A DNA stretch of 64,000 bases from Streptomyces luteolus (GTDB lineage: Bacteria > Actinomycetota > Actinomycetes > Streptomycetales > Streptomycetaceae), in the NCBI RefSeq assembly GCF_029968015.1, contig NZ_JASCIS010000045.1, positions 1 through 64,000 on the forward strand, in the 5' to 3' direction. Position 1 is the stretch's first letter. Each line of letters begins with the position of its first letter. Of this stretch, positions 1 through 64,000 are shown one piece after another. The notes under the pieces were generated by a model, which worked only from the letters and a program-made list of their open reading frames with translations, ran no database searches and was not told the origin of the DNA. Position numbers and translations under genes: made by a program.

Positions 1-291
1 GAGTGCTGTTCTCGCTCCTCATGCTCTCCCGTGCAATGCGAAGCACGTAGCCCGCGATGGCGCCCGTTGCCGCACGCCCCCGTGCAGCTCCTTTCGCGGC
101 CATGCCGCCCCCTGCACCCTCGGTCGTCCAACCCGTACCCACAGTCAGTCCTACTCCATCCCGGATGACCGTAGGTTCCAGATGCGGAATCAACCACCTC
201 CCTTGAGGGGAGGGCGGGTTGACGCCGGAGCAGACTCCGCCCCGCCTCCCCGTCGGGTGGCGCGTCTCCACACTCCTGGAGGGATGGCCCC

Positions 292-717
292 GTGACCATG
301 ACCGCGACTCGACCCCATGCATCTGGTGCCCCTGGCTACAGCGAGACGTGGCCGAGCGAGCCGGAGACGGCCGGCCGTTCCCGGCAGTTGGTCAAGGCTG
401 CACTGAACACGTGGAACCTCAACGGCGATGTCGTGGAGCGGGCGGTGCTCGTCATCTCCGAGCTGGTGACCAACTCGGTCCAGCACAGTGGAAGCAAGCT
501 TCTCCGATTGAGCGTGACTCGGATTGCTCCTGGCGTAGTTCGGCTTTCAGTGACGGACAAGTCGAGGAAGAAGCCCGAGATTCAGGCGGCGGGCCTGAGC
601 GATGAGAGCGGACGTGGCCTCCACCTGGTGGACCTGCTCGCCGACGACTGGGGTGTTGTTGAGCGGGGGTTCGGCAAGACCGTGTACGCCGACCTGAACT
701 TGGAGGCCCCGGGCTGA
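292..717 (+). CDS. RsbW-like ATP-binding protein (HATPase_c)
   Basis: This 141-residue protein has the GHKL ATPase fold of anti-sigma factor/serine kinases. The N-box is SELVTNSVQHS (about residues 62-72) and the glycine-rich lid region is GRGLHLVDLLADDWG (about 105-119). There is no membrane segment or sensor domain, as is usual for the many stand-alone RsbW-like proteins of Streptomyces. Their partners are often neighbouring XRE regulators or unlinked sigma factors. The GTG at 292 follows GGAGGG by a good spacing, and an ATG at 298 is an alternative. It is a distant paralogue of the ATPase at 15614-16165. The target is unknown. Confidence 0.85.
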   Translation: MTMTATRPHASGAPGYSETWPSEPETAGRSRQLVKAALNTWNLNGDVVERAVLVISELVTNSVQHSGSKLLRLSVTRIAPGVVRLSVTDKSRKKPEIQAAGLSDESGRGLHLVDLLADDWGVVERGFGKTVYADLNLEAPG

Positions 718-868
718 TGGAGAAGCACAGCCGTCTTCCCCCCCGGAGGGGTGAGGGCGGACGAGGGTCGGCCTGGCGGCCCACACGAGGCTACGGGTAG
801 GGGTGCGCTACCCGTACTCAAGGAATTCGTGACCAAGCACAAGAAGATGCACACGTGAGGAGGCAGCA

Positions 869-1168
869 GTGCGCACCTGGGAGTTCACGCTGATCATGAA
901 CCGGGGGCTGACGGACGAGGAAGAGCACGCTTGGAACTACTGGCCCGAGGCAGACAACCTGCTCGTGGACGGCAGCATCGGCCAGACGAAAGGCCCTCCC
1001 GGGACCAGCAGGATGGAATCGATGTGCCACATCGAAGCGTCCACGCTCCTGGAAGCCGTCTCCATCGCCACCCAGGAGATCCGCAAGGTGGCAGACGTCC
1101 ATCCCGTGCGCATCGAGGTGGACGAGGAGCACCGCGGCGACCTCGAAGGGCTCGCCCGCGTCGCCTGA
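869..1168 (+). CDS. Small hypothetical protein
   Basis: This 99-residue acidic protein has a GTG start behind GAGGAGG. It has no signal peptide, membrane segment or cysteine motif, and I do not recognise a family. The order is a strand-rich start (WEFTLIMNRGLTDEE) and then a region that could be an alpha/beta repeat (STLLEAVSIATQEIRKV). It lies 150 bp after the RsbW-like gene on the same strand, so co-transcription is possible. Codon use is typical of the genus, which supports a real gene. Confidence 0.6.
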   Translation: MRTWEFTLIMNRGLTDEEEHAWNYWPEADNLLVDGSIGQTKGPPGTSRMESMCHIEASTLLEAVSIATQEIRKVADVHPVRIEVDEEHRGDLEGLARVA

Positions 1169-1192
1169 CACCTGGCCGACCAGCCATCCAGC

Positions 1193-2227
1193 TCACTGAC
1201 TGGGTGGCTGTGGCTGCCTCGGGCGCCCGTCGAAGGGGCTCCGAAGCACCAACTCATGCCGTTGACCTGAGAGTTGAGGTATCCGCCCGCAGGCGGTCGG
1301 AGTGGGGGCCTTTGCCGCGCGGCGGGCTTCTTCGGCGTAGTGCCGGACGGTCTCGGGGCGTAGAGGTGCGGTGTGTTGGGGCGGGCGGTCACCTCGGCAG
1401 GCGGCGCATTCGCCGCCGCGTAGCGCCTCGGCTCTCCCGGGGACGCGGCAGATGGTGCATTCCAGCATGCGGATGGTGGGCCGTCGTGGTGGGAGGACGG
1501 GTGGCAGCTTGTCGGTCAGCCGGATCTCGGCGATGCGCCGGGGTGAGTGGACTTCCGGGGGTAAGCCGGACGTGAGGGCATGGGTGATCCGGTCTCTGGT
1601 CGACCCGCGCCGCAGCCATTCCTCGGCGAGCGGAGCCAGAGCCGCGCAGTCGGCGGCGGAGAGGCTCATCCGGCTGTCGGCGAGGCCGAGTTCGGCGAGC
1701 AGGGCGTAGGCCTCGGTCGGTGCTGGCGGGGCGCTTGGGACAGCTGGGAGGACTGGGTCTTCGGGAACTGGGTCTTCGGGAGCCGCCGGCTCCCCGGAGT
1801 CGGCTTCCTCGCCCCGGGGCTCCTGCGGGCACGAGTTCACGTCCCGCCCCTCGACGTACGCGCTCCACCACTCGTCACCGTGCGCCTTACGGGAGAAGTG
1901 CGTGTAGGTCACCCAACGGCTCGCCCCTTCGGTGGCCACCCGCTCGCGGATGCGCCGCAGGTGTCCGGCCCGCGACAGCTCCCGCAGTGCGGTCCCGATC
2001 GAGGCCTGGCCTCGGGGGAGTTGGGCGGCTAGGCCCTTGATGGAGACGTCAGCGCCGTCGGGCATCCGGTCAATGTAGGCGGCGATGGCGGCAGCGACTG
2101 GCGACAACCCGTCAAAGTCGGTCGTACGTCGTGGCCCCTGACCTGGCACGGAACGTTTTCCGAAGCCGGATGCGGCCATGGGGTAGTCAGAGGAGGGGGC
2201 AGTATAGATAAGCTTGGCAACAGCCAT
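1193..2227 (-). CDS. Helix-turn-helix protein with C-terminal zinc ribbon
   Basis: This 344-residue protein has a winged-helix DNA-binding region at about residues 45-115, with MarR/replication-initiator-like features (KGLAAQLPRGQASIGTALRELSRAGHLRRI). A Pro/Glu-rich linker (about 140-175) follows. Near the C-terminus is a CxxC...CxxC zinc ribbon (CTIC and CAAC, about 270-290). Similar stand-alone helix-turn-helix proteins are common in Streptomyces accessory regions. The ATG at 2227 is preceded by AGGACG. It ends 25 bp from the convergent hypothetical gene. The role is likely transcriptional, but the target is unknown. Confidence 0.75.
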   Translation of the reverse strand: MAVAKLIYTAPSSDYPMAASGFGKRSVPGQGPRRTTDFDGLSPVAAAIAAYIDRMPDGADVSIKGLAAQLPRGQASIGTALRELSRAGHLRRIRERVATEGASRWVTYTHFSRKAHGDEWWSAYVEGRDVNSCPQEPRGEEADSGEPAAPEDPVPEDPVLPAVPSAPPAPTEAYALLAELGLADSRMSLSAADCAALAPLAEEWLRRGSTRDRITHALTSGLPPEVHSPRRIAEIRLTDKLPPVLPPRRPTIRMLECTICRVPGRAEALRGGECAACRGDRPPQHTAPLRPETVRHYAEEARRAAKAPTPTACGRIPQLSGQRHELVLRSPFDGRPRQPQPPSQ

Positions 2228-2569
2228 GGATCGTCGTCCTGTTCGATCTGTTGGTCAGACCCCCGAAGGTGTTCACAGCACCGATCGGGGGTCATTTGCT
2301 TCTGCGCACGCTACACACCTTGATGGCATATGCGCAGCCAATCGCACATTAGTCATATCCCTTGCGCTTCAAGGCAGTTGAATCCGTAACCGGCGTTGGA
2401 ACGCGCCAAGGCATGGAGGGAGGGAGGGTGGGTAAAACCTCCCTCCCCTTCCACACAAAGAGCGCTCGCCACCCAGCCCCGAAGTCCCTAGACCCGAGCA
2501 TCGGGACGCGCACCGCTCCGCGGCCGACCGGCTGACGGCGTCCGGCTTCCCGGTGTTACGTTCGCTCGT
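2228..2569. other. Intergenic region between divergent genes
   Basis: This is a 342-bp gap between the divergent helix-turn-helix gene and the phosphotransferase-like gene. It is AT-richer than its surroundings around 2290-2380, consistent with promoters. A GGAGGGAGGG / CCTCCCTCC inverted repeat sits at about 2415-2448 with a T-poor tail and may be a weak terminator or structured leader. No gene is supported. Confidence 0.5.
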
Positions 2570-3427
2570 ATGACGCGCTCGGCATTACCAACTCGTCTCG
2601 ATGACCTGCGGGTTGACCCCGTGGACGAGGTTCTGGACCGTGTAGAGACCTCGCTCCGGACGCACCTGGAGCGGGGCACTGTCGTACGGAAGCGTCGCTC
2701 GGTCGGGGCGCGGACGGACCGAGGCACGTGGGTGCGTATCGAGCGGCGCGGACTCGACAGGATCGGCCCTCAGGGCTGGAACGGGACCGAGTGCGCCGCG
2801 TTCCTGGACGGGGTCGTCCAGCCCGAGTGGCACGGCGGTGTGGTCTGGCGGGACGCGGCCGAGCCGGTGATGTGGCGGGCCGACGAGACCGACCTCCTGC
2901 CCGCACCTCCGATCGGCACGGCCGTACTGACCGAGGACCCGGTCCTCCCCGACGGCTGGTGGCCGCAGCTCAACGCCTCGCTCGACGCACTCATGGGGCA
3001 GCACACCCGGCGCATCGCGACGCCGGACACCATCACCATCACGCAGGCCGTCGTCACCAAGTCCATCCGCAGCGTGTTCGCCGATGACTTCGACACGACC
3101 GTCGAGGACTGGGTTCCCGCCCACGCGGACCTGAACTGGGCCAACCTGACCGCGCCGGCGTTCTGCCTCTTCGACTGGGAGGACTGGGGCAACGCCCCAC
3201 GCGGCCTCGACTCGGCCTCGCTGTGGGCGAGTTCGCTCGCCGTCCCGGCCCTGGACGATCGCGTACGACGGGAACGGCACCGCGACTTCGAGAGCCGGGA
3301 CGGCAAGCTGATGACGCTGTTCGCGGCGTCGAAGATCCTCGGGCCGCACGCGCATCCGGAGGACCCGAGGATCGAACCCGCTCGCATGGTGGCGGAGCAG
3401 ATTACGGCGGAGCTTCAGGCCGGCTGA
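2570..3427 (+). CDS. Aminoglycoside phosphotransferase-fold protein
   Basis: This 285-residue protein has the APH/choline-kinase catalytic loop HADLNWANL at about residues 181-189, followed by the Mg-binding segment LFDWEDWG (about 196-203). The N-terminal nucleotide lobe is weakly conserved. Proteins like this phosphorylate small hydroxyl-bearing substrates, but most genomic copies have no known substrate. No clear Shine-Dalgarno precedes the ATG at 2570. It is a paralogue in fold of the gene at 13467-14276. A phosphotransferase is likely, and no resistance function should be assumed. Confidence 0.65.
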   Translation: MTRSALPTRLDDLRVDPVDEVLDRVETSLRTHLERGTVVRKRRSVGARTDRGTWVRIERRGLDRIGPQGWNGTECAAFLDGVVQPEWHGGVVWRDAAEPVMWRADETDLLPAPPIGTAVLTEDPVLPDGWWPQLNASLDALMGQHTRRIATPDTITITQAVVTKSIRSVFADDFDTTVEDWVPAHADLNWANLTAPAFCLFDWEDWGNAPRGLDSASLWASSLAVPALDDRVRRERHRDFESRDGKLMTLFAASKILGPHAHPEDPRIEPARMVAEQITAELQAG

Positions 3428-3479
3428 CCGCGTGCCCGTCTCCGGAGGAGCTTTACCTGAGGGGGCGGAGCGCGCTCGG

Positions 3480-3875
3480 TCAGCCGGACAGGTGCACCCC
3501 GGGCAGGTCACCGAACTTCGCTTTCCCGTCCGTCGTGAGGATCGCCCGAGCCGTCGCGGCCGCAGTTGCCGCAATGATCAGGTCATGCGCTCCGCGCGGC
3601 TTGCCCGTGCTCCTGACGTACGCGAGCAACCGCGCATGCACCCGGGCGACGTCGAGCGTGTAGTCCTCGACCGGCACGGTCGAGAAGATGAGATCCGCGA
3701 ATTCCTGACGCCGCTGCCTGAGCTGGGTGGTGCCTGCCCGCTCCACGCCCGTCAGCAGTTCGGCGGCCGTGACCGCGGCTATCACCACGTCGTCCTCGAT
3801 GCCCACCGCGGCGAGATCCAGTTTGCCGCGTTCGGCCTCGATGAGTACGCCGGTGTCGAGGATCAGGCGTCCCAT
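3480..3875 (-). CDS. VapC-type PIN-domain toxin ribonuclease
   Basis: This 131-residue protein carries the four acidic positions of a PIN nuclease. These are Asp in LDTGVLIE (about residue 7), Glu in TAAELLTGVE (about 39), Asp in GAHDLIIAA (about 99) and Asp in LTTDGKAKF (about 117). VapC toxins cleave tRNA or rRNA in a Mg-dependent way. The gene overlaps the end of the antitoxin gene by 13 bp, the usual antitoxin-first order. Length and motifs are intact, so an active toxin is expected. Confidence 0.88.
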   Translation of the reverse strand: MGRLILDTGVLIEAERGKLDLAAVGIEDDVVIAAVTAAELLTGVERAGTTQLRQRRQEFADLIFSTVPVEDYTLDVARVHARLLAYVRSTGKPRGAHDLIIAATAAATARAILTTDGKAKFGDLPGVHLSG

Positions 3876-4123
3876 GGATCGTCCTCGGTCAGCAGTTCTC
3901 GCGCCCCCAGGACGTCGTCCTCGAAGGTGGGATCGTCATCCGGGTGGCGTTCGCGCCAGGCCGCGAGAGCGCTCACGAGCTCGGTGCCGTTGCTGACGGA
4001 TGCGGGACCGATGGTGGCCAGGCGGCGGCCGCCACGCGTGATCACTATGGTTTCTCCCTTCTCCGCGCGGTCGAGGAGACTCGCGAAGTTCCGGGAGGCC
4101 TCGGAGGCTGTCATCAGCTTCAT
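3863..4123 (-). CDS. Phd/YefM-type antitoxin
   Basis: This 86-residue antitoxin begins with the Phd/YefM DNA-binding fold (MTASEASRNFASLLDRAEKGE, then TIVITRGGRRLATIGP). An acidic tail (DDDPTFEDDVLGARELL) is expected to wrap the toxin. It should neutralise the PIN toxin downstream and repress the operon. The ATG at 4123 has no Shine-Dalgarno. A TATTCT box ends six bases before it, so the mRNA may be leaderless, and the inverted repeat 4125-4143 overlaps this promoter. Confidence 0.87.
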   Translation of the reverse strand: MKLMTASEASRNFASLLDRAEKGETIVITRGGRRLATIGPASVSNGTELVSALAAWRERHPDDDPTFEDDVLGARELLTEDDPWDA

Positions 4124-4124
4124 G

Positions 4125-4143
4125 GATTCAGAATATCTGAATC
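4125..4143. promoter_or_regulatory. Operator/promoter of the vapBC-like operon
   Basis: Perfect 8-bp arms GATTCAGA (4125-4132) and TCTGAATC (4136-4143) flank a 3-bp spacer. On the minus strand the sequence contains TATTCT at -12 to -7 relative to the antitoxin ATG, which fits a -10 box for a leaderless transcript. Antitoxin autorepression through this palindrome is inferred. Confidence 0.65.
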
Positions 4144-4239
4144 TCCCAGGTTACGACAGTACAGGCCCTGCCCCACGAAGCTCCCGGCACAGCCGATCCG
4201 TACGGCCGTACCGGGAGCACCCCGTGCAAGGGACAGGGA

Positions 4240-5010
4240 CTAAGACCCCAGCGAAGCCCCCCCGTCCACCGTCAGCACATGCAGAGTGATCTGCTTCGCC
4301 TCGTCCGACAGCAGGAACGCCACCGCCGCCGCGACGTCCGTCGGGAGGGCGAGGCGGCCCGTGGGGATGCCTACGCGGTACTTGCCGGGGTTGCCCTCGA
4401 GCGTCCCCTGCGCGCTCGACTCGTCGGACCACATCGAGCGCAGCATCGGGGTGTCGGTGGAGCCGGGGGCGACGACGTTGCAGCGGACGCCGTGGCGGGC
4501 GACCTCCAGGCCGAGTGACTTGGTGAACATCGTCGCCGCCGCCTTGGACGCCGCGTACGCGGCCATGTCGGCGCGCGGGGTGGCGGCCGCGTTGGAGGCG
4601 ACCGTCACGACGGCGCCCCGGGTGCGGGCCACCATGCGGCCGACCACGGCGCGGGAGAGGTAGAAGACGCCGTTGACGTTGACGTCGAAGGTCACCCGCC
4701 AGTCGGCCTCCGCGTACGAGACGACCTCGCCGAGGCGCAGTACCCCGGCCGCGTTGACGAGCATCTCGACCGGGCCGAGCTGTTCCTCGACCCGGATCAC
4801 CGTCTTCTCGACCTGGTCGCTATCGGTGACGTCGGTGACGTACGCCGTCACGTCCAGGCCGTCGGCCGCCAACTTGCCGACGGTCTCCGTGAGTTGCTCC
4901 TCGTCCCGGTCGACGGCCGCGACGACGGAGCCGCGGCCGGCCAGTTCCCTGGCGACCGCCTCCCCGATGCCGCCGGCGGCGCCGGTGACGAGAGCCACTT
5001 GTCCTTGCAT
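4240..5010 (-). CDS. EntA-like SDR, probable dihydro-3-hydroxyanthranilate dehydrogenase
   Basis: This 256-residue classical short-chain dehydrogenase has the NAD-binding TGAAGGIGE motif (about residues 10-18), NAAG (about 88-91), the active-site Ser in TVASNAA and YAASK (Tyr/Lys pair, about 152-156). It resembles 2,3-dihydro-2,3-dihydroxybenzoate dehydrogenases (EntA/DhbA). With PhzE and PhzD in the same window, the inferred substrate is trans-2,3-dihydro-3-hydroxyanthranilate, oxidised to 3-hydroxyanthranilate. The ATG at 5010 sits behind GAGGTCGTGGAA. In-frame upstream codons encode low-complexity sequence and are excluded. It lies downstream of the DAHP synthase gene on the same strand. 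Confidence 0.8.
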   Translation of the reverse strand: MQGQVALVTGAAGGIGEAVARELAGRGSVVAAVDRDEEQLTETVGKLAADGLDVTAYVTDVTDSDQVEKTVIRVEEQLGPVEMLVNAAGVLRLGEVVSYAEADWRVTFDVNVNGVFYLSRAVVGRMVARTRGAVVTVASNAAATPRADMAAYAASKAAATMFTKSLGLEVARHGVRCNVVAPGSTDTPMLRSMWSDESSAQGTLEGNPGKYRVGIPTGRLALPTDVAAAVAFLLSDEAKQITLHVLTVDGGASLGS

Positions 5011-5125
5011 TTCCACGACCTCTTCTCGTCGCTCGGACCCGGGCGTCCCCGGGAGGTGCCCCGGCGAACCGGGAGGAGCCCCGGCGTCCCCGGGAGGTGC
5101 AGCCACGCGGCCGCAGGCCTACGGC

Positions 5126-6295
5126 TCATCCCGCCCACGCGGTCACGACGGACATCGCCTGGGCGGGCGTCAGACGCGGGTCGCAGTGGCTCGTGTAGCG
5201 CTCCCCGACCCGGTCGAGGTGGGCCTCGGTGCGCACGCACTCGGTGACGTCGTCGGGGGTGGTCTCCAGGTGCAGTCCGCCCGCGACACCGCCCGCCGAC
5301 TCGACGGCGTACTTGAACGCCCGCACCTCGCGCTCGACGACCGGCACCAGGCGGGTCTTGTGGCCCGACGGGGTGCCGATGGTGTTGCCGTGCATCGGGT
5401 CGGTGAGCCAGGAGACCGGGTGTCCGGCGGCCCGGACCGCGGCGACCAGGGCGGGCAGCCGATCGCCGACCGAGTCGGCGCCCATCCGCGCGATGAGCGT
5501 GAGGCGCCCCGGCTCGCGCTGCGGGTCGAGGCGCTCGCACAGGGCGAGCAGCTCGTCCGGGGTCATCTTCGGGCCGACCTTGCAGGCGACCGGGTTGACG
5601 ACCTTGGCGAGCAGGGCGACATGGGCGCCGTCGACCTGCCGGGTGCGCTCGCCGATCCACGGGAAGTGCGTGGAGGCAAGGAGGAGTTCACCGGTCTCCT
5701 GCTCGCGGACCATGGGGACCTCGTAGTCGAGCAGCAGCGCCTCGTGGCTGGTCCACACGGTCGACTCGGCGTGCCCGCGGCAGGCGCCGACCCAGCCGAG
5801 GTTGCGGGTGATCTCGCTGGCCGCCATGTAGCCGGTGAGCATCCGCAGCGGGTCGGGCCTGCGGCTCTCGGCGTCCGGGTCGGGCATGTTGACCATGTGC
5901 CCCCGGTAGACGGGGAGTTCGACGCCGCCGACGGTCTCGGTGTCGTTGGAGCGGGGCTTGCCGAACTGGCCCGCCATGCGGCCGACCCGCACCACGGGTT
6001 GGCGGGTGATCAGCTTGAGGGCGCCGGCGAGCAGGTCGAGTACGGCGGCCTTGCGGTGCACGTGTTCCGAGGTGCTCTCGTCGGGGTCCTCGGAGCAGTC
6101 GCCGGACTGCACCACATGGGCCCGGCCCGCGGCGACGCGGGCGAGCTGTTCGCGCAGGGCGCGCACGTCGGCTGCTTGCACCAGCGGCGCTCGCAGGGAC
6201 AGCTCCTTGCGGACCAGCCGGGTCTGCTCGTAGTCGTTCCAGTCGGGCTGTTGCAGGGCGGTCTTGAGCCGTATGCCGAGCATGGTGTCGTCCAC
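5126..6295 (-). CDS. Class II DAHP synthase (PhzC-like)
   Basis: This 389-residue protein condenses phosphoenolpyruvate and erythrose 4-phosphate, the first step of the shikimate pathway. Class II signatures are present: QSGDCSED (about 63-70), VGRMAGQFGKPRS, SHEALLLDYE, WIGERTRQ, CKVGP, LTDPMHGNT and GLHLETTPDDVTEC. It is shorter than primary-metabolism class II enzymes (about 450-470 residues), lacking the long regulatory N-terminus, like PhzC enzymes of phenazine and other secondary pathways. This suggests relief from feedback control. The GTG at 6295 follows GGAG by 8 nt. It lies upstream of the SDR gene on the same strand. Confidence 0.92.
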   Translation of the reverse strand: MDDTMLGIRLKTALQQPDWNDYEQTRLVRKELSLRAPLVQAADVRALREQLARVAAGRAHVVQSGDCSEDPDESTSEHVHRKAAVLDLLAGALKLITRQPVVRVGRMAGQFGKPRSNDTETVGGVELPVYRGHMVNMPDPDAESRRPDPLRMLTGYMAASEITRNLGWVGACRGHAESTVWTSHEALLLDYEVPMVREQETGELLLASTHFPWIGERTRQVDGAHVALLAKVVNPVACKVGPKMTPDELLALCERLDPQREPGRLTLIARMGADSVGDRLPALVAAVRAAGHPVSWLTDPMHGNTIGTPSGHKTRLVPVVEREVRAFKYAVESAGGVAGGLHLETTPDDVTECVRTEAHLDRVGERYTSHCDPRLTPAQAMSVVTAWAG

Positions 6296-6499
6296 TGAAT
6301 GTCTCCGAAAGGTACGGCGGCGGGTGCCGGTCGGCCGGATGTCTCAGGGCACGGATCGGGGCCGTCGCGGCCCCGGCCCATGGCCGGGGAACGGGTCCAG
6401 GGAGGCAGGACCCGATGGGGGATCGATCGTTAGCCGGAAATTTCAGGATTGCCAGAAGGGAGAGCGGACGCCGTCAACTCCCGCTCCACTGCGTCAAGT

Positions 6500-6580
6500 C
6501 GGCCGCTCACGGCAGGGCGCACCCCCCGTCGTGCAGCCATCGGCCGCTCACGGCAGGGCGCACCCCCCGTCGTGCAGCCA
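6500..6580. repeat. 40-bp tandem duplication at the 3' end of the flavin hydroxylase gene
   Basis: Two identical 40-bp copies (6500-6539 and 6541-6580) are separated by one base. The second copy encodes the last codons (WLHDGGCALP) and stop of the hydroxylase gene. The first lies just downstream on the minus strand as an untranslated relic. Confidence 0.9.
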
Positions 6581-7732
6581 CTCGACCTTGTCGTGGAGCT
6601 CGTCCACGGACAGGGCGGACAGCATGGCGTTGCGTTCCGCGGCCGCCGCGCCGGCGGGGTGGTAGAGCCTGCGCCCCATCTCCCGGGCGACGAGTTGCGT
6701 CCTGGCCGTGCGCTCACGCCGCACGGCGTTGTACTTCTCCAGGCGCTGCGGAACGTTGTCGCAGGTCATGTCGTGCAGCACGGACCCGAGGACGACGGCG
6801 TCCTCAAGGGCCATGCAGGCGCCCTGCGCGGCGTACTGCAGCATCGGGTGCGCGGCGTCCCCGAGCAGTGCCACCCGGTCGTCGGTCCAGTCGGCCACGG
6901 GGTCCCGGTCGCACAGCACCCAGGCCCGCCACTCGTCGCCCCCGAGTTCGAGGAGGGACCGGGCGGTGGCGCTCAACTCCGGGAACTGGCCGAGGACATG
7001 GGACCGGGACACGGGCTCGGCGACCATGGCGCGGGTCGCGCCGTCGTCGCGGGTGGCCGCCAGGTTCAGGTACTTGCCGCCCCCGATGGCGTAGTGGACG
7101 AAGTGCCACTTGGGCCCCGCCCACAAGGTCACCGTGTTCCAGCGCAGCTCCTCGGGGACCAGCTCCATCGGGATCACGGACCGGTAGATGGTGTGGCCCG
7201 AGACCCTCGGCGGGCCGTCGCCGACCAGCTGGCCGCGGAGCGCGGAGCGGATGCCGTCGGCGCCGATCAGGGCCGAGCCGGAGAAGCGCTCCCCGGTGCG
7301 GGTGACCGCGGTGGCCCGGGTGCCGTCCTGCTCGTACGCCACCACGTCATGGCCGGCGACCAGCTCGATCCGGTCCGAGGCGCGGCAGGCCTCGACGAGC
7401 GGCTGGAACAGGTCGCAGCGGTGCACGACGGCGTACGGGTTCCCGAACCGCTTCCGGTAGGCCTCGGTGAGCGGCATCTCGGCGACGCGTTCACCGCTCG
7501 TGCCGTCCATGAACCGCAACGCGTCGATGAACACGGCGCGTTCACGCACGGCGGCGCCGATGCCGAGCCGGTCGAGGGCGTGGAAGGCGTTCGGTCCCAG
7601 CTGGATTCCGGCCCCGTACTCGGTGAAGCACTCCCTGCGTTCCAGGACGGTCACCTCGTGACCGTGCCGGGCCAGGCTCAGGGCCGCGGCCAATCCGCCG
7701 ATGCCGCCGCCGGCGACGACTGTCTTCGACAT
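6548..7732 (-). CDS. FAD-dependent aromatic hydroxylase, 3-hydroxybenzoate 6-hydroxylase type
   Basis: This 394-residue group A flavoprotein monooxygenase has the dinucleotide motif GGGIGG (8-13), the DG motif ALIGADGIRSALR (about 154-166) and the FAD-ribityl GD motif LLGDAAHP (289-296). The AGIQLGPNAF segment (41-50) is typical of the 3-hydroxybenzoate 6-hydroxylase/salicylate hydroxylase group. Such enzymes hydroxylate para to a phenolic OH. On 3-hydroxyanthranilate this would give a 3,6-dihydroxyanthranilate that can lose CO2 to 2,5-dihydroxyaniline (inference). The ATG at 7732 is used. The 3' end carries a tandem duplication. It shares a strand with the ligase upstream and the DAHP synthase downstream. 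Confidence 0.82.
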   Translation of the reverse strand: MSKTVVAGGGIGGLAAALSLARHGHEVTVLERRECFTEYGAGIQLGPNAFHALDRLGIGAAVRERAVFIDALRFMDGTSGERVAEMPLTEAYRKRFGNPYAVVHRCDLFQPLVEACRASDRIELVAGHDVVAYEQDGTRATAVTRTGERFSGSALIGADGIRSALRGQLVGDGPPRVSGHTIYRSVIPMELVPEELRWNTVTLWAGPKWHFVHYAIGGGKYLNLAATRDDGATRAMVAEPVSRSHVLGQFPELSATARSLLELGGDEWRAWVLCDRDPVADWTDDRVALLGDAAHPMLQYAAQGACMALEDAVVLGSVLHDMTCDNVPQRLEKYNAVRRERTARTQLVAREMGRRLYHPAGAAAAERNAMLSALSVDELHDKVEWLHDGGCALP

Positions 7733-7861
7733 CGCTCTGTTGTCTCCTCGGTCTGTGTCCGGGTTGCTCACGTGCGGTGGTGGCGCCCTGTCGGACCGGC
7801 TCGCCGGATGGGTCCCATACCGGGCGGGCACCCGGCCCGGGAGCGATGGCGCGCGGCGGTC

Positions 7862-9433
7862 CTAAGCCGCTCGGCCGGCCTGGAGGCGGGCGGCGAGCTC
7901 GCGGCGCTTGATCTTCGATGTGGCGGTGCGCGGCAGCTCGTCGAGCTTCATCTGCACCGGCGGCGCCAGGGCGGCGGGCAGGTCGCGTACGGCCGCGCGC
8001 CAACGCCCGGGATCCAGGGGCCGGTCGGCGGCCGTGCAGACGACGGGTACGGGCTCCTGCCGCGCCCCGGGCACGAAGACGAGCTCGGTGAGTTCCGGCA
8101 GCCGGGCGAGGACGGTGTCCTCGGCCTCCAGGGTGGAGCGCAGCGCGGGGATCAGGTCGACCTCGCGGTCGAGCAGGTGCACGCAGCCCTGGTCGGTGAG
8201 GTAGCCGACGTCGCCCATGCGCCACCAGCCGTCGGTGAGCTGCTCCCGGTACCGCTCGTCCTCGCCGTAGTACGTCAACGCCCGCCCGGGGGTGCGTACT
8301 TCGATGTGTCCGGGGGTGTCGGGGCCCGGCTCCTCACCGCCGCGGCTGACGACCCGGATCTCGGAGGTACCGGGCATCGGGTGGCCGAGGCAGCGGCCGT
8401 CGATGTTCTCGGCGCCGTGTCGGGTGTAGGCGCGGCCGGCGAGCGGGCCGCACTCGCTCTGCCCGTAGATCTGGTAGAAGAGCGGCATCCTGCGGTCCGA
8501 CGCGGCGAGCAGGTGCTGGATGGTGCCGGGGTGGATGGCGTCGAAGGTGCTGCTGAAGTACTTGACCCCGGCGAAGGGCCTGCGCGGGTCGGAGGCCAGC
8601 GGCTCCCACTCCATGAAGCTGTTGGGGTGCGTCTCGATCAGGCCGGGCCGCAGCTCGGCGCAGATCCGCGCCACGTGCTCGGCGTCGCCCTCGCGCACCA
8701 CGATCGCGGGCATGCCGCGCGGCAGCAGCACCGCGAGCGCGAGGAACAGCCGGGAGTGCACGAACGAGACGTGGATCAGGGTGCGTTCGGGCTCCCGGAA
8801 CGCGTTGGCCAGGCGCTCCTGCGGGCGCAGCCGGCCGAGCAGCGAACGCGCCGTGTGCACCACGAGCTTGGGCGTTCCGGTGGTGCCGGAGGTGTGCGTC
8901 ATCAGCGCCGCGCTGTCGGGTGCGGTGCGTACGGCGGATACGGCGGGGGCGCCGGCGAGGTCCGCCAGGGACACCGCGCCCGGGTGCGCGCCGGCCGTGA
9001 CGAGGACGCGGTCGGCGAGCTCGTCGAGCGGCAGCCCGGCCAGGTCGCCGGTGAGCTTGCCGGTGTCGGTCAGCAGGTGCGGGCGGCCGAGGCGGGCCAG
9101 CAGGCGCTGGACGGTGTCGGCGTCGAGGGCCGGGGAGAGCATCGCCGGGACCGCGCCGATCCGGGCGGCGGCGCAGGCGAGCAGGTAGAGGTCGAAGTTG
9201 GCGCTCTTGTGCAGCGCGACGTGGTCGCCGGCCCGCACCCCTGCCGCCCACAGCCGGGCCGACAGATCGGCGATGTGCCCGGCGAGCTCCGCCACGGTGA
9301 ACGCGCGCGGTGCGTCCGGCAGGACGTCGAGGCCGTGGTCGACGACGAGCAGCCCGTCGGGGTGTGCGGCCGCGGCCTCCTCGACCATGCTGCCGAGCCA
9401 GAGACCGGTCCTGTCGTCGGGGTCCGTGGGCAT
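7862..9433 (-). CDS. Acyl-CoA/acyl-AMP ligase (ANL superfamily)
   Basis: This 523-residue adenylating enzyme carries the P-loop THTSGTTGTPK (179-189), the aromatic/ADP motif YQIYGQSECGPL (about 325-336), the hinge region GDVGYLTDQG...LLDREVDLI and the C-terminal catalytic Lys in TATSKIKRREL (about 508-518). The acid substrate cannot be read from the sequence. Aryl or short acyl acids (4-aminobenzoate, 3-hydroxyanthranilate, or an acyl donor for the N-acetyltransferase) are plausible from context. The ATG at 9433 follows AAGGAG by 5 nt. It precedes the hydroxylase gene on the minus strand. Confidence 0.82.
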   Translation of the reverse strand: MPTDPDDRTGLWLGSMVEEAAAAHPDGLLVVDHGLDVLPDAPRAFTVAELAGHIADLSARLWAAGVRAGDHVALHKSANFDLYLLACAAARIGAVPAMLSPALDADTVQRLLARLGRPHLLTDTGKLTGDLAGLPLDELADRVLVTAGAHPGAVSLADLAGAPAVSAVRTAPDSAALMTHTSGTTGTPKLVVHTARSLLGRLRPQERLANAFREPERTLIHVSFVHSRLFLALAVLLPRGMPAIVVREGDAEHVARICAELRPGLIETHPNSFMEWEPLASDPRRPFAGVKYFSSTFDAIHPGTIQHLLAASDRRMPLFYQIYGQSECGPLAGRAYTRHGAENIDGRCLGHPMPGTSEIRVVSRGGEEPGPDTPGHIEVRTPGRALTYYGEDERYREQLTDGWWRMGDVGYLTDQGCVHLLDREVDLIPALRSTLEAEDTVLARLPELTELVFVPGARQEPVPVVCTAADRPLDPGRWRAAVRDLPAALAPPVQMKLDELPRTATSKIKRRELAARLQAGRAA

Positions 9434-9743
9434 GGGGCTCCTTCTCAACGGATGGGGTCGTGGCGGGAGTTCTCGGGCTTGGTGGGACTTCACAGGCTTG
9501 GCGGGACTTCTCCGCCGCGTGCGGCGGTCGAGGTCGGCATGCGGGCCCGGGCGACCGGTATCGGCCATGGCCCGGCGGGCCCGCCTTCACCGCGGGTGGC
9601 TCCGAGGCTGGTGAAGACGGTTCCATGCTGTGGATTCACGCCAATCGCGGCAACGAACGCATGTCCAGTAAGTCAGGTCGTACGGACGCCTGTTGAGGCC
9701 GCACGGACCGCCTGTTGGGCCGTACGACCGCGCCGGAACGCGG
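9434..9743. other. Intergenic region upstream of the ligase gene
   Basis: This stretch of about 310 bp precedes the minus-strand ligase gene and probably contains its promoter. I see short direct repeats of GGTGGGACTT/GGCGGGACTT near 9480-9510. No convincing gene lies on either strand. Confidence 0.4.
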
Positions 9744-9777
9744 CACGCCCCCTCGACCGGACGGCCGAGGGGGCGTG
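9744..9777 (-). terminator. Hairpin terminator after the PEP-mutase-like gene
   Basis: A perfect 12-bp stem (9744-9755 with 9766-9777) and a 10-nt loop lie 33 bp beyond the stop of the minus-strand gene at 9810. There is no U-tract, as is common in Streptomyces. Confidence 0.7.
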
Positions 9778-9809
9778 GGGAACCCGCGGGAGGGGAGGGG
9801 GCGGAAGGG

Positions 9810-10694
9810 TCAGGCCTGCTCGTCCTGCTCGGCCTGCTCGGCCTGCTCGGCCTGCTCGGCCTGTTGGGCCTCCTGGGCCGCCTGGTGCCGGGCCAGGAAC
9901 TCGGCGTACGGGTCCTCGCCGCTGCGGATCTTGCCCGCGAGCCCTTCGAGGACCATCAGCGTCGCCATGTGCAGTCCCGGCCCGAACGACACCCGGGCGA
10001 CGCCGAGTTCAGCCAGGCGGTCCAGGGACGGGGTCTGCGGCAGGTACATGATGTTGACCGGTCCGGGGATGCGCTCCACGAGGGCGGCGATGGTCTCCTC
10101 CTCGGCCACGAAGATGGGGAACACCGAGTCGGCGCCCGCCTCCAGATACGCGCGGCCGCGCCGCACCGCCTCGTCGGTCATCTCCTGCGCGGGCGTGTCC
10201 TTCGGGTACGCGCCGGGCTCCCACACGTCGACGCGCGCGTTGATCCAGAGCGGTACGCCGGCCTCGTCGGCGGCCGCGCGCATGTCGGCGATCAGGGCGG
10301 CCTGGGTGGCGACGTCGACCAGGTCGGTCGAGGGGTACGCGGTGTCCTCGACGTTGCAGCCCGCCGCGCCCAGGTCGAGCAGCCGGGCCACTATGTCCTT
10401 GCCGGACATCCCGTAGCCCGCCTCCATGTCCACGGTCACGGGGACGTCGACGGCCTTGATGATCCGCCCGGCGGCGGCCAGCATCTCCTCGGCCGGGGCG
10501 GCCTGGAGGTCGGCGTGGCCGAGGCTGTCGGCGACGGCCTTGCTGCCCGTGGCGATCGCCGGGAAGCCGGCCTTGGCCAGCACCTGGGCGCTCGCCGCGT
10601 CCCAGGCGTTGGGCAGCACGAACGGCCGGTCGCCGTGGAGCGCCCGCAGGCGCTCCGCCTTCGCGGTCAGCGCCGCCACGTCCACCGTTGCCAT
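9810..10694 (-). CDS. Isocitrate lyase/phosphoenolpyruvate mutase family protein
   Basis: This 294-residue TIM-barrel protein belongs to the ICL/PEP-mutase superfamily. It has an N-terminal FVLPNAWDAASAQVL segment (about 23-37), VTVDMEAGYG (metal-binding Asp/Glu, about 86-95), NVEDT (about 116-120) and LWINARVDVW (about 147-156). Members cleave or rearrange C-C or C-P bonds of 2-oxo acids, often as oxaloacetate or methylisocitrate-type lyases, and many are unassigned. The phosphonate-specific mutase loop is not obvious, so a phosphonate pathway is not supported. The C-terminus is a Q/E/A repeat (AEQAEQAEQ). The ATG at 10694 follows GAGGAG. Cluster membership is uncertain. Confidence 0.75.
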   Translation of the reverse strand: MATVDVAALTAKAERLRALHGDRPFVLPNAWDAASAQVLAKAGFPAIATGSKAVADSLGHADLQAAPAEEMLAAAGRIIKAVDVPVTVDMEAGYGMSGKDIVARLLDLGAAGCNVEDTAYPSTDLVDVATQAALIADMRAAADEAGVPLWINARVDVWEPGAYPKDTPAQEMTDEAVRRGRAYLEAGADSVFPIFVAEEETIAALVERIPGPVNIMYLPQTPSLDRLAELGVARVSFGPGLHMATLMVLEGLAGKIRSGEDPYAEFLARHQAAQEAQQAEQAEQAEQAEQDEQA

Positions 10695-10712
10695 GAGGTC
10701 TCCTCGCTGCTT

Positions 10713-10772
10713 TCGCTGCTGCTGTCGCTGCTGCTGTCGCTGCTGCTGTCGCTGCTGCTTTCGCTGCTGCTG
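10713..10772. repeat. Five 12-bp tandem repeats
   Basis: The unit TCGCTGCTGCTG occurs five times in register (the fourth ends in T). It lies 18 bp upstream of the start of the minus-strand PEP-mutase-like gene, in its leader. Confidence 0.9.
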
Positions 10773-11114
10773 TCGGTCGGCTGGTGTCCGGCCGTGGAAG
10801 GGGGGAACCCTCACACGACCGGCGCTCCCACGGCCGGTCAGCCTCTCCGCGGCGCCCCGGCGGCCACCAGCGGCGCGCGCCGAGTCCGTCAGGTCACGCC
10901 CGCCCCCCACGCGTACCGCCACCGCCCGCTCATCTCCCCCTGCCGGGTGAGGAGTTGACAGACTCCCGCCCGGGGCGGGCGCCGTGCGGGCGCCCGCTGC
11001 CACACTCCAGCACCGTGCGACGGCCGGTCACCGACAAGCACCAGGCCCCTTCGCACCGAGGCCCGGACCTCCCCTGTCATCGCCGGGCCTCCTTTCTTGG
11101 GAAAGGGCAGTGCC
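10773..11114. other. Divergent promoter region
   Basis: This spacer of about 340 bp lies between the divergent PEP-mutase-like and arylamine N-acetyltransferase genes. It is rich in short inverted C/G tracts, for example around 10975-10995. No gene is supported. Promoters for both genes are expected here. Confidence 0.4.
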
Positions 11115-11984
11115 GTGACTATCACGAGCGTGGACGACGCCGGTACGGATCCGATCTGGGGCAGCGACCAGCTGGACCTGGACGCGTACCTGCGCCGGAT
11201 CGACTATGACGGGCCGCGCTCCGCGACCCTGGACACCCTGCGGGCGGTGCACCGCGGCCACCTGGCCACCATCGGGTTCATCGCGGACGGCATCGACCGC
11301 GACCAGCTGCCGATCGACGTCAAGTCCGTGCAGGACAAGCTGGTGCACGGGGCGGAGGGCGGCTCCTGCTACGAGCACAACCTGCTGTTCGCCGCCGTGC
11401 TGACCCGGCTCGGCTTCACCGTGACCCGGCACCTGGCCCGGGTGCGGCGCGGCAACACCACCGACATCCGCTTCCGTTCGCACACGGCTCTCCTGGTCGG
11501 GGCCGAGGGCGGCGAGCGCTACCTCGCCGACGTGGGCTTCGGCGACGAGGGCCCGCTGGAGCCGATCCCGTACCGGCACGGCGCCACGCTCGAAGTGGGC
11601 GGCTGGCGCTGGCGCCTGGACGACGACGGCGAGGAGTGGGTGCTGCGCTCGATGCACGCGGACGGCTGGTTCGACGTGTACTCGTTCACCACCGAGGCGC
11701 AGTACCCGATCGACTTCGAGGTGGCCGCGCACTTCTCCATGACGAGCCCGCGCTCGGTGTTCATCGGCCATGTCGTCGCGATGCGGGTCGGCCCCGATGA
11801 GCGGCTGGTGCTGCGGGACCGCATCCTGGAGACCCGCCGCCCCGACTTCGACGACGAGCGCCGCCTCATCGCCGTCGACGAGATCGTCCCCACCCTCCGT
11901 GATGTGCTGGGGCTGACGATCCCCGACGAACAGGCGGCCAAGATCACCGCCCATCTGCACCGCGACCGCTCCGCCCGACAGTAA
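11115..11984 (+). CDS. Arylamine N-acetyltransferase
   Basis: This 289-residue NAT-fold enzyme has the Cys-His-Asp triad in order: Cys85 in GGSCYEHN, His123 in RSHTALLV and Asp139 in YLADVGFGD. NATs transfer an acyl group from CoA to an arylamine through the Cys thioester. Homologues also act as amide synthases in ansamycin clusters. Here an arylamine from 3-hydroxyanthranilate or 4-aminobenzoate is the natural candidate acceptor (inference). The GTG at 11115 follows AAAGGG by about 8 nt, and a TTG six codons upstream is less likely. The epimerase gene follows after 11 bp, probably as an operon. Confidence 0.88.
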   Translation: MTITSVDDAGTDPIWGSDQLDLDAYLRRIDYDGPRSATLDTLRAVHRGHLATIGFIADGIDRDQLPIDVKSVQDKLVHGAEGGSCYEHNLLFAAVLTRLGFTVTRHLARVRRGNTTDIRFRSHTALLVGAEGGERYLADVGFGDEGPLEPIPYRHGATLEVGGWRWRLDDDGEEWVLRSMHADGWFDVYSFTTEAQYPIDFEVAAHFSMTSPRSVFIGHVVAMRVGPDERLVLRDRILETRRPDFDDERRLIAVDEIVPTLRDVLGLTIPDEQAAKITAHLHRDRSARQ

Positions 11985-11995
11985 GAGGATTGACC

Positions 11996-12940
11996 ATGAG
12001 GATTCTGATTGCCGGCGCCACCGGGGCGATCGGCCGGCAGCTGACGCAGCAGCTGCTCACCGCGGGCCACGAGGTCGTGGGCCTGGCCAGGTCCAAGGGC
12101 CGCGCCGCCGACCTGGAGAGCCAGGGCGTACGCATGGTGTACGGCGACGCCCTGGACCGCGCCTGGGTCATGGAGGCGGTCCGCGAGACGGCGCCGGACG
12201 CGCTCGTGCACCTGCTGACCGCGATCCCCGCGAGCCCCAACCCCAAGCGGGTGGACCAGGAGTTCGCGCTCACCAACCGGCTGCGCACCGAGGGCACCCG
12301 CAACCTGGTGGACGCGGCCGCGGAGGCGGGCGTGAAGCGGGTCGTCACGCAGAGCATCGCGTTCGTCAACGAGCCCGGCCAGGGCCCCGCCGACGAGGAC
12401 GCGCCGTTCCTGAGCAACCCGCCCAAGCCGTACCGCCCGGTCCTGCAGGCGGTCGTGGACCTGGAGCGGATCACCAAGGAGGCCGGCGGCCTGGTGCTGC
12501 GCTTCGGCCACCTCTACGGGCCCGGCACCGGCTTCGCCGAGGACGGTTCCTTCGTGGCGCAGGTACGGGCCGGGAAGGTGCCCGTGATCAGCGGCGGCAA
12601 CTCGGTGTTCTCCTTCACCCACGTCGCCGACGCGGCCTCCGCGATCGTGGCGGCACTGACGTCCGAGACGAACGCACCGGTCCTGAACGTCGTCGACGAC
12701 GACCCCGCGCCGGTGCACGTCTGGCTCCCCGAACTGGCCCGCATCCTCGGCGCCGCCAAGCCCAAGGCGGCCCCCGCGGCCCTCGCCCGCCTCGCCATCG
12801 GCGGCTGGGGCGTCCTCTACATGACGGGCCTGCGCGGCGCGAGCAACACCCGCGCCCGCACCGCCCTGAGCTGGCAGCCCAGCCACACCTCGTGGCGCGA
12901 GGGCTTCGCGGCGGAGCTGAGCGGCACGGCGTCCGCGTAG
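11996..12940 (+). CDS. NAD-dependent epimerase/dehydratase family protein
   Basis: This 314-residue extended SDR has the nucleotide motif GATGAIGRQL (about 7-16) and YGDALD (about 43-48). The usual YxxxK is not clear: the region around SIAFVNEPGQG and KPYRPVLQAV lacks a canonical Tyr-x3-Lys, so it may be an atypical NAD(P)H-dependent reductase. The ATG at 11996 follows AGAGGA by 5 nt, and the gene is 11 bp after the NAT gene, suggesting co-expression. A possible role is ketone reduction on a quinone-derived ring, which is speculative. Confidence 0.7.
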   Translation: MRILIAGATGAIGRQLTQQLLTAGHEVVGLARSKGRAADLESQGVRMVYGDALDRAWVMEAVRETAPDALVHLLTAIPASPNPKRVDQEFALTNRLRTEGTRNLVDAAAEAGVKRVVTQSIAFVNEPGQGPADEDAPFLSNPPKPYRPVLQAVVDLERITKEAGGLVLRFGHLYGPGTGFAEDGSFVAQVRAGKVPVISGGNSVFSFTHVADAASAIVAALTSETNAPVLNVVDDDPAPVHVWLPELARILGAAKPKAAPAALARLAIGGWGVLYMTGLRGASNTRARTALSWQPSHTSWREGFAAELSGTASA

Positions 12941-12964
12941 TCGAAGGGCACGCATCTCTCCGAG

Positions 12965-13001
12965 GGGCTCAACCAGTCTGTGCAGCGGCTGTGTTGAGCC
13001 C
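12965..13001. terminator. Bidirectional hairpin between convergent genes
   Basis: GGGCTCAACCAG (from 12965) pairs with CTGTGTTGAGCCC (to 13001) with one unpaired base. It sits between the convergent epimerase gene (+) and the hypothetical gene at 13010-13450 (-). Confidence 0.7.
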
Positions 13002-13009
13002 TTCGAGCT

Positions 13010-13450
13010 CTACCCGGCTCGCAGGACGTCGACGAGTCCGGAGATCTGTTCTCCGGGGAGGTGCAGCAGAGCGGAGTCGGCGAGGCCGTCCGGTTCGAGG
13101 GGTACGTTCGTACGCCATGAGCCGGGGCGCCAGGGATGCCGGACGCGGTCACCGAATGCCTCGGTCTCGGCGAGCAGAGCGACGAGGCGCATGGCGTCGG
13201 GGATCGGCAGCTTCAGCAGCGCCCATCCACGGTGGTAGACGATGAACCCGTCGCCGCCGTAGCCAAGCGGCTTGGCGCGCAGGGCGCGTACGCCGGCGGT
13301 AGCTTCGCCGACGTCTTGGCAGCAGCCGGTCGTCATGAGGCCAAGGCTCCATAGCTCCCGTACGACGGGTGTCATTTCCTGGTCGATCTGGACACGTTCG
13401 CCGGTCGGGGTCGTGAGCGTCTCGAAGGGGTGGATCGTCGGGTCGGTCAT
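13010..13450 (-). CDS. Hypothetical protein
   Basis: This 146-residue cytoplasmic protein is of no family I can name. A short motif, MTTGCCQD, stands at about residues 39-46, followed by GYGGDGFIVYH (about 63-73). There is no signal peptide or membrane helix. The ATG at 13450 follows AAGGGG. It begins 16 bp after the APH-fold gene on the minus strand, so it is probably the last gene of the transcript that carries the radical SAM enzyme. Confidence 0.6.
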   Translation of the reverse strand: MTDPTIHPFETLTTPTGERVQIDQEMTPVVRELWSLGLMTTGCCQDVGEATAGVRALRAKPLGYGGDGFIVYHRGWALLKLPIPDAMRLVALLAETEAFGDRVRHPWRPGSWRTNVPLEPDGLADSALLHLPGEQISGLVDVLRAG

Positions 13451-13466
13451 CGCGTTCCCCTTGTGG

Positions 13467-14276
13467 TCAGTGTCGACGGTAGGTGGCCCACTGCGTGGCT
13501 GCTGCGGCGAGGCGCTGTATCCATTCGACCTCCGGGGCGTCGGCGGCGATCCCGTCCCAGAGACGTTGTTGTGCGGTGGCGAACACGTCGAGGTTGCGGG
13601 TAGGCGCGGTGGACCAGGCCGGGATTCTGGCAGCCCATCGCTCGGCGTCCTCGGGGGTGTGGTCGGCGGAGATGAGCCAGACGACCCAGCAGGCGGCGTC
13701 GATCCATGCGGCCCCGCGGGTCGGCCACGCCCAGTCGACGACCCTCGCGGCGCCCTCGACCATCAGCACGTTGTCGGGCGTCCAGTCGGTGTGCAGCACC
13801 GTGTCGCCGCGCAGCAGCTCGGCGTCGTCGGGACTGTCGACGTAGTCGGCCAGCCGCTGCTCGATCTGCTTCAGTTCGAGGTCGGCGGGGGCGCGTACCT
13901 GGGACAGAGCGACGATGGCTTCGGCGACGCGGGGAAGGTCACTGGAGCCGGGGCGGTAGTCGGCCGGTCGGCCGTCGAGATACTCGAAGGCGAGCAGGTT
14001 CCACTCGCCGTCGTCGTGGGTCCACAGCAGCCGTGGGGCGAGGGGCGAGACGTACGGGTTGATGGCTGCTTCGCGCTGCTGCGTCCATGCGCGCGGGTGG
14101 TCACAGCGCAGCCCTTTGACGAAGACGCGGCCCGTGCGGGTGTCGAGGACGGTGGCGATCTCGCTGTTCGCGCCCTTGGCGGCGGTCTTGGCGGCGTAGA
14201 TGGGGCCGGTGCGGGCGGCGACGGCGTCGCGAGTGGCGGTGGGCAGGTCGGTCCATTGAAGGCGCATGGTCACCAC
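13467..14276 (-). CDS. APH-fold phosphotransferase
   Basis: This 269-residue protein has the catalytic loop HTDWTPDNVLM (about 161-171) and the metal-binding segment RVVDWAWPT (about 176-184). An N-terminal lobe Lys in GRVFVKGL (about 50) would bind ATP. It is clearly kinase-like. GTG codons at 14276 and 14273 and an ATG at 14267 are all possible starts, and none has a strong Shine-Dalgarno. It lies 70 bp downstream of the short peptide gene on the same strand, so phosphorylation of a peptide-derived product is conceivable, as is an unrelated substrate. Confidence 0.7.
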   Translation of the reverse strand: MVTMRLQWTDLPTATRDAVAARTGPIYAAKTAAKGANSEIATVLDTRTGRVFVKGLRCDHPRAWTQQREAAINPYVSPLAPRLLWTHDDGEWNLLAFEYLDGRPADYRPGSSDLPRVAEAIVALSQVRAPADLELKQIEQRLADYVDSPDDAELLRGDTVLHTDWTPDNVLMVEGAARVVDWAWPTRGAAWIDAACWVVWLISADHTPEDAERWAARIPAWSTAPTRNLDVFATAQQRLWDGIAADAPEVEWIQRLAAAATQWATYRRH

Positions 14277-14346
14277 GGGCGGAGTGTAGGGCTGGAGAAG
14301 GGGCGAGGCCGCCCGCGCGGGGCGGGCGACCTCAACGAGGCGTGGC

Positions 14347-14475
14347 TCAGTACGGGTTGTCGTTCCCGCAGCCGCGCATGACCTCGTTTCCGGCGACGGT
14401 GTCGAGGTCCTCGACGACGTCGAACTCGTCGTCGACCTCGGGCCGCGGGATGATCTCTACGGCGATGGCTGTCAT
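14347..14475 (-). CDS. 42-residue acidic peptide, candidate RiPP precursor
   Basis: This short gene has a very strong ribosome site (GGGAGG, 8 nt before ATG 14475) overlapping the end of the radical SAM gene, so the two are probably translationally coupled. The peptide has a hydrophobic start (MTAIAVEIIP), an acidic middle (EVDDEFDVVEDLD) and a C-terminus RGCGNDNPY with one Cys and a terminal Tyr. Position beside a SPASM-domain radical SAM enzyme, acidic leader-like character and a distinct tail fit a RiPP precursor. It matches no precursor family I recognise. The terminal Tyr and nearby Cys-Gly loosely recall mycofactocin precursors, but no chaperone gene is present. Confidence 0.6.
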   Translation of the reverse strand: MTAIAVEIIPRPEVDDEFDVVEDLDTVAGNEVMRGCGNDNPY

Positions 14476-14489
14476 GGGTGTACCTCCCT

Positions 14490-15617
14490 TCAGGCGTGTT
14501 GGCAGTAGCGGTCCAGGGACGAGCCGGCCTTGCGGTACAGCGTCACGAGCGGCATGCATGTGGTGCATGTCTGCTGGAGCGAGCAGCCACCGCACCCGCT
14601 GTGGCGCTGTAGTGCTCGGTCGGCGATGTCCCCGAGCCGGGACAGACCCGCGACCCCCTCTTGCAGGAGCGGGATCGGATGGTCGCGGGAGATCTTGCAG
14701 ACGCTCGCCAGGCCGAAGGGGTTGACGTTCAACGACGTGTGGCCCGCGTCGCATCCGGTGAACGGGGTCCGGTTGTGCAGGTACTCGGGGGCCTGCTGCG
14801 CGAGGGGTTCGGCGTCGCCGGTGAAGCTCGGCGACATGTGGCTGTACTCGCGCACGCGGGAGGCGTAGCGGGCGGCGAGCTCGCGCATGGCGGGCGCCTC
14901 GTGGGCGTTCTCGCGAGTGACGACGACGCTCAGTGACAGGGGCAGACCGGCCTCCCGCGCGGCATCCAGTCCACGGACGAACTTCCGGTACGCGCCTCGG
15001 CGCCCGGTGAATCCGTCGAACGTGGCCTCGGTGGAACCGTAGACGCTGAGGGTCACGCGGTAGGGCCGTCGGGTGGTGAGCAGGTCGAGGATGTGCGGCC
15101 GTGAGAGGGTCGAGCCGTTGGTGAGGATCTCGACCATCATGCCGAGGTCGTAGGCGACTGCGTACGTCTCGGGAAAGTGCCGGTCGATGGTGCATTCGCC
15201 GCCCCCGAGCTCAAGCCAGAGAACCCCGGCGTCCCGCAGGATGTGCAGCAGCCTCTTGCGTGGCTCCCAGGCGAGGCCCTCGTGCCGCTTGGCGCCGTAC
15301 ACGCAGTGCGTGCACGCCCAGTTACAGCCGTTGTTGACCTCGTACGAGGCTCTGCCGTGCCCGTAGGGCGACGTGCCGCGGATGAGCAGGGCCTCGTCGG
15401 TGGGCCGGTCGGCGAGTTCGAGATCCCAACCGCGTCGCGCGACATTGCGCAGCCACGAGGGTAACGGGACACGGGCGGTGGCGAGTTGGCGTAGTTCGAG
15501 GTAGTGGTGTGCGCTGATCCTGACGCCGCGGGAGCTACCGGGGCGGAGCACGAGGTGCTCGTCGAGGAACGGGCTCACGATCAGGTCATGCGGGGATTCC
15601 CGCCGTGTCTTGGTCAT
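14490..15617 (-). CDS. Radical SAM/SPASM-domain enzyme
   Basis: This 375-residue enzyme has the radical SAM motif Cys98-x3-Cys102-x2-Cys105 (CNWACTHC). The GGE-type SAM-binding segment LELGGGECT comes at about 134-142. The C-terminal SPASM-like cluster includes FTGCDAGH, ASVCKIS, SGCGGC, TCTTC and a final Cys (RYCQHA). SPASM enzymes typically modify ribosomal peptides through auxiliary Fe-S clusters. The ATG at 15617 overlaps the stop of the upstream ATPase gene (ATGA). The putative precursor gene starts 14 bp after its stop. Peptide modification is inferred from family and context. Confidence 0.85.
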   Translation of the reverse strand: MTKTRRESPHDLIVSPFLDEHLVLRPGSSRGVRISAHHYLELRQLATARVPLPSWLRNVARRGWDLELADRPTDEALLIRGTSPYGHGRASYEVNNGCNWACTHCVYGAKRHEGLAWEPRKRLLHILRDAGVLWLELGGGECTIDRHFPETYAVAYDLGMMVEILTNGSTLSRPHILDLLTTRRPYRVTLSVYGSTEATFDGFTGRRGAYRKFVRGLDAAREAGLPLSLSVVVTRENAHEAPAMRELAARYASRVREYSHMSPSFTGDAEPLAQQAPEYLHNRTPFTGCDAGHTSLNVNPFGLASVCKISRDHPIPLLQEGVAGLSRLGDIADRALQRHSGCGGCSLQQTCTTCMPLVTLYRKAGSSLDRYCQHA

Positions 15618-16165
15618 GAGGGCTTCCCCACAGCAGCGAGCCGGAAGGCGGCCCAGACGATCTTTCCGGGGCCGTCGCGCCATGAGGTGCCCCAGTCGTC
15701 GGCGAGCGTCGCGACGAGCAGCAGGCCGCGACCCCGGTCCTCGTCCTCGGTGGCCTCACGTACCTGCGGCGTACGGTCGCTGGCATCGTGCACTTCGAGG
15801 CGCAGGGCGTCGGGCGTGACGGTGACGCAGAGACGGAACATGCGGCCGAGCGGGGTGTGTTGGAGTGCGTTTGTAGCCAGTTCGGACGTACAGACGAGGA
15901 TGTCCTGGGCTCGGTCGTCCGGTACGCAGTCGGTGATCGCCTCGCGTACGAATCGGCGTGACTGCGGTACTGCCCTGCGGGTACGGCTGAACGTCCGCTC
16001 AGTGTGCACGGTCGGCGTCGTGCGGGCTCGTACCGGCTTGGCGAGGGTGGTGGTCGTCATCCGAAGTGCTCCGCTCCCAGGCACGGTGTCCGTGTCACCT
16101 CGGGGAGTATCAGGCTCGGGTGCCGGGCAGTAGGAACATGCCTGCTCCGTCGTCGCGTTCGCCAT
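15614..16165 (-). CDS. RsbW-like ATP-binding protein
   Basis: This 183-residue protein has a GHKL ATPase core: N-box SELATNALQHTPLG and lid GRGLLLVATLADDWGTSW. The ATG at 16165 has an excellent GGAGGG site and adds a 35-residue N-terminal tail with CSYC. A second in-frame ATG at 16060 also has GGAG, so both may be used. Its last base overlaps the radical SAM start (ATGA), making ATPase, radical SAM enzyme and peptide one transcript. It is divergent from the XRE regulator at 16322, a pairing often seen in Streptomyces. Confidence 0.82.
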   Translation of the reverse strand: MANATTEQACSYCPAPEPDTPRGDTDTVPGSGALRMTTTTLAKPVRARTTPTVHTERTFSRTRRAVPQSRRFVREAITDCVPDDRAQDILVCTSELATNALQHTPLGRMFRLCVTVTPDALRLEVHDASDRTPQVREATEDEDRGRGLLLVATLADDWGTSWRDGPGKIVWAAFRLAAVGKPS

Positions 16166-16321
16166 CGTGTCCCTCCGTGGTGTCGTCGTGCGATCACTCA
16201 ACTGGGGAGCAGCGCGGAAGGGCCACGAATCATTCGCTGAGCGCATACGGTGAATCGCGAAGCGAGTACCGCTTCCGCACCGCGGGCTTACGACGCGTAC
16301 CAAGTGGGGGAGAACGAAGCC

Positions 16322-17593
16322 GTGAACTGGTCCTCGCAGCGAATCCGGGAAGCGTCGAGAACAGGCGACTACGGACGGGTTGTGAAGCTCGCTCGAGTTG
16401 AGGCTCGCTTATCGCAGCGCCAGGTCGGGGAGGCGTGCGGGACAAGTCAAGCGGCGGTCTCGCGCCTTGAGGGGAGGGGCGTGGGGTCGTACGACACCGC
16501 CCAATTGGCAAGAGTGGCAAACCACCTTCAGATTCCCCCGCACCTCGTCGGCCTCGCTGACCACACGGCGGCAGTCGCTGCGCGGGGGGATGGAAACGGA
16601 ACCGATGTGGAACGGCGCAGCTTTGTGGGAGGGGTCGCGGCGATCGCCGTAGCGCCTGCGCTTTCCATGGCACCCACGCAGCAGGCCTTCGCGGTGGATT
16701 CCGCGCAGGCGGCCACACTTCGCGCAGCCACGACAGCGTTTCGCCGTCTCGACGGAACGACGCCGTCGCGGCAACTCGTCGACACGGTGCTCTCGCACTT
16801 GCGGTTGACGCAGGCAGTCGCGCAGGACGCGGAGACCGACGAGGAGCGGGCGAGACTCGCGGCAGTCGGCAGTGAAGTCGCGAGCCTCGCCGGGTGGCTG
16901 CACTGGGATATGGGCGACAACGGGTCTGCCCGCACCTGGTACGGAGCATCGATCAAAGCTGCTCGCCGCTCAGCCAACCCCCTGCTCGCTGCCTACCAGT
17001 TGGGCAGCCTCGCCCAGTTCGAGGCGCACGCGGGCAACGCTGCACAGGGGCTCACCCTCACGCGGTCGGCACGTAAGCAACTCGGCGATGGCCTGCCGGC
17101 CATCGCGGATGCATGGTTGTCCGGTGTCGAAGCCTTGGCCCATGCTGCGGTAGGCGATCCAGATTCAACTGATCAAGCACTGACCGCAGCAGCTCGTAGG
17201 GCCGAGCAGGTCAAGCACGAAGAGGCGCCGCCCTGGCCGTGGGTCTTCTCCTTTACTGAGGCGAAAGTCGCAGCACTACGAGTTTCGTGCGGGGCACGTC
17301 TCGGGCTGCCCCGATGGATCTCAGGGGCGCGGGAATCAACGGCTGAAGTGATGGCTCCCGGGCATGACAAGCAACGTGCGCTGCTCATGCTCGACATCGC
17401 GTCGGGGCACCTCGCAGCAGGGCGCCTCGACGGCGCGTTCACCATGGCCGCCCGGGCGTTGGAGACGGGACTGCGGTACAAGTCGGGGCGCATCGTCGAG
17501 CGGGCGCGCGCTGTGCGCCGCTCGTACTCCGGGCCCACGCCCCCTAAAGTCGTGCGCGACTTCGACGACCGCCTGCATGGCGTGTTCCTGTGA
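16322..17593 (+). CDS. XRE-family regulator with TPR-like C-terminus
   Basis: This 423-residue protein has a Cro/CI helix-turn-helix at about residues 25-75 (RLSQRQVGEACGTSQAAVSRLEGRG). A long alpha-helical C-terminal region resembles the tetratricopeptide sensor part of Streptomyces XRE regulators. The GTG at 16322 follows GGGGGAG. Codon 30 (16409-16411) is TTA, the rare leucine codon read by bldA tRNA, so translation is probably tied to development. Divergent placement suggests it regulates the ATPase-radical SAM-peptide operon. The SLOG gene follows after 10 bp. Confidence 0.8.
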   Translation: MNWSSQRIREASRTGDYGRVVKLARVEARLSQRQVGEACGTSQAAVSRLEGRGVGSYDTAQLARVANHLQIPPHLVGLADHTAAVAARGDGNGTDVERRSFVGGVAAIAVAPALSMAPTQQAFAVDSAQAATLRAATTAFRRLDGTTPSRQLVDTVLSHLRLTQAVAQDAETDEERARLAAVGSEVASLAGWLHWDMGDNGSARTWYGASIKAARRSANPLLAAYQLGSLAQFEAHAGNAAQGLTLTRSARKQLGDGLPAIADAWLSGVEALAHAAVGDPDSTDQALTAAARRAEQVKHEEAPPWPWVFSFTEAKVAALRVSCGARLGLPRWISGARESTAEVMAPGHDKQRALLMLDIASGHLAAGRLDGAFTMAARALETGLRYKSGRIVERARAVRRSYSGPTPPKVVRDFDDRLHGVFL

Positions 17594-17603
17594 CTGAGAG
17601 GGG

Positions 17604-18086
17604 ATGACTGTGCGTTTGGGGATCACCGGTCACCGTGGACTGTCCGCCCAGGTTGAACGGATGGTTCGCGACACCCTCGACAAGGAGTTGGAGCAGTACG
17701 ACGCCGCCGAGCTGTGCGGGGTGTCGTGCATCGCAGACGGGCCTGACGCTTGGTTCGCCGAGGCCGTGCTCGACGGCGGAGGCCGGATCGAGGTCGTCGT
17801 GCCTGCCGAGCAGTACCGCGAGGGACTGCCCCACTCGCACCATGCCACCTACGACAAGCTGCTCGCGCGAGCCGCCGAGGTGCACCACACCGGCATGCGC
17901 GAGTCGACTTCACAGGCCCACATGGCAGGAAGTGAAGTCCTCGTCGGCCTGGTCGACCGGCTCATCGCCGTGTGGGACGGACAACCGGCTCGCGGCTACG
18001 GCGGGACGGCCGACGTCGTGACCTACGCGAGGCGTACCGGGGTTCCGGTCGACGTGGTGTGGCCTGAGGGCGCGACCCGGGACTAG
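17604..18086 (+). CDS. SLOG-superfamily nucleotide-binding protein
   Basis: This 160-residue Rossmann-like protein starts with GITGHRGL (about 5-12) and has a second loop region MAGSEVLVGLVDRLIAVWDG (about 108-127). Both fit the SLOG/YspA-type fold that senses or cleaves nucleotide derivatives. It is the probable second gene of the XRE transcript. Such proteins occur in signalling and defence contexts, and no effector domain is attached here. The fold assignment is fair, and the ligand is unknown. Confidence 0.65.
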   Translation: MTVRLGITGHRGLSAQVERMVRDTLDKELEQYDAAELCGVSCIADGPDAWFAEAVLDGGGRIEVVVPAEQYREGLPHSHHATYDKLLARAAEVHHTGMRESTSQAHMAGSEVLVGLVDRLIAVWDGQPARGYGGTADVVTYARRTGVPVDVVWPEGATRD

Positions 18087-18126
18087 CTGCTGCTCGCAGA
18101 CCCGACGCGAGCACGGGCGTACGCGG

Positions 18127-19317
18127 TCATGGACGACCGGACGCAGCGGACAGGATCACGTCGACGAGTCTGTCCGCCGCGTCCGGTCGTCCATGCGCAC
18201 GCGCCGCGTCCGCCATCGCCGCCCGTCGGGACGGGTCCAACAGCAGCGGGCTGACCGCTTCCCGCAACTGGTCCGCGGTGACTTCGCCCTCCAACGACAG
18301 GGCCGCACCCGCCTCCTGCAGAAGCCTGGCGTTGTGGGTCTGCTCGTTCCCCGCCGCGGAGGCGAGCGGCACGAAGACCGCCGGCTTACCCAGGGCGGTC
18401 AGCTCGGCGAGCGTGCCCGCACCACTGCGGGAGATCACGACATCGGCGAGCGCCAGGACGTCGGGAAGCTCCGGGCCGACGAACCCGGTGAGGTGATAGC
18501 GGCCCGCAAGCTCCGGCGGAAGCCCAGCCGCGAGCCCACGCAAGGATGCCACGTTGTCCGGGCCGCACTGATGCACCACGTTCGCCCGCTCCAGCAGCCA
18601 CACCAACGCGTCCCCGACCACACGATTGATCTGCTGCGCACCCTGCGCACCACCGGTGACGTAGAGGGTCGGGAGGCGCCGGTCGAAGCCGGTCAGACCG
18701 AGCGTGCTGATCGCCTTGTCCGCTTGCCCGGCCAGGACCTCCGGCCGTACCGGGTTGCCCGTCACGACCGCCACAGGCCGTACGGCCTCCGGCAGCAGCG
18801 GCAGCGTCGACTCCGACGACACCGCCACGTACGTCGCCGAAGAGGCCAGCTTGCGGTTGGCGAGCCCGAGCCGGACGGTCTGCTCGTGCAGCACCAACGG
18901 GCGCTTGCACATCCGCGCTGCGAGCCCGGCCGGCACCGCCACGTACCCGCCCGTGGCGAGCACGACGTCCGGGGCGAACTCGGCGATCTTCTTCCGCGCC
19001 TGCGCGACACCCAGCGGCACCCGCGCCATGTCCTTCACATTGGCCGGGCCCAGCATCTTCAACGGATTGGACGAGCGGCGAATCTTCCCCGTCGCGACCG
19101 CCGTGAACGCGATGCCCTCGGCCGGAGCCACCCGCGCCTCAAGCCCCTCGGTCGTACCGATCCACAGCACCTCAAGAGCCCTGCCCTGAGCGGCAAGCCG
19201 CGACCGCAGCCTACGGACGGCGGTCAGAGCGGGATAGGTATGACCACCGGTCCCTCCCCCCGTCACGATCAGCCGGAGAGTATGTGGAAGGTTCGATTCG
19301 AGTTTCACAGCGGGCAC
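18127..19317 (-). CDS. MurG-like N-acetylglucosaminyltransferase paralogue
   Basis: This 396-residue GT-B glycosyltransferase has the N-terminal loop GGGTGGHTYPAL (about 20-31), LHEQTVRLGLANR (about 139-151), TGGAQGAQQINRVV (about 217-230) and the UDP-GlcNAc site SRSGAGTLAEL...GNEQTHNA (about 290-325). MurG converts lipid I to lipid II. This copy is not in a division/cell-wall cluster and lacks that context, so it is likely a secondary paralogue that could glycosylate another acceptor. GTG 19317 follows GGGGGAG. It is convergent with the SLOG gene. Confidence 0.8.
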   Translation of the reverse strand: MPAVKLESNLPHTLRLIVTGGGTGGHTYPALTAVRRLRSRLAAQGRALEVLWIGTTEGLEARVAPAEGIAFTAVATGKIRRSSNPLKMLGPANVKDMARVPLGVAQARKKIAEFAPDVVLATGGYVAVPAGLAARMCKRPLVLHEQTVRLGLANRKLASSATYVAVSSESTLPLLPEAVRPVAVVTGNPVRPEVLAGQADKAISTLGLTGFDRRLPTLYVTGGAQGAQQINRVVGDALVWLLERANVVHQCGPDNVASLRGLAAGLPPELAGRYHLTGFVGPELPDVLALADVVISRSGAGTLAELTALGKPAVFVPLASAAGNEQTHNARLLQEAGAALSLEGEVTADQLREAVSPLLLDPSRRAAMADAARAHGRPDAADRLVDVILSAASGRP

Positions 19318-19370
19318 GCTACTCGCTCCCCCTGCGCCGCGCGTGCCCCGCTCGCCAGACCGGCGGCTCC

Positions 19371-20150
19371 CTACGGCCGCTCCCCCACCACCCCCAGATA
19401 AGCCGCGCGCAGCGCGTCAAGGAGCGGATGGTCCGTCGCGAACTCGACCTCGTCGATGCGGGACAGCGCCCGTACGCCGGCCGAGGCGTTCGTGGCGAAG
19501 GCGGCGTCCATGGTCTTCGCCTGCGTGAGCGTCAGCGGGGTCCGGGTGTGCGTGCCGTGGGCGCGGAGCAGTGCCATCGTCACCCCGGGCAGGACGTCCG
19601 CCTGTGGCCAGAGCACCTCGCCGTCCCGGACGAAGCCGACGTTCCAGGTGCCGCCCTCGGTGACCCGGCGCTCGGCGTCGACGAACAGGGCGTCGTCGTA
19701 CCCAGCGGCCTGGGCCTCGCGGCGGGCGCGGAGGGTGCCGAAGAGGCCGACGTGTTTGACCGCGGGCAGGTCACGGTCGTGGCGTACGGCGGTGACGCTC
19801 AGCGGCGGGGCCGTGAGGGAGCCCGCCGGGCGGCGGGTGAGCAGCAGCCGGGGCCGGGCGGGCGCGGCCGGGCGGCCGAGGTCGAGGCCGGGGTCGAAGA
19901 CGGTCACGCGCAGCACGCACGGCCCGTCCTGCCCGGCCAGTTCCCGCCGCAGCAGCTCCCGCACCCGCTCGGGGTCGAGCTCCGCTCCCCACACGGTCCG
20001 GCAGTCCCGTACGAGACGCTCCAGGTGCAGGGCGAGGCCGCGCACCCGGCCCTCGGCGTCGCACCGCATGGACGTGAAGTGGCCGTAGTTGAGCAGGGCG
20101 AGGCCGAGCAGCTCGTCGGGCTGCACCGGCTCTCCGTCGAGTGTCGCCAT
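19371..20150 (-). CDS. Aminodeoxychorismate lyase-like PLP enzyme (fold type IV)
   Basis: This 259-residue class IV aminotransferase/lyase has the PLP Lys in LPAVKHVGLFG (about residue 147), followed by the cofactor phosphate region RRVTEGGTWNVGFV (about 175-188). Members include 4-amino-4-deoxychorismate lyase (PabC), D-amino acid and branched-chain aminotransferases. A PabAB synthase in the same cluster (27668-29827) makes a PabC role, releasing pyruvate to give 4-aminobenzoate, the best fit. The SGNH gene ends 13 bp upstream on the same strand. Confidence 0.75.
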   Translation of the reverse strand: MATLDGEPVQPDELLGLALLNYGHFTSMRCDAEGRVRGLALHLERLVRDCRTVWGAELDPERVRELLRRELAGQDGPCVLRVTVFDPGLDLGRPAAPARPRLLLTRRPAGSLTAPPLSVTAVRHDRDLPAVKHVGLFGTLRARREAQAAGYDDALFVDAERRVTEGGTWNVGFVRDGEVLWPQADVLPGVTMALLRAHGTHTRTPLTLTQAKTMDAAFATNASAGVRALSRIDEVEFATDHPLLDALRAAYLGVVGERP

Positions 20151-20163
20151 GCGGCCCAGGATC

Positions 20164-20961
20164 TCAGGACCGCGTTTCGTCCCCGCGGCGAGGGGCCGTC
20201 CGGGGCGCGGCCCGAGGTCCCGTCCGCGGTCTCGGCGGGCGGGCCAGCCACGGGGCGAGGTAGTCGCGGAGCCAGGCGGTGTCGGGGCGGCGCAGCTCGG
20301 TTCGGGAACCGTCGGCCGTCGTACGCACCAACTCGCCGTCGGAGACCGTGTGGTGCAGGCCGAGTGCCCTGGCCGCCTCGGCGGCGATCTGGCGGTGGCC
20401 GAGGTCCGAGAGCCGCAGCCCGCCCTCGTCCCAGGCGCGGCTCTCGCGCAGCGCGCGCAGCGACCACAGGTCGGCGACCGGACAGCCGTGCCGGTCCGCG
20501 ATGGCCCTCAGATGCGCCGTGTACGTGGCGGCCTTGGCGCGCGCGTGGCGCGGGACCGGCAGCGGGCGCGGGTCGATGCCGGTGAACAGCAGGACGGTAC
20601 GGGCGGGTGCGCACAGCTCGGCGACCGCGGTCTCCAGGCGTTCGGCGAGCGCGTCGGGGTCGGCGTCGGGGCGCAGCAGGTCGAGGCCGCCCGCGCGCAG
20701 GGCGACCAGGTCGGGGGCGAACTCCCGTACGGCGGTGAGCTGTTCGGCGACGATGTGGTCCAGGGACCGTCCGGGGGCCGCCTTGCGGTAGCGCAGCACG
20801 CCGTCGGGCCGCTCCTCGGCGAGCAGCACGGCGAGCCGGTCCGCCCAGTCGGGGAACGGGGCGTCACGGCCCGGGCCTTCACGGTGCGCGGCGAGGCAGT
20901 CGCCGAGCGCCGCGTACGACTCGACGGGGTGCCCGACCGCCCTTCTCGATGCTGTGGTCAC
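20164..20961 (-). CDS. SGNH/GDSL-hydrolase-like protein with altered active site
   Basis: This 265-residue protein aligns with Streptomyces SGNH hydrolases along its length (ALGDC, WADRLAVLL, AGGLDLLRP, TYTAHLRAIADRHG, LSDLGHRQIA). The catalytic blocks are changed. GDS is GDC (Cys22), GGND is GGLD (91-94), and the DxxH of block V reads GGLR (180-183). Thus Ser, Asn, Asp and His of the usual machinery are all substituted, although a later His (LGH, about 189) remains. It may be an inactive or repurposed protein, possibly a Cys-nucleophile acyltransferase. GTG 20961 is the chosen start. The PabC-like gene follows after 13 bp. Confidence 0.72.
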   Translation of the reverse strand: MTTASRRAVGHPVESYAALGDCLAAHREGPGRDAPFPDWADRLAVLLAEERPDGVLRYRKAAPGRSLDHIVAEQLTAVREFAPDLVALRAGGLDLLRPDADPDALAERLETAVAELCAPARTVLLFTGIDPRPLPVPRHARAKAATYTAHLRAIADRHGCPVADLWSLRALRESRAWDEGGLRLSDLGHRQIAAEAARALGLHHTVSDGELVRTTADGSRTELRRPDTAWLRDYLAPWLARPPRPRTGPRAAPRTAPRRGDETRS

Positions 20962-21394
20962 GTCGGCACTTCTCAACTCCGGATCCGGTCGGCGGTGCTC
21001 GCCGCCAAGGCGGCCGGGGTACCGGTGTCGCGCCAGGCGCCATGGGCGGCCGGCTTCCTGCACCCTTGCCCTGGTGCGGTGATGGTGGGCCACGGGCCCG
21101 CAAGGGTCAAAGTTCCTGGTGGGAGTGTGTCACGTAGGCCGTGTCATGGCCCCTCCCATGGGCCCTCCCATGGCCGTCTCACGGCCCTCTCACTGGCGCA
21201 TGGTGGCCCGGCCACACCCCCGCGTCCCCGTTCCCCCCTGCGGGCGCCGCCCACGGGCCGTACGGCAGGCCTCCTGGTGGTCCGGGCACCGGAGCGCGGC
21301 TCAAGTGGGTGAGCGGCACACCTCGTTCAGGCACCCGCTCCGACCCGACGGTTGAGGTGCAGCTGAGGGGCTGCCCAACCGATGGGGGAACGTT
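20962..21394. other. Divergent intergenic region
   Basis: This 433-bp region lies between the SGNH-like gene (-) and the IS701-like gene (+). Overlapping repeats of CCTCCCATGG and related short inverted motifs occur at 21148-21200. No gene is supported on either strand. No terminal inverted repeat of a transposon is apparent beside the downstream gene. Confidence 0.4.
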
Positions 21395-22633
21395 GTGAAC
21401 ACGATTGTTCTGAGGAGAAGGAACGCTGCCGTACCAGGCCCGATACGCCATCGGGCTCCCCTGACGTCCGACGCCGCCGGCTACGACGGCGTCGTCACCG
21501 AGCTCAGCGCCGCCCTGTTCGCGGAGTTCCGCAGGAAGGACCAGCGGATGAAGGCCGAGCAGTATCTGCGCGGCCTCCTGTTCGCCGAGGGCCGCAAGTC
21601 CATCCGGAACATCGCGGCGCACGTCGGCGGTGCCGCCGCCGAGCAGGCCCTGCACCACTTCATCTCCAGCTCGACCTGGGACTGGCAGCCCATGCGGGCC
21701 GCGCTCGCCGGATATCTGGAGCGGTCCTGCACGCCGCGGGCCTGGGTGGTGCGCTCCCTGCACATCCCGAAGGCCGGAGAGCACTCGGTGGGCGTGGACC
21801 GGCTGTTCGCCCCGCAGCTGGGCCAGATGTTCCGCGGGCAGCAGGCGTTCGGGGTCTGGTTCGCCTCGGAGGAGCTGAGCGCGCCGGTCAACTGGCGTCT
21901 CATGCTGCCCGATCAGTGGGTCAACGACCACGAGCGACGGGACCGGGCGGAGGTTCCGGAGGGCCTCGGGTGCGAGAGCCAGGAGGAGTGCGCCGCCTCC
22001 GTGGCGATCGAGGCCGCGCAGAACTGGGGCGTGACGCGCCGTCCCGTCCTGCTCGACCTGCGCGGCAGCTCCGTACGCCCGACGCTCGCGCGGCTCGCCG
22101 CGGCGCGGGTGCCGGTGCTGGGCCGGATCGGCGCGTCGTGCCGGCTCACGGTCGCCGACCGTGCCATGCCGGGCTTCGGCGCGGGCCCGCTGCCCGCCCA
22201 GCAGATCCTGGAGTCGACGAAGGGCCTGCGCCGCCCGGTGCACTGGCTCGACCCCGCCGCCGGGCGCACCTCCCGCACGTCCCTCGCCTCGGTCGTACGG
22301 GTGTCCCTGCTGAACCCGCAGACGGGCCGGCAGCGCCCGATGCTGCTGCTCGGCGAGTGGCACGACCCGCAACGCCCCCCGGTCCAGGTCTGGTTGACCG
22401 ACCTGACGAACGCGCCGGTCGCGCCGCTGCTGCGGCTGACGAAGCTGACCCGCCGCGTGGAGCAGGACTTCGCCGAGGTCGGCGAGGAGGTCGGCCTTCG
22501 CGACTTCGTGGGGCGGTCCTTCCGCGGCTGGCACCGGCACATCACGCTGGCCTCCGCGGCACACGCCGCGAGGGTGCTCTCGGCCGGGGACGACGGCCTC
22601 GGCCTCGATCTCGGCCTGGAGAACGCGGCGTAG
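21395..22633 (+). CDS. IS701-family transposase-like protein, catalytically degenerate
   Basis: This 412-residue protein matches the IS701/DDE_5 transposase layout: KAEQYLRGLL, HVGGAAAEQALHHFI, GEHSVGVDRLF, and a C-terminal RSFRGWHRH segment. Compared with the family pattern I know, the first catalytic Asp (VDETGF) is Arg120, the second is kept (LLDLRG, Asp221), and the Glu before the RSW-type motif is Val372. Cutting activity is therefore unlikely. Similar proteins recur inside Streptomyces biosynthetic clusters without terminal repeats. A domesticated DNA-binding role is inferred. GTG start behind GGGGGA. Confidence 0.7.
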   Translation: MNTIVLRRRNAAVPGPIRHRAPLTSDAAGYDGVVTELSAALFAEFRRKDQRMKAEQYLRGLLFAEGRKSIRNIAAHVGGAAAEQALHHFISSSTWDWQPMRAALAGYLERSCTPRAWVVRSLHIPKAGEHSVGVDRLFAPQLGQMFRGQQAFGVWFASEELSAPVNWRLMLPDQWVNDHERRDRAEVPEGLGCESQEECAASVAIEAAQNWGVTRRPVLLDLRGSSVRPTLARLAAARVPVLGRIGASCRLTVADRAMPGFGAGPLPAQQILESTKGLRRPVHWLDPAAGRTSRTSLASVVRVSLLNPQTGRQRPMLLLGEWHDPQRPPVQVWLTDLTNAPVAPLLRLTKLTRRVEQDFAEVGEEVGLRDFVGRSFRGWHRHITLASAAHAARVLSAGDDGLGLDLGLENAA

Positions 22634-22649
22634 AGCGGCGCCGACGGAC

Positions 22650-22693
22650 GAACGCCGGAGGGGGCTGGTTCTCACCAGCCCCCTCCGGCGTTC
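22650..22693. terminator. Bidirectional hairpin terminator
   Basis: A perfect 20-bp stem (22650-22669 with 22674-22693) and a TCTC loop lie between the convergent IS701-like gene and the BBE oxidase gene. Confidence 0.88.
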
Positions 22694-22707
22694 CGGGTGG
22701 CCGGAAC

Positions 22708-24279
22708 TCACTCCGGCAGTTCGATCGACTGCGGGTGGCGGAAGAAGTCCGTGGGGTCGTACGCCTTCTTGACCCGCTGCAGCCGCGGGTAGTTGTCCTT
22801 GTAGTAGAGCTCCTGGCTGGAGAGGCCCGAGGTGTTGAACGACGGGTCGCTCAGGTCGTTGTCCGGGTAGTTGATGTAGCAGCCGTCGGTGACGCCGTTG
22901 GGTACGGGCACGCCTCCGGTGTCGGCGTACAGCTCCCGGTAGAACGCCCGCAGCCACTCGACGTTGCGCCGGTCGTCCTCCTCGTTGTGCCAGTACGACT
23001 CGAAGTAGACCAGCCACAGCGCGTCGCGGTGGGTGGCGGCGGTGGCGTCGTCGGGCAGCGCGCTGATCATGCCCCGCACGGAGTTGATCACCATGAAGCT
23101 GTACGGGTTGGGGTTCTCGGTCTTCGTCAGGTAGTGGTAGATCGTCTCGATCTGGTGCGCCGGGAAGGCTTCCTTCATGTACGTCGACTTGTGCGAGGTG
23201 CGCAGGCTGGGGCTGGTGATGGTCTCACCGGCGGTCATGGTCTGCGCGGTGGCCTTGAGGAACGGCTTCTCGCTGATGCTGTTCATCCGCGGCTGCACGC
23301 CGAGCGCGTCGATCGCGAACGCGATGAAGTCCTCGACGAGTTGACGCGCGTTCGGCACGGTGGAGTCCATCTGCGCGACGACGTTGAACGTGCCCTTCTC
23401 CGCGTGCTGCAGGAAGATCCAGTGCCCGAGGTCGAGGTACGGCGAGTCGAGCCCGCCGTGCGCCTTGGACCAGTCCGCGTACGCCGACATGAAGTTCGCG
23501 AAGGCCTCCTCGGAGATCTCGTCCCAGGACCAGGCCGCGAAGGTGGAGAAGACGGTGGCCGGGGCCTTCGGCAGCAGGTCGCCGGGGGCGCCCTCGGCGT
23601 CGCGGCTGCGCATCCAGAAGCGGGTGACGACACCGAAGTTGCCGCCTCCGCCGCCGGCGACGGCCCAGGCGAGGTCGTGGTCCGGGTCCTCGGGGTCGCG
23701 GGTGGCGACGACGACCCGCACCTCGCCGCGCTCGTCCACGGTGACGACCTCGACCGCGTAGAGGTGGTCGCTGAGGACACCGTGCCTGCGGGAGAGGATC
23801 CCGTAGCCGCCGCCGGAGAAGTGGCCGCCGGCGCCCGTGGCGTAGCAGCCGCCGCCGGGCAGGGTGACGCCCCAGCCCATGTGCAGCTGCTCGTAGATCT
23901 TGAGGAGGGTGGCGCCCGGCTCCACGAGGAACGCGCCGCGGTCCGCGTCGAAGCCGACCTTGTCCATCATCCGCATGTCGACGATGATCTCGCTCTCGTC
24001 GTTGAAGACGAGGTTCTCGAAGCAGTGCCCGCCGCTGCGCAGGGCGATGCGCTTCCCGTCGCGGACCGCCTCCCTGACGATCTGTACGACGTGCTCCGTG
24101 GTGGACGGCAGGCGGATGGCCTCGGGCGAGGCCACGTGCCGGTTGTTGCCGTGCCCCCTGATCATGTCCGGATAGCGGGCGTCCTCGGGGGTCACGGTGG
24201 GGATGGCGTCGGCCCCTTCCGAGGACGAGTGCCGGGTGGCCGAGGGAGCCGTCTGGGGGGTGGCTTCGGCGGTGTTCAC
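22708..24279 (-). CDS. BBE-type FAD-linked oxidase
   Basis: This 523-residue berberine-bridge-enzyme family flavoprotein has the FAD-linking His in LRSGGHCFENL (about 99-109). A likely second linkage Cys is in GGGCYATGAGGHFSGGGYG (about 155-173), so FAD may be bicovalently bound. The BBE C-terminal element is present (INYPDNDL, YYKDNYPRLQRVKKAYDP). These enzymes oxidise alcohols, amines or phenol rings with O2. In this cluster it might oxidise a hydroquinone or cyclohexenol (inference). No signal peptide is seen. GTG 24279 follows GGGAG. It is downstream of the PucR-type gene on the minus strand. Confidence 0.87.
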   Translation of the reverse strand: MNTAEATPQTAPSATRHSSSEGADAIPTVTPEDARYPDMIRGHGNNRHVASPEAIRLPSTTEHVVQIVREAVRDGKRIALRSGGHCFENLVFNDESEIIVDMRMMDKVGFDADRGAFLVEPGATLLKIYEQLHMGWGVTLPGGGCYATGAGGHFSGGGYGILSRRHGVLSDHLYAVEVVTVDERGEVRVVVATRDPEDPDHDLAWAVAGGGGGNFGVVTRFWMRSRDAEGAPGDLLPKAPATVFSTFAAWSWDEISEEAFANFMSAYADWSKAHGGLDSPYLDLGHWIFLQHAEKGTFNVVAQMDSTVPNARQLVEDFIAFAIDALGVQPRMNSISEKPFLKATAQTMTAGETITSPSLRTSHKSTYMKEAFPAHQIETIYHYLTKTENPNPYSFMVINSVRGMISALPDDATAATHRDALWLVYFESYWHNEEDDRRNVEWLRAFYRELYADTGGVPVPNGVTDGCYINYPDNDLSDPSFNTSGLSSQELYYKDNYPRLQRVKKAYDPTDFFRHPQSIELPE

Positions 24280-24480
24280 GTTTCACGCTCCCGTTTCGTG
24301 AGCTGCTCTCGCTGCGTGAGCCGCTCCCGTTCGTGAGCCGCTCCCGCTCTCTCTGCGCCTCCAGGTTCACGGCTGCACACGGCTCGTCACGAGGTCCCGC
24401 CGGGATATTTGTCAGGTACACAGATCCGGCCACGGCGGAGCGCCGCAGATCAGCCACCCTGCGAGGGCGCGGCGGCGGGC

Positions 24481-26478
24481 TCAGACGGTGTCGTCCGCCG
24501 GTCGCCCTCCGCCGCCGCCGTCCCGGTCGCGCAGCACTCTCCTGGCCCGCTGCAGCCGCAGCGCCAGCTGCACTTCCAGGGCCTGGCCCGGCTTCTGCCA
24601 GTCGCTGCCGAGGAGTTCGGTGATCCGCTCCAGGCGGCGCGAGACGGTGTTGGGGTGGACGTGCAGCGCCTCGGCGGCGTTGGTGGGGCTGCTGCCCGAG
24701 GCGAAGTAGGCCTCCAGGGTGCGGGTGAGGTCGGTGAGCCGCTCCGCGTCGTACTCCAGGACCGGGCCGAGGGCCGCGCCGATGAAGCCGTCGACGTCGT
24801 AGTCGTCGGAGAGCAGCAGGCCGAGGAAGCCCAGGTCGTTCGCGGCGGCCGCGCAGCCCGCGCCGCCGAGGGCGGTGAGGGCGTCCAGGCAGCGCATCGC
24901 CTCGCGGTACATCCGCGCGACCTCGGCGGGCGAGAAGTCCGGCCCGGCCGCGCCGACGGAGACCGGGTGGCCGAGCAGCGGCGCCAGTTCGTCGGCGACG
25001 GCACGGGCAGCCGCGGAGGCGTCGGTGCCGGGCAGCAGCAGCACGATGCAGCCGCTCCGCACGGTCTTGAGCCCGGACATGCGGTACGCGTACGACGACG
25101 CCCACACCACGGCCCTGCCCTGCTCCCCGCCCTCGGGCCGGGCGGCGACGAGGACGTGCGGCTGCTCCAGGTCGATGTCGAGGCGGCGGGCCCGCTGGGC
25201 GATCTGGTGCGGGGACTGCGTGGAGGCCGAGGCGTCCAGGAGCTCGTCGAGGAGTTCGTCGCGTACGGGCCCTTCGGCGACGGCGGCGCTGCGCTGCATC
25301 AGCAGGTGCACGGCGAAGGCCTGCGCGGTGGTCTGCAGCAGCCAACTGTCCTGCCCCACCAGGCGGGTGACCGGCCGCAGGACGAGGACGCCGAGGTCCT
25401 CCGTACCGGCGACGACGGGGGTGACCCAGGTGCGCTCGTCGGCGAGGACGGGCGCGCGCTGGGCGTGCGCGGCGAGCACGCCCTTGGCGATCGCGTCCTC
25501 GTCGAGGTCGGGTATCTCCCCGCCCGCGGCCACGACACCGCCCGCCGGGTCGCGCATCTGCAGCGTGCCGTCGAGGGCGTCGCCCGCGGCCTTGGCGACG
25601 GAGGTCAGGTCGGCGCCGGCGACGAGCAGGCCCATGATGCGGCTGTAGGACTCCCCGAGCTGTTCGAGCCGGATCAGGCTGGTGCGCGTACGGAAGCCGT
25701 CGAGTTCGAGTTCGGCGACCTGGTCCTGGGCCTGTTGCAGCAGTCCGGCCTTCTCTATGGCGACGGCCGCGAGGTCGGCGAGGGAGCAGATGAGGCCGAT
25801 CTCGTCGGGCGTGTAGTGGCGCACCTTGCGGTCGGCGCCGTAGAGCACGCCCACGTTGGTGTCGCCGTGCCGCAGCGGTACGGCCATGATGGCGCGCAGC
25901 CCCTCGGCCTCGACGACCTCGTCGATGCCGGCGGAGTGCGGGATCGTGTCGTCGTTCAGGTAGTCCGCGGTCCACAGCGGCGCGCCGGTGGTCAGGGCCC
26001 GGTGGCCGAGGCCGCTGCCGCCCTCGACGCGGAGTCCCGTGTTGAGCGCGGTGGTCGAGCCCTCCGAGGTGTGGATGACCATCGCGTCGTCGCTGTCGCT
26101 GTCGCTGTCGCGGAGCGAGACGTACGCCATGTCGAAGTGGAGCAGCAGCCGCACTCGGCGGGTGATGACGCTGAGCAGCGTGTCCAGGTCGTACGGGAGG
26201 GTGAGATCGCGGGCGGTGTCGACGAGCGCGGCGAAACCGGCCTCGCGCTGCCGGCCGCGTTCGAACGAGGCGTGCACCTCGCGGGCGAGCTGCACCGCGC
26301 GTTCGGCGCGCGCGAGCGCCGCGGGCGGGGAGCCGGACCGCCGCGCGCGCTGGAGCAGCGCGTCGATGCGGCCCACCGCCGCTTCCTCCGCGAGCAGTTC
26401 GAGAACGGAGAACACCACGTCGTCCGTGCCGTCCCCGCCGCCGCCCCCGTCGTCATCGCCACCGATATAGCCGGACAT
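24481..26478 (-). CDS. GAF-domain/PucR-type transcriptional regulator
   Basis: This 665-residue regulator starts with an acidic Gly-rich tail. A GAF domain spans about 95-260 (LLLHFDMAYVSLRD to VAIEKAGLLQQA), a middle CdaR-like region follows, and the C-terminal PucR helix-turn-helix is SPTNAAEALHVHPNTVSRRLERITELLG (about 600-628). The family responds to small molecules through GAF and activates adjacent catabolic or biosynthetic genes. The ATG at 26478 follows GGGGGA by 6 nt. It is divergent from the methyltransferase-pabAB pair and upstream of the BBE gene, so both are candidate targets. Confidence 0.8.
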   Translation of the reverse strand: MSGYIGGDDDGGGGGDGTDDVVFSVLELLAEEAAVGRIDALLQRARRSGSPPAALARAERAVQLAREVHASFERGRQREAGFAALVDTARDLTLPYDLDTLLSVITRRVRLLLHFDMAYVSLRDSDSDSDDAMVIHTSEGSTTALNTGLRVEGGSGLGHRALTTGAPLWTADYLNDDTIPHSAGIDEVVEAEGLRAIMAVPLRHGDTNVGVLYGADRKVRHYTPDEIGLICSLADLAAVAIEKAGLLQQAQDQVAELELDGFRTRTSLIRLEQLGESYSRIMGLLVAGADLTSVAKAAGDALDGTLQMRDPAGGVVAAGGEIPDLDEDAIAKGVLAAHAQRAPVLADERTWVTPVVAGTEDLGVLVLRPVTRLVGQDSWLLQTTAQAFAVHLLMQRSAAVAEGPVRDELLDELLDASASTQSPHQIAQRARRLDIDLEQPHVLVAARPEGGEQGRAVVWASSYAYRMSGLKTVRSGCIVLLLPGTDASAAARAVADELAPLLGHPVSVGAAGPDFSPAEVARMYREAMRCLDALTALGGAGCAAAANDLGFLGLLLSDDYDVDGFIGAALGPVLEYDAERLTDLTRTLEAYFASGSSPTNAAEALHVHPNTVSRRLERITELLGSDWQKPGQALEVQLALRLQRARRVLRDRDGGGGGRPADDTV

Positions 26479-26708
26479 GTCGCATCCCCCACCCTCTGGA
26501 CCGGGCACCGCCCGGCGCGGCTGAAAATAGTTCTCGAACATTCAGGACGTCAACGTTGACCAGGACCGTTGCCGGGCAGCGGTGTTGTGAGCACCACCGC
26601 GACGGCTCCGCGGTGTCCTGAGACCACCTTCCTGGCGGGTGCCGCCCTGACCGAGGCTCATGCCGCGGGGCGCGGAGCAGATCAGCTCCGCCCCGGAAGG
26701 GGGCAGTT

Positions 26709-27569
26709 GTGAGCTTGCAGATCCGAAGCTATGTACGGTCGTTGGAGCGTAGCCGCGAGGCGGCGGCCGACGGTGAACGGCCGGGGGTGTTCACCATGCG
26801 GGGGCGTGACTGGACGCTGCTGCCCGAGGTGTTCGCGCCGCCGTACTCGGCGTCGACGGACGCGGCCATGGAGCTGCTCGGCTTCGTGGAGGGCCCGCAG
26901 GTCCCGCGGCAGGGCTCGTTCCTGGAGATCGGCTGCGGCACCGGCATCATCGCGGTGAGCGCCGCCCTGGCGGGCTGCGACCGGGTGCTCGCCACCGACA
27001 TCAACGAGCACGCCGTAGAGAACGCGGCGCTGAACGCGCAGCGGCACGGCGTCGCCGACCGGGTCTCCTCCCGGCACAGCGACCTGTTCGACGCGCTCGA
27101 CCCGGACCAGCGCTTCGACACCGTCTACTGGCACTCCAACTTCGTGCTCGCTCCGGCCGGCTACGCCTACGAGTCGCTCCACGAGTGCGCGTACGTCGAC
27201 CCGGGCTACGCCGCCCACCGCCGCTATCTCGTCGAGGCCCCGCTGCGGACCACGCCGGGCGGCTCGGCCCTGCTGCACTTCAGCGACCGCGGTGACCTCG
27301 CCGGGCTGCACGCCATCGCCGACGAGTCGGGGCGCGAGCTCGACGTGCTGAGCAGCATCCGCATCCGGGAGGGCCGGGAGCTGGTCGAGCACATGCTGAT
27401 CAAGGTGTCCGCGGCGCCCGTGTCCGCCGCGCCCGTGTCCGCCGCTCCCGTTTCTGCCGCGTCCGTTTCTGCCGCTCCCGTTTCTGCCGCGCCCGCGGGC
27501 CTCGGTGCCGTCCTGCCCGGGGCGCGCACCCGCGCCGCGGCCGCGGCCGCACCCCGTACGACCGGCTGA
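26709..27569 (+). CDS. PrmC-like SAM-dependent methyltransferase
   Basis: This 286-residue class I methyltransferase has motif I FLEIGCGTGII (about 71-81), the acidic loop TDINEHAVENA (about 97-107) and a small-domain N-terminus like PrmC/HemK enzymes. The NPPY motif that defines amide-N or base-N methylation is replaced by YWHSNF (about 139-144), so the usual glutamine target is unlikely. The last 45 residues are an SAAPV repeat tail with no fold. GTG start. It is 98 bp upstream of PabAB and probably co-transcribed, suggesting a small aromatic substrate (inference). Confidence 0.72.
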   Translation: MSLQIRSYVRSLERSREAAADGERPGVFTMRGRDWTLLPEVFAPPYSASTDAAMELLGFVEGPQVPRQGSFLEIGCGTGIIAVSAALAGCDRVLATDINEHAVENAALNAQRHGVADRVSSRHSDLFDALDPDQRFDTVYWHSNFVLAPAGYAYESLHECAYVDPGYAAHRRYLVEAPLRTTPGGSALLHFSDRGDLAGLHAIADESGRELDVLSSIRIREGRELVEHMLIKVSAAPVSAAPVSAAPVSAASVSAAPVSAAPAGLGAVLPGARTRAAAAAAPRTTG

Positions 27570-27597
27570 GCGCGCCACCGCCGCACGTACGCACATC

Positions 27598-27628
27598 ACC
27601 GCACCGCACCGCACCGCACCGCACAGCA
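27598..27628. repeat. CGCAC microsatellite
   Basis: About five tandem copies of the 5-mer CGCAC lie in the spacer between the methyltransferase gene and pabAB. Confidence 0.75.
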
Positions 27629-27667
27629 CTGCCCATGCCGTCTCACGAGGGAATACGGGAATCAACC

Positions 27668-29827
27668 GTGCGCATCCTGCTTGTCGACAACTACGACTCG
27701 TTCACCCATAACCTCGTCCACCACCTGGCCGAGATCACCGGCGAGGAGCCGGTCGTCGTGCACAACGACGATCCGGACTGGCACGTCGGGCGCCTCGCCG
27801 AGGTCGACGCCGTCGTCCTGTCGCCCGGTCCGGGGACGCCGGAGCGCCCCGCCGACTTCGGGATCTGCCGAGACCTTGTGGAGCGCTGCGAGCTCCCGCT
27901 GCTCGGCATCTGCCTGGGCCACCAGGGCATCGCACTCGCCCACGGTGCGACGGTCGCACGGGCGCCCGAGCCCCGGCACGGCCGCCTGTCGCAGGTCTCG
28001 CACGACGGGGACGGCCTGTTCGCGGGCATCCCCTCCCCGTTCGAGGTGGTGCGCTACCACTCGCTCGCCGTGACGGACCTGCCGGACTGCCTCCAGGCCA
28101 CCGCGTGGAGCCCGGACGGCGTCCTGATGGGCCTTCGGCACCGCGGCCGGCCGATGTGGGGCGTGCAGTTCCACCCGGAGTCGATCCTCACCCGGCACGG
28201 CCGTACGCTGCTCACCAACTTCGTGGAGTCGGCCCGCCGTTGGCACGCGGAGCGCCCGGCGCACGCCCCCGAGCTGGAACTCCCGCAGCCCGCCCGTACG
28301 GTGCCGGAGCCGCCCCGCGAGACCCCGGCTCCCCCGCGTCAACTCCGCGTCCTGGTCGAGGAGTTGAGGAGCCACTGGAGCGACGAGGCGGTGTACGAGG
28401 AGCTGTTCGGCGCGAGCACGACCGCGTTCTGGCTGGACAGCAGCACGGGCGCGCCCTCACGCGGCGCGCTCGGCCGCTTCTCCTTCATGGGCGACGCGTC
28501 GGGCCCGCTGGCCCGCGTGGTGGAGGCCGACATATGGACGAACACGACAGCGGTGCACTCGGCCGCGGGCACCGAGGTGGTCTCCGGTGACTTCCTGACC
28601 TGGCTGGAGCGCGACCTGGCGGCACTCCGTACGACGGTGCCGCCGCTGCCCTTCGACTTCGCGCTCGGCTGGGTCGGCTACCTCGGCTACGAGCTGAAGG
28701 CGGAGTGCGGCGGCAACGCGGTGCACCGCGCCGAGGAGCCGGACGCGGCGATGGTCTTCGCGGACCGGGGTGTGGTGCTCGACCACGCGACCGGCAGGAC
28801 GTACCTCCTCGCGCTCGCCGAGGACGGTCGTACGGACGCCGCGGACCGCTGGCTGCACGACACCGCCCGCGTCCTCGACGGCCTGGCCGGCCGCCCCCGC
28901 GCCGGCGCACCGGTCCCGATGACCGGAGCCGAGGTGACGCTGCGCCACGACCGGGACGCGTATCTCGGCCTGATCGACGCCGCGTTGGAGGAGATCGCCG
29001 CCGGCGAGAGCTACGAGGTGTGCCTGACCAACATGGCCGAGGCGCGCGGCGCCTTCGACCCGTGGGAGAGCTACCGCCTGCTGCGCCGCGTCAGCCCGGC
29101 CCCGTTCGGCGCGCTGCTGCGCTTCGGCGACCTCTCGGTCCTGTCCACCTCCCCCGAGCGGTTCGTACGCGTGGGCGCCGACGGCCAGGTGGAGTCCAAG
29201 CCGATCAAGGGCACCCGCCCGCGCGGGGCCACGCCGGAGGAGGACGCGGAGCTGGTCGCGGAGCTGATGACGGACGAGAAGGACCGCGCGGAGAACCTGA
29301 TGGTCGTGGACCTGGTCCGCAACGACCTGGGCCGCTGCGCCGAACTCGGCTCGGTGGAGGCGAAGGAGCTCTTCCACGTCGAGACGTACGAGACGGTCCA
29401 CCAGCTGGTCAGCACCGTACGGGCCCGGCTGCGCGCGGACAGCTCGCCGGTGGAGTGCGTCCGCGCGGCGTTCCCGCCCGGCTCGATGACGGGCGCGCCG
29501 AAGGTCCGCACGATGGAGATCATCGACGGCCTGGAGGCGGGCCCGCGCGGCGTCTACTCGGGCGCGATCGGCTACTTCTCCCTCTCCGGCGCGGCCGACC
29601 TCTCGGTGGTCATCCGCACGGCGGTCCTCACCCCCGGCCGGCTGCGGTACGGGGTGGGCGGCGCCGTGATCGCCCTGTCCTCCCCGGAGGCGGAGTTCGA
29701 GGAGACGGCGGTCAAGTCCCGCCCCCTGCTCGCCCTCACGGGCAGCACGTTCCCGCGCTCCGGAAAGCCCCCGGTACGCCTGGTCGGCCCCTGGGACCAG
29801 GACCGGACAACACCGGCGGCGGCGTAA
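27668..29827 (+). CDS. pabAB: Fused aminodeoxychorismate synthase PabAB
   Basis: This 719-residue fusion has an N-terminal glutamine amidotransferase (VDNYDSFTHN at 5-14, nucleophile Cys in LLGICLGHQG at about 80, QFHPES at about 168-173). A C-terminal chorismate-binding domain follows. PIKGTRPRG is the aminodeoxychorismate synthase signature, with Lys where anthranilate synthase has Ala, and PGSMTGAPK and GYFSLSG follow. Product: 4-amino-4-deoxychorismate, precursor of 4-aminobenzoate. GTG 27668 is chosen because homology begins there. Fused PabAB proteins in Streptomyces are typical of secondary pathways such as candicidin. A PabC-like enzyme is encoded at 19371-20150. Confidence 0.93.
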   Translation: MRILLVDNYDSFTHNLVHHLAEITGEEPVVVHNDDPDWHVGRLAEVDAVVLSPGPGTPERPADFGICRDLVERCELPLLGICLGHQGIALAHGATVARAPEPRHGRLSQVSHDGDGLFAGIPSPFEVVRYHSLAVTDLPDCLQATAWSPDGVLMGLRHRGRPMWGVQFHPESILTRHGRTLLTNFVESARRWHAERPAHAPELELPQPARTVPEPPRETPAPPRQLRVLVEELRSHWSDEAVYEELFGASTTAFWLDSSTGAPSRGALGRFSFMGDASGPLARVVEADIWTNTTAVHSAAGTEVVSGDFLTWLERDLAALRTTVPPLPFDFALGWVGYLGYELKAECGGNAVHRAEEPDAAMVFADRGVVLDHATGRTYLLALAEDGRTDAADRWLHDTARVLDGLAGRPRAGAPVPMTGAEVTLRHDRDAYLGLIDAALEEIAAGESYEVCLTNMAEARGAFDPWESYRLLRRVSPAPFGALLRFGDLSVLSTSPERFVRVGADGQVESKPIKGTRPRGATPEEDAELVAELMTDEKDRAENLMVVDLVRNDLGRCAELGSVEAKELFHVETYETVHQLVSTVRARLRADSSPVECVRAAFPPGSMTGAPKVRTMEIIDGLEAGPRGVYSGAIGYFSLSGAADLSVVIRTAVLTPGRLRYGVGGAVIALSSPEAEFEETAVKSRPLLALTGSTFPRSGKPPVRLVGPWDQDRTTPAAA

Positions 29828-29845
29828 CGCGGCATAACAACGAAG

Positions 29846-29894
29846 AAGCGGCGGTCCGTGCCCTCGACGGGGGGAGAGGGGGCACGGCCGCCGC
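29846..29894 (+). terminator. Terminator after pabAB
   Basis: A long hairpin pairs the GCGGCGG/CCGTGCCC region (from 29848) with GGGCACGG/CCGCCGC (to about 29894), interrupted by one unpaired T. It starts 19 bp after the pabAB stop. Confidence 0.7.
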
Positions 29895-30076
29895 TGTCTG
29901 GGGGGCTGCACGAGCTTCGTACGGTTCATACAGGCTTCGTACGGGGTTCGTGTGGGGGAGGCAGCCGGGTACGGGGGCATCGACGTCGGCTGTCTCCCCC
30001 CACACCTGCATGGTCCTCCGCCTGGGCGTGGGGGCCAAGGGCGGGGGCGGTGATGTGTCAGGTACGGAACGTGTCG

Positions 30077-30661
30077 TCACCGCTGACTACGCGTCGCGTC
30101 CCGCACCAGCTCGGGAATGCCCCGCTTACGCAGGTGCAGCCCGCATTTGGGGCACCACACCGTGTCGGGCACCACGGTGACGGTCCGGCACCGGCCGCAC
30201 GCGATGTGCATGCCCTGCCCGACGGTCAGGTCCTGCTCGGACAGGGCGAACCGAGCATCGCAGCCCTGGCAGTCGATGTCGTGGTAGAGCGCCGGTCGCG
30301 GAGGGTTCGGGCGCGTGACGTACTTTCCGCAGCCGACGCACGGCGCGTCGGCCGGGTCCCCGGGTCCGACATCGGCGTATCGCGCACGCAAGCGGACGTC
30401 GACGTCCGGGTAGAGCTGCTCGCAGCCCTGGCAGACCATGCCGGGTTCGACGACGATCGTCACCGCCTCGCAAGCCTCACAGGCCCTCGACTGCGGCCCG
30501 TCGTGCAGCGCCCGGTACGCGATGGCGGTGGCGACGATGGCGGAGTCGGCTCCGCAGCCGGGACAGGTCAGGACGGGATCAACGTCGGCCGGCCGCCTGG
30601 AGCACGCACGGCAGCCCGAGGAATCCGCCTGACGCCTGCGTGATGATCGCCCGAACCTCAT
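30077..30661 (-). CDS. Multi-zinc-ribbon protein
   Basis: This 194-residue protein has at least five CxxC knuckles spread over its length (CRAC, CPGC, CEAC, CQGC, CVGC, CQGC, CGRC, CPKC), consistent with three or four zinc ribbons and no catalytic domain. Such proteins usually mediate protein or nucleic-acid contacts. It opens a minus-strand block (30-32 kb) unrelated in content to the flanking biosynthetic genes. The function is not recognised. Confidence 0.65.
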   Translation of the reverse strand: MRFGRSSRRRQADSSGCRACSRRPADVDPVLTCPGCGADSAIVATAIAYRALHDGPQSRACEACEAVTIVVEPGMVCQGCEQLYPDVDVRLRARYADVGPGDPADAPCVGCGKYVTRPNPPRPALYHDIDCQGCDARFALSEQDLTVGQGMHIACGRCRTVTVVPDTVWCPKCGLHLRKRGIPELVRDATRSQR

Positions 30662-30724
30662 GCAGTCTCCCCAGCGGTCGATGGAGCAGACGTCGCAGGG
30701 TTCAGGCTGGCAGAGCCGGTCGGG

Positions 30725-31090
30725 TCAGTCCATGGTCTTCTCGACCGCTTCAAAGATGTCGGCGTCGGTCTCCTGCTGCCACTTGGGCAGATCGGACCAG
30801 TCGGCGACGTACCCGGGCTTCGGGTCGTCGAAGGCGCGGTACATCTGCGCGGTCCAACTCGTCGCGACGAACCGGCTCTTCTGCTCGCGCGACAGCCGCG
30901 AGGCGTGGCCGCCACTCAGCTCCAGGAACTGCCGCACCTGCTCGAACACCGCGCCCGCGGCCTGCCGCTCCCAGTCGGGGGTGTCTTCCCACGGTGTGAC
31001 GTACCCCGGCTTGGGCTCACCGGGAAAGTGCGCCCGCACCCCCGCGATCCACGATTCGCGAAACAACCGCGCACCCTCGGTCTGCGACAT
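30725..31090 (-). CDS. Hypothetical protein with an internal duplication
   Basis: This 121-residue protein is built from two copies of a module of about 35 residues: PKPGYVTPWEDTPDW...VFEQV (about 26-55) and PKPGYVADWSDLPKW...IFEAV (about 88-117). The two are joined by a helical segment (SREQKSRFVATSWTAQMYRAF). There is no signal or membrane helix, and the family is unknown. It lies between the zinc-ribbon and NUDIX genes on the same strand. Confidence 0.62.
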   Translation of the reverse strand: MSQTEGARLFRESWIAGVRAHFPGEPKPGYVTPWEDTPDWERQAAGAVFEQVRQFLELSGGHASRLSREQKSRFVATSWTAQMYRAFDDPKPGYVADWSDLPKWQQETDADIFEAVEKTMD

Positions 31091-31195
31091 GTCTGGTCCT
31101 GCCTTTCGCCGTCCGTCATCGTCACCTCCGCCAAGGTCACGGACCGTTCCGTCACGCGAGCAGTCGTTCAGGAATGACGAGTCATGCCTGCCCGG

Positions 31196-31705
31196 TCAGT
31201 GACTGCTCCAGCCATCGAGAGAGACCTCGGGTCCACCGTCGAGATAACGGCTAAGCGCACTGTCAGTGGTGTCCACGAATTCCTCAGGAATGGCATCGGC
31301 ATCGACCCACCGCACCTGGGCGTGCTTCCGCGGCTCCCGGTTCTCGGGCTCCCCCGCCCACTCGTGCGCGGCGAAGACCACGGTGAGGAAGCCGCCTGGG
31401 GCCTTGACTCCCCAGGCGCCATGGATGATGTGGGCGACCTTCAGCGCCTCCGGCTTCACGGTCAGGCCGGTCTCCTCGTACAACTCACGGACCGCGGTCT
31501 CGGTGATGGGCTCGCCAGGCTCACTCTTGCCGACGGGGAGGTCCCACATGCCCTGGGCGAACTTGACGTTCTGGCTGCGCTGCAGGAGGACGACCCGGTT
31601 GGTGGCCAGGTCGTGGACGATGACAGCGGCGACCAACAGGGTCATGGATTCGAGGGCGGGCTTGAGGGCTTTGGGCTGCTGGTCGTCGGTTGTCGGCTGA
31701 GCCAC
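31196..31705 (-). CDS. NUDIX hydrolase
   Basis: This 169-residue protein has a complete Nudix box at about residues 68-90 (GKSEPGEPITETAVRELYEETGL, with the Gly, Glu, REL and EETG positions intact). The family hydrolyses nucleoside diphosphate derivatives with Mg2+. GTG 31705 follows AAGGAA and gives a normal-length protein. An in-frame ATG at 31960 would add an 85-residue N-terminus and cannot be excluded. Confidence 0.85.
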   Translation of the reverse strand: MAQPTTDDQQPKALKPALESMTLLVAAVIVHDLATNRVVLLQRSQNVKFAQGMWDLPVGKSEPGEPITETAVRELYEETGLTVKPEALKVAHIIHGAWGVKAPGGFLTVVFAAHEWAGEPENREPRKHAQVRWVDADAIPEEFVDTTDSALSRYLDGGPEVSLDGWSSH

Positions 31706-31949
31706 GAGGTTCCTTCGTCGGCCGGGTTGTTGGGCAGGCTCTCCAGCCGCTGGCCTATGTTGCTCGCCGGTCAGCGAGGGCACTTCACGGCGAGTCTTGA
31801 CGTCCGCTGGTAGCGCAGTGGCGGCAAGGGTAGGGGCTCGCAGGGAGCCGCGCGGGGCGTGGGACAAAGACCACTCCTGAGCAGGGTCACGGTACCCGCC
31901 GTGCGCCGTCCAGGGGCCCTCGGGAGTGTCGCGGTACGGCTCGGGGATG

Positions 31950-32120
31950 TCAGCGGGCATAGCGACCGTCCCGAGTGCACTCGAAGTGCCGATAGACAAC
32001 AGCGGGCGGGCCGGAAGCCCTGTCCACCCAGTCGCGCTCTGCTAACTCACCGGGACCTAGCGCCCGATCACACCTACCGCACTTCGTCCCCGCCGGGGCG
32101 TGCACCATTTCACCCGTCAT
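31950..32120 (-). CDS. Small zinc-knuckle protein
   Basis: This 56-residue reading frame has a CGRC pair (about 13-16) and a later HFEC (about 47-50), enough for a zinc knuckle. The ribosome site before ATG 32120 is weak. The length and codon pattern suggest a real small gene, but no family is recognised. The surrounding 31706-32213 stretch holds nothing else convincing. Confidence 0.4.
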   Translation of the reverse strand: MTGEMVHAPAGTKCGRCDRALGPGELAERDWVDRASGPPAVVYRHFECTRDGRYAR

Positions 32121-32213
32121 GGCTTCAGGGTCGGCGGGAGTGCACGGCCGCCCTAGGGGCAACAGTAGGGGCAAGTGCCTTCACAACTCCCCTGAGTTGT
32201 CGTCTGAGGCATC

Positions 32214-33329
32214 ATGGAGAACATGACGCTCGGGGCGCTGATTCGGAATCTACGTAAGGCACGAAGTTGGTCTCAGGGGCGGTTGGCAGCGGAGCTGAAC
32301 ACTGCCTTCGGGACGAACCTGGATCGGGAGTACGTGAGCCGCTGGGAACGTTGCAAGGTGAGGCCGGGGGCGTTCTACCTCCGGTGCTTGTCCGCAGTGC
32401 TCGACGTGCCCCTAGCAGTGCTTGAGGACGATGTGAAGCGACGTACGTTCCTGACCGATGCAGCGGGTGCCGCCATAGCGCCCGTCGTGGCATCCGATCT
32501 GCTGTCCACTGGATTCTCTGCCCGGCTTCACGGCGGGCCCTCCCCGGACGCGTGGGAGGCCAAGCTGGCCGCGTACGGAACTGATTACATGTCGATGGGT
32601 GCGGCTGATATCCAGCGCCGGGTATCCGGTGAGCTGGTGGTTATCCAGCAACAGCTGGACAAGCCTCAACTCTGGTCCGCTGCAAGTCGCTTGATGACGC
32701 TCTACGCAAAGACATTCCCAGGATCGGACGGATCAAAGGCTGTCCACTGGTACCGCATGGCAGCGGAGGCAGCAGACGAATCCCAGAATGACGCAGCGAG
32801 GGTATGGGTTCGCGGTCGTGCGGCCATCGCTCTTGGCTACGAAGGGGCGTCTCTCGGCGTCGCTGACGTACTTGGAGACCAAGCCCTGGCGATCGGCGCA
32901 GACAAGCCCTCTCTGGGACTTCTGAATGCCATCTACGGCAAGGCTCATGCTGCTGCTCTCCGGGGTAACTACGACACCGCGAGAAAGCTGGACACTCGAG
33001 GGCGTCGCATCTTCGACCGTTCCGGATCGCACGAACAGACCTCCGACTACGCGGTGCCCTATTGGCGCTTGAATGTGTTCCGCTCGCTGCTCCTCGCGCG
33101 CCTCGGCGACGAGAAAGGGGCGGTAGAGGCTCAAGACGCAGCACGAAGGGAACTCCCCGCTGAGCTCCCAAGGTTCGCAACTCACCTTGAGCTTCACCGT
33201 GGGCTCATGCTGGCTCGCTCAGGTGACCGTTCCCGAGGCGTCGCCTACGCCCAGCGCGCCATGGACGCACTGCCACCCGAGAAGCATTCGCTGACGCTGC
33301 GGCTACTCATGTCGGAAATTGGCCCCTGA
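32214..33329 (+). CDS. XRE-family regulator with helical C-terminal repeats
   Basis: This 371-residue regulator has an N-terminal Cro/CI helix-turn-helix (LRKARSWSQGRLAAELN...YVSRWERCKVRPG, about 12-50). A Tat-like segment (KRRTFLTDAAGAAIAP, about 82-97) is common in this family, and TPR-like helices follow. Its GC content is lower than that of the neighbours. The stop codon sits exactly where a methyltransferase fragment begins, so the gene's 3' end marks a recombination junction and may have lost its last residues. Confidence 0.78.
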   Translation: MENMTLGALIRNLRKARSWSQGRLAAELNTAFGTNLDREYVSRWERCKVRPGAFYLRCLSAVLDVPLAVLEDDVKRRTFLTDAAGAAIAPVVASDLLSTGFSARLHGGPSPDAWEAKLAAYGTDYMSMGAADIQRRVSGELVVIQQQLDKPQLWSAASRLMTLYAKTFPGSDGSKAVHWYRMAAEAADESQNDAARVWVRGRAAIALGYEGASLGVADVLGDQALAIGADKPSLGLLNAIYGKAHAAALRGNYDTARKLDTRGRRIFDRSGSHEQTSDYAVPYWRLNVFRSLLLARLGDEKGAVEAQDAARRELPAELPRFATHLELHRGLMLARSGDRSRGVAYAQRAMDALPPEKHSLTLRLLMSEIGP

Positions 33330-34180
33330 CAGTCCTGGAGATCGCCACCAGCACCGGCTACAACGCCGCGCTGCTCACCGCCCGCCTCGGCTCGGCGAAC
33401 GTCACGACCATCGAGGTCGACCCGGGTCTCGCCCTGCTGGCCGACGAACGACTACGCGCCTGCGGCCAGACGCCCGCCGTCCGCACCGGCGACGGCCGCG
33501 CCGGGCACCCGGCCCGGGCGCCGTACGACCGTCTCATCGCGACCTGCGGGTTCACGGCCGTCCCGTACGCATGGGTGGAGCAGGTCCGGCCGGGCGGCCT
33601 GATCGTCTGCCCGCTCGGGTCGGGGACCGTACGCCTGGTTGTCGGCGAGGACGGCACCGCAGCCGGTCAATTCCTGCGTACGCGCTCGTACTTCATGGGT
33701 GTACGGGCCGCGGGCGAAACCGGAGCCGCTCCGTATCCGGGCGACCCCGGCACGCCGGACGAGCGTCCCACCCGCCTCGCCCCGACCGCACTCGCACGGA
33801 GCGACTCGTTCCCGTTCCTGCTCTCCCTCGCGCTGCCCGGCGCGGCAACATCCACCGACCTGGACGACACCGACCGGATCACCGGCTGCCGCATCTGGAC
33901 CCCCGACGGATCCTGGGCCCGCGCGAGTACCCGCACCGTGCGGCAGGCCGGGCCGCAGCGGCTGTGGGACGTCGTGGAGGACGCGTACGACTGGTGGCTG
34001 TGCAACGGGCGGCCCGCGCGGGAACGGTTCGGGGTCACAGTCACCCGGGCGGGGACGGCGGTCTGGCTCGGCAGGCCGGACCAGCCCGTCCCTCACCTCA
34101 CTCGCGCACGCACAACGGCAGCTCGTACTCCGGAAACAACCGCCCGAACTCCGCGTGGAACCCCGGAAAGGTCTTGCTGA
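33329..34180 (+). pseudogene. 5'-truncated protein-L-isoaspartate O-methyltransferase-like gene
   Basis: Homology starts abruptly at SAM motif I (VLEIATSTGYNAALL) and continues through TIEVDPGLALL, RTGDGRAGHP, APYDRLIATCGFTAVPYAW and VRPGGLIVCPLGSG, as in PCMT-like proteins of Streptomyces. The N-terminal part, normally about 100-200 residues including the substrate region, is missing. The frame begins inside the end of the XRE gene with no start or ribosome site. The open frame also runs past the expected end and overlaps the convergent EPSP synthase gene by 83 bp. I interpret it as a remnant cut by insertion of the 30-33 kb block. Confidence 0.7.
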
Positions 34181-35411
34181 CGCAGCCGGGGTCGTCCAGG
34201 GAGATCGTGTCGGGGGCGGCGAGGCCGAGGACCGAGAAGGCCATGGCGATGCGGTGGTCGCGGTGGCAGGCGATCGTCGTCCGGCGCGGTGGCCCGGGGT
34301 GCACGGTGAGCCGGTCCGGGCCCTCCTCTACGCGGATGCCGCAGGCCGCGAGGTTGCGGGCCATCGCCGCGACGCGGTCCGACTCCTTCAGGCGGGCGTG
34401 GGCGACGCCGCGGATCGTGACCGGGCCGTCGGCGAGCGGGGCGATCGCGGCGAGTGTCATGAACGTGTCGGAGATCTCGCCCATGTCGAGTGAGACGCCG
34501 CCGCGCAGCCGCCCGGTGCCCGTGACGGTCGTGGCGTCACAGGCCACCTCGACATGCGCGCCGAGCCGCCGCAACGCGTCCGTGAACCTCAAGTCGCCCT
34601 GGAGGCTGGCCTTTCCGAGGCCCGGTACGCGGACGGACCGTCCGGTCGCGGCGGCCGCGGCGAACACGTACGTGGCCGTGGACGCGTCCGGTTCGATCAC
34701 CAGGTCCGTGGGCCGGTAGCCGCCGGGGCCGACGGTCAGCGAGCCGTCGGCCGACTCCTCGACGGTCGCGCCGAAGCGCCGCATCAGGGCGAGCGTCATG
34801 TCGACGTACGGGCGGCTCACCAGGTCACGGGCCACGAGGGTGAGCGGGCTGCGCAGGAGCGGCGCGGCGATCAGCAGTCCGGTCACGTACTGGCTGCTCG
34901 TCGAGGCGTCCAGGGCGATGCTGCCGCCGTCGAGGCCCGTGGCGGACACGGTCAGGGGCAGCGATCCGGGGCCGTCGGAACGGACCCGCGCGCCGAGCCG
35001 GGTGAGCGCGTCGGCCAGCGGACGCAGCGGTCGGGCGCGCAGCTGCGCGGAGCCGTCGAAGACGAACTCCCCTTCCCCGGTGGCCGCGTACGGGGGAAGG
35101 AAGCGGGCGGCCGTGCCCGCGTCGGCGCACCAGATGCGGGCGTCGCCGAGGGGGCGGCCGGTGCCGGTGATCTCCCAGTACTCGTCGTCGGGGGTGGCGC
35201 GGACGCGGACGCCGAGGCGGGTGAGGGCGTCGCGGAAGGCGAGGGTGTCATCGCTGACCAGCGGCGCCCACACCCGGGACGTGCCGGGTGCGGCGGCGGC
35301 GAGCAGCAGGGCCCGGTTGGTGAGGCTCTTGGAGCCCGGGATCTGGGCGGTCAGGGTGCTGGGGGCGGTCGAGGCGGTCGGGCCGGTGGCGGGCGGGAAC
35401 GTCGTCGTCAT
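34098..35411 (-). CDS. aroA: EPSP synthase (3-phosphoshikimate 1-carboxyvinyltransferase)
   Basis: This 437-residue enzyme makes 5-enolpyruvylshikimate 3-phosphate, the penultimate step before chorismate. Signatures are IPGSKSLTNRALLLAA (about 25-40), DAGTAARFLPP (about 96-106), RPLRPLADAL, STSSQYVTGLLIAA, YVDMTLALM, ARLKESDR (about 349-356) and DHRIAMAFSVLGL (about 390-402). The ATG at 35411 overlaps the stop of the transaldolase-like gene (ATGA). As a copy inside a biosynthetic cluster it would raise chorismate supply for PhzE and PabAB. Confidence 0.9.
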   Translation of the reverse strand: MTTTFPPATGPTASTAPSTLTAQIPGSKSLTNRALLLAAAAPGTSRVWAPLVSDDTLAFRDALTRLGVRVRATPDDEYWEITGTGRPLGDARIWCADAGTAARFLPPYAATGEGEFVFDGSAQLRARPLRPLADALTRLGARVRSDGPGSLPLTVSATGLDGGSIALDASTSSQYVTGLLIAAPLLRSPLTLVARDLVSRPYVDMTLALMRRFGATVEESADGSLTVGPGGYRPTDLVIEPDASTATYVFAAAAATGRSVRVPGLGKASLQGDLRFTDALRRLGAHVEVACDATTVTGTGRLRGGVSLDMGEISDTFMTLAAIAPLADGPVTIRGVAHARLKESDRVAAMARNLAACGIRVEEGPDRLTVHPGPPRRTTIACHRDHRIAMAFSVLGLAAPDTISLDDPGCVSKTFPGFHAEFGRLFPEYELPLCVRE

Positions 35412-36628
35412 GTCCGGGTCTCCAGTGCTTGGGCCACGGTGTCGAGCAGCCGGTGCAGGCGCTCCTCGGACTGCTTCAGGCCGTCGTCCTCCAGGCGGTC
35501 GAGGACCCCGGCGAGGTCGATGCCGAAGGACTGGAGGTGCCGGAGCAGGTGGCGGGCGTCGTCGTAGGTCTCGTGGGTCCAGCGCTGGCGGACGACCGAG
35601 CCGTGGTCGGCCATCGCGAGCAGAGTGGACTCGGGCAGGGTGTTGACGGTGCCGGGCGCGATCAGGCGCTCGACGTAGCGTGTGTCGCGAACGGCCTTGT
35701 CGCGTACGGCCGTTGACACCCACAGCAGACGCTGGCGGCGGGCGCCGTGCCGGGCGAGCCGGTCGAAGCGCGGCGCATCGAAGCGCGGCGCGTAGAAATC
35801 CGGCGCGTCGAAGCCCGGCCCCGCCAAGCCCTCGGAGTCCTCGAAGCCCTCGGAGTCCTCGAAACCCTCGAAACCCTCGAAGCCCTCGAAGCGCGCCGCG
35901 TACTGCTCGTGCGCGAGTGCGGCGCCCGCGAGTGCGGCGGTGCCGCGCATGGCCCTGGCCTCGCGGCTGCCGCTGCGCGCCAGGAGTGCGTCGACGGCGG
36001 TGTCGACGCGGTTGATGGACAGGGCGGCCACGGAGGCGATCGCCGTCAGGTCGTGCCCGGCGTCCAGGGCCGCTTCGAGCCCGTCGAGGTAGGCGTCGGC
36101 GACCCGCTCGTAGCGCCGTACGGAGAACAGCGGGCCTGCGCCGACACTGATGCCCTCCGCGGTGGCCTCGCGGAGCACGGCCGTGCCCTGATCGGTCGCC
36201 GGGACGGTGAGCAGCGCGTTGGGCCGGCCGATCGCGCGCCACAGCCGCCGCACCTCGGCCAGCAGGGCGGCCGTGTCGTGGGCGAGGCGCGGGTCGAGCT
36301 CCACGCAGACGTGCCCGTCGAGGCCGTCGCTCGCCGCGTGCACGGGGAGCAGTACGTCGCAGGCCTGCCGCACGTCCTGGACGAGGAGTTCGCGTGCGGC
36401 CTGTTCCGGGCTCGCGCCGAGCCCGGCGAGCAGCACCAGATCCTGGTCGTAGGCGGTGCCGTCGGCGAGGGCGCGGGTGAGGTGGGCGGGGTGGGTGGTG
36501 ACTCCGGTGACCTGGCGGTAGCGGACGAATCCGGACAGCAGGCCGCCGGTGAGCCGGTCCCGGTCGAGGCCGTCCAGCCAGACGGCGACACCGGCACGGG
36601 CCAGGCGCTGCAACACGGCACTGGTCAT
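35408..36628 (-). CDS. Transaldolase-like protein lacking active-site residues
   Basis: This 406-residue protein matches actinobacterial transaldolases through QVTGVTTHPAHL, CVELDPRLAHDT, NALLTVPAT, QRLLWVST and APGTVNTLPESTL. Three key places differ. GVTSNP is GVTTHP (His46), the Schiff-base Lys of the IK(I/V)PAT strand is Thr141 (LLTVPAT), and VKNP/VKDP is VRDK (308-311). A low-complexity FEGFEG/EDSEG/FDAP insert occupies about 247-290. Normal transaldolase chemistry is improbable. It overlaps the transketolase fragment upstream and EPSP synthase downstream by ATGA, so it is translated as part of the operon. Confidence 0.8.
   Translation of the reverse strand: MTSAVLQRLARAGVAVWLDGLDRDRLTGGLLSGFVRYRQVTGVTTHPAHLTRALADGTAYDQDLVLLAGLGASPEQAARELLVQDVRQACDVLLPVHAASDGLDGHVCVELDPRLAHDTAALLAEVRRLWRAIGRPNALLTVPATDQGTAVLREATAEGISVGAGPLFSVRRYERVADAYLDGLEAALDAGHDLTAIASVAALSINRVDTAVDALLARSGSREARAMRGTAALAGAALAHEQYAARFEGFEGFEGFEDSEGFEDSEGLAGPGFDAPDFYAPRFDAPRFDRLARHGARRQRLLWVSTAVRDKAVRDTRYVERLIAPGTVNTLPESTLLAMADHGSVVRQRWTHETYDDARHLLRHLQSFGIDLAGVLDRLEDDGLKQSEERLHRLLDTVAQALETRT
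35812..35893. repeat. Tandem repeats coding the transaldolase insert
   Basis: Imperfect 9- to 15-bp units of the type TCGAAGCCC / TCGGAGTCC / TCGAAACCC repeat across this stretch and encode the FEG/EDSEG low-complexity insert. Confidence 0.85.
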
Positions 36629-37128
36629 GGCGGGTTGCTCACCCCCGAACACGGGGCGGCCGCCGCCCGCTGCAGGCTGCTGCGCGCGGCGGCGGCCACG
36701 CGCTCGGGGGTAAGTCCGGCGTGCCGGCGCAGCGACTCGTACGCGGCGCCGGCGCCGGCCGGGCCGAGACCGACGCTCTCCCGGGCCGCGCCGAGCATCG
36801 CGTACCAGCCGAGTGCGGCACCCGCCTCGACGGAGACGCGGGCGCGCACGCCGGGCGGCAGGACCGTGTCCCGGTACTCCGCGGGCTGCGCCCGGAACCA
36901 CGCGACGTCCGGCATGGACACGACGCGGGTGGCGGTGCCCTCCTGCTGAAGGATCTCCCGGGCGGTGAGGGCGACATGGACCTCGTCGCCTCGGCCGGTG
37001 GCGACGAGCACGACGTCGGGCCGCCCGCCGTCGGCCTCGGCGAGGACGTAGCCGCCGCGTTCCGTCTCGTCGTCCGGGGCGAGGGGATCCTGCTCGCGCC
37101 GCAGGACGGTCACCTGGGTGGTGTGCAC
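36625..37128 (-). CDS. Stand-alone transketolase C-terminal domain
   Basis: This 167-residue protein equals only the last domain of a transketolase: GGYVLAEADGGRPDVVLVATG, then RVVSMPDVAWFRAQPAEYRDTVLPP and SVEAGAALGWYAMLG. The thiamine-binding and pyrimidine-binding domains (about 500 residues) are absent from this window. The GTG at 37128 has AGGAG 11 nt upstream, and translation is coupled to the transaldolase-like gene (ATGA overlap). It may be a remnant of a full gene lost by deletion in the 37129-37267 spacer, or a partner of an unlinked N-terminal subunit. On its own it cannot be an active transketolase. Confidence 0.75.
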   Translation of the reverse strand: MHTTQVTVLRREQDPLAPDDETERGGYVLAEADGGRPDVVLVATGRGDEVHVALTAREILQQEGTATRVVSMPDVAWFRAQPAEYRDTVLPPGVRARVSVEAGAALGWYAMLGAARESVGLGPAGAGAAYESLRRHAGLTPERVAAAARSSLQRAAAAPCSGVSNPP

Positions 37129-37149
37129 AGGGCGCTCAACTCCTAAGTA

Positions 37150-37245
37150 CGGGGGCAAATTCAGCCCGTCCGACGCTTGAGGACGAGGCCGCAGGCCGAT
37201 GGAGAGGGGGGCCTGGGGGCGCAGCCCCCGGTACGGCACCCCACG
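37150..37245. repeat. Streptomyces-type extragenic repeat
   Basis: Sequence of the style TTCAGCCCGTCCGACGCTTGAGG, followed by a GGGGGC...GCCCCC hairpin, is widely dispersed in Streptomyces intergenic regions. A related element lies at about 54725-54805. It may act as a terminator after PhzE. Confidence 0.6.
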
Positions 37246-37267
37246 ACCAGGCCCACGGACCCCGCGC

Positions 37268-39220
37268 TCACACGACGAGCATCCCCTTGGCGAGTTCGCC
37301 GAGCCGGGAGGCGACGATGCGCGGCCCGTCCTGCGTGAGCACGGACTCGGCGTGGAACTGCATCGACGTGAAGTGCGGGGCGCGCAGGGCGTGCACCTCG
37401 CCCGTACCCGGGTCGCGGCTGACCTCGACGACGGTGCCGTCGGGGGCGTCGAACTTGTCGCTGGGGCTGTGTGCGGCGAACGTGTTGTAGAAGCCGACGT
37501 GTTCACGGCTGCCGAACAGGTCGATATCCCGCTGCACGCCCTGGTTGGGCACGTCCCGGCGGCGCAGTTCGAGCCCCAGGTTCATGCTGAGCACCTGGTG
37601 GCTGAGGCACACGGCGAGGAACGGCCTGCGCTCGTCGAGGAGCGTGCGGATCGCCTTGTTCAGGTGGGCGATCTTGGCGTGGCCGATCTCGCGCGGGTCA
37701 CCGGGTCCTGGCCCCATCACGACGAGGTCGTGGCCGTCGAAGGAGTACGGCTCGTCGAACCGACGTACCGTCACATCCAGTGCCATGCACCGCAGTTGCT
37801 GCTCGATCATGGACGTGAAGGTGTCCTCGGCGTCCACGACGAGGACCCGGCGCCCGGCGAGCGAGGGTTCGGCCCGGCTGCGCCCGCCGTGGTCGGCAAG
37901 CCAGAAGTCGGCGATGGGGCCGTTGCGTTCGGCGAGCGCGGCCCGCACCCGCGGGTGGGTGCCGAACCGGGTGGGCCCGCCGTCCTCCAGGGCGGCGACG
38001 AGCCCGGCGGCCTTGGCGTGCGTCTCGGCCACCTCGGACTCCGGGTCGGAGTGGCGTACGAGGGTGGCGCCGACGCCGATGCGGATGCGGCCGTCGCCCT
38101 CGATCTCGGCGGTGCGGATGAGGATCGACGAGTCCATGGTGCGGCCGCCGAACGCGTCCCGCCCGATGAGGGCGACGACGCCGCTGTAGTAGCCGCGGCC
38201 GTGCGGCTCGTACCCGTTGATGACGCTGGCGGCGCTCTCCAGCGGGCTGCCGGTGACGGTCGGCGCGAACATGGTCTCGCGCAGTATCTCGCGCGGGTCC
38301 CGGTCGGTGCGGCCCTCGATGAAGTACTCGGTGTGCGCGAGCCGTGCCATCTCCTTGAGGTACGGGCCCACGACCCGGCCGCCGTTCTCGCAGATCCGCG
38401 CCATCATCTTGAGCTCTTCGTCGACCACCATGTAGAGCTCCTCGGCCTCCTTGCGGTCGGCGAGGAAGTCCATGACGCCGTCCAGGGTGGGCCCGGAGCT
38501 CGGGTAGCGGTAGGTGCCGCTGATGGGGTTCATGACGGCGGTGCCGTCGGCGAGGCTGACGTGCCGCTCGGGGGTGGCGCCGACGAAGGTGCGGTCGCCG
38601 GTGTGCACGATGAACGTCCAGTACGCGCCCTGCTCCCGCTGCAGCAGCCGGCGGAAGAACGCGAGGGCGCGGTGCACGCCGTAGTCGGTGATCTCGGCGG
38701 TGAAGGACCGCTTGATGACGAAGTTGGCGCCCTTGCCGGTGCCGATCTCGTCCTTGATGACCCGGCGCACGATGTCGGCGTACGCGGCGTCGTCCACGTC
38801 GAAGTGACTGCCCCGCAGCTCGATCGCCGCGTCGGGCACCCGCCGCAGCACCTCGTCGAGCGGCACCCGCTGCTGCTCGGTGACGGCGAGGGCGATCAGC
38901 GGTGCCCCGTCATCGGGGGCGTCGAAGCCGCGCTCGGCGATCTGCCGGTACGGCATCAGGGCGAGCACTTCCTGGTACGCCTCGCCGGTCGCGGCACCGC
39001 CCTCCGGGCCGGTCTCGGGCACGGGGATACCGGCCAGGGTGCGGGGCAGCGACACCCTGCCGAACAGCACGTCGAGGGCGTCCTTACCGGTGGTCTCGGG
39101 CCGGTGCAGCACGGCGAAGGCGGGCGGGTTGGGCGCGAGAACCCGCCCGAGCAGATCGCTTCGGTCCGGGCTGTCCTGGCCGCCCCTGCTGTTCGGGCCG
39201 TTCTGGCTGTACTGGCTCAT
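37268..39220 (-). CDS. phzE: PhzE-like 2-amino-2-deoxyisochorismate synthase
   Basis: This 650-residue fusion of a chorismate-utilising domain and a C-terminal glutamine amidotransferase is the PhzE domain order (reverse of PabAB). Hallmarks are [12 protein letters not shown] (about 88-99), [37 protein letters not shown], and in the amidotransferase [11 protein letters not shown], the nucleophile Cys in [11 protein letters not shown] and MQFHAES. The product is 2-amino-2-deoxyisochorismate, the substrate of PhzD. The ATG at 39220 overlaps the PhzD stop (ATGA). No PhzF, PhzB or PhzG is present in the window, so the pathway does not lead to a phenazine by the known route. Confidence 0.92.
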
Positions 39221-39840
39221 CCGATGACCTCCTTGGTGGTGGTGACGACGGCGCAGCGGCGGGCCGCGTACGTGAGGGCCAGCCAGTGGTCGTCCTCGGT
39301 GAAGTCGGCGACGGCGTCGGCGACCAGGAAGGTCTCGATGTCGTTGGTGAACGCGTCGACGGCGCTCATGAGCACGCCGACGTGCGCGTACACACCGCAG
39401 ACGATCAGCTGATCGCGCCCCGCGCGGCGCATCCGCTCCAGTAGGTCGGTCTTGAAGAAGGCGCTGTAACGCCACTTGGTGAGCTGCCAGTCGCCGGGCG
39501 CGGGCGCCAGCGCGTCGACCACTTCACGGTCGGCGGGCGCGGTGCGCATGCCGGGCCCCCACAGGTCCTTGAGGAGCCCGCGCTGCTCGGGCGTCATCCC
39601 GCCGGGCTGCGCCGTGTACGCGACGGGGACGCCCTGCGCGGCGCAGTGGTCCCGCAGCGCGGCCGCGTTGGCGATCAGCTCGGAGCGCAGCGGCTCGGGG
39701 AAGGGCTTCAGGAAGTAGCGCTGCATGTCGTGCACGAGCAGCACTGCCCGCTCGGGGTCGACGGACCACTGCGGCACGCTGGCGGGCACGGCAGGGGCGA
39801 GCGGCATCGGGTAACTGTCGATCGACGGCAGACCGGCCAT
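39217..39840 (-). CDS. phzD: PhzD-like isochorismatase
   Basis: This 207-residue cysteine-hydrolase-fold isochorismatase removes the enolpyruvyl group from aminodeoxyisochorismate to give trans-2,3-dihydro-3-hydroxyanthranilate. The catalytic Asp38 ([10 protein letters not shown]) and Lys122 (LTKWRYSAF) fall at the same numbers as in Pseudomonas PhzD. The family Cys position in the [11 protein letters not shown] segment is Gly-Val-Tyr-Ala, as in isochorismatases that use Asp-only chemistry. The ATG at 39840 follows GAGAGGA. It is the first gene of the PhzD-PhzE-transketolase-transaldolase-EPSP synthase operon. Confidence 0.92.
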
Positions 39841-39988
39841 GGAGATCCTCTCGTCATGCGTGGTCAGCCGATTCTGAGGACGCACATCCGGCCGGGCCAA
39901 CGCGATCGGGGGCACTCCGTCAGGTGGCACGAAGTCCATCAAGTCCGGTACGGGACAACGGGGTTGGGCCTCGGCGGTCTGGCGCAGG

Positions 39989-40036
39989 CGTACGCACAGC
40001 CGTGAGCCCTGCCGTACGCACAGCCGTGAGCCCCGC
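39989..40036. repeat. Two 24-bp tandem repeats upstream of phzD
   Basis: The unit CGTACGCACAGCCGTGAGCC(C/T).GC occurs at 39989-40012 and 40013-40036 with one mismatch, and the start of a third copy follows (CGTACC). It lies about 150-200 bp upstream of the minus-strand phzD start. It could bind a direct-repeat regulator such as the adjacent SARP, which is inference. Confidence 0.8.
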
Positions 40037-40090
40037 CGTACCGGTTCGCGCACCGGACACGGCAGGGCTCAGCGGAACTCAACTCACCTC

Positions 40091-40126
40091 AACGAGCCGA
40101 CGATCAACGAGCCGACGATCAACGAC
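40091..40126. repeat. 15-bp direct repeats near the SARP 3' end
   Basis: AACGAGCCGACGATC occurs at 40091-40105 and 40106-40120, with a partial third copy, just beyond the SARP gene stop. Confidence 0.8.
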
Positions 40127-40135
40127 CCGGCGGAC

Positions 40136-40978
40136 TCAGCGGAGGCTCGCCCCGGAACCGATCGGGTGCGGCCGACGCGCGGCCTCGGCCGGGCGGCGCC
40201 CGTACAGGGCGCGGTCGAACGGGTGCCGGTCGTGTCCGGCGCCGGGGTGGGTCACCGTGACCCGCGGTGCGGCGTCCTGCCGGAGCAACTGCTGGTAGGC
40301 CGCGAGGGCCTGGCCGGGGTCGCCGCACTGGTTCAGGAGCGCGGGCAGCCGCTCGCGCAGCCGGCCGGGGATGTGCAGGGTCGGCAGGTCCACGGCCAGC
40401 TCGCGGTACCGGCCCATGCGCAGCTCCGCCTCGATCCACTGGCCGGTCGCCCGCTCGCGGGACTGCCGCAGCCGCTCGATCTGCGCGCCGAGGTGCGGTC
40501 CCGGTACGACGTCGGCGAACGGCTCGCCCCGCCACAGCCCGAGCGCCTCCCGCAGCCGCCGCGCGGCCGTGTCCAGGTCACCCGTGGCCATGGCCCGGTA
40601 GCCGGCGCCCACGGACCGCTCGAACTCCCAGGCGTCGCAGGTGTCCTGGCCTCCGTCGAGCCGGTAGCCGCCGGGCAGGGCGGCGAGCAGGTCGGCGGCC
40701 TGCCGCTCCCCGCGGCCACGCCCGGCGGCGTTCCTGCCGCGGTCGCGCAGCGCCACGGCGAGGTGCTCGCGCAGCTGGCCCACGTACGACTGGAGCATGT
40801 GCTTGGCCTGGTGCGGCCGCTCGCCGGGCCAGACCTCCTCGATCAGGAGACCGGTGGGCACGACCCGGCCGGCGAGCATCGCGAGCAGCGCGAGCACCTG
40901 CCGCGGCTCGGCAGCCGCGGGAGCGACGGGCGTTCCGCTCTCCGTGACGGTCAGCACGCCCAAGACCTTGATGTCCAT
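40136..40978 (-). CDS. SARP-family transcriptional activator
   Basis: This 280-residue Streptomyces antibiotic regulatory protein has an OmpR-like winged helix at about 1-90 (VLGVLTVTESGTPV to HMLQSYVGQLREHL) and a bacterial transcriptional activator (BTAD) domain at about 110-245 (DAWEFERSVGAG, ALGLWRGEPFADV, LRERLPALLNQCG, ALAAYQQLLRQ). A 30-residue basic tail follows. SARPs bind heptameric direct repeats spaced by 11 or 22 bp and activate cluster genes. The ATG at 40978 is chosen. It lies next to phzD and divergent from a TetR gene, with an operator-like site between, so it is probably the pathway activator. Confidence 0.87.
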   Translation of the reverse strand: MDIKVLGVLTVTESGTPVAPAAAEPRQVLALLAMLAGRVVPTGLLIEEVWPGERPHQAKHMLQSYVGQLREHLAVALRDRGRNAAGRGRGERQAADLLAALPGGYRLDGGQDTCDAWEFERSVGAGYRAMATGDLDTAARRLREALGLWRGEPFADVVPGPHLGAQIERLRQSRERATGQWIEAELRMGRYRELAVDLPTLHIPGRLRERLPALLNQCGDPGQALAAYQQLLRQDAAPRVTVTHPGAGHDRHPFDRALYGRRPAEAARRPHPIGSGASLR

Positions 40979-41589
40979 GATGCCCCTCCGTGCGGTGACA
41001 GCCGACCGGGCGGCCCCTCGGGCCGGTCGCCACAACGACATGTGCGCTTTGCTTCTGTTGCCTCACCGCGAGCGAGCCCACCCGTACGACGTCAGCGCTC
41101 GAGGCCGCGCACCGTGAGCGGCTCCTGGTGCGGCAGCCGCTTCCCCTCGCTCTGACGCGACCGCCCAGTGCTCCAGTGAAGCAACACTCAAAGAATAACG
41201 AACGATCGCTTTCTTTTGAACTCCCCGGAGAAGTTGGCTTGTTCAGTGTGTTTCCCGCTCGCGAAAGCCCCCAAATCGGTATCTCTACGCGACTCATATC
41301 AGCCAAGATCACAGAGCGGACGTCCGCACTCCCCCTCGTCCTCGTTGCGCGGACCGAGGTCTCGCGCACATACTCCCGCCCAGTGAAGACCGCCTCGCGA
41401 GCGACGGCGGAGGGACGAGGTGCGGCCGCCGCACCCCCCGCACCCGGATTCCCCAGAAGGCCTGGCGCGGATTCACTCCAGCAATGTAGATGGCTGATGC
41501 AACAGTTATCGGAACTCACAATTCCGGTCGACAGCCGTAGGCGACCCGGCCTCGCCTCGCGGACGGGCAGATCCTCCGGAGAACAGCAC
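40979..41589. other. Regulatory region between SARP and TetR genes
   Basis: This 611-bp divergent spacer contains an AT-rich segment (41185-41225) with an autoregulator-like element at 41195-41215 inside a wider CAAAGAA...TTCTTTTG inverted repeat. Further AT-rich sequence lies at 41270-41310 and 41485-41525, likely promoters for both genes. No protein-coding gene is convincing. Confidence 0.55.
41195..41215. promoter_or_regulatory. ARE-like operator (SARP/TetR spacer)
   Basis: The core GAAC-GAT-CG with AT-rich flanks agrees at 15 of 21 positions with the site at 44000-44020. Embedded in an imperfect inverted repeat 41189-41218. A likely binding site for the ArpA-like receptor encoded nearby. 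Confidence 0.5.
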
Positions 41590-42183
41590 ATGGTGAAACA
41601 GCAACGAGCCGCCCGTACGAGGGAAGCTCTGGTCCACGCGGCAGCCGTGGCCTTTGACCGCGTCGGCTACGAGGCGGCGTCCCTCGCGCACGTCAGCGGC
41701 TCGGCGGGCATCTCGATGGGGGCACTGACCTTCCACTTCCCTACGAAGGAGAAGCTCGCCGCCGAGGTCCAGCTGCACGGCGCCCGCGCCACCCGCGACG
41801 CCATCGACGGCATGGGTGACACGTGCGAGCGGCCGCTGCGCACCCTGGTCGACCTGACGCTCGAGGTGGCACGGCTGCTCGACGAGGACGTCACGGTACG
41901 GGCGGCGGCCCGGCTGGCCCGCGAGTGCCTGCCCTCCGAGACGCCCTGGCCGTCCGTGTGGCTGCCCGTCGCGGAGCACCTGCTCGACCGTGCCTCGGAG
42001 GAGGAACTGCAGCCCCACGCCGACCCGCAGGCGCTCCTCGCCCTGACCACGCACCTCGTCAGCGGCACCGAGAGCTACATCCGCCGCTGCGCCCTCGTAC
42101 CCGAGGAACGGGAGAGCGCAGAGGACCAGCTGGCCCGGATATGGCAGTTGGTACTCCCCGGCATCGCCCGCGGCCCCGCATGA
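41590..42183 (+). CDS. ArpA-like TetR regulator (probable pseudo-receptor)
   Basis: This 197-residue TetR protein has a butyrolactone-receptor type helix-turn-helix (RTREALVHAAAVAFDRVGYEAASLAHV...GISMGALTFHFPTKEKLAAEV, about 9-60). The ligand domain includes ARLARECLPSE and a C-terminal LARIWQLVLPGIA. Compared with the second TetR (43316-43972), its ligand region lacks the usual receptor pattern (RAGVRLxxxQxAHG type). This fits ScbR2-like pseudo-receptors that bind other ligands. The ATG at 41590 follows GGAG. An ARE-like site lies upstream. Confidence 0.8.
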   Translation: MVKQQRAARTREALVHAAAVAFDRVGYEAASLAHVSGSAGISMGALTFHFPTKEKLAAEVQLHGARATRDAIDGMGDTCERPLRTLVDLTLEVARLLDEDVTVRAAARLARECLPSETPWPSVWLPVAEHLLDRASEEELQPHADPQALLALTTHLVSGTESYIRRCALVPEERESAEDQLARIWQLVLPGIARGPA

Positions 42184-42362
42184 GTCTGCGGACGTAACCG
42201 GCCCGGATGGCACGGTCGTTGTCCCGGACACACCTGTCGGGTGGGGTGCTCACCCCTCAGGGCGAGCACCCCATCAGCGGCCACTGCCTGCCTCCCGGAC
42301 CACCGGCAGGGGTACGGTCCGGCGGCTACGGAACCGGGCATCGCCCGGCCCGGTGGCTCCCG

Positions 42363-43145
42363 TCAGGCGGCGGTCCAGCCCCCATCCACCGGGACCGCCG
42401 CGCCCGTGACGAACGAGGCCCGGTCGCTGCACAACCACGCCGCCGCCTGCGCCACCTCCACGGGTTCCGCCATCCGCCGCTGCAACGAGCGGTTGGTGAA
42501 GGCCTCTTCGAGCGGGGGCATCTCTTCCAGGACGTTCGCGATCATCTCGGTGCGCGTACTGCCCACGACCAAGGCGTTGACGCGGATGCCCTGTTGGCCG
42601 TACTCGTCGGCCGCCGCCCTGGTCAGGCCGATCACCGCGTGCTTGGCCGCGATGTAGGGCGCGGTGGCCCCGGTGGCGAGGACACCCGCGACGCTGGCCG
42701 TGTTGACGATGGCACCGCCGGTGCCGGATTCGAGCATGACGGTGATCTGGGACTTCAGGCAGTTCCACACCCCACGCAGATTCACGTCGAGTGCCTGCAG
42801 GAACACCGCGTCGTCGGTCTGGTGCAGGGGGGTACCCGCCGTGGCCCAACCGGCGTTGTTGAAGGCCCCGTTGAGAGATCCGTACGTACGGACCGCTTCG
42901 TTGACCACACGGTCCACGTCATCCCGGTCCGTGACGTCGCCCGGGGACGCCAGCGCCTTCCCCCCGGAGGCGTTGATCTCCTCCGCCAGCTCCCGCAGCC
43001 GGCTCTCCCTGCGCGCCATCAGAACCACCGCGGCGCCCTCCTCGGCGAACAGCCGGGCAGCCGCCGCCCCGATCCCGCTGGACGCACCCGTGACCATCAT
43101 GGTCTTCCCGCTCAGCAGGCCGCCCTTTTCCTCCGCATCGCGCAT
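42363..43145 (-). CDS. Short-chain dehydrogenase of the butyrolactone locus
   Basis: This 260-residue classical SDR has TGASSGIGAAA (about 19-29), NNAG (about 96-99), the active-site Ser in NTASVAGVLA and YIAAK (about 161-165). C-terminal PVDGGWTAA is usual. Placed between two ArpA-like regulators and near AfsA, it is a candidate 6-keto reductase or other modifying enzyme in gamma-butyrolactone synthesis. A cluster tailoring role is possible. ATG 43145 has an upstream GGAGGGGG at a long spacing. Confidence 0.8.
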   Translation of the reverse strand: MRDAEEKGGLLSGKTMMVTGASSGIGAAAARLFAEEGAAVVLMARRESRLRELAEEINASGGKALASPGDVTDRDDVDRVVNEAVRTYGSLNGAFNNAGWATAGTPLHQTDDAVFLQALDVNLRGVWNCLKSQITVMLESGTGGAIVNTASVAGVLATGATAPYIAAKHAVIGLTRAAADEYGQQGIRVNALVVGSTRTEMIANVLEEMPPLEEAFTNRSLQRRMAEPVEVAQAAAWLCSDRASFVTGAAVPVDGGWTAA

Positions 43146-43315
43146 GCGCTGCACATCCCCCTCCGCTGTCAGTCGATCGCAACTCCCCCACCCTGACTGA
43201 TCGTTGCCGGGAACCCGGTTTCCGGAATCGATCTGTAATGCGCCGCCCTCGGGCATCGGACGGCGCGTTACGGAACGGGCGGGACCCTTCCGATCAGGGC
43301 GGTGCTCTTCCCGGA

Positions 43316-43972
43316 TCAGGCGGCGCTGTCCCCGCCGGCCGGGGGGACGGCGACGCGGCCCCGGGCCGGATCGATGACGAGGCGGTCGAGGCACTCGCGG
43401 GTGACGATTCCGGGAAGCAGGAGGTGCCACATGCGCACCACACGGTCGGGCAGAGTGGCCATCGCGTCCGACAGCTGCGCATAGTGCTGGACGCCCGTGA
43501 ACGCTCCCACCAGGAACTCCGCCACGACGGACGGGTCGACGCCGGGCGCCAGCTCGCCCTGCTCCCGCGCCGACTCCAGCCAGGTCTGGAAGATGGCCTC
43601 GAAGTCCCCGTAGGAGACCTTGTCACCGATGCCGTGGGCCTGCTGTTCCACCGCGAGCCGGACCGCGGCCCGGATCAGCGGACTGACGTTCAGCTGGTGT
43701 GCCCACACCATGGAGAAGTCGACCATGCGCTGCGCGCCCTCGGAGTCCAGGTTCGCGGTCAACTCGCCCGTCTGGGACAGCATGACGGCGCGCGCCAGCG
43801 CCTCCTTGTTGTCGAAGTGGAAGTACACCGCCCCCAGCGTCACACCCGCTCGTCTCATGATCTCCCGCATGCTCGCGCCCTTGTAGCCGAGCTCGTCGAA
43901 CGTGACGGCTGCGGCGTGAAGGATGTCATCACGGGTCTTCAGAGCGCGTTGCTGCTTGGGTTGGGCTGCCAT
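43316..43972 (-). CDS. Gamma-butyrolactone receptor-like TetR repressor
   Basis: This 218-residue protein closely follows ArpA/ScbR receptors: KTRDDILHAAAVTFDELGYKGASMREIMRRAGVTLGAVYFHFDNKEALARAV (about 10-62). The ligand domain carries IRAAVRLAVEQQAHGIG (about 109-125) and FVG-type helices (FLVGAFTGVQHYAQLSDAM). It is expected to repress its own gene, afsA and the SARP until the butyrolactone binds. ATG 43972. A 21-bp operator-like site lies 28 bp upstream. Confidence 0.85.
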   Translation of the reverse strand: MAAQPKQQRALKTRDDILHAAAVTFDELGYKGASMREIMRRAGVTLGAVYFHFDNKEALARAVMLSQTGELTANLDSEGAQRMVDFSMVWAHQLNVSPLIRAAVRLAVEQQAHGIGDKVSYGDFEAIFQTWLESAREQGELAPGVDPSVVAEFLVGAFTGVQHYAQLSDAMATLPDRVVRMWHLLLPGIVTRECLDRLVIDPARGRVAVPPAGGDSAA

Positions 43973-43999
43973 CGAGCGGTCCTGCCTTCCGCGGACATG

Positions 44000-44020
44000 A
44001 AAACGAACGGCCGTTATTTT
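44000..44020. promoter_or_regulatory. ARE-like operator of the TetR receptor gene
   Basis: The centre AACGGCCGTT (44006-44015) is a perfect 10-bp palindrome flanked by A- and T-runs, giving an AAAACGAAC...CGTTATTTT pattern. It lies just upstream of the receptor start. This resembles autoregulatory elements bound by ArpA-type receptors. Confidence 0.6.
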
Positions 44021-44211
44021 ACGAGGGCCGCCGAACACCTTGCCACCCACGTGGTTCAAGACTCGACAAAATGCCACACGCCGCCGCCCGTCCGACCGGG
44101 TCGCACGGTCGAGAGTCAGCCACCGCAACCCCGCCCGGGGACTTGGACCGGCGCGTCTGCCACTGCATAAATCCAGCCAAGTACGCCGCTGAGCGGTTTA
44201 TTCTTCAGCAC

Positions 44212-44284
44212 CTTCCAGGCACCTTCCAGGCACCCTCCAGGAATCCTCCAGTAGCCCTCCAGCAGCCCCCTAGCAGTCCTCCAG
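44212..44284. repeat. Seven heptamer direct repeats with exact 11-bp period
   Basis: C(C/T)TCCAG-type heptamers end at 44218, 44229, 44240, 44251, 44262, 44273 and 44284, one every 11 bp (the sixth is CCCCTAG). The array lies 197-269 bp upstream of afsA. SARP proteins bind heptamer direct repeats with 11-bp spacing, and the SARP of this locus is encoded 3 kb away. Confidence 0.85.
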
Positions 44285-44382
44285 CGGGTCAAAACCGCTA
44301 CTCGACCACCCCTGGACACGTTCTGGGGCTCTTTGGACACGCAGTTGATCAATCGTCGAGTTTGCGACACCTCTCGACAACA

Positions 44383-44403
44383 AAAAGAACACTCGTTATG
44401 TTG
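44383..44403. promoter_or_regulatory. ARE-like operator upstream of afsA
   Basis: The core GAAC-ACT-CGTTAT matches the site at 44000-44020 (GAAC-GGC-CGTTAT) at 16 of 21 positions. It is 77 bp before the afsA start, a sensible repression position. Confidence 0.58.
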
Positions 44404-44480
44404 CACCAGCGGCGTGACAGCGCCAACTGAGTACGGCGAAGCGGTCATCCACGTCCACTCACCCTGGGGGGTCACTCATC

Positions 44481-45407
44481 ATGCCTGTCATCAAGCAACT
44501 TCCGCCCATAGCAACCGGTTTCACCGTGTCGTCCGAGCTCGTTCACAAGCGCGATGAATCCGAGGTTCTGCTGACGTCCTGGGACAGCTACCGTCCCGAC
44601 ACCTTCGTCGTCTGCGCCCAGTGGCCCGTCCAGCACCGCTTCTACCAGTCGAGGAACGGTCTCCACGACCCGATGCTCTTCGCCGAGAGCGTGCGCCAGT
44701 GCTTCCCGCTCCTGTCACACGCGGGCTACGACGTGCCGTTCGGGCACCACCTGATCTGGCAGTACCTGAACTTCGAGATCGTCCCCTCCGCCATGGACAT
44801 CGGCACCGACCCGACCGAGGTGGAGCTGTACATCACCTGCTCCGACATCCGGCGCCGCGGCGGCCAGCTGGCGGCACTGACCCTGCACGTCATCGCGTTG
44901 CGGGACGGCAAGCACCTGGGCGTGGCACAGGCGCGCTTCACCTGCCACACGCCGTCCGTCTACCGGCGGCTGCGCGGCCGGTACGCGGGGGCGACCGCCC
45001 TGCCGGGGGCGCTGCCGGCGGCGGAGGCACCCCACCTGGTGGCGCGCGAGCAGGAGGAGGACGTGGTGCTCTCGCCGACCGAGCAGCACGGCACCTGGCT
45101 GCTGCGCAACGACACGTCCCACCCCGTCCTCTTCGACCACCCGCTGGACCACTCGCCGGGAATGCTCATGCTCGAGGCGGCCCGCCAGGCCACCCACGCG
45201 CACGCGTACGCGGAGCACGCCTACCCCGTGAAATTCGAGTCGACGTTCCTGCAGTTCGCCGAGTTCGACGCACCCTGCCAGGTCACGGTCGAGGAACTCC
45301 CCACGCGCGACCGCACCCAGCGGCGCACGGAGATCCTCGCGACGCAGAACGGGGAGATGGCGTTCTCCAGCCTGGTGACCGCCCTCGTGGGACCGCCCCT
45401 GCCCTGA
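44481..45407 (+). CDS. afsA: AfsA-type gamma-butyrolactone synthase
   Basis: This 308-residue protein has the two A-factor hot-dog repeats: FYQSRNGLHDPMLFAESVRQC (about 54-74) and HPVLFDHPLDHSPGMLMLEAARQ (about 214-236). Each carries the conserved acidic/Arg pattern. AfsA/ScbA condenses a beta-ketoacyl group with dihydroxyacetone phosphate to start gamma-butyrolactone synthesis. The ATG at 44481 is behind a G-rich site. It is divergent from the receptor gene, a classic arrangement, so the locus makes its own quorum signal. Confidence 0.92.
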   Translation: MPVIKQLPPIATGFTVSSELVHKRDESEVLLTSWDSYRPDTFVVCAQWPVQHRFYQSRNGLHDPMLFAESVRQCFPLLSHAGYDVPFGHHLIWQYLNFEIVPSAMDIGTDPTEVELYITCSDIRRRGGQLAALTLHVIALRDGKHLGVAQARFTCHTPSVYRRLRGRYAGATALPGALPAAEAPHLVAREQEEDVVLSPTEQHGTWLLRNDTSHPVLFDHPLDHSPGMLMLEAARQATHAHAYAEHAYPVKFESTFLQFAEFDAPCQVTVEELPTRDRTQRRTEILATQNGEMAFSSLVTALVGPPLP

Positions 45408-45424
45408 CGCACGCCCGGCACCAC

Positions 45425-45481
45425 GACGCCGGTGTCGCCCCGCCCCCTGTGCGCCGTCCGGGGCGGGGCGACACCGGCGTC
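45425..45481. terminator. Bidirectional hairpin terminator
   Basis: A perfect 22-bp stem (45425-45446 with 45460-45481) and a 13-nt loop lie between the convergent afsA and P450 genes. Confidence 0.9.
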
Positions 45482-45501
45482 CGTGCGGTGCCGGGCGTCG
45501 G

Positions 45502-46710
45502 CTACCAGCGCACGGGCAGGGCCGTCGGCCGCCGCAGCAGCACCCCGTCGTCCCACGGCAGGGTCCGCGGGTCGGCGTCCAGGGTGAGCCCGGGGAACTC
45601 ACGGGCGAGCCGGGTCAGAAGCGTGCTGATCTCGAGGCGGAACAGGGCCGCTCCCATGCAGTGGTGCATCCCGTAGCCGAACTGCAGGTGTCTCGCGCCG
45701 GTGCGGTCGGGGTCGATGGTCTCGGGATCGGGGAACACCTCGGGATCACGGTTGGCGGCGAACACGTCGGCGTACACGACGTCTCCCGCGCGGATCACGG
45801 CCTCGGCCGTCTTGACGTCCCGGGTGGCGATACGGGGAAAGGCGGACGAGGTCCCGAGCGGGATCAGCCGGACCAGCTCCTCGCCGAGGCGCGGCGCGAC
45901 GGCCGGGTCGTCCACGAGCCTGCGCCACAACCGCGGTGCGCACAGCAGGGCGTACAGGGACTTGGCGAGGACGGACAGCGCGTTGTGGTCGCCCGCCACG
46001 ACCGCCGGGAGCAGCAGACCGACCAACTCCGCGTCGCTCAGCGGTGGTTCGGCCCGGTCGCGGCCGTTGACACAGCGCCCGACGAGGCCGTCCGGGTCGC
46101 TGGGGGCGGCCCCGGTCACCAGGTCGGTCACGTACCCGTACACCGCGGTGAAGTGCTCGACCAGTGTGTCGAGTTCACCGGCCGACGCCATCTGCACGGT
46201 GCGGCCGTAGCCACGTATCCCTACGAGATCCCGCAGCGGTATCCCCAGGAGCCGGGCGTTGGCCTCGGCGGCCACCGTGTCCAGGACCGTGCGGAACAGG
46301 TCCGGGTGCTCCTCGGTCCGCAGGGCGGCGAGGCGCGCGTCGACGATCTCCTCCAGCGCCGGCCGCAGGCGCTCGACGCCCGCCGCGCTGTAGTCGGCCG
46401 CGACGGAGCGCCGCATCCGGGCGTGGTGCGGGGGGTCGAGGCTGATGAGCAGTTCGGGCGGCAGCGCCGTCGGCAGGAAGCCGGGCCCGTCGTCGGTGTT
46501 GGCCCGCGTCCGGCTGAACGTGGGGTCGGTGAGGACCTGGTGGACATCGGTGTAGCGAGTGAGGTGCACGGCCGTATGGCCGCTGGGCAGGCCGATCCTC
46601 GGCAGCCCGCCGTCGGAGAGCCCGGGCAGCGGGGTGTACGCGCGGGGCGGGTCCAGGCGGGGGATGTCGTTGACGCTGATGGTGGAGGCGGGCAGGGTGC
46701 TGGAGTCCAT
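45502..46710 (-). CDS. Cytochrome P450
   Basis: This 402-residue soluble bacterial P450 has the heme loop FGYGMHHCMGA with Cys351, the ExxR motif in GEELVRLI (about 280) and an I-helix VVAGDHNALS. The common AG(D/E)T(T) acid-alcohol pair reads AGDHN, with His-Asn in place of Thr-Thr, so proton delivery may be unusual. Start ATG 46710 follows AAAGGAC; an upstream in-frame ATG is possible. Next to afsA, it may hydroxylate the signalling lactone or a cluster product. Confidence 0.87.
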   Translation of the reverse strand: MDSSTLPASTISVNDIPRLDPPRAYTPLPGLSDGGLPRIGLPSGHTAVHLTRYTDVHQVLTDPTFSRTRANTDDGPGFLPTALPPELLISLDPPHHARMRRSVAADYSAAGVERLRPALEEIVDARLAALRTEEHPDLFRTVLDTVAAEANARLLGIPLRDLVGIRGYGRTVQMASAGELDTLVEHFTAVYGYVTDLVTGAAPSDPDGLVGRCVNGRDRAEPPLSDAELVGLLLPAVVAGDHNALSVLAKSLYALLCAPRLWRRLVDDPAVAPRLGEELVRLIPLGTSSAFPRIATRDVKTAEAVIRAGDVVYADVFAANRDPEVFPDPETIDPDRTGARHLQFGYGMHHCMGAALFRLEISTLLTRLAREFPGLTLDADPRTLPWDDGVLLRRPTALPVRW

Positions 46711-46845
46711 GACGTCCTTTGCTCGTCGGCTGCCGTCGTCGGTCATCGTCACTCGTCACTGCGGTCACGGCACGCCTCTGGCCTCTCCAACCGGAAGCGT
46801 CCGCGCGGCACTCGTATGCCGTACGGGCCGAAGGTACCCGCGGTC

Positions 46846-47514
46846 TCACGCGGCGGTACGCGGAGCCAGCCTTTCGAAGGCGGCGAGGCCGGTGCACCGG
46901 CCGAGGTCGCGCAGCGCCTGCCGGTCGTCGCGGAAGTGCACGGTGCGCCAGCCCTCGGCCGCGGCCGCCGCGCAGTTGCCGGCGAGGTCGTCGACGAGCA
47001 CGCACTGCTCCGGCGCGAGGCCCGCGGCCCGCGCCGCGAGGCGGAAGATCTCCGGATCGGGTTTGCGGACGCCGACCTTGCAGGAGTCGACGAGGAAGTC
47101 GACCTCGCCGGCGGGCTCCACGATGGACCGCCAGTACGGCTCCCACTCCACGACGTTGTTCGAGAGGATCCCCACCCCGAGGCCGTGTTCCCGCGCGCAC
47201 CGGAGGGCCGCCACCATCAACGGGTTCGCCGTGACGCCCGCGAACCACTGCTCGCCGAAGGTCTCAAGCCTCGCCCGGGACAGGTCGATGCCCGGATGGG
47301 CGGCCCCGAGCGCCCGGGCCAGGCCCCTCCCCCACTCCGCCTCACTGACGACGCCCAGCTCGACGGGGGCCAGCGTCGGCAGCCCCATCCCCTCGGCGAC
47401 CGTCCGCATGGCCCCGACGAGCTGCTCGGGCGTGATCCCGGTCTTCCGCTCGTACGAGGCGTACAACTCCGCCAGAGGTGGTGAGAGCACCCCACCGAAG
47501 TCGAACCAGATCAT
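46846..47514 (-). CDS. HAD-superfamily hydrolase
   Basis: This 222-residue HAD protein opens with motif I WFDFGGVLS (nucleophile Asp5), motif II LSNN, the Lys region CKVGVRKPDPEIF and motif IV LVDDLAGN. The second Asp of motif I is Gly, as in the epoxide-hydrolase/phosphatase-like FGGV branch. The substrate is unknown. ATG 47514 has only a weak ribosome site. It lies after the P450 gene in a minus-strand run but is separated by a 92-bp gap upstream of its stop. Membership of the butyrolactone locus is uncertain. Confidence 0.8.
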   Translation of the reverse strand: MIWFDFGGVLSPPLAELYASYERKTGITPEQLVGAMRTVAEGMGLPTLAPVELGVVSEAEWGRGLARALGAAHPGIDLSRARLETFGEQWFAGVTANPLMVAALRCAREHGLGVGILSNNVVEWEPYWRSIVEPAGEVDFLVDSCKVGVRKPDPEIFRLAARAAGLAPEQCVLVDDLAGNCAAAAAEGWRTVHFRDDRQALRDLGRCTGLAAFERLAPRTAA

Positions 47515-47762
47515 GAGGACGATGATATGGAAGCCAACATGCCCTGGAACAGGGGGAGATGACCTGTTCTTCGGGCGAGCGAGGCATCCGCACCGATCGC
47601 CGCCCCATGCGGTGCGCGTCCGGCACGGGTTACGGAAGGGCGCACCGCCACACACCCTTACGATTCCCCCGCCACTCCCCCGGACCCCCGCGAACCGTGC
47701 AAAATGGCCGTCCAGAAAGCCAAAAGCCACGAAACCACGTAGGACGTAGAACGGTGCGGCCC

Positions 47763-48410
47763 ATGACCCTGACGACGAAGGCGGCCGAGGCCGCGATCCC
47801 CCACCCCCACCGGCGGCCCGCCGCCACCCCTCAAGTCGTGGGCGGCAGCCGGGCGTTGGCCCTGCTCCTTGTGGTGACCGGGGCCGCGGGAGTGCTGGCG
47901 GCATGGGTCATCACCCTCGACAAGTTCAAGCTCCTCGAAGACCCGAACTTCCAACCCGGCTGCAGCCTCAACCCGGTGGTGTCCTGCGGCTCGATCATGA
48001 AGAGCGAGCAGGCGTCGGTCTTCGGCTTCCCCAACCCGATGCTGGGCCTGGTCACGTACGGGATCGTGCTGTGCGTCGGCGCGAGCCTCCTCGCGGGCGC
48101 CCGCTTCCCGCGCTGGTACTGGCTGACGCTCAACGCCGGCATGCTCCTCGGCGTCACCTTCTGCACCTGGCTGATGTACCAGTCGCTGTACGACATCAAC
48201 GCCCTGTGCCTGTGGTGCTGCCTCGCGTGGACGGCGACGATCGTCATGTTCTGGTACGTCACCGGCCACAACGTCCGCCACGGACTCCTCCCGGCACCGC
48301 CCGCCCTGCGGACCCTCTTCGACGAGTTCACCTGGGTCCCGCCGGTGCTGCACCTCGGCATCATCGGCATGCTGATCCTGACCCGCTGGTGGGACTTCTG
48401 GACCAGCTAG
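47763..48410 (+). CDS. Vitamin K epoxide reductase family protein
   Basis: This 215-residue membrane protein has about five hydrophobic helices (LALLLVVTGAAGVLAAWVI, GLVTYGIVLCVGASLLAG, LTLNAGMLLGVTFCTWLM, a WCCLAWTATIVMFWYV stretch and a C-terminal helix). The periplasmic Cys pair is GCSLNPVVSCGSI (about 68-80), and the quinone-site CxxC is LCLWCC. Bacterial VKORs reoxidise disulfide-forming thioredoxin-like proteins using quinone. It lies beside chaplin and rodlin genes. Chaplins contain a disulfide, so a role in their folding is plausible but unproven. Confidence 0.88.
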   Translation: MTLTTKAAEAAIPHPHRRPAATPQVVGGSRALALLLVVTGAAGVLAAWVITLDKFKLLEDPNFQPGCSLNPVVSCGSIMKSEQASVFGFPNPMLGLVTYGIVLCVGASLLAGARFPRWYWLTLNAGMLLGVTFCTWLMYQSLYDINALCLWCCLAWTATIVMFWYVTGHNVRHGLLPAPPALRTLFDEFTWVPPVLHLGIIGMLILTRWWDFWTS

Positions 48411-48433
48411 TCCGCTTGCTTGCTCCCACACAG

Positions 48434-48477
48434 GACGCGGCGCGGCCCCTCGACGGATCGAGGGGCCGCGCCGCGTC
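48434..48477. terminator. Bidirectional hairpin terminator
   Basis: A perfect 20-bp stem (48434-48453 with 48458-48477) and a CGGA loop lie between the convergent VKOR gene and the small secreted-protein gene. Confidence 0.9.
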
Positions 48478-48499
48478 GTGCTGCTGACGGGAGTACGGG

Positions 48500-48745
48500 T
48501 CAGGAGATCCCGCCGAGCAGACCGGTGACCGGCGCCGCCTGGTCGGTGAGCTGACGCAGTTCGTTGAGCTTGCCGAGCTGGCCGGAGACCGACGGGACGG
48601 CGTCGCGGTACTCCGGGCTGATCCCGGTCTTGGCGAGGCTGTCGAGCTCACCGGAGACCGACACGGCGGAGGCCGCGGGAGCCGCGAGTCCGGTGGTTCC
48701 GGCGGCGAGGGCGACGGCGACGAGGATGCGCTTTGCTTGGATCAT
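48500..48745 (-). CDS. Small secreted protein
   Basis: This 81-residue protein has a Sec signal peptide (KRILVAVALAAGTTGLAAPAASA, cleavage about residue 27) and a mature part without Cys (SGELDSLAKTGISPEYRDAVPS...TGLLGGIS). It resembles the small exported proteins that accompany rodlin genes in Streptomyces, and shares an LLGG ending with the protein at 49948-50274. ATG 48745. Function unknown, probably cell-surface. Confidence 0.7.
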   Translation of the reverse strand: MIQAKRILVAVALAAGTTGLAAPAASAVSVSGELDSLAKTGISPEYRDAVPSVSGQLGKLNELRQLTDQAAPVTGLLGGIS

Positions 48746-48825
48746 GTGCTGCACAACGAGATGAGGCACAAACAGGACACGAGCGGCAGCACCCGTCACC
48801 CGAAGAGGACGTCTGCGCACAGCAG

Positions 48826-48855
48826 AAGGTCCCGGCGCCGAAGCGCCGGGACCTT
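48826..48855. terminator. Hairpin with T-run
   Basis: A perfect 13-bp stem (48826-48838 with 48843-48855) and a CGAA loop are followed by Ts on the plus strand. It lies downstream of the rodlin gene and upstream of the small secreted-protein gene on the minus strand. Confidence 0.8.
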
Positions 48856-48883
48856 TTTTGCGGCAATGCCGGGTGACCTGAGG

Positions 48884-49273
48884 TCAGCGGCCCGCGTTCG
48901 CCGAGAGGACGTTGTGCAGGACGTTCGCGAGACCGTCGTCGCCCTTGGTCTGCGTCGAGTTCTCGACGCACTGCTGGTTCTGCGCGCTGGACAGGACCGG
49001 GATGTCCTGGACCGCGACGTTGACCAGGCCGACGATGGAGCCGACGTTTGCCTTCGCGGGCAGGCCGATGCAGGGCTTGTTGAGCGAGCCCTGGACCAGG
49101 CCGAGCTGCGGGCTCATGTCGCCGTGGGTGGCGGAGTTGCCGTAGGTCTGCGAGGAACCGTTGCCGCTCAGCGACGTCGGGTCGTTGTCGGCGAACGCCT
49201 GCGGAGCCATCGCCGCACTCAGGCCCGCCACTGACATGGTGACGGCCGCCGTGGCCATAACCTTCTTGAGCAT
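48884..49273 (-). CDS. rdlA: Rodlin (RdlA/RdlB type)
   Basis: This 129-residue rodlin has a signal peptide (about 1-29, ending AMAPQAFA) and the mature signature NDPTSLSGNGSSQTYGNSATHGD, with a single-Cys pair region (NKPCIGLP, NQQCVENSTQTKGDDGLANVLHNVL). Rodlins organise chaplin fibrils into the rodlet layer of aerial hyphae and spores. A second, nearly identical rodlin is encoded at 51205-51588. The RdlA/RdlB label is by family only, since the two are too similar to separate here. Confidence 0.93.
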   Translation of the reverse strand: MLKKVMATAAVTMSVAGLSAAMAPQAFADNDPTSLSGNGSSQTYGNSATHGDMSPQLGLVQGSLNKPCIGLPAKANVGSIVGLVNVAVQDIPVLSSAQNQQCVENSTQTKGDDGLANVLHNVLSANAGR

Positions 49274-49551
49274 GTTCTGTCCTTGTGTCGCATGAATGCC
49301 CGCGATCGGAGCGCCCTGACCAACTCGGGGACCCGCGTTTGGTTCTTCGTCTTCACTCCGATGGCCCTGCCGATCACTCCCCCGAAGGGTTTCCGGTACC
49401 CGAGTGTTCGCCCAAGTGCCCGAAGAACACCGCCCGTTGCTCCGAAGGTGGTCAACACGGAGCCGAGCCGTGTCGTAGCAGCCACCGACACGTTTCGATC
49501 TACGTGGGTCCGAACTCGGGGCCCGCTAAGTCGAACAGAAGGTGCACCCTC

Positions 49552-49791
49552 ATGAAGACTGCCAAGAAGGCCGCCCTGGTCCTGGCCACCGCCGGGCTCG
49601 CCGCCGGTGCCTCCGCCGGAACCGCGTTCGCCGACGCCGACGCCGGGGGCGCCGCCGTGGGCTCTCCCGGTGTGATCTCGGGCAACGCGGTCCAGGTTCC
49701 GGTCCACGTGCCGGTCAACCTGTGCGGCAACAGCATCAACGTCATCGGTCTGCTGAACCCGGCCTTCGGCAACACCTGCGTCAACGCCTGA
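49552..49791 (+). CDS. Short chaplin
   Basis: This 79-residue protein has a signal peptide (about 1-28) and one chaplin domain, GSPGVISGNAVQVPVHVPVNLCGNSINVIGLLNPAFGNTCVN, with its two Cys. No LPXTG sorting signal is present, so it is a short chaplin. Chaplins assemble into amyloid surface fibrils that lower surface tension so aerial hyphae can rise. ATG 49552 follows GAAGG. It is divergent from the rodlin gene. Confidence 0.93.
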   Translation: MKTAKKAALVLATAGLAAGASAGTAFADADAGGAAVGSPGVISGNAVQVPVHVPVNLCGNSINVIGLLNPAFGNTCVNA

Positions 49792-49807
49792 CGTTCCGCG
49801 GCACGAC

Positions 49808-49850
49808 AGCAGGGCGGCGATCACCGGACTCGGTGCATCGCCGCCCTGCT
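49808..49850 (+). terminator. Rho-independent terminator after chaplin gene
   Basis: A 14-bp stem (49808-49821 with 49837-49850) is followed by TTTTTG, starting 17 bp after the chaplin stop. Confidence 0.9.
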
Positions 49851-49889
49851 TTTTGTTGTGCCCCCGGTTTTACGACTGTTTTACGACTG

Positions 49890-49929
49890 AGGGAGTTGGC
49901 AGCCCCGTGGGGGGGTCCGCCAACTCCCT
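49890..49929. terminator. Hairpin after secreted-protein gene
   Basis: An 11-bp perfect stem AGGGAGTTGGC (49890-49900) pairs with GCCAACTCCCT (49919-49929) downstream of the minus-strand gene ending at 49948. Confidence 0.82.
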
Positions 49930-49947
49930 TGTCCGCTGCGGTACTTA

Positions 49948-50274
49948 CTAGCCCAGGGGGCTCGCGGGCAGGCCGCCCAGGAGCGGGGCCGCCTGGCCCA
50001 CCGTGCCGAGAACCTGCTGCGGCACACCCCCGCTCTGCGTCAGTCCGCCGGCCACGTCCGTGACGGGCTTCAGCGGGCCGCCCTCGCTGTTGCTGATGCC
50101 CTGCTGCGCCTGCAGGTGCTTCGCGTCCAGGCCGGAGGAGAGCGTGTCGTTGACGGCACCGTTCAGGCTCATCGGAGGAATGTTCCCGACATGGTCGTCG
50201 GCGAGGGCCGGCGCGGCCGTCCCGAGCGCCATCACGGAACCGGCGACAGCTGCCGCGACCTTCGAGTACTTCAC
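49948..50274 (-). CDS. Small secreted protein of the rodlin/chaplin locus
   Basis: This 108-residue protein starts at GTG 50274. It has a Sec signal peptide (about 1-25, ALGTAAPALA) and a mature Gly/Gln-rich part (GLDAKHLQAQQGISNSEGG, QQVLGTVGQAAPLLGG) without Cys. It resembles other small exported Streptomyces proteins of unknown function. The GLLGG/PLLGG ending echoes the protein at 48500-48745. Probably surface-located. Confidence 0.7.
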   Translation of the reverse strand: MKYSKVAAAVAGSVMALGTAAPALADDHVGNIPPMSLNGAVNDTLSSGLDAKHLQAQQGISNSEGGPLKPVTDVAGGLTQSGGVPQQVLGTVGQAAPLLGGLPASPLG

Positions 50275-50699
50275 TGCGTGTCCTTTCTCCGGGTGCGCTC
50301 TCTCAGTGACGCGAGCCTTCGCGTCAGGCAGGTGTCCCGTTCGACACCAGGCGCCACCATCGCGCTGTTCAACGAGTCCCGCCGCAGCTGGAAACCCCGA
50401 TTCCGGCGCCTTTCTCGATCCCCGGCCGGTGAATTCCCCAAAGGGGCGCGTACGGAATGGACTTTCGACTCGGCATTCGGGTGAAGGCCCCTCCACCCTC
50501 ACCGGCCCATGGTGTGTACTGAGCGCAGCGGTCTCTCTTGAGTGGTGCGGGCTCCCAGCCGCCGGCGTTCCTCACGTCGTCGAGCCCACCGTGCCCCTTC
50601 TTGCGCGGCACAGCACACAGAAACCGCGGAACGTTGGGGGCCCTCCGGGGCCCCCAACTCAGTTTCCGCGCCCACCGGTTGGCGGTCCAGCGCATACGA
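50275..50699. other. Intergenic region upstream of the secreted-protein gene
   Basis: This spacer of about 425 bp contains the promoter of the minus-strand secreted-protein gene and a GGGGGCCCTCCGGGGCCCCC hairpin near 50636. Codon pattern and lack of ribosome sites argue against a gene. Confidence 0.45.
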
Positions 50700-50732
50700 A
50701 ACGGCCCCGGGGCTCGAGCACCCGGGGCCGTT
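50700..50732 (-). terminator. Terminator after chaplin gene
   Basis: A perfect 12-bp stem (50700-50711 with 50721-50732) and a 9-nt loop lie 28 bp beyond the minus-strand chaplin stop. Confidence 0.85.
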
Positions 50733-50759
50733 GACCGTTCTCTGCGAACCGCGCGAACG

Positions 50760-50990
50760 TCAGTCGTTGACGCAGGTGTTGCCGAAGGCCGGGTTCAGCA
50801 GCGCGATCACGTTCACGGTGTTGCCGCACACGTTGACCGGCACGTGGACGGGAACCTGGAGCAGGTTGCCCGACAGCACACCGGGAGAGTGGGTGGCGGC
50901 TCCGTGGGCACCGGAGTCGGCCATGGCCGGGGCGGCGCTCCCGACGGCGAGCATGGCACCGGCGACGACGGTCAGAACCTTCTTGTTCAT
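50760..50990 (-). CDS. Short chaplin (ChpE/ChpH-like)
   Basis: This 76-residue protein has a signal peptide ending AAPAMA (about 25) and one chaplin domain: HSPGVLSGNLLQVPVHVPVNVCGNTVNVIALLNPAFGNTCVN. Both Cys are present. It lacks a sorting signal. The His/Gly-rich start of the mature part (DSGAHGAATH) is typical of short chaplins. ATG 50990. Confidence 0.92.
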   Translation of the reverse strand: MNKKVLTVVAGAMLAVGSAAPAMADSGAHGAATHSPGVLSGNLLQVPVHVPVNVCGNTVNVIALLNPAFGNTCVND

Positions 50991-51204
50991 TGTTCCCTTC
51001 CCACAGTGCTGCGCTACGTATCGCGACGTTCGCGTACGGCCGCAGACGATCTCTTCACTGCAGTTGGAACAACGATTTCGGCGGGGAGAGGAAACCGCGA
51101 ATTCATTGATCGCACCGCGCATCTCACCCGAATGCTGCACAGCGGTGGTGAAACAGCGGTGGCGAAAGGGCCCGGACAGCCGGTGCACTGCGTGATCAGT
51201 CAGC

Positions 51205-51588
51205 TCACCTGGAGAAGGAGAGCACGTTGTGCAGGACGTTCGCGAGACCGTCGTCGCCCTTGGTCTGCGTCGAGTTCTCGGTGCACTGCTGGTTCTGCTT
51301 GCTGGACAGGATCGGGATGTCCTGGACCGCGACGTTGACGATGCCCACGATGGAGCCGACGTTGCCCTTGACGGGCAGGCCGACGCAGGGCTTGTTGAGG
51401 GAACCCTGGATGAGCCCCATCTGCGGGCTCAGGTCGCCGTGCGTGGCGGAGTTGCCGTAGGTCTGCGAGGAACCGTTGCCGCTCAGCGACGTCGGGTCGT
51501 TGTCCGCCATCGCCTGCGGAGCCATCGCCGCACCCGTGCCGAGAACGGACGCCGTGACAGCGGCGGTCGCCAGAATCTTCTTGATCAC
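51205..51588 (-). CDS. rdlB: Rodlin, second copy
   Basis: This 127-residue rodlin with the same layout as 48884-49273 carries NDPTSLSGNGSSQTYGNSATHGD and the STQTKGDDGLANVLHNVL end, with substitutions mostly in the signal peptide and mid region (VGLPVKGNVG). Long runs of identical DNA shared with the first copy suggest recent duplication or gene conversion. Two-rodlin loci are usual in Streptomyces. ATG 51588. Confidence 0.93.
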   Translation of the reverse strand: MIKKILATAAVTASVLGTGAAMAPQAMADNDPTSLSGNGSSQTYGNSATHGDLSPQMGLIQGSLNKPCVGLPVKGNVGSIVGIVNVAVQDIPILSSKQNQQCTENSTQTKGDDGLANVLHNVLSFSR

Positions 51589-51734
51589 TTGATTCCCTTT
51601 TCTGGGTGTATGCCGGGGTAAATGCCCGTTGGTTCAGCTGTCTGACCAACTCTCCGGTGGCCCCTTTGGTTCTCTTCGTTCACCCGAACGCCGGACACTC
51701 ACGGACGCTCAGGGACGCTCCCCACCACGGCAAA

Positions 51735-51781
51735 GCGCCGCGCCGGGCCCTTCGTACGGGGTACGAGGGCCGGCGCGGCGC
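51735..51781 (-). terminator. Terminator after chaplin gene
   Basis: A long GC-rich hairpin (arms about 51735-51757 and 51761-51781, a small bulge) lies 21 bp downstream of the minus-strand chaplin stop. Confidence 0.8.
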
Positions 51782-51802
51782 CGGGAACTCCGAGCGGTGC
51801 CG

Positions 51803-52054
51803 CTAGCTGTTGACGCAGACGTTGCCGAACGCCGGGTTCAGCAGCCCGAAAACGTTGACGGAGTTGCCGCACACGTTGGTCTGGACGTCGACCGGAACCT
51901 GGACCACGTTGCCCGAGAGAACACCCGGCGAACCGACGGCCACACCCGTGGCTGAAGCGCCCGGATCCGGGGCCGAGGCGGCGGCGGCACCGGCGCCCCC
52001 CAGGAGCAGCGCCGTGCTGGCCACGGCCATTGCACCAAGCTTCACAATCTTCAT
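51803..52054 (-). CDS. Short chaplin
   Basis: This 83-residue protein has a signal peptide (about 1-28) and the chaplin domain VGSPGVLSGNVVQVPVDVQTNVCGNSVNVFGLLNPAFGNVCVN with both Cys. It has no sorting signal. Differences from the other two chaplins (VDVQTN, FGLL) suggest it is not a recent copy. ATG 52054. Confidence 0.92.
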   Translation of the reverse strand: MKIVKLGAMAVASTALLLGGAGAAAASAPDPGASATGVAVGSPGVLSGNVVQVPVDVQTNVCGNSVNVFGLLNPAFGNVCVNS

Positions 52055-52389
52055 TACAAGCCTTTCTGTCGGGGCATTGCACAGCCGGACACACGGGAAA
52101 CGGCCGCGCCCACTGCCACGCATAATCACGCAGTCGGTCGTGAATTTCGTGCGACATTCCGATGAGCCTCCGAATGGAGGCATCCGGCCCTCGCGCGGTT
52201 TCAGCGCTGAAACGGAATGGCGATTTCGTCACGCGCCGTGTCCGTGCACCGGAGAATCCGCGGGGATTCCTCCCGGGCGTCACTCTGCGTGTCCGGGAAT
52301 GTGCACCGGGTTGAAGGTTGGGGAAACCGGGCGGATCCTCGAAGGGATGCCCCGGACGTTCCGGCCGCGTCCCTTCACGAGGAGTCTCG
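52055..52389. other. Intergenic region between divergent surface genes
   Basis: This 335-bp spacer is comparatively AT-rich at 52120-52180 and 52215-52235 and should contain promoters for the chaplin gene (-) and the small secreted-protein gene (+). No gene is supported. Confidence 0.45.
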
Positions 52390-52551
52390 ATGCGCTTGAT
52401 GCACAGCGTGCTGGCGGTCGTGTTCTTCGCCTCGGTGTTTGCGGGTGTCTGCGCCTCCGCGCAGGCGAGGACGCAGACACCCTTCGGCGACACACCCGGC
52501 TGCAGCACGGTCTTCCTGTCCATGACCGCGGCCGGCGGCAGTTGCGAGTGA
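52390..52551 (+). CDS. Very small secreted peptide
   Basis: This 53-residue protein has a strong GAGGAG ribosome site before ATG 52390. A signal peptide (HSVLAVVFFASVFAGVCASAQA, about 5-26) precedes a short mature peptide of about 27 residues with two Cys (PGCSTVF...GGSCE), which could form a disulfide. The function is unknown. It lies in the chaplin/rodlin locus. Confidence 0.6.
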   Translation: MRLMHSVLAVVFFASVFAGVCASAQARTQTPFGDTPGCSTVFLSMTAAGGSCE

Positions 52552-52572
52552 GGTCGCCGCGCGCGAGCGGGG

Positions 52573-53001
52573 TCAGCTCTGCGGAACCAGTTCGACCTGC
52601 TGCTCGGTGGTGGCGAGGAAGTTCGTCTCGATGGGGATCAGGCCCGAGCGGGGCTTGATCTGCACGAGGTGGCTCTGCACCGTGGCCGACCCGGCCTTGA
52701 GGTGGATGCCGCCGAAGGCCCCGGTCTCGAGCTGCCAGGTGTGCAGCTCACCGTCGCACACCGCTTTCTGCGATTCGCCGGACATGGATGTGTTGTTCTG
52801 CCGCACGGACGCGGTGACATATACCGGTGAAAGCTCGGTCGACCCGGTGCAGCGGTACGTTCCGGAAGTCGTGACCGTATGGTCGGACGCGATGACGGCG
52901 CGGCTGTCCACGGTGATCTCGTAACCGGGTGCGGAAGTGGCGGTGCCGGCTCCGAGGAGTACGGCCAGGGCGGCAAGGCCCGTGGCGGTCTTTGCGTACA
53001 T
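52573..53001 (-). CDS. Secreted protein, DUF6299-like
   Basis: This 142-residue protein has a signal peptide (about 1-24) and a beta-rich mature part with two Cys (YRCTGST, KAVCDGE) and alternating strand patterns (TVTTSGTYRC, VYVTASVRQ, ATVQSHLVQIKP). The pattern agrees with the small exported DUF6299 family as I remember it. No enzymatic motif. ATG 53001. Likely an extracellular structural or binding protein. Confidence 0.6.
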   Translation of the reverse strand: MYAKTATGLAALAVLLGAGTATSAPGYEITVDSRAVIASDHTVTTSGTYRCTGSTELSPVYVTASVRQNNTSMSGESQKAVCDGELHTWQLETGAFGGIHLKAGSATVQSHLVQIKPRSGLIPIETNFLATTEQQVELVPQS

Positions 53002-53284
53002 GGCGGCCAACTCTCTTTCTGGGGGTGGGATTTCCGGTGCCGTTGTGCGTATCACGCGGAAACCCGCCGGAAACGCCCTTGATCGCCCGTCGGTGCGGCC
53101 GTGTGCGGAGGATTCACTCTTCCCGTCGAGCGCGCTCGCGCCCATTCCGATGTGAATTCGCGCGACACCGTGGGCAGTTGGCTGCGCGCCGTGTGCGCGC
53201 CGGTGGGCGGGCCTCCGCGTGCTCTCCCCTGAATGGGTGAAACGCGGGGCTCGTACCGGTATCACGCCGTTAGGGTGCCGAACC

Positions 53285-53776
53285 ATGGTCGATACCCAAA
53301 CCGCCCCCAGCGGCAACCAGTTCAGCCTCGGCACCCTGTCCATCCTGGCCTGGATCGGTGCGCCCGAGGAGGGCCACGAGACGCCCTACCTGCTCGCCTA
53401 CACCCTCGGTGACGGGGAGAACGGAGCCGCCGAGAACGAGGCGGCCGTGCTCGCGCTCGCGCAGAGCCTGTCGCTGCCGCTCGACGGCACGATGGCGGAC
53501 GGCTCGCGCCCCGGCTTTCCCGTGCAGCTGCTCGTGGAGGGCGGCCAGGCGGTGCTCACCCTGCAGGCCTTGAAGGCGCAGTGCGTGGCCCCGCCTGAGT
53601 GGCTGGACGCGGTGGAGCAGGGCGCCTCCGTGCACTTCGTGCTCAGCACGCGGGCCTGGCCCGAGGCCGCTCCGGGGCAGCCGGTGCCGCTGGAGGCGTT
53701 CCGCGCGTACGTCGGTGACGAGGAGGTGCTGCGGTCCGCCGCGCACTGCCTGCTGCCCGTCGGCAAACTGCGCTGA
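53285..53776 (+). CDS. Hypothetical protein
   Basis: This 163-residue cytoplasmic acidic protein starts at ATG 53285 and has no signal peptide or known motif. A pattern of beta strands and helices (FSLGTLSILAWIG, PVQLLVEGGQAVLTLQALKAQ, VHFVLSTRAWPE) suggests a small globular domain. It lies 103 bp before the secreted-protein gene and may be co-transcribed. I do not recognise the family. Confidence 0.62.
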   Translation: MVDTQTAPSGNQFSLGTLSILAWIGAPEEGHETPYLLAYTLGDGENGAAENEAAVLALAQSLSLPLDGTMADGSRPGFPVQLLVEGGQAVLTLQALKAQCVAPPEWLDAVEQGASVHFVLSTRAWPEAAPGQPVPLEAFRAYVGDEEVLRSAAHCLLPVGKLR

Positions 53777-53879
53777 CTTCCCGCCAGGGGGATTGCTGCG
53801 CTCAGGGGACAAGCCGTGGGGTTCACCGGGACGGCTCGTTGTTCCGGACGTAATCGATGCTCTGACGAAGGTGGACACC

Positions 53880-54383
53880 GTGAAGTTGACCAGCCGTGCG
53901 GGACTGGCCGTACTGATGACGTGCATGGCTTCGGCGGCCGCCGTGGCGCCGGCCGCGGCCGCGGACTCGGTGCCCGTGCCGGTGCCGCTGGAGGGCCTGG
54001 AGACCGCGCTGCCGGTTGAGGTGCCCGAGGTGCGCGGCGGGGTGCCGCTGCTGAAGCCCGGGGCGCCCGTGACCGGCGAGCGGACCGAGGGTCGGCTGAT
54101 CGGTGAGCATGTGCTGCCGCAGCTGCCGCTGCACAGCGCGCTGCCCGAGACCGTGCTCGACGCGCCCGTCACCGACCCGCTGACCCAGGAGCGGGTGGCC
54201 GGGCTCGGCGTGGAGTCGGTGGAGTCGCCGGTGGAGGCGCTCTCGCCCGGCCTCGGCGTGGCCGCGCCGCTGACCGAGCCGGGCGCGGGTCCGCTGGGGC
54301 TGCCCGGGGTGGACGTGCCGCAGCTGGCGCTGCTCACCCCGGCGCTGCAGGCGACCCCCAACGCGGGCACGCACCTCTCCTGA
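53880..54383 (+). CDS. Secreted Pro/Leu/Val-rich protein
   Basis: This 167-residue protein starts at GTG 53880. It has a signal peptide (AGLAVLMTCMASAAAVAPAAAA) and then a low-complexity mature part full of PVP, PEV, LP and GLP motifs (VPVPVPLEGLE, LPQLPLHSALPE, PGAGPLGLPGVDVPQ). No Cys or enzyme motif. Similar exported proteins occur near chaplin genes in Streptomyces, where a cell-wall or surface role is guessed. Confidence 0.65.
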   Translation: MKLTSRAGLAVLMTCMASAAAVAPAAAADSVPVPVPLEGLETALPVEVPEVRGGVPLLKPGAPVTGERTEGRLIGEHVLPQLPLHSALPETVLDAPVTDPLTQERVAGLGVESVESPVEALSPGLGVAAPLTEPGAGPLGLPGVDVPQLALLTPALQATPNAGTHLS

Positions 54384-54396
54384 GGCGCGCCGAGCC

Positions 54397-54615
54397 ATGA
54401 GCAGCCCCTCGGACGGCACTTCGGCGGCCGCGCCCCGTGCCTCCGCGGGGCGCTGGCACCGCGTGGGCTCCGTCGTGCGGGCTCACCCCGATCCCGCGCC
54501 GCCCCCTCCCCCGCTGCCGGTGCCCCCGCCGCGCGGGGCGAGCGCGACTCCGGTGTACGACCAGTTGGTCGCCGAGTACCGGGCGCGGAATCTGACGGTG
54601 CCTCGGTCCAGGTAG
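54397..54615 (+). CDS. Small Pro-rich hypothetical protein
   Basis: This 72-residue frame begins 13 bp after the secreted-protein gene with ATG 54397. It is Ala/Pro-rich with a poly-Pro stretch (PAPPPPPLPVPPPRG) and an ordered end (YDQLVAEYRARNL). The position right behind another gene and the Tyr/Glu-containing C-terminus suggest it is real, but there is no family match. Confidence 0.45.
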   Translation: MSSPSDGTSAAAPRASAGRWHRVGSVVRAHPDPAPPPPPLPVPPPRGASATPVYDQLVAEYRARNLTVPRSR

Positions 54616-54800
54616 AGCTGTTCTTCGGGGGCACGTCCCGCACCGTCGGACCGGGCGCCGTCGGACCGGGCGCCGTCGATCGCGCTCCGCGCTCGTCCTC
54701 CAACTCCCCCAGCCTCCGGCCGGGAGGTGCCCCCAGACGGGCTGATTCGGGGGGCCAGCCCCCGGACCCCCGCTCCTCAAACGCCGGAGGGGCTGAATTT

Positions 54801-55172
54801 TCAGGGCGCCAGGCCCACCGTCCCGTACTGGGAGCGCGGGGTCTTCTCGCCGACCTTGCCGGGGCTGATGGTGCGCGGGTCGACGGCCTCGCCGGGGGCG
54901 CCCTCGCGGTAGACGCCGTCGGGGGCGTAGTCGCGGTCGTGGGGCAGCAGGTAGAAGACGCGGCGCTGGTAGTAGCCGGAGTCGGCCTGCTCGGCGTCGG
55001 CGGTGAGTTCCGCGTAGCCGACGATGCGGCCCTCGCGGGCGTAGGCGGGCTTGCCGCGGCGGCGGGTGGTCTTGTCGCGGGACTGGCGCACGTAGTCGAG
55101 CCGGTCCGGGTCCTCCAGCCAGACCACGTTGTTCTCGTGACAGAGCTCTTCCTCCGTCAGCAGCGAGCTCAT
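54801..55172 (-). CDS. DUF6009-like hypothetical protein
   Basis: This 123-residue hydrophilic protein is rich in Tyr/Arg/Asp (WLEDPDRLDYVRQSRDKT, GYYQRRVFYLLPHDRDYAPDG). It looks like the small DUF6009 family that accompanies plasmid/phage-type primases in Streptomyces (recalled, not searched). Its ATG 55172 overlaps the stop of the primase gene (ATGA), so the two are translationally coupled and probably work together. Confidence 0.6.
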   Translation of the reverse strand: MSSLLTEEELCHENNVVWLEDPDRLDYVRQSRDKTTRRRGKPAYAREGRIVGYAELTADAEQADSGYYQRRVFYLLPHDRDYAPDGVYREGAPGEAVDPRTISPGKVGEKTPRSQYGTVGLAP

Positions 55173-56782
55173 CGAAGCGGCCCTTCTGTCTCGTACGCGG
55201 GTGGCGTGGCGGAGCCCGGCTCGGGGAGCAGTCCGATGCGCGGGTAGTACTTGCGGCCGTTGGATTTCAGCATCTCGGCGGGTGAGGCGAGGCCGGTCTC
55301 CTGGCGGACCCGGCCGGCGAAGGCGCGGGCGGTGGCGGGCCTGATGCCCTCACCGGCCGCGCACCAGGAGACGTACGACGCGTACAACGCGCCCTGTTCA
55401 GCTCGGAGTTCGGATTCGGCGTCGGGATCGCGGCAGCAGCACTCGGTGAGGAAGCGGCCGATGTGGTCCTCGGTGGCCGCGTACGCGCGGGTGGCGAGGC
55501 GGACGCGCTGGGGGCCGTCGAGGGCGTCGCGGGAGCGCAGGTAGCGTCCCGCGCCCGTGATGAGCCACTGCAGGATGCCGGGGCCCTCGTCCCGTACGAG
55601 TTCGAAGGCCAGGTTGTCGATCTTGCGGGCGTCGGGGACGACCCGTTCGAAGGGGATCAGGCGGATGCGGCGCCAGAAGGCGTAGCCGCCGGTGGAGACC
55701 TCGGGGCGGTGGTTGCCGAGGAGCCAGAGGTGGTGGGTGGGCGTGAAGGAGAAGTAGTCCTGCCGCATCCGGCGGGCCTTGATCTTGTCGCCGCCGGTGA
55801 GGAGTTTGACGCGGGCCTCGTCGAAGCGGTCGTTGGGCTTGAGTTCGCTGCAGATCAGGATGCGGCGGCCGTGCAGTTCGGTGAGTTCGGTGGAGTGCTC
55901 GGAGAACGAGCCCCGGTCCATGAGGAATCCGGGCGGCGCGGCGTCCGCGTAGTCCCCGAGCAGCTGGATCATCGTGTCGAGCAGCACCGACTTGCCGTTC
56001 TTGCCCTCGCCGTGGAGGAAGGGCAGGACCTGCGCGCCGACGTCGCCGGTGATCGAGTAACCCAGCATCAGATGCAGGAAGTCGATCATCTCGCGGCCCT
56101 CGTCGTCGTCGCCGAAGGTGTCCGCGAGGAAGCGGTGCCAGCGGGGCGTCGGGGTGTTCTCCGGGGCGACGGTGGTGGCCTTGGAGTGGAAGTCGCGGGT
56201 CGGGTCGGGCTTGCGCAGGGCGCCGGTACGCAGGTCGACGACGCCGGTGGGGGTGCACAGGGCGTACGGGTCGCCGTCGAGCGCGTCCGGGTCGAGGGCC
56301 AGGGACGGGGCGGCCTTGGCCTGGGCGAGCAGGGCCTTCATTCCGGTGGTGGAGAGCGTGCGGCGGCGGTGGACGCGCAGTTCGCGCTCGCTGTGGCGGC
56401 CGTCGGGGTCCTGCTCGGGCATGTCCTCGGCCATCTCCCCCGCCGCCCACAGCGCGGCCTTGTCGCCGCCGCTGCGCTTCCAGCGGTGCCCGTTCCACTC
56501 GTGCCAGCCGAGGCCCTCCACGTGCCGGAAGCGGTCGTTGTAGAGGTGCGCGAAGAGCTTGGCGTTGCCCCGGTTGCTGAGGGTGGGGGGCAGTGCGGCC
56601 GCGGTGGTGGCGTGGGGCGGTGCGCCAGTGGGCCGGGAGGTCGCGGGCGCGGCGCACGCCTCGGCCGGGGCGTGCTGCGCCTGGCCGGGAACGACTCTGG
56701 CGTGGTCTTGGGCGCGCGGCTGCGCGAAGCCAAGCATCTGCTGCGCTGCAGCAGCGGCGTCGAATCCGGGCACGCTGGTCAT
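55169..56782 (-). CDS. P4-type primase/SF3 helicase-like protein
   Basis: This 537-residue protein has a Pro/Ala-rich N-terminus (about 1-65), a D5_N-type region (about 75-250) and a superfamily 3 helicase core with Walker A LHGEGKNGKSVLLDT (257-271). RRILICSELKP, LTGGDKIKARRMRQDYFSF and HLWLLGNHRPEV follow. Such proteins initiate replication of phages, satellites or integrative plasmids. No integrase, Rep partner or attachment site was found nearby, so it is probably a remnant or a domesticated pair with the DUF6009-like gene. ATG 56782 follows AAGGACG. Confidence 0.82.
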   Translation of the reverse strand: MTSVPGFDAAAAAQQMLGFAQPRAQDHARVVPGQAQHAPAEACAAPATSRPTGAPPHATTAAALPPTLSNRGNAKLFAHLYNDRFRHVEGLGWHEWNGHRWKRSGGDKAALWAAGEMAEDMPEQDPDGRHSERELRVHRRRTLSTTGMKALLAQAKAAPSLALDPDALDGDPYALCTPTGVVDLRTGALRKPDPTRDFHSKATTVAPENTPTPRWHRFLADTFGDDDEGREMIDFLHLMLGYSITGDVGAQVLPFLHGEGKNGKSVLLDTMIQLLGDYADAAPPGFLMDRGSFSEHSTELTELHGRRILICSELKPNDRFDEARVKLLTGGDKIKARRMRQDYFSFTPTHHLWLLGNHRPEVSTGGYAFWRRIRLIPFERVVPDARKIDNLAFELVRDEGPGILQWLITGAGRYLRSRDALDGPQRVRLATRAYAATEDHIGRFLTECCCRDPDAESELRAEQGALYASYVSWCAAGEGIRPATARAFAGRVRQETGLASPAEMLKSNGRKYYPRIGLLPEPGSATPPAYETEGPLR

Positions 56783-57201
56783 GGGCGTCCTTGCGGGTGC
56801 AGTCGTACGTACCGTTCTGTCTTGATGTAAGGGGCCGAAGGGACCCGACTCCCGCGCCCGCCGCCGCTGGTCGACCGGGATCGGCCTCTCGCACGCAAGT
56901 AACTGGTGTCGAGTCCCTTGGGTCACTGTCGGTCGGGACGGCACTGGGAGCAGCTCTTTCGGTCACCTGCGAGAGACCAAGGGGCTGGGCAGTTCGGCAC
57001 TGCTTTCGAACCCTCGGAGACGTCGCAGGTCAGAAGCGTGCGCATGTCGAATCAGGGACTGAAGGGACTCTGGATCGCTGGTGCCTGGCCAAGCAGGTTC
57101 ACCAGCCTGCGGAGGACTGGGCGCGGCAGCTCGCGGCGCTGTCGGACCGCGCGAGGACGGGTCGCTCATGACCGGCGGTCTCCAGGGCGAGGGTCATCGG
57201 C
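56783..57201. other. Intergenic region
   Basis: This 419-bp region separates the primase gene (start) from the MarR gene (end), both on the minus strand, and should hold the primase promoter. Short open frames exist on both strands, but none has a convincing ribosome site or family match. Confidence 0.4.
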
Positions 57202-57642
57202 TCACCAGGCAGGGCGGATCGGTCCCGGCGGTGCAAGTAGTGTCAGGTCCGCGACGAGTTCGCTGAAGCGCTCCTCGCCCAGGGCTTCTTGCCACGGCGC
57301 GACGGCAGCCCGGGCCGCCCGGTCGGCGGCGCGTGTGGCGGCCCAGCCGATCTCGGTCAGTCCCAGGAGGCGGGCGCGGGCATCGTGCGGGTGTGGATGC
57401 CTCTCCACGTACCCCTTTCGGACCAGTTCCTCGACCAGCTGGGCGGCGGCCTGCTTGGTCACGCCCAGGTGCTCGGCCAGGTCGGCCGTGGTGGCGCCGC
57501 CCACCGAGATGTGGGCGAAGGCGAAGCCGTGTGCAGGTCGTAGGTCCTCGAATCCCTGTTGAGACACGCCGGTGTGAATTTCCTGCACCAGCTGCCCGGA
57601 CAGTGCCAGCACGAGTCCAGAGAAGGCCAGGGCGTCGTCCAT
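57202..57642 (-). CDS. MarR-family transcriptional regulator
   Basis: This 146-residue MarR protein has the winged helix TTADLAEHLGVTKQAAAQLVEELVRKGYVERHPHPHDARARLLGLTEIG (about 50-98) and flanking dimerisation helices. MarR proteins repress divergent genes and release on binding phenolic or other small ligands. ATG 57642 is divergent from the cupin gene, with a perfect 32-bp palindrome between the two starts, so autoregulation and control of the cupin are expected. Confidence 0.87.
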   Translation of the reverse strand: MDDALAFSGLVLALSGQLVQEIHTGVSQQGFEDLRPAHGFAFAHISVGGATTADLAEHLGVTKQAAAQLVEELVRKGYVERHPHPHDARARLLGLTEIGWAATRAADRAARAAVAPWQEALGEERFSELVADLTLLAPPGPIRPAW

Positions 57643-57661
57643 GGGCTTGACTATAACTCGC

Positions 57662-57693
57662 CAAGCTACTTGTCTATATAGACAAGTAGCTTG
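57662..57693. promoter_or_regulatory. Perfect 32-bp palindrome, MarR operator
   Basis: The two 16-bp arms 57662-57677 and 57678-57693 are exact inverse complements (arm CAAGCTACTTGTCTAT). It lies 19 bp from the MarR start and 17 bp from the cupin start, overlapping both likely promoters. Confidence 0.88.
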
Positions 57694-57710
57694 TCCAAAT
57701 GGAGGCTGGC

Positions 57711-58085
57711 ATGCCGTTTATCCACAGCGACGAGGCCGTCGTACACGAGATTCACGGTGGCCGTTTCATTTCCTACGTCCGTCCGGACACCGGCAGCCGG
57801 GAGCTCGCGGCCTGGCGCGTCGAGATCCCAGCCTCAACAGTGGGGCCGACCCACACGATCAGCGACGAGGAGACCTTCTACGTCCTCTCCGGTCGCCTCC
57901 GACTCACCATCGACGGCGAGAGCGCCGAACTCGGCGCCGGTGATGCGGCGGTGGCACCTGCACGCTCCGAACTCGCGGTCGCCAACACCGACGACCAGCC
58001 CGCCCACATGTGGGTCACCACACGGGTCGGTCTCACTGCCGAACTGGCTGACGGCAGCACCATCACGCCACCCTGGGCTCACTAG
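57711..58085 (+). CDS. Cupin-domain protein
   Basis: This 124-residue single-domain cupin has motif 1 around GPTHTISDEETFYVLSGRL (about 45-63) and motif 2 around GDAAVAPARSELAVANTDDQPAHMWV (about 76-101). Only one His of motif 1 is clear, so metal binding is uncertain. ATG 57711 is preferred to the ATG at 57699 because GGAGG lies 5 nt before it. Control by the divergent MarR is expected, suggesting handling of a small aromatic or quinone compound. A TnpB element follows directly after its stop. Confidence 0.8.
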   Translation: MPFIHSDEAVVHEIHGGRFISYVRPDTGSRELAAWRVEIPASTVGPTHTISDEETFYVLSGRLRLTIDGESAELGAGDAAVAPARSELAVANTDDQPAHMWVTTRVGLTAELADGSTITPPWAH

Positions 58086-58133
58086 TGATCAAATCGGGAT
58101 CAACTACCACTTATCCCAGGGAGGTTGAGGGGT

Positions 58134-59402
58134 ATGGCGACGCAGGCGCAGAGGGAGACCGCCGGGCATGCCCGGTACACCTTCCGTGTGCGATTGTCGT
58201 CCACGGCCCGGCGTGCACTGGAGGCGGAGTGGGACCGGTGCCGCTGGGTGTGGAACGAGTGCGTCGCGCAGTCGAAGCAGGTGCATGTCTGGAACACGAC
58301 GCGGCCTGACGGCGTCGACAAGCGCACCTGCGGGCCGGTCCAGCTCGCGAGGATGCTGACCGAGGCCCGCGCCCGCACGGCGTGGCTGCGTGAGGGTGCC
58401 TGTGTGCCGCAGCAGCAGTTGATACGCGACTTCGGCAAGTCCCGTGCCAAGGCACTCAGGGACATCGACAACCGGCTTCCGATGCGGCAGCGGGCCGGGA
58501 TGCCCCGGTTCAAGAAGAAGCGCGAGGCGGCGCCGACGCTGGAGTACACCAAGCGTGGCTTCCGTCTCAAGGACGGCCGCCTGCACTTGGCGGGCGGGAT
58601 CGTGGTGCGGCCGGTGTGGTCGCGGGAACTGCCTGAGGCACCCTCCAGCGTGCGCGTCTACCGCGGCAGCATCGGCCACTGGTGGGCGTCCTTCGTCGTC
58701 CCCGCCGTGACCGAGCCCCTGCCCGCCACCGGGCGCGTGATCGGCATCGACTGGGGCGTGGCTCAGACCGCGACCACCACATCCGAGGACCACGACCTTC
58801 CCCACGCACAGCACGGGAAGAAGGCTGCAGCGAAGCTGACGCGGTACGACCGCATGATGGCCCGGCGCAAACCGAAGAAGGGCCAGGCCGCCTCGAACGG
58901 CTACCGCAAGGCACAAAAGCTACGGGCCAAGGCCCACAAGAAGGTTGCACGGCAGCGTCAGGACACCAGCCGCAAGTGGGCCAAACATGTGGTCCGCGAC
59001 CACGACGCCCTTGCGGTCGAGGACTTCCGACCGAAGTTCCTTGCGCATACCTCAATGGCCCGCAAGGCCGCGGACGCCTCGATCGGAGCCACGAAGAGGG
59101 CCCTGATCGAGATGGCACGTAAGCACGGGCGCGATGTGCGCCTGGTTCTTCCCCAAGCTCTCAACTTCGTTCGAGCAGGGGAGACCCCATTGGCGCACAC
59201 CACGATGGACTGTGCGCAGTGCGGAGCGAGAGCCAAGCACGCACTCCCTCTTTCCGAACGAACCTATACCTGCGCCGCCTGCGGAGCCGTGTCCCCCAGG
59301 GACAAGAACTCCGCACGCGTGATGCTGGTCCGGGCTGGTCTGGCCCCGGACGGTGCTGAGGGCGCAAGACCTCCAGGGGCGCTGCCCCTGGAGGCTGCCT
59401 GA
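58134..59402 (+). CDS. tnpB: TnpB RNA-guided nuclease (IS200/IS605 OrfB)
   Basis: This 422-residue TnpB has the RuvC triad complete: Asp206 in IGIDWGV, Glu296 in LAVEDFRP and Asp390 in SPRDKNSARVML. The zinc ribbon CxxC pairs are at 360/363 and 380/383. The N-terminal half carries the basic RNA-binding region and helix-turn-helix (RRALEAEWDRCRWVWNE). TnpB proteins cut DNA guided by an omega RNA from the 3' end of the element. ATG 58134 follows GGGAGG; a TTG three codons upstream is less likely. No frameshift is seen, so nuclease activity is possible. Confidence 0.9.
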   Translation: MATQAQRETAGHARYTFRVRLSSTARRALEAEWDRCRWVWNECVAQSKQVHVWNTTRPDGVDKRTCGPVQLARMLTEARARTAWLREGACVPQQQLIRDFGKSRAKALRDIDNRLPMRQRAGMPRFKKKREAAPTLEYTKRGFRLKDGRLHLAGGIVVRPVWSRELPEAPSSVRVYRGSIGHWWASFVVPAVTEPLPATGRVIGIDWGVAQTATTTSEDHDLPHAQHGKKAAAKLTRYDRMMARRKPKKGQAASNGYRKAQKLRAKAHKKVARQRQDTSRKWAKHVVRDHDALAVEDFRPKFLAHTSMARKAADASIGATKRALIEMARKHGRDVRLVLPQALNFVRAGETPLAHTTMDCAQCGARAKHALPLSERTYTCAACGAVSPRDKNSARVMLVRAGLAPDGAEGARPPGALPLEAA

Positions 59403-59437
59403 GCCGTGAATCCCCACATCAGCCCTGGAGGGCCGGA

Positions 59438-59461
59438 CTCCCCTCCTTCCAGGGAGGGGAG
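59438..59461 (+). ncRNA. Right-end hairpin / probable omega RNA 3' region
   Basis: A 9-bp perfect stem (59438-59446 with 59453-59461) lies 36 bp after the tnpB stop. In related elements the omega RNA scaffold covers the 3' end of tnpB to this hairpin and the guide begins at the element's right end, here about 59468. Boundaries are inferred. Confidence 0.5.
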
Positions 59462-59530
59462 CAGTCAAAACTGTCTCAAGTCACTCCTCACTCCCCCACT
59501 TCAAGCCTGCCCAAGACAGTTGGCCCGCCC

Positions 59531-61114
59531 CTACCCGTCCAGTGCGGGCGCCGTAGGCCCCGGCAGGAGGCGGGACAGCTGCTCGGCGACGGCGAGGACG
59601 GTGCGGTCGGCCAGGTAGGGACCGACGACCTGGACGGAGAGCGGGAGCCCCGACGCGGTCCGCCCGACCGGGACCGTGGCCGCGGGCAGCCGTACGTGGC
59701 TGATGAGGTTGGCCCAGGCCGTCTGGTCGAAGTACGGCCGCTCGGCGCCGTCGACGGTGATGCGGCGCTGCGGCACCGGCACCGAGGTCAGGTCGGGCAC
59801 GGCGGCCGTCGGCGCGGCCGGGGTGATGAGCACGTCGTGGTCCTCGAAGTACCGGGCCCAGCGGCGGGCGAGCCGCTCGCGCTCCTCGTTCGCGCGCAGC
59901 CAGTCGCGGTGCCGCTGGGTGCGGGAGCGCAGGAAGAACGCGCCGGGGCCGTGGTCGTCGTCGGCGAGCTTCGCGGCCGCGTCGATCTCGCCCTGGAACG
60001 CCTCGTCGGACGCGCTCGCCGTGCCCGTCGCGTACATCAGGGTCTGGAACAGCCGGTCCGAGTCGGCCAGGTCCACCGGGCGGGTCGTGGCGTCCGTGCG
60101 GGCGCCCTCGGCGTCGAGCGACTCGGTGACGCGGGCGAGGAGTTCACGGGTCTCGGTGTCCACCCTGCAGTACGGGTCGTCCGCCCACACGCCGGTGCGC
60201 AGGCCCCTGAGCGTCCGGCTGCGGGGGGCGGGCAGGTCCAGGCGCCAGGCGGGCGCGTCGGTCGGCGCGGGGCCCGCGAGGACGTCCAGGAGCAGCGCCA
60301 GGTCGTCGGCGGTGCGGGCGAGCGGGCCGGGGGTGAGCATGTCGCCGCTCGTCAACCAGCCCGGCGGGCGCGGGATATGGCCGCGGGTGGCGACGATGCC
60401 GTGGCTGGGGCGCAGGGCGTGCACGCCGCAGTAGTGCGCGGGCAGCCGCAGCGAGCCCGCCAGGTCGCTGCCGAGCTCCAGGGCGGTGAGCCCGGCCGCG
60501 ACGGCCGCCGCGGGACCGCCGGAGGAGCCGCCCGCGGTGCGGCCCTGGTCGTACGGGTTGCGGGTGGTGCCGAAGAGCGTGTTGGAGGTCTGGATGTCCT
60601 GGCAGCCCGCGGGGGTGTTGGTCTTGCCGAGGACGATCGCCCCGGCCGCCCTGAGCCGGGCCACGGCGTCCGCGTCGCGCTCCGGGACGTGCTCGGCGAA
60701 CTCCTCGCTGCCGCAGGTCGTACGGAGCCCCTCGGTCTCGAAGGCGTCCTTGACGGTCATCGGCAGGCCGTGCAGCGGGCCCAGGGGGTCGCCGGTGCGG
60801 GCGAGGTGCGCGTCGGCGGCGCGGGCCGCCTCGCGGGCGCGGTCGGCGTCGAGGGTGACGACGGCGTTCACGGTGGGGTTGACGCGCTCGTGGTGGGCGA
60901 GGAGCAGGTCGAGGAGTTCACGGCTGGAGATCTTCCGCCGCCGCAGCGCGGCGAGTTGTTCGCGGGCGGGGGCGAGGTGCAGGGGGGTGCGCACGGGTTT
61001 GGTGACCTTCTGGCGTTGGGGGACGGCGGTCGCGGTGGCCGGCGCGGTCAGGGACGCGGCGGCCAGGGTCGTGGTGAGACCGGTGGTCAGGGCGAGGAAG
61101 GATCGGCGGATCAA
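59531..61114 (-). CDS. Tat-exported amidase (amidase signature family)
   Basis: This 527-residue secreted amidase starts at a TTG (61114) that overlaps the stop of the upstream membrane-protein gene and follows GGAG by 8 nt. It gives a twin-arginine signal (IRRSFLALTTG). The amidase signature triad is present: Lys in PMTVKDAFE (about 123), cis-Ser in TAGGSSGGPAAAVA and Ser in GSDLAGSLRLPA. Family members hydrolyse amides outside the cell, and the substrate is unknown. A longer in-frame N-terminus would bury the Tat signal and is rejected. Confidence 0.85.
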   Translation of the reverse strand: MIRRSFLALTTGLTTTLAAASLTAPATATAVPQRQKVTKPVRTPLHLAPAREQLAALRRRKISSRELLDLLLAHHERVNPTVNAVVTLDADRAREAARAADAHLARTGDPLGPLHGLPMTVKDAFETEGLRTTCGSEEFAEHVPERDADAVARLRAAGAIVLGKTNTPAGCQDIQTSNTLFGTTRNPYDQGRTAGGSSGGPAAAVAAGLTALELGSDLAGSLRLPAHYCGVHALRPSHGIVATRGHIPRPPGWLTSGDMLTPGPLARTADDLALLLDVLAGPAPTDAPAWRLDLPAPRSRTLRGLRTGVWADDPYCRVDTETRELLARVTESLDAEGARTDATTRPVDLADSDRLFQTLMYATGTASASDEAFQGEIDAAAKLADDDHGPGAFFLRSRTQRHRDWLRANEERERLARRWARYFEDHDVLITPAAPTAAVPDLTSVPVPQRRITVDGAERPYFDQTAWANLISHVRLPAATVPVGRTASGLPLSVQVVGPYLADRTVLAVAEQLSRLLPGPTAPALDG

Positions 61115-62334
61115 CTGCTGGCTCCGGTCGGGTCCTTGGCGTCTCGCGCGGGCGGTACGGGGTCGGACGGTGGGCTGAAGTGGGCGGCGACGCGCAGCAG
61201 CAGCCGGGTCTCCTCGTCGGCGGTACGGCTGGGCAGGCGCGCGTCGGCCCACCCGGCGGGCTCCTCGACGCGGGCGCCGCGGGCCTGCCGTACGAGCGCG
61301 TCGTGCAGCTGGTCGGCGGTGACGGCGGCGGCGAGGTCCGGGTCCGTCAACCCCTGGGCGGTGCGCCTCAGTTCGGCCTGCTCGCGGGCGTCCGGGTCGA
61401 GGTAGGGGCGCAGCTCGATCTGGGCGTCGCGGATCTCGACGGTGCGCCGGTAGACGTGGAAGCCGACGCCGCGCAGCCGCAGCACCTCGCCGAGCTGGCG
61501 GGGCGGTTCGAGCAGCGCGATCGACGGGACGGCGCGGCGCAGCTCGGCCCACAGCGGGCCGAGGCGCCGGTACGCGAGATGTTCGCGCACCCATACGCGG
61601 GCCTCACCGGCCCGTGCGGCGACCGTCGGCAGGAAGTAGCCCACCTGCGTCACCGCCGCCCCGATGTCCCCGCAGATCCACGCGTACGGCTCCAGCTCCC
61701 GTACGTCGAAACCGAAGACCGCGCCGAGGACCGAGGAGATGCGGATCGCCGAGTAGCCGAGGGTGATCACCGCGCCGACGCTGATGGTGCGCAGGCCGCG
61801 GGCGATCCACGGGGACGTGGCACGCCGGGCCTGGCGGGCGCAGCCGACGGCGAGGGCGATCTCGGCGACGGTGTACGTGGTGATGTAGAGCGTCAAGTAC
61901 GCCTGGTAGTACGGGTCGTGGACGTAGTACAGCGTGAAGTCGGCGGGCCGCTGCTCGGCCGGGGTGAGCAGCGTGAACAGCACGCCGAGGGTGGCGATGA
62001 CGGCGACGCCCGCGAGGACGAGCAGCCGGGTGCGGCTGCGGGTCTTCTGTCCGTCGGGCACGGCCCAGTGGAGGAGGACGACCGCCTGGGCGACGAGCAC
62101 GCCGATCACACAGGACTGCGCGAGCGGCACGGCGATGTTGGTGACCCCGAAGAACGCGTCCACGCGCACCCACACCGGGGTCAGCGAGATCGCGTAACTC
62201 AGCGCGGAGGCCAGATAGGCGACGCTCAGGGCGACCAGGGCCCGGTCGCGGCGGTCCCGGCGCAGATCGCGCAGGAGGAGCAGGAAGCCGGTGCTCGCGA
62301 GGACCAGGCCGAGCGGATGGAGCAGGTCCTTCAC
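61111..62334 (-). CDS. MAB_1171c-like membrane protein
   Basis: This 407-residue protein has about seven N-terminal transmembrane helices (LGLVLASTGFLLLL, ALVALSVAYLASALSYAI, AVPLAQSCVIGVLVAQAVVLLHW, LLVLAGVAVIATLGVLFTLL and others). A cytoplasmic C-terminal half follows from about residue 235 (WAELRRAVPSIALL...). The layout matches the MAB_1171c-like putative transporter family of actinobacteria, which travels with XRE and ImmA/IrrE-like genes. GTG 62334 overlaps the stop of the protease gene (GTGA). Function unknown. Confidence 0.8.
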   Translation of the reverse strand: MKDLLHPLGLVLASTGFLLLLRDLRRDRRDRALVALSVAYLASALSYAISLTPVWVRVDAFFGVTNIAVPLAQSCVIGVLVAQAVVLLHWAVPDGQKTRSRTRLLVLAGVAVIATLGVLFTLLTPAEQRPADFTLYYVHDPYYQAYLTLYITTYTVAEIALAVGCARQARRATSPWIARGLRTISVGAVITLGYSAIRISSVLGAVFGFDVRELEPYAWICGDIGAAVTQVGYFLPTVAARAGEARVWVREHLAYRRLGPLWAELRRAVPSIALLEPPRQLGEVLRLRGVGFHVYRRTVEIRDAQIELRPYLDPDAREQAELRRTAQGLTDPDLAAAVTADQLHDALVRQARGARVEEPAGWADARLPSRTADEETRLLLRVAAHFSPPSDPVPPARDAKDPTGASS

Positions 62335-62921
62335 CGGGTGCGCCCCTCTCGGCCGGTGCCCGCGCCTCGGGGCCGCAGCAGGGTGCGGGCGACGCGGGCG
62401 GCGTCCTCCTCGGCGGGCGCGGCCGCCGCGTACGGGCTCGCGTACGGGCTGGTGCGGGCCTGGAGGTACGAGCCGATGAGCTCGGCCTCCCGTTCGTCGT
62501 GCTCGGCGTAGTCGGTGCGGCCGAGCACGGCGCGTACGACTGCGGGGTCGATGTGGGTGATCAGCGCGGCGGCGTCCTTGTCGCGCAGGGCGGGGCCGCC
62601 GCGGTGCTCTTTGAGTATGTGTCCGAACTCGTGGGCGATGATGTGGTCCTGGTGGGAGCGGCTGGTACGGGGGTCGTAGAACACGTAGTGGGTGTCGCGG
62701 GTGGCGAGCCACATGCCGCAGGGCACCGACTCGGAGGCGGCGACCTCGGCGGGCTCCAGGCGCAGGGCGCGTCCGGTGCGTTGCTCGACGTACGGCACGA
62801 GGTCGCGGACCCCGGCGACGGCGGGCAGGGAGAGGCCGAGCACGAAGTCCCGGCAGCTGCGCCGGATCTCGTCCGGGGACGGCTCGCCCCTGCCCCTGCC
62901 CCTGCGGCCACGCGGTCTCAT
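62331..62921 (-). CDS. ImmA/IrrE-like metallo-endopeptidase
   Basis: This 196-residue protein has the zinc protease motif HEFGH (97-101) in IIAHEFGHILKEH, a basic N-terminus (RPRGRRGRGRG) and a helical C-terminus. ImmA-type proteases cleave partner XRE repressors in mobile elements, and an XRE gene lies just upstream. Shared stop/start overlap with the membrane-protein gene indicates an operon. ATG 62921. Confidence 0.83.
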   Translation of the reverse strand: MRPRGRRGRGRGEPSPDEIRRSCRDFVLGLSLPAVAGVRDLVPYVEQRTGRALRLEPAEVAASESVPCGMWLATRDTHYVFYDPRTSRSHQDHIIAHEFGHILKEHRGGPALRDKDAAALITHIDPAVVRAVLGRTDYAEHDEREAELIGSYLQARTSPYASPYAAAAPAEEDAARVARTLLRPRGAGTGREGRTR

Positions 62922-62957
62922 GGGCCACCTCCGCGGCGGGGCCGGACCGGGCCTGTG

Positions 62958-63046
62958 CGTACGGGAGTCGGCGCGGTCATCAGGCAGGCCCGTACGGGAG
63001 TCGGCGCGGTCATCAGGCAGGCCCGTACGGGAGTCGGCGCGGTCAT
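62958..63046. repeat. 33-bp tandem repeat, 2.7 copies
   Basis: Copies at 62958-62990 and 62991-63023 are identical and a third partial copy runs to 63046. The third contains the XRE gene stop codon, so the array begins at the gene's end and fills the XRE-protease spacer. Confidence 0.92.
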
Positions 63047-63498
63047 CGGGCCGGTCCCGGTCCGGGCGGCAGGCCCTCCAGCTCGCGCACGCGGTCGATC
63101 ATCGCGAGCACCGCGTCCATCGACTTCGGCGAGAGCCCGACCGCCCGCAGCGCCACGTTCTGCACGCCCGCCTCGCGCAGCCGCTGCAGCGTCTCCAGGT
63201 CGGAGCCGACGCGGCGGGCCACGTCGTCGTCGAAGAAGTACGCCACCGGAACGCCGAAGAAGTCGGCGAGCGCCTCCAGATGACGTTTCGTCGGGTTGTC
63301 GCGGCGGCCGGTGCGCAGCTGCCACAGATAGGTCCCGGAGACCGTGGGGCCGCCCTGCTCGTGGAGGAGCGCGGCGACTTCGTCGTTGCTGTAGGGCCGG
63401 CTGCGGCCGGCGGGGTGGATCACCTCGAAGAGATGGTTGAGCCGTGCGGCGAGGGTCGATTCGCCTGACTCCCCCGGGTTCTGGTCGCTCACTGACAT
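63043..63498 (-). CDS. XRE-family regulator of the ImmA/MAB_1171c operon
   Basis: This 151-residue protein has an N-terminal helix-turn-helix (NDEVAALLHEQGGPTVSGTYLWQLRTGRRDNPTKRHLEALADFFGVPVAYFFDDD, about 35-90) and a short helical C-terminus (SPKSMDAVLAMIDRVRELEGLPPG). The helix-turn-helix resembles the mycobacterial EspR/XRE type. ATG 63498 follows GGGGAGA. It is the first gene of the XRE-protease-membrane protein-amidase run and the probable protease target. Confidence 0.83.
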   Translation of the reverse strand: MSVSDQNPGESGESTLAARLNHLFEVIHPAGRSRPYSNDEVAALLHEQGGPTVSGTYLWQLRTGRRDNPTKRHLEALADFFGVPVAYFFDDDVARRVGSDLETLQRLREAGVQNVALRAVGLSPKSMDAVLAMIDRVRELEGLPPGPGPAR

Positions 63499-63603
63499 GG
63501 TGCTGGGTCTCCCCGTTCTGGTCCGCTCCCCCACCGGCGCGATCAACGCCAGTTGACTATTTCACCGCCGAAACCATAGTTTTCCAGCACCACCACAGCT
63601 GAG

Positions 63604-63858
63604 ATGGATGCACGGTGGGCGGCCACTCCGTCGTACCCCGTGGAGCGGCACACATGCTCTCACTGTCCGTCGCAGCCGTTCGAAGCAGCATTCGCACACC
63701 GGCTGTTCGTACACCGGCAGTCCGCACACCGGCTTTCCGACGGGACGGAGTACCACGTGTCGCTCGTAGACGCCACAGCCCAGTACCGGAATCCGCCGTC
63801 CCGGGCCGGGGCCACGTCGCCGTGTGCTGCGGTCGCGACCTGCGCCGGAGCGGTGTGA
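63604..63858 (+). CDS. Possible small protein upstream of the edge gene
   Basis: This 84-residue frame with a CSHC pair (about 18-21) and internal repeats (FVHRQSAHRLS) is divergent from the XRE gene. It overlaps the next gene's GTG by 4 bp (GTGA), which favours translation, but there is no clear ribosome site before ATG 63604 and no family match. Confidence 0.3.
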   Translation: MDARWAATPSYPVERHTCSHCPSQPFEAAFAHRLFVHRQSAHRLSDGTEYHVSLVDATAQYRNPPSRAGATSPCAAVATCAGAV

Positions 63859-64000
63859 GCCCGGCCGCCGACGCGGCCCGGCTGCGGGTGCTGCGCCACG
63901 TCGAGGAGCTCCGCGAGACCCTGCCCCAGCCTCAATTCGCCCTGCTTCTGCGGGTGTTGCGGAGCGTGGCCGGGCAGGGCGGGTACGGGGCACGGCTGCC
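63855..64000 (+). CDS. 5' part of a gene cut by the window edge
   Basis: From GTG 63855 an open frame runs to the right edge: MSPAADAARLRVLRHVEE then LRETLPQPQFALLLRVLRSV, an amphipathic helical start typical of a soluble protein. Only 48 residues are visible, so no function can be given. Confidence 0.4.
   Translation, partial: MSPAADAARLRVLRHVEELRETLPQPQFALLLRVLRSVAGQGGYGARL

Follow-up and report, generated by a model that had tools for sequence, protein, structure and literature searches.

What does a short gene next to a radical SAM gene in Streptomyces luteolus encode, and what might its neighbours do to the product? The window analysed here is a stretch of 64,000 nucleotides of contig NZ_JASCIS010000045.1, in which an earlier note, written from the sequence, had proposed a new operon for a ribosomally synthesized and post-translationally modified peptide (RiPP), made up of an RsbW-like ATPase, a SPASM-type radical SAM enzyme, a 42-residue precursor, a kinase-fold protein and a small gene.

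Layout of the locus

The gene order was confirmed throughout (Table 1). On the minus strand, the stop codon of the ATPase gene overlaps the start of the radical SAM gene (ATGA, 15614–15617), and the 42-codon ORF starts 14 nt past the radical SAM stop, with the upstream sequence ...GGGAGGTACACCC-ATG. The kinase-like ORF and the 146-aa ORF follow, and the HTH regulator, which has a single TTA codon, diverges from them. An additional TTA, absent from the earlier note, is present at codon 52 of the radical SAM gene.

Table 1. Features of the locus, with positions in the window
Feature	Position	Strand	Basis or remark
Precursor peptide MTAIAVEIIPRPEVDDEFDVVEDLDTVAGNEVMRGCGNDNPY, 42 aa	14350..14475	-	Stop 14347-14349; ORF, ribosome site, conserved tail
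Putative core, conserved C-terminal 12 residues EVMRGCGNDNPY	14350..14385	-	Low pN/pS; true extent of the core putative
Radical SAM maturase, SPASM-type Cys, 375 aa	14490..15617	-	CX3CX2C at 98-105 plus seven C-terminal Cys
Radical SAM residues 10-79, predicted small domain, possibly RRE	15381..15590	-	Weak Z
APH/kinase-fold protein, 269 aa	13467..14276	-	Catalytic K54, E69, H162, D164, N169, D181; link to tail Tyr
RsbW-like HATPase, accessory	15614..16165	-	Overlaps radical SAM start; start codon at 16165 is our choice
NsdA-family HTH + TPR-like regulator, divergent	16250..17593	+	TTA at codon 54
Accessory ORF, 146 aa	13010..13450	-	Near relatives of the window's radical SAM enzyme have a counterpart

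A constant pair of radical SAM gene and precursor

The radical SAM gene and the precursor gene form a constant pair, and the tail is the conserved part of the precursor. Of 130 homologous radical SAM loci, 128 carry a single peptide with the ending C...[N/Q]-P-[Y/H/F/N](x) downstream of the enzyme gene, and the remaining two run into contig ends. In the constraint analysis of 129 peptides from the homologous loci (122 distinct sequences), the last 12 residues showed a pN/pS of 0.11 vs 0.49 for the leader. Pairing in other genomes and coding constraint were the checks that the earlier note had proposed for its peptide, and both favour it, including the combination of an acidic leader with a Cys/Asn/Tyr-containing core linked to the radical SAM enzyme. 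ORF-terminal tail matches numbered 129 in the 76.8 kb directly downstream of the 130 radical SAM genes vs 9 in 1.75 Mb elsewhere in the same loci (both strands); as the tail pattern was derived from the same peptides, only this contrast between downstream and rest counts.

The counts leave out L213 (apparently the same contig as L010, with 3,300 bases, identity and tail alike), L205, which is cut by a contig end, and 16 partial radical SAM match rows from the family-wide search. The near-duplicates L179/L180 and L193/L194 (identical radical SAM proteins, one genome, 7% contamination) were kept, and L010, whose tail reads through to the contig end, was entered in the table by hand.

Within the tails, the putative acceptor positions for a crosslink vary, with DSQP, ESQP, DANP and DNQP in the first locus set and DDVP, SDNP and DNNP outside the window's family (Streptomycetaceae), and one-Cys tails place the acid at a different distance from Cys than two-Cys tails do. 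A rule of one Asp per Cys is broken by tails such as CSCSSSDSQPY. The last 16 residues of the window peptide contain no hydroxyl residue other than Tyr. Searches with this peptide against Pfam, NCBIfam and PHROGs were uninformative. Six tail strings were absent from the literature searched, as were DDNPY and CGNDNPY from the search results listed; the family may be catalogued in supplements or subscription papers, perhaps with the candidate families of PMC7794033.

The radical SAM enzyme

The window enzyme matches PF04055 (E 1.2e-14), and its family has matches in 54 of 295 Streptomyces and 78 of 394 Streptomycetaceae genomes. The radical-cluster residues C98, C102 and C105 as well as the SPASM-type C289, C307, C342, C345, C351, C354 and C372 are invariant in all 65 aligned enzymes (65 of the 130 loci). 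The SPASM Pfam model did not match the window enzyme; its pair 351–354 reads CX2C vs CX3C at the corresponding pair of the canonical SPASM motif. Beyond residue 260 the structure model has a mean pLDDT of 63, too poor to bear on the SPASM domain. The best fold match of the model is SkfB, and among the matches that also cover the N-terminus are two maturases of RiPPs, SkfB (Z 17.7) and SuiB (Z 16.4). For the N-terminus, an 85-residue model (pLDDT 80.5) predicts three strands plus two or three helices. In VIA it was matched best by two leader-bound lasso B1 chains (Z 3.9 and 3.6) and the CteB N-terminus (3.4), tied with unrelated chains such as SAGA at 3.4, and no Foldseek match was obtained at E ≤ 0.001. 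At these weak scores the domain may be an RRE, which the earlier note had seen as lacking from the system.

None of the best 25 of 42 matching NCBIfam models reached its cut-off. The second and third best were MftC (69.5 bits, cut-off 265) and PqqE (56.5 bits, cut-off 381.35), which, together with the terminal Tyr of the window tail, could suggest that the enzyme decarboxylates this residue or crosslinks it into a redox cofactor. The scores are far under the cut-offs, and the residue after Pro can be His, Phe, Asn, or Tyr plus another residue within the same enzyme family, so we regard such a function as very unlikely; membership in the mycofactocin and PQQ families was rejected on the scores. 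The mycofactocin precursor MftA is likewise short, with Cys-Gly near a C-terminal Tyr, and is served by a SPASM radical SAM enzyme, but Tyr is not invariant here and, judged by eye, no mycofactocin-type genes were recognised among the common neighbours. A viperin-like (pVip) defence enzyme adjoining a kinase was considered as well: PADLOC pVip models match the radical SAM core (E 3e-11), and the name of one includes "associated with kinases". The viperin NCBIfam model, however, yields 33.5 bits against a cut-off of 180, on which membership was rejected, and seven extra C-terminal Cys and a constant peptide partner do not fit, leaving this reading with a negligible probability.

A close likeness is to the ranthipeptides and sactipeptides (SkfB, CteB; NxxcA, freyrasin), which share with the locus a radical SAM core, a Cys-rich C-terminus, an adjacent short precursor and core Cys with Asp/Asn, and whose maturases also have a small N-terminal domain, described for SkfB and CteB in PMC8326336 as an RRE. 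Of the Cys-to-carbon thioether of these classes, the loci show the core Cys with Asp/Asn. No NCBIfam model among the 25 was over its cut-off. Unlike in those systems, one of two further genes, a kinase or a GNAT acetyltransferase gene, is nearly constant here and no exporter or protease was recognised.

A kinase that accompanies the tail tyrosine

The earlier note had counted the APH-fold kinase as part of the system, which holds in part: of 139 loci whose downstream sequence is complete, 98 carry it. Its presence, scored by ORF end (which takes in L154 and L197), follows the residue after the tail Pro: Tyr was found in 98 of 98 kinase-bearing loci. The complete loci of the first set comprise 87 with Tyr and kinase and 40 non-Tyr loci without kinase; among 12 further loci from outside the Streptomycetaceae, 11 have the kinase and all 12 have Tyr. 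As a point against the link, the tail retains Tyr at two loci where the kinase ORF has just 173 and 196 aa, respectively. Where the downstream region is complete but no kinase is present (41 loci), the residue is His, Phe or Asn in 40 cases and Tyr in one. A GNAT acetyltransferase gene occurs in 39 of these 40 non-Tyr loci and in the lone Tyr locus, L201, in whose genome a search for the kinase, run without a positive control, found none. L201 rules out a strict two-way rule, so only "kinase implies Tyr" stands. On a tree of 130 radical SAM proteins, which omits the 12 later loci, there are three Tyr/kinase switches and two independent pairs on starred branches, and a pair test, which needs six or more independent switches, was unable to reach significance; with just three switches, the link is a lead rather than proof.

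K54, E69, H162, N169 and D181 are kept in all 33 aligned kinases (of 98 kinase loci), and position 164 is Asp in 30 and Glu in three. Pfam matches of these 33 at E ≤ 0.01 were APH (12), TCAD9 (7), RIO1 (5), ABC1 (1) and Pkinase (1). The window protein itself had no Pfam match, NCBIfam and PHROGs were uninformative for it, and a PDB profile search with the kinase gave eukaryotic protein kinases at best (E 0.014). All 23 aligned sister-locus acetyltransferases (of 39 first-set GNAT loci) match PF00583.

Enzymes of both folds typically confer antibiotic resistance, also to other Streptomyces antibiotics, and among the weak PDB matches of the GNAT profile are acetyltransferases for resistance to nourseothricin (E 0.044) and tabtoxin (E 0.21). 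The two enzymes may therefore confer self-resistance by inactivating the mature peptide inside the producer rather than carry out maturation steps, and the presence of exactly one of them in 126 of 127 complete first-set loci would agree with this. Against it stand L045, which has a Phe tail and neither gene, and three loci (two genomes, outside the Streptomycetaceae) with both downstream of the peptide. Furthermore, no transporter, exporter or protease was recognised by eye among the 16 neighbour families that recur most widely, in line with the absence of a transporter remarked on in the earlier note. We hold self-resistance to be possible but improbable; as it keeps the peptide as the kinase substrate, it differs from a maturation role chiefly in purpose.

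In class V lanthipeptides and thioamitides, the phosphotransferase acts on Ser/Thr. One PF01636 phosphotransferase of these classes, sprPT, has been assigned to RiPP maturation, with a HopA1-like protein as its partner in dehydration, as described in PMC7794033. Unlike in these classes, the kinase here is linked to Tyr, and no HopA1-like partner was recognised by eye among the common neighbours.

Accessory genes and regulators

Two of the genes once proposed as defining parts did not hold up as such: the RsbW-like ATPase is present in just 67 and the 146-aa gene in just 10 of 130 loci, and searches with the 146-aa protein against Pfam, NCBIfam and PHROGs were uninformative. The RiPP interpretation of the earlier note thus stands for the precursor linked to the radical SAM enzyme and in part for the APH-fold gene.

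A HTH regulator of one of five profiled kinds is encoded upstream, at most 4.5 kb away, in 108 of 120 loci vs 3 of 88 in the downstream control. TTA codons fall inside the profile match in 52 of 114 regulators and occur in 30 of 130 radical SAM genes, vs 0 of 126 kinase/GNAT genes. Rgg proteins are HTH-TPR receptors. According to PMC12322106, Rgg-SHP quorum sensing switches on the radical SAM RiPPs of streptococci. The streptococcal loci similarly combine a HTH regulator, a radical SAM enzyme and an adjoining short precursor. The peptide might act as a signal between cells or in development, with the adjacent HTH/TPR-like regulator reading its modified form. The present loci differ from the streptococcal ones in occurring in Streptomyces and relatives, in lacking a recognised exporter and in having several regulator kinds. 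The window regulator is NsdA-like (206 bits, cut-off 75), and by best profile 86 of 115 regulators fall into three sets whose single tested members match the NsdA/TPR-like family (one over the cut-off), 16 into a HTH + DUF5753-type set and 13 into a set with a weak HTH match (one member tested each). Such unlike kinds argue against a single RRNPP-like receptor family co-evolving with the tail, and with neither exporter nor protease recognised among the 16 neighbour families, we consider a signalling role unlikely.

Proposed pathway and implications

The conserved tail and the occurrence of the kinase only alongside Tyr suggest a so far uncharacterised peptide family, chemically modified and used for signalling or as antibiotics. 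On balance we favour a RiPP in which the radical SAM enzyme probably links the core Cys to a neighbouring Asp/Asn and the kinase phosphorylates the tail Tyr, a chemistry predicted from sequence. The acidic leader would dock onto the N-terminal domain of the enzyme, which, via a 5′-deoxyadenosyl radical, would join the core Cys to a carbon of the nearby Asp/Asn in a ranthipeptide-like thioether; Cys-Asn and Cys-Asp thioethers made by radical SAM enzymes have precedent (PMC8326336). The APH-fold kinase may then phosphorylate the Tyr of ...NPY. Non-Tyr lineages lack the kinase, and in nearly all of them the GNAT acetyltransferase is found. The adjacent HTH regulator, often TTA-containing, may link production to development.

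More speculatively, and with low expectation, the product might be a bldA-linked Streptomyces peptide hormone, its crosslinked tail switched by Tyr phosphorylation (by acetylation in the sister lineages) and read intracellularly by the neighbouring HTH regulator. We know of no earlier tyrosine kinase dedicated to a RiPP, and if the hormone reading were true, it would include the first one.

The locus, of four or five genes, is small and directly testable. The kinase and tail Tyr offer a genetically defined case in which to probe tyrosine phosphorylation of RiPPs, and the many natural variants of the core are material for mapping the site choice of the radical SAM enzyme. If the peptide is a signal, it would open up peptide signalling in Streptomyces, where the TTA codons hint at developmental control.

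Gene layout and the radical SAM enzyme

The HTH regulator gene diverges from five minus-strand genes, for the RsbW-like ATPase, radical SAM enzyme (rSAM), 42-aa peptide, kinase-like protein and 146-aa protein. As an earlier note had read from the sequence, an ATGA joins the ATPase stop to the rSAM start, and 14 nt separate the rSAM stop from the peptide gene, which has a strong ribosome site ahead of it.

Features of the locus in the window, minus-strand genes in their order (TTA codons, one per gene)
Feature	Position	Strand	TTA codon
HTH regulator	16250..17593	+	16409
RsbW-like ATPase		-	
rSAM (SPASM-type Cys)	14490..15617	-	15464
42-aa peptide	14350..14475	-	
Kinase-like protein (APH fold)	13467..14276	-	
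146-aa protein	13010..13450	-	

A domain search found a radical SAM domain in the enzyme, and none of the 25 NCBIfam models considered, the best of 42 matching, reached its cut-off. One locus of this kind lies in the window's genome, along with a weak second match (29% identity, rSAM residues 92-250 only). Across the 65 aligned rSAM proteins, the cysteines of the radical SAM motif and seven of SPASM type were invariant. The AlphaFold model was confident over much of residues 10-260, except 96-113, and poor past residue 260 (mean pLDDT 63). SkfB was the best fold match by both Foldseek and VIA (VIA: Z 17.7, rmsd 5.9, 279 residues, model 10-326); BlsE (Z 17.1) and viperins (16.5) matched the rSAM core alone. 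A separate model of the N-terminal 85 residues (pLDDT 80.5) had no Foldseek match at E <= 0.001. Among 995 chains compared by VIA, the three highest, a pair of leader-bound lasso B1 chains (Z 3.9, 3.6) and CteB (3.4), were tied by unrelated chains; an N-terminal RRE, a leader-binding domain of RiPP enzymes, is therefore only suggested.

Conservation of the rSAM-peptide pair

We assembled 130 homologous loci: the window, 9 named records, 60 genus places (from the 54 of 295 genus genomes with a match, the window's included) and 60 new family places (78 of 394 genomes matched; 16 partial rows left out). The proposed conservation of the peptide beside homologous rSAM genes was borne out, with exactly one downstream ORF ending C..[NQ]P[YHFN](x) in 128/130 loci. 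At L010 the tail, the conserved C-terminal end, was read through to the contig end with no stop before it; at L196 the contig ended ahead of any tail. ORFs with a terminal tail numbered 129 in 76.8 kb downstream of rSAM, versus 9 in 1.75 Mb of remaining locus sequence. The tail Pro was invariant in 122 distinct peptides, preceded by Asn (91) or Gln (31), and by Val in the later locus L209. Coding constraint, too, was evident: pN/pS was 0.11 in the last 12 residues versus 0.49 in the acidic leader (320 non-independent pairs). Enzyme and peptide very probably constitute an rSAM RiPP pair.

Matches occurred in 9/17 genera of the family (E <= 1e-60), 4/6 genera sampled in the order and 5/130 in the class (both E <= 1e-40), and 1/236 in the phylum draw (E <= 1e-60), as well as on a Frankia MAG contig (L010). 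Split or partial matches in genomes G684, G776, G747 and G067 look like decayed copies. Six tail strings had no match in the literature searched; the class is already known, and the rSAM-peptide family is apparently uncharacterised.

One-Cys tails, the window's type, read C-x-[DNE]-D-N-P-Y, often plus one residue; all others have two Cys, mostly C-S-C-x-[AGS]-x-[DE]-x-[NQ]-P-x. A tree of 69 rSAM proteins shows a single change of Cys type. Sections of PMC8326336 describe a Cys-Asn thioether in NxxcA and a Cys-Asp thioether in freyrasin, and a thioether joining the core Cys to Asp/Asn is candidate chemistry here, at slightly less than even chances.

Kinase, GNAT and the tail tyrosine

The kinase keeps its catalytic residues in the alignment; Pfam APH matched only 12/33 members. 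Among 127 loci of the first set with complete downstream sequence, 87 combined tail Tyr with the kinase, 39 had a GNAT acetyltransferase and lacked the kinase (tail His in 31, Phe in 5, Asn in 3), and one, L045, had a Phe tail and neither gene. The L045 tail, CGNDNPF, is a natural Tyr-to-Phe change; no kinase gene was found there, and the next gene on that strand is a homologue of the 146-aa gene. Twelve further loci, outside the window's family by genome code, all had tail Tyr: eight with kinase only, three with GNAT and kinase (L210, L211, L212; the first two from one genome) and one with GNAT only (L201), in whose genome a search at E <= 1e-10, run with no positive control, gave no kinase of this type. 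Both counts together therefore give a Tyr tail in 98/98 kinase loci and none in 40/41 kinase-less loci. Two short kinase ORFs (173 and 196 aa) each lie beside a Tyr tail.

The tree of the 130 rSAM enzymes puts 3 changes on the tail Tyr and 3 on the downstream gene. In the pair test, the 2 independent pairs on starred branches, and 3 on all, were concordant and too few for significance; the 12 later loci are absent from this tree, and L201 would count as discordant. The putative kinase probably acts on the tail Tyr, and the loci with both genes suggest that kinase and GNAT are parts of one pathway, lost differently.

Genome G887 carries three rSAM-peptide-kinase loci (L159, L165, L175), which differ in their tails. 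L210 and L211 share a 6.14-Mb contig and sit close to its opposite ends (first copy at 16.6 kb, second at 6.134 Mb), a placement resembling terminal inverted repeats; the rSAM match ends at residue 316 in the second copy, and kinase and GNAT matches are weaker in the first.

Neighbouring genes and possible role

HTH regulators, in five profiled kinds, lay upstream in 108/120 loci versus 3/88 in a downstream control, and the RsbW-like ATPase in 67/130 versus 1/130. The NsdA family has 34 matching stretches in the window's 8.46-Mb genome. TTA codons were present in 30/130 rSAM genes, 52/114 regulators and 0/126 kinase/GNAT genes. Genes named by eye also recur: YdcF-like (13 loci) and WbqC-like (11 loci) upstream, e.g. 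at L062 and L070, and a tyrosine-recombinase-like gene near 11/142 loci (L044 and ten others), a hint of locus mobility. The 16 commonest neighbour families of 142 loci included no recognised transporter or protease; some were unnamed, and all were grouped by blastp, which more divergent families would escape. We tentatively entertain, as somewhat the less probable case, that the product may be a signal rather than an antibiotic.
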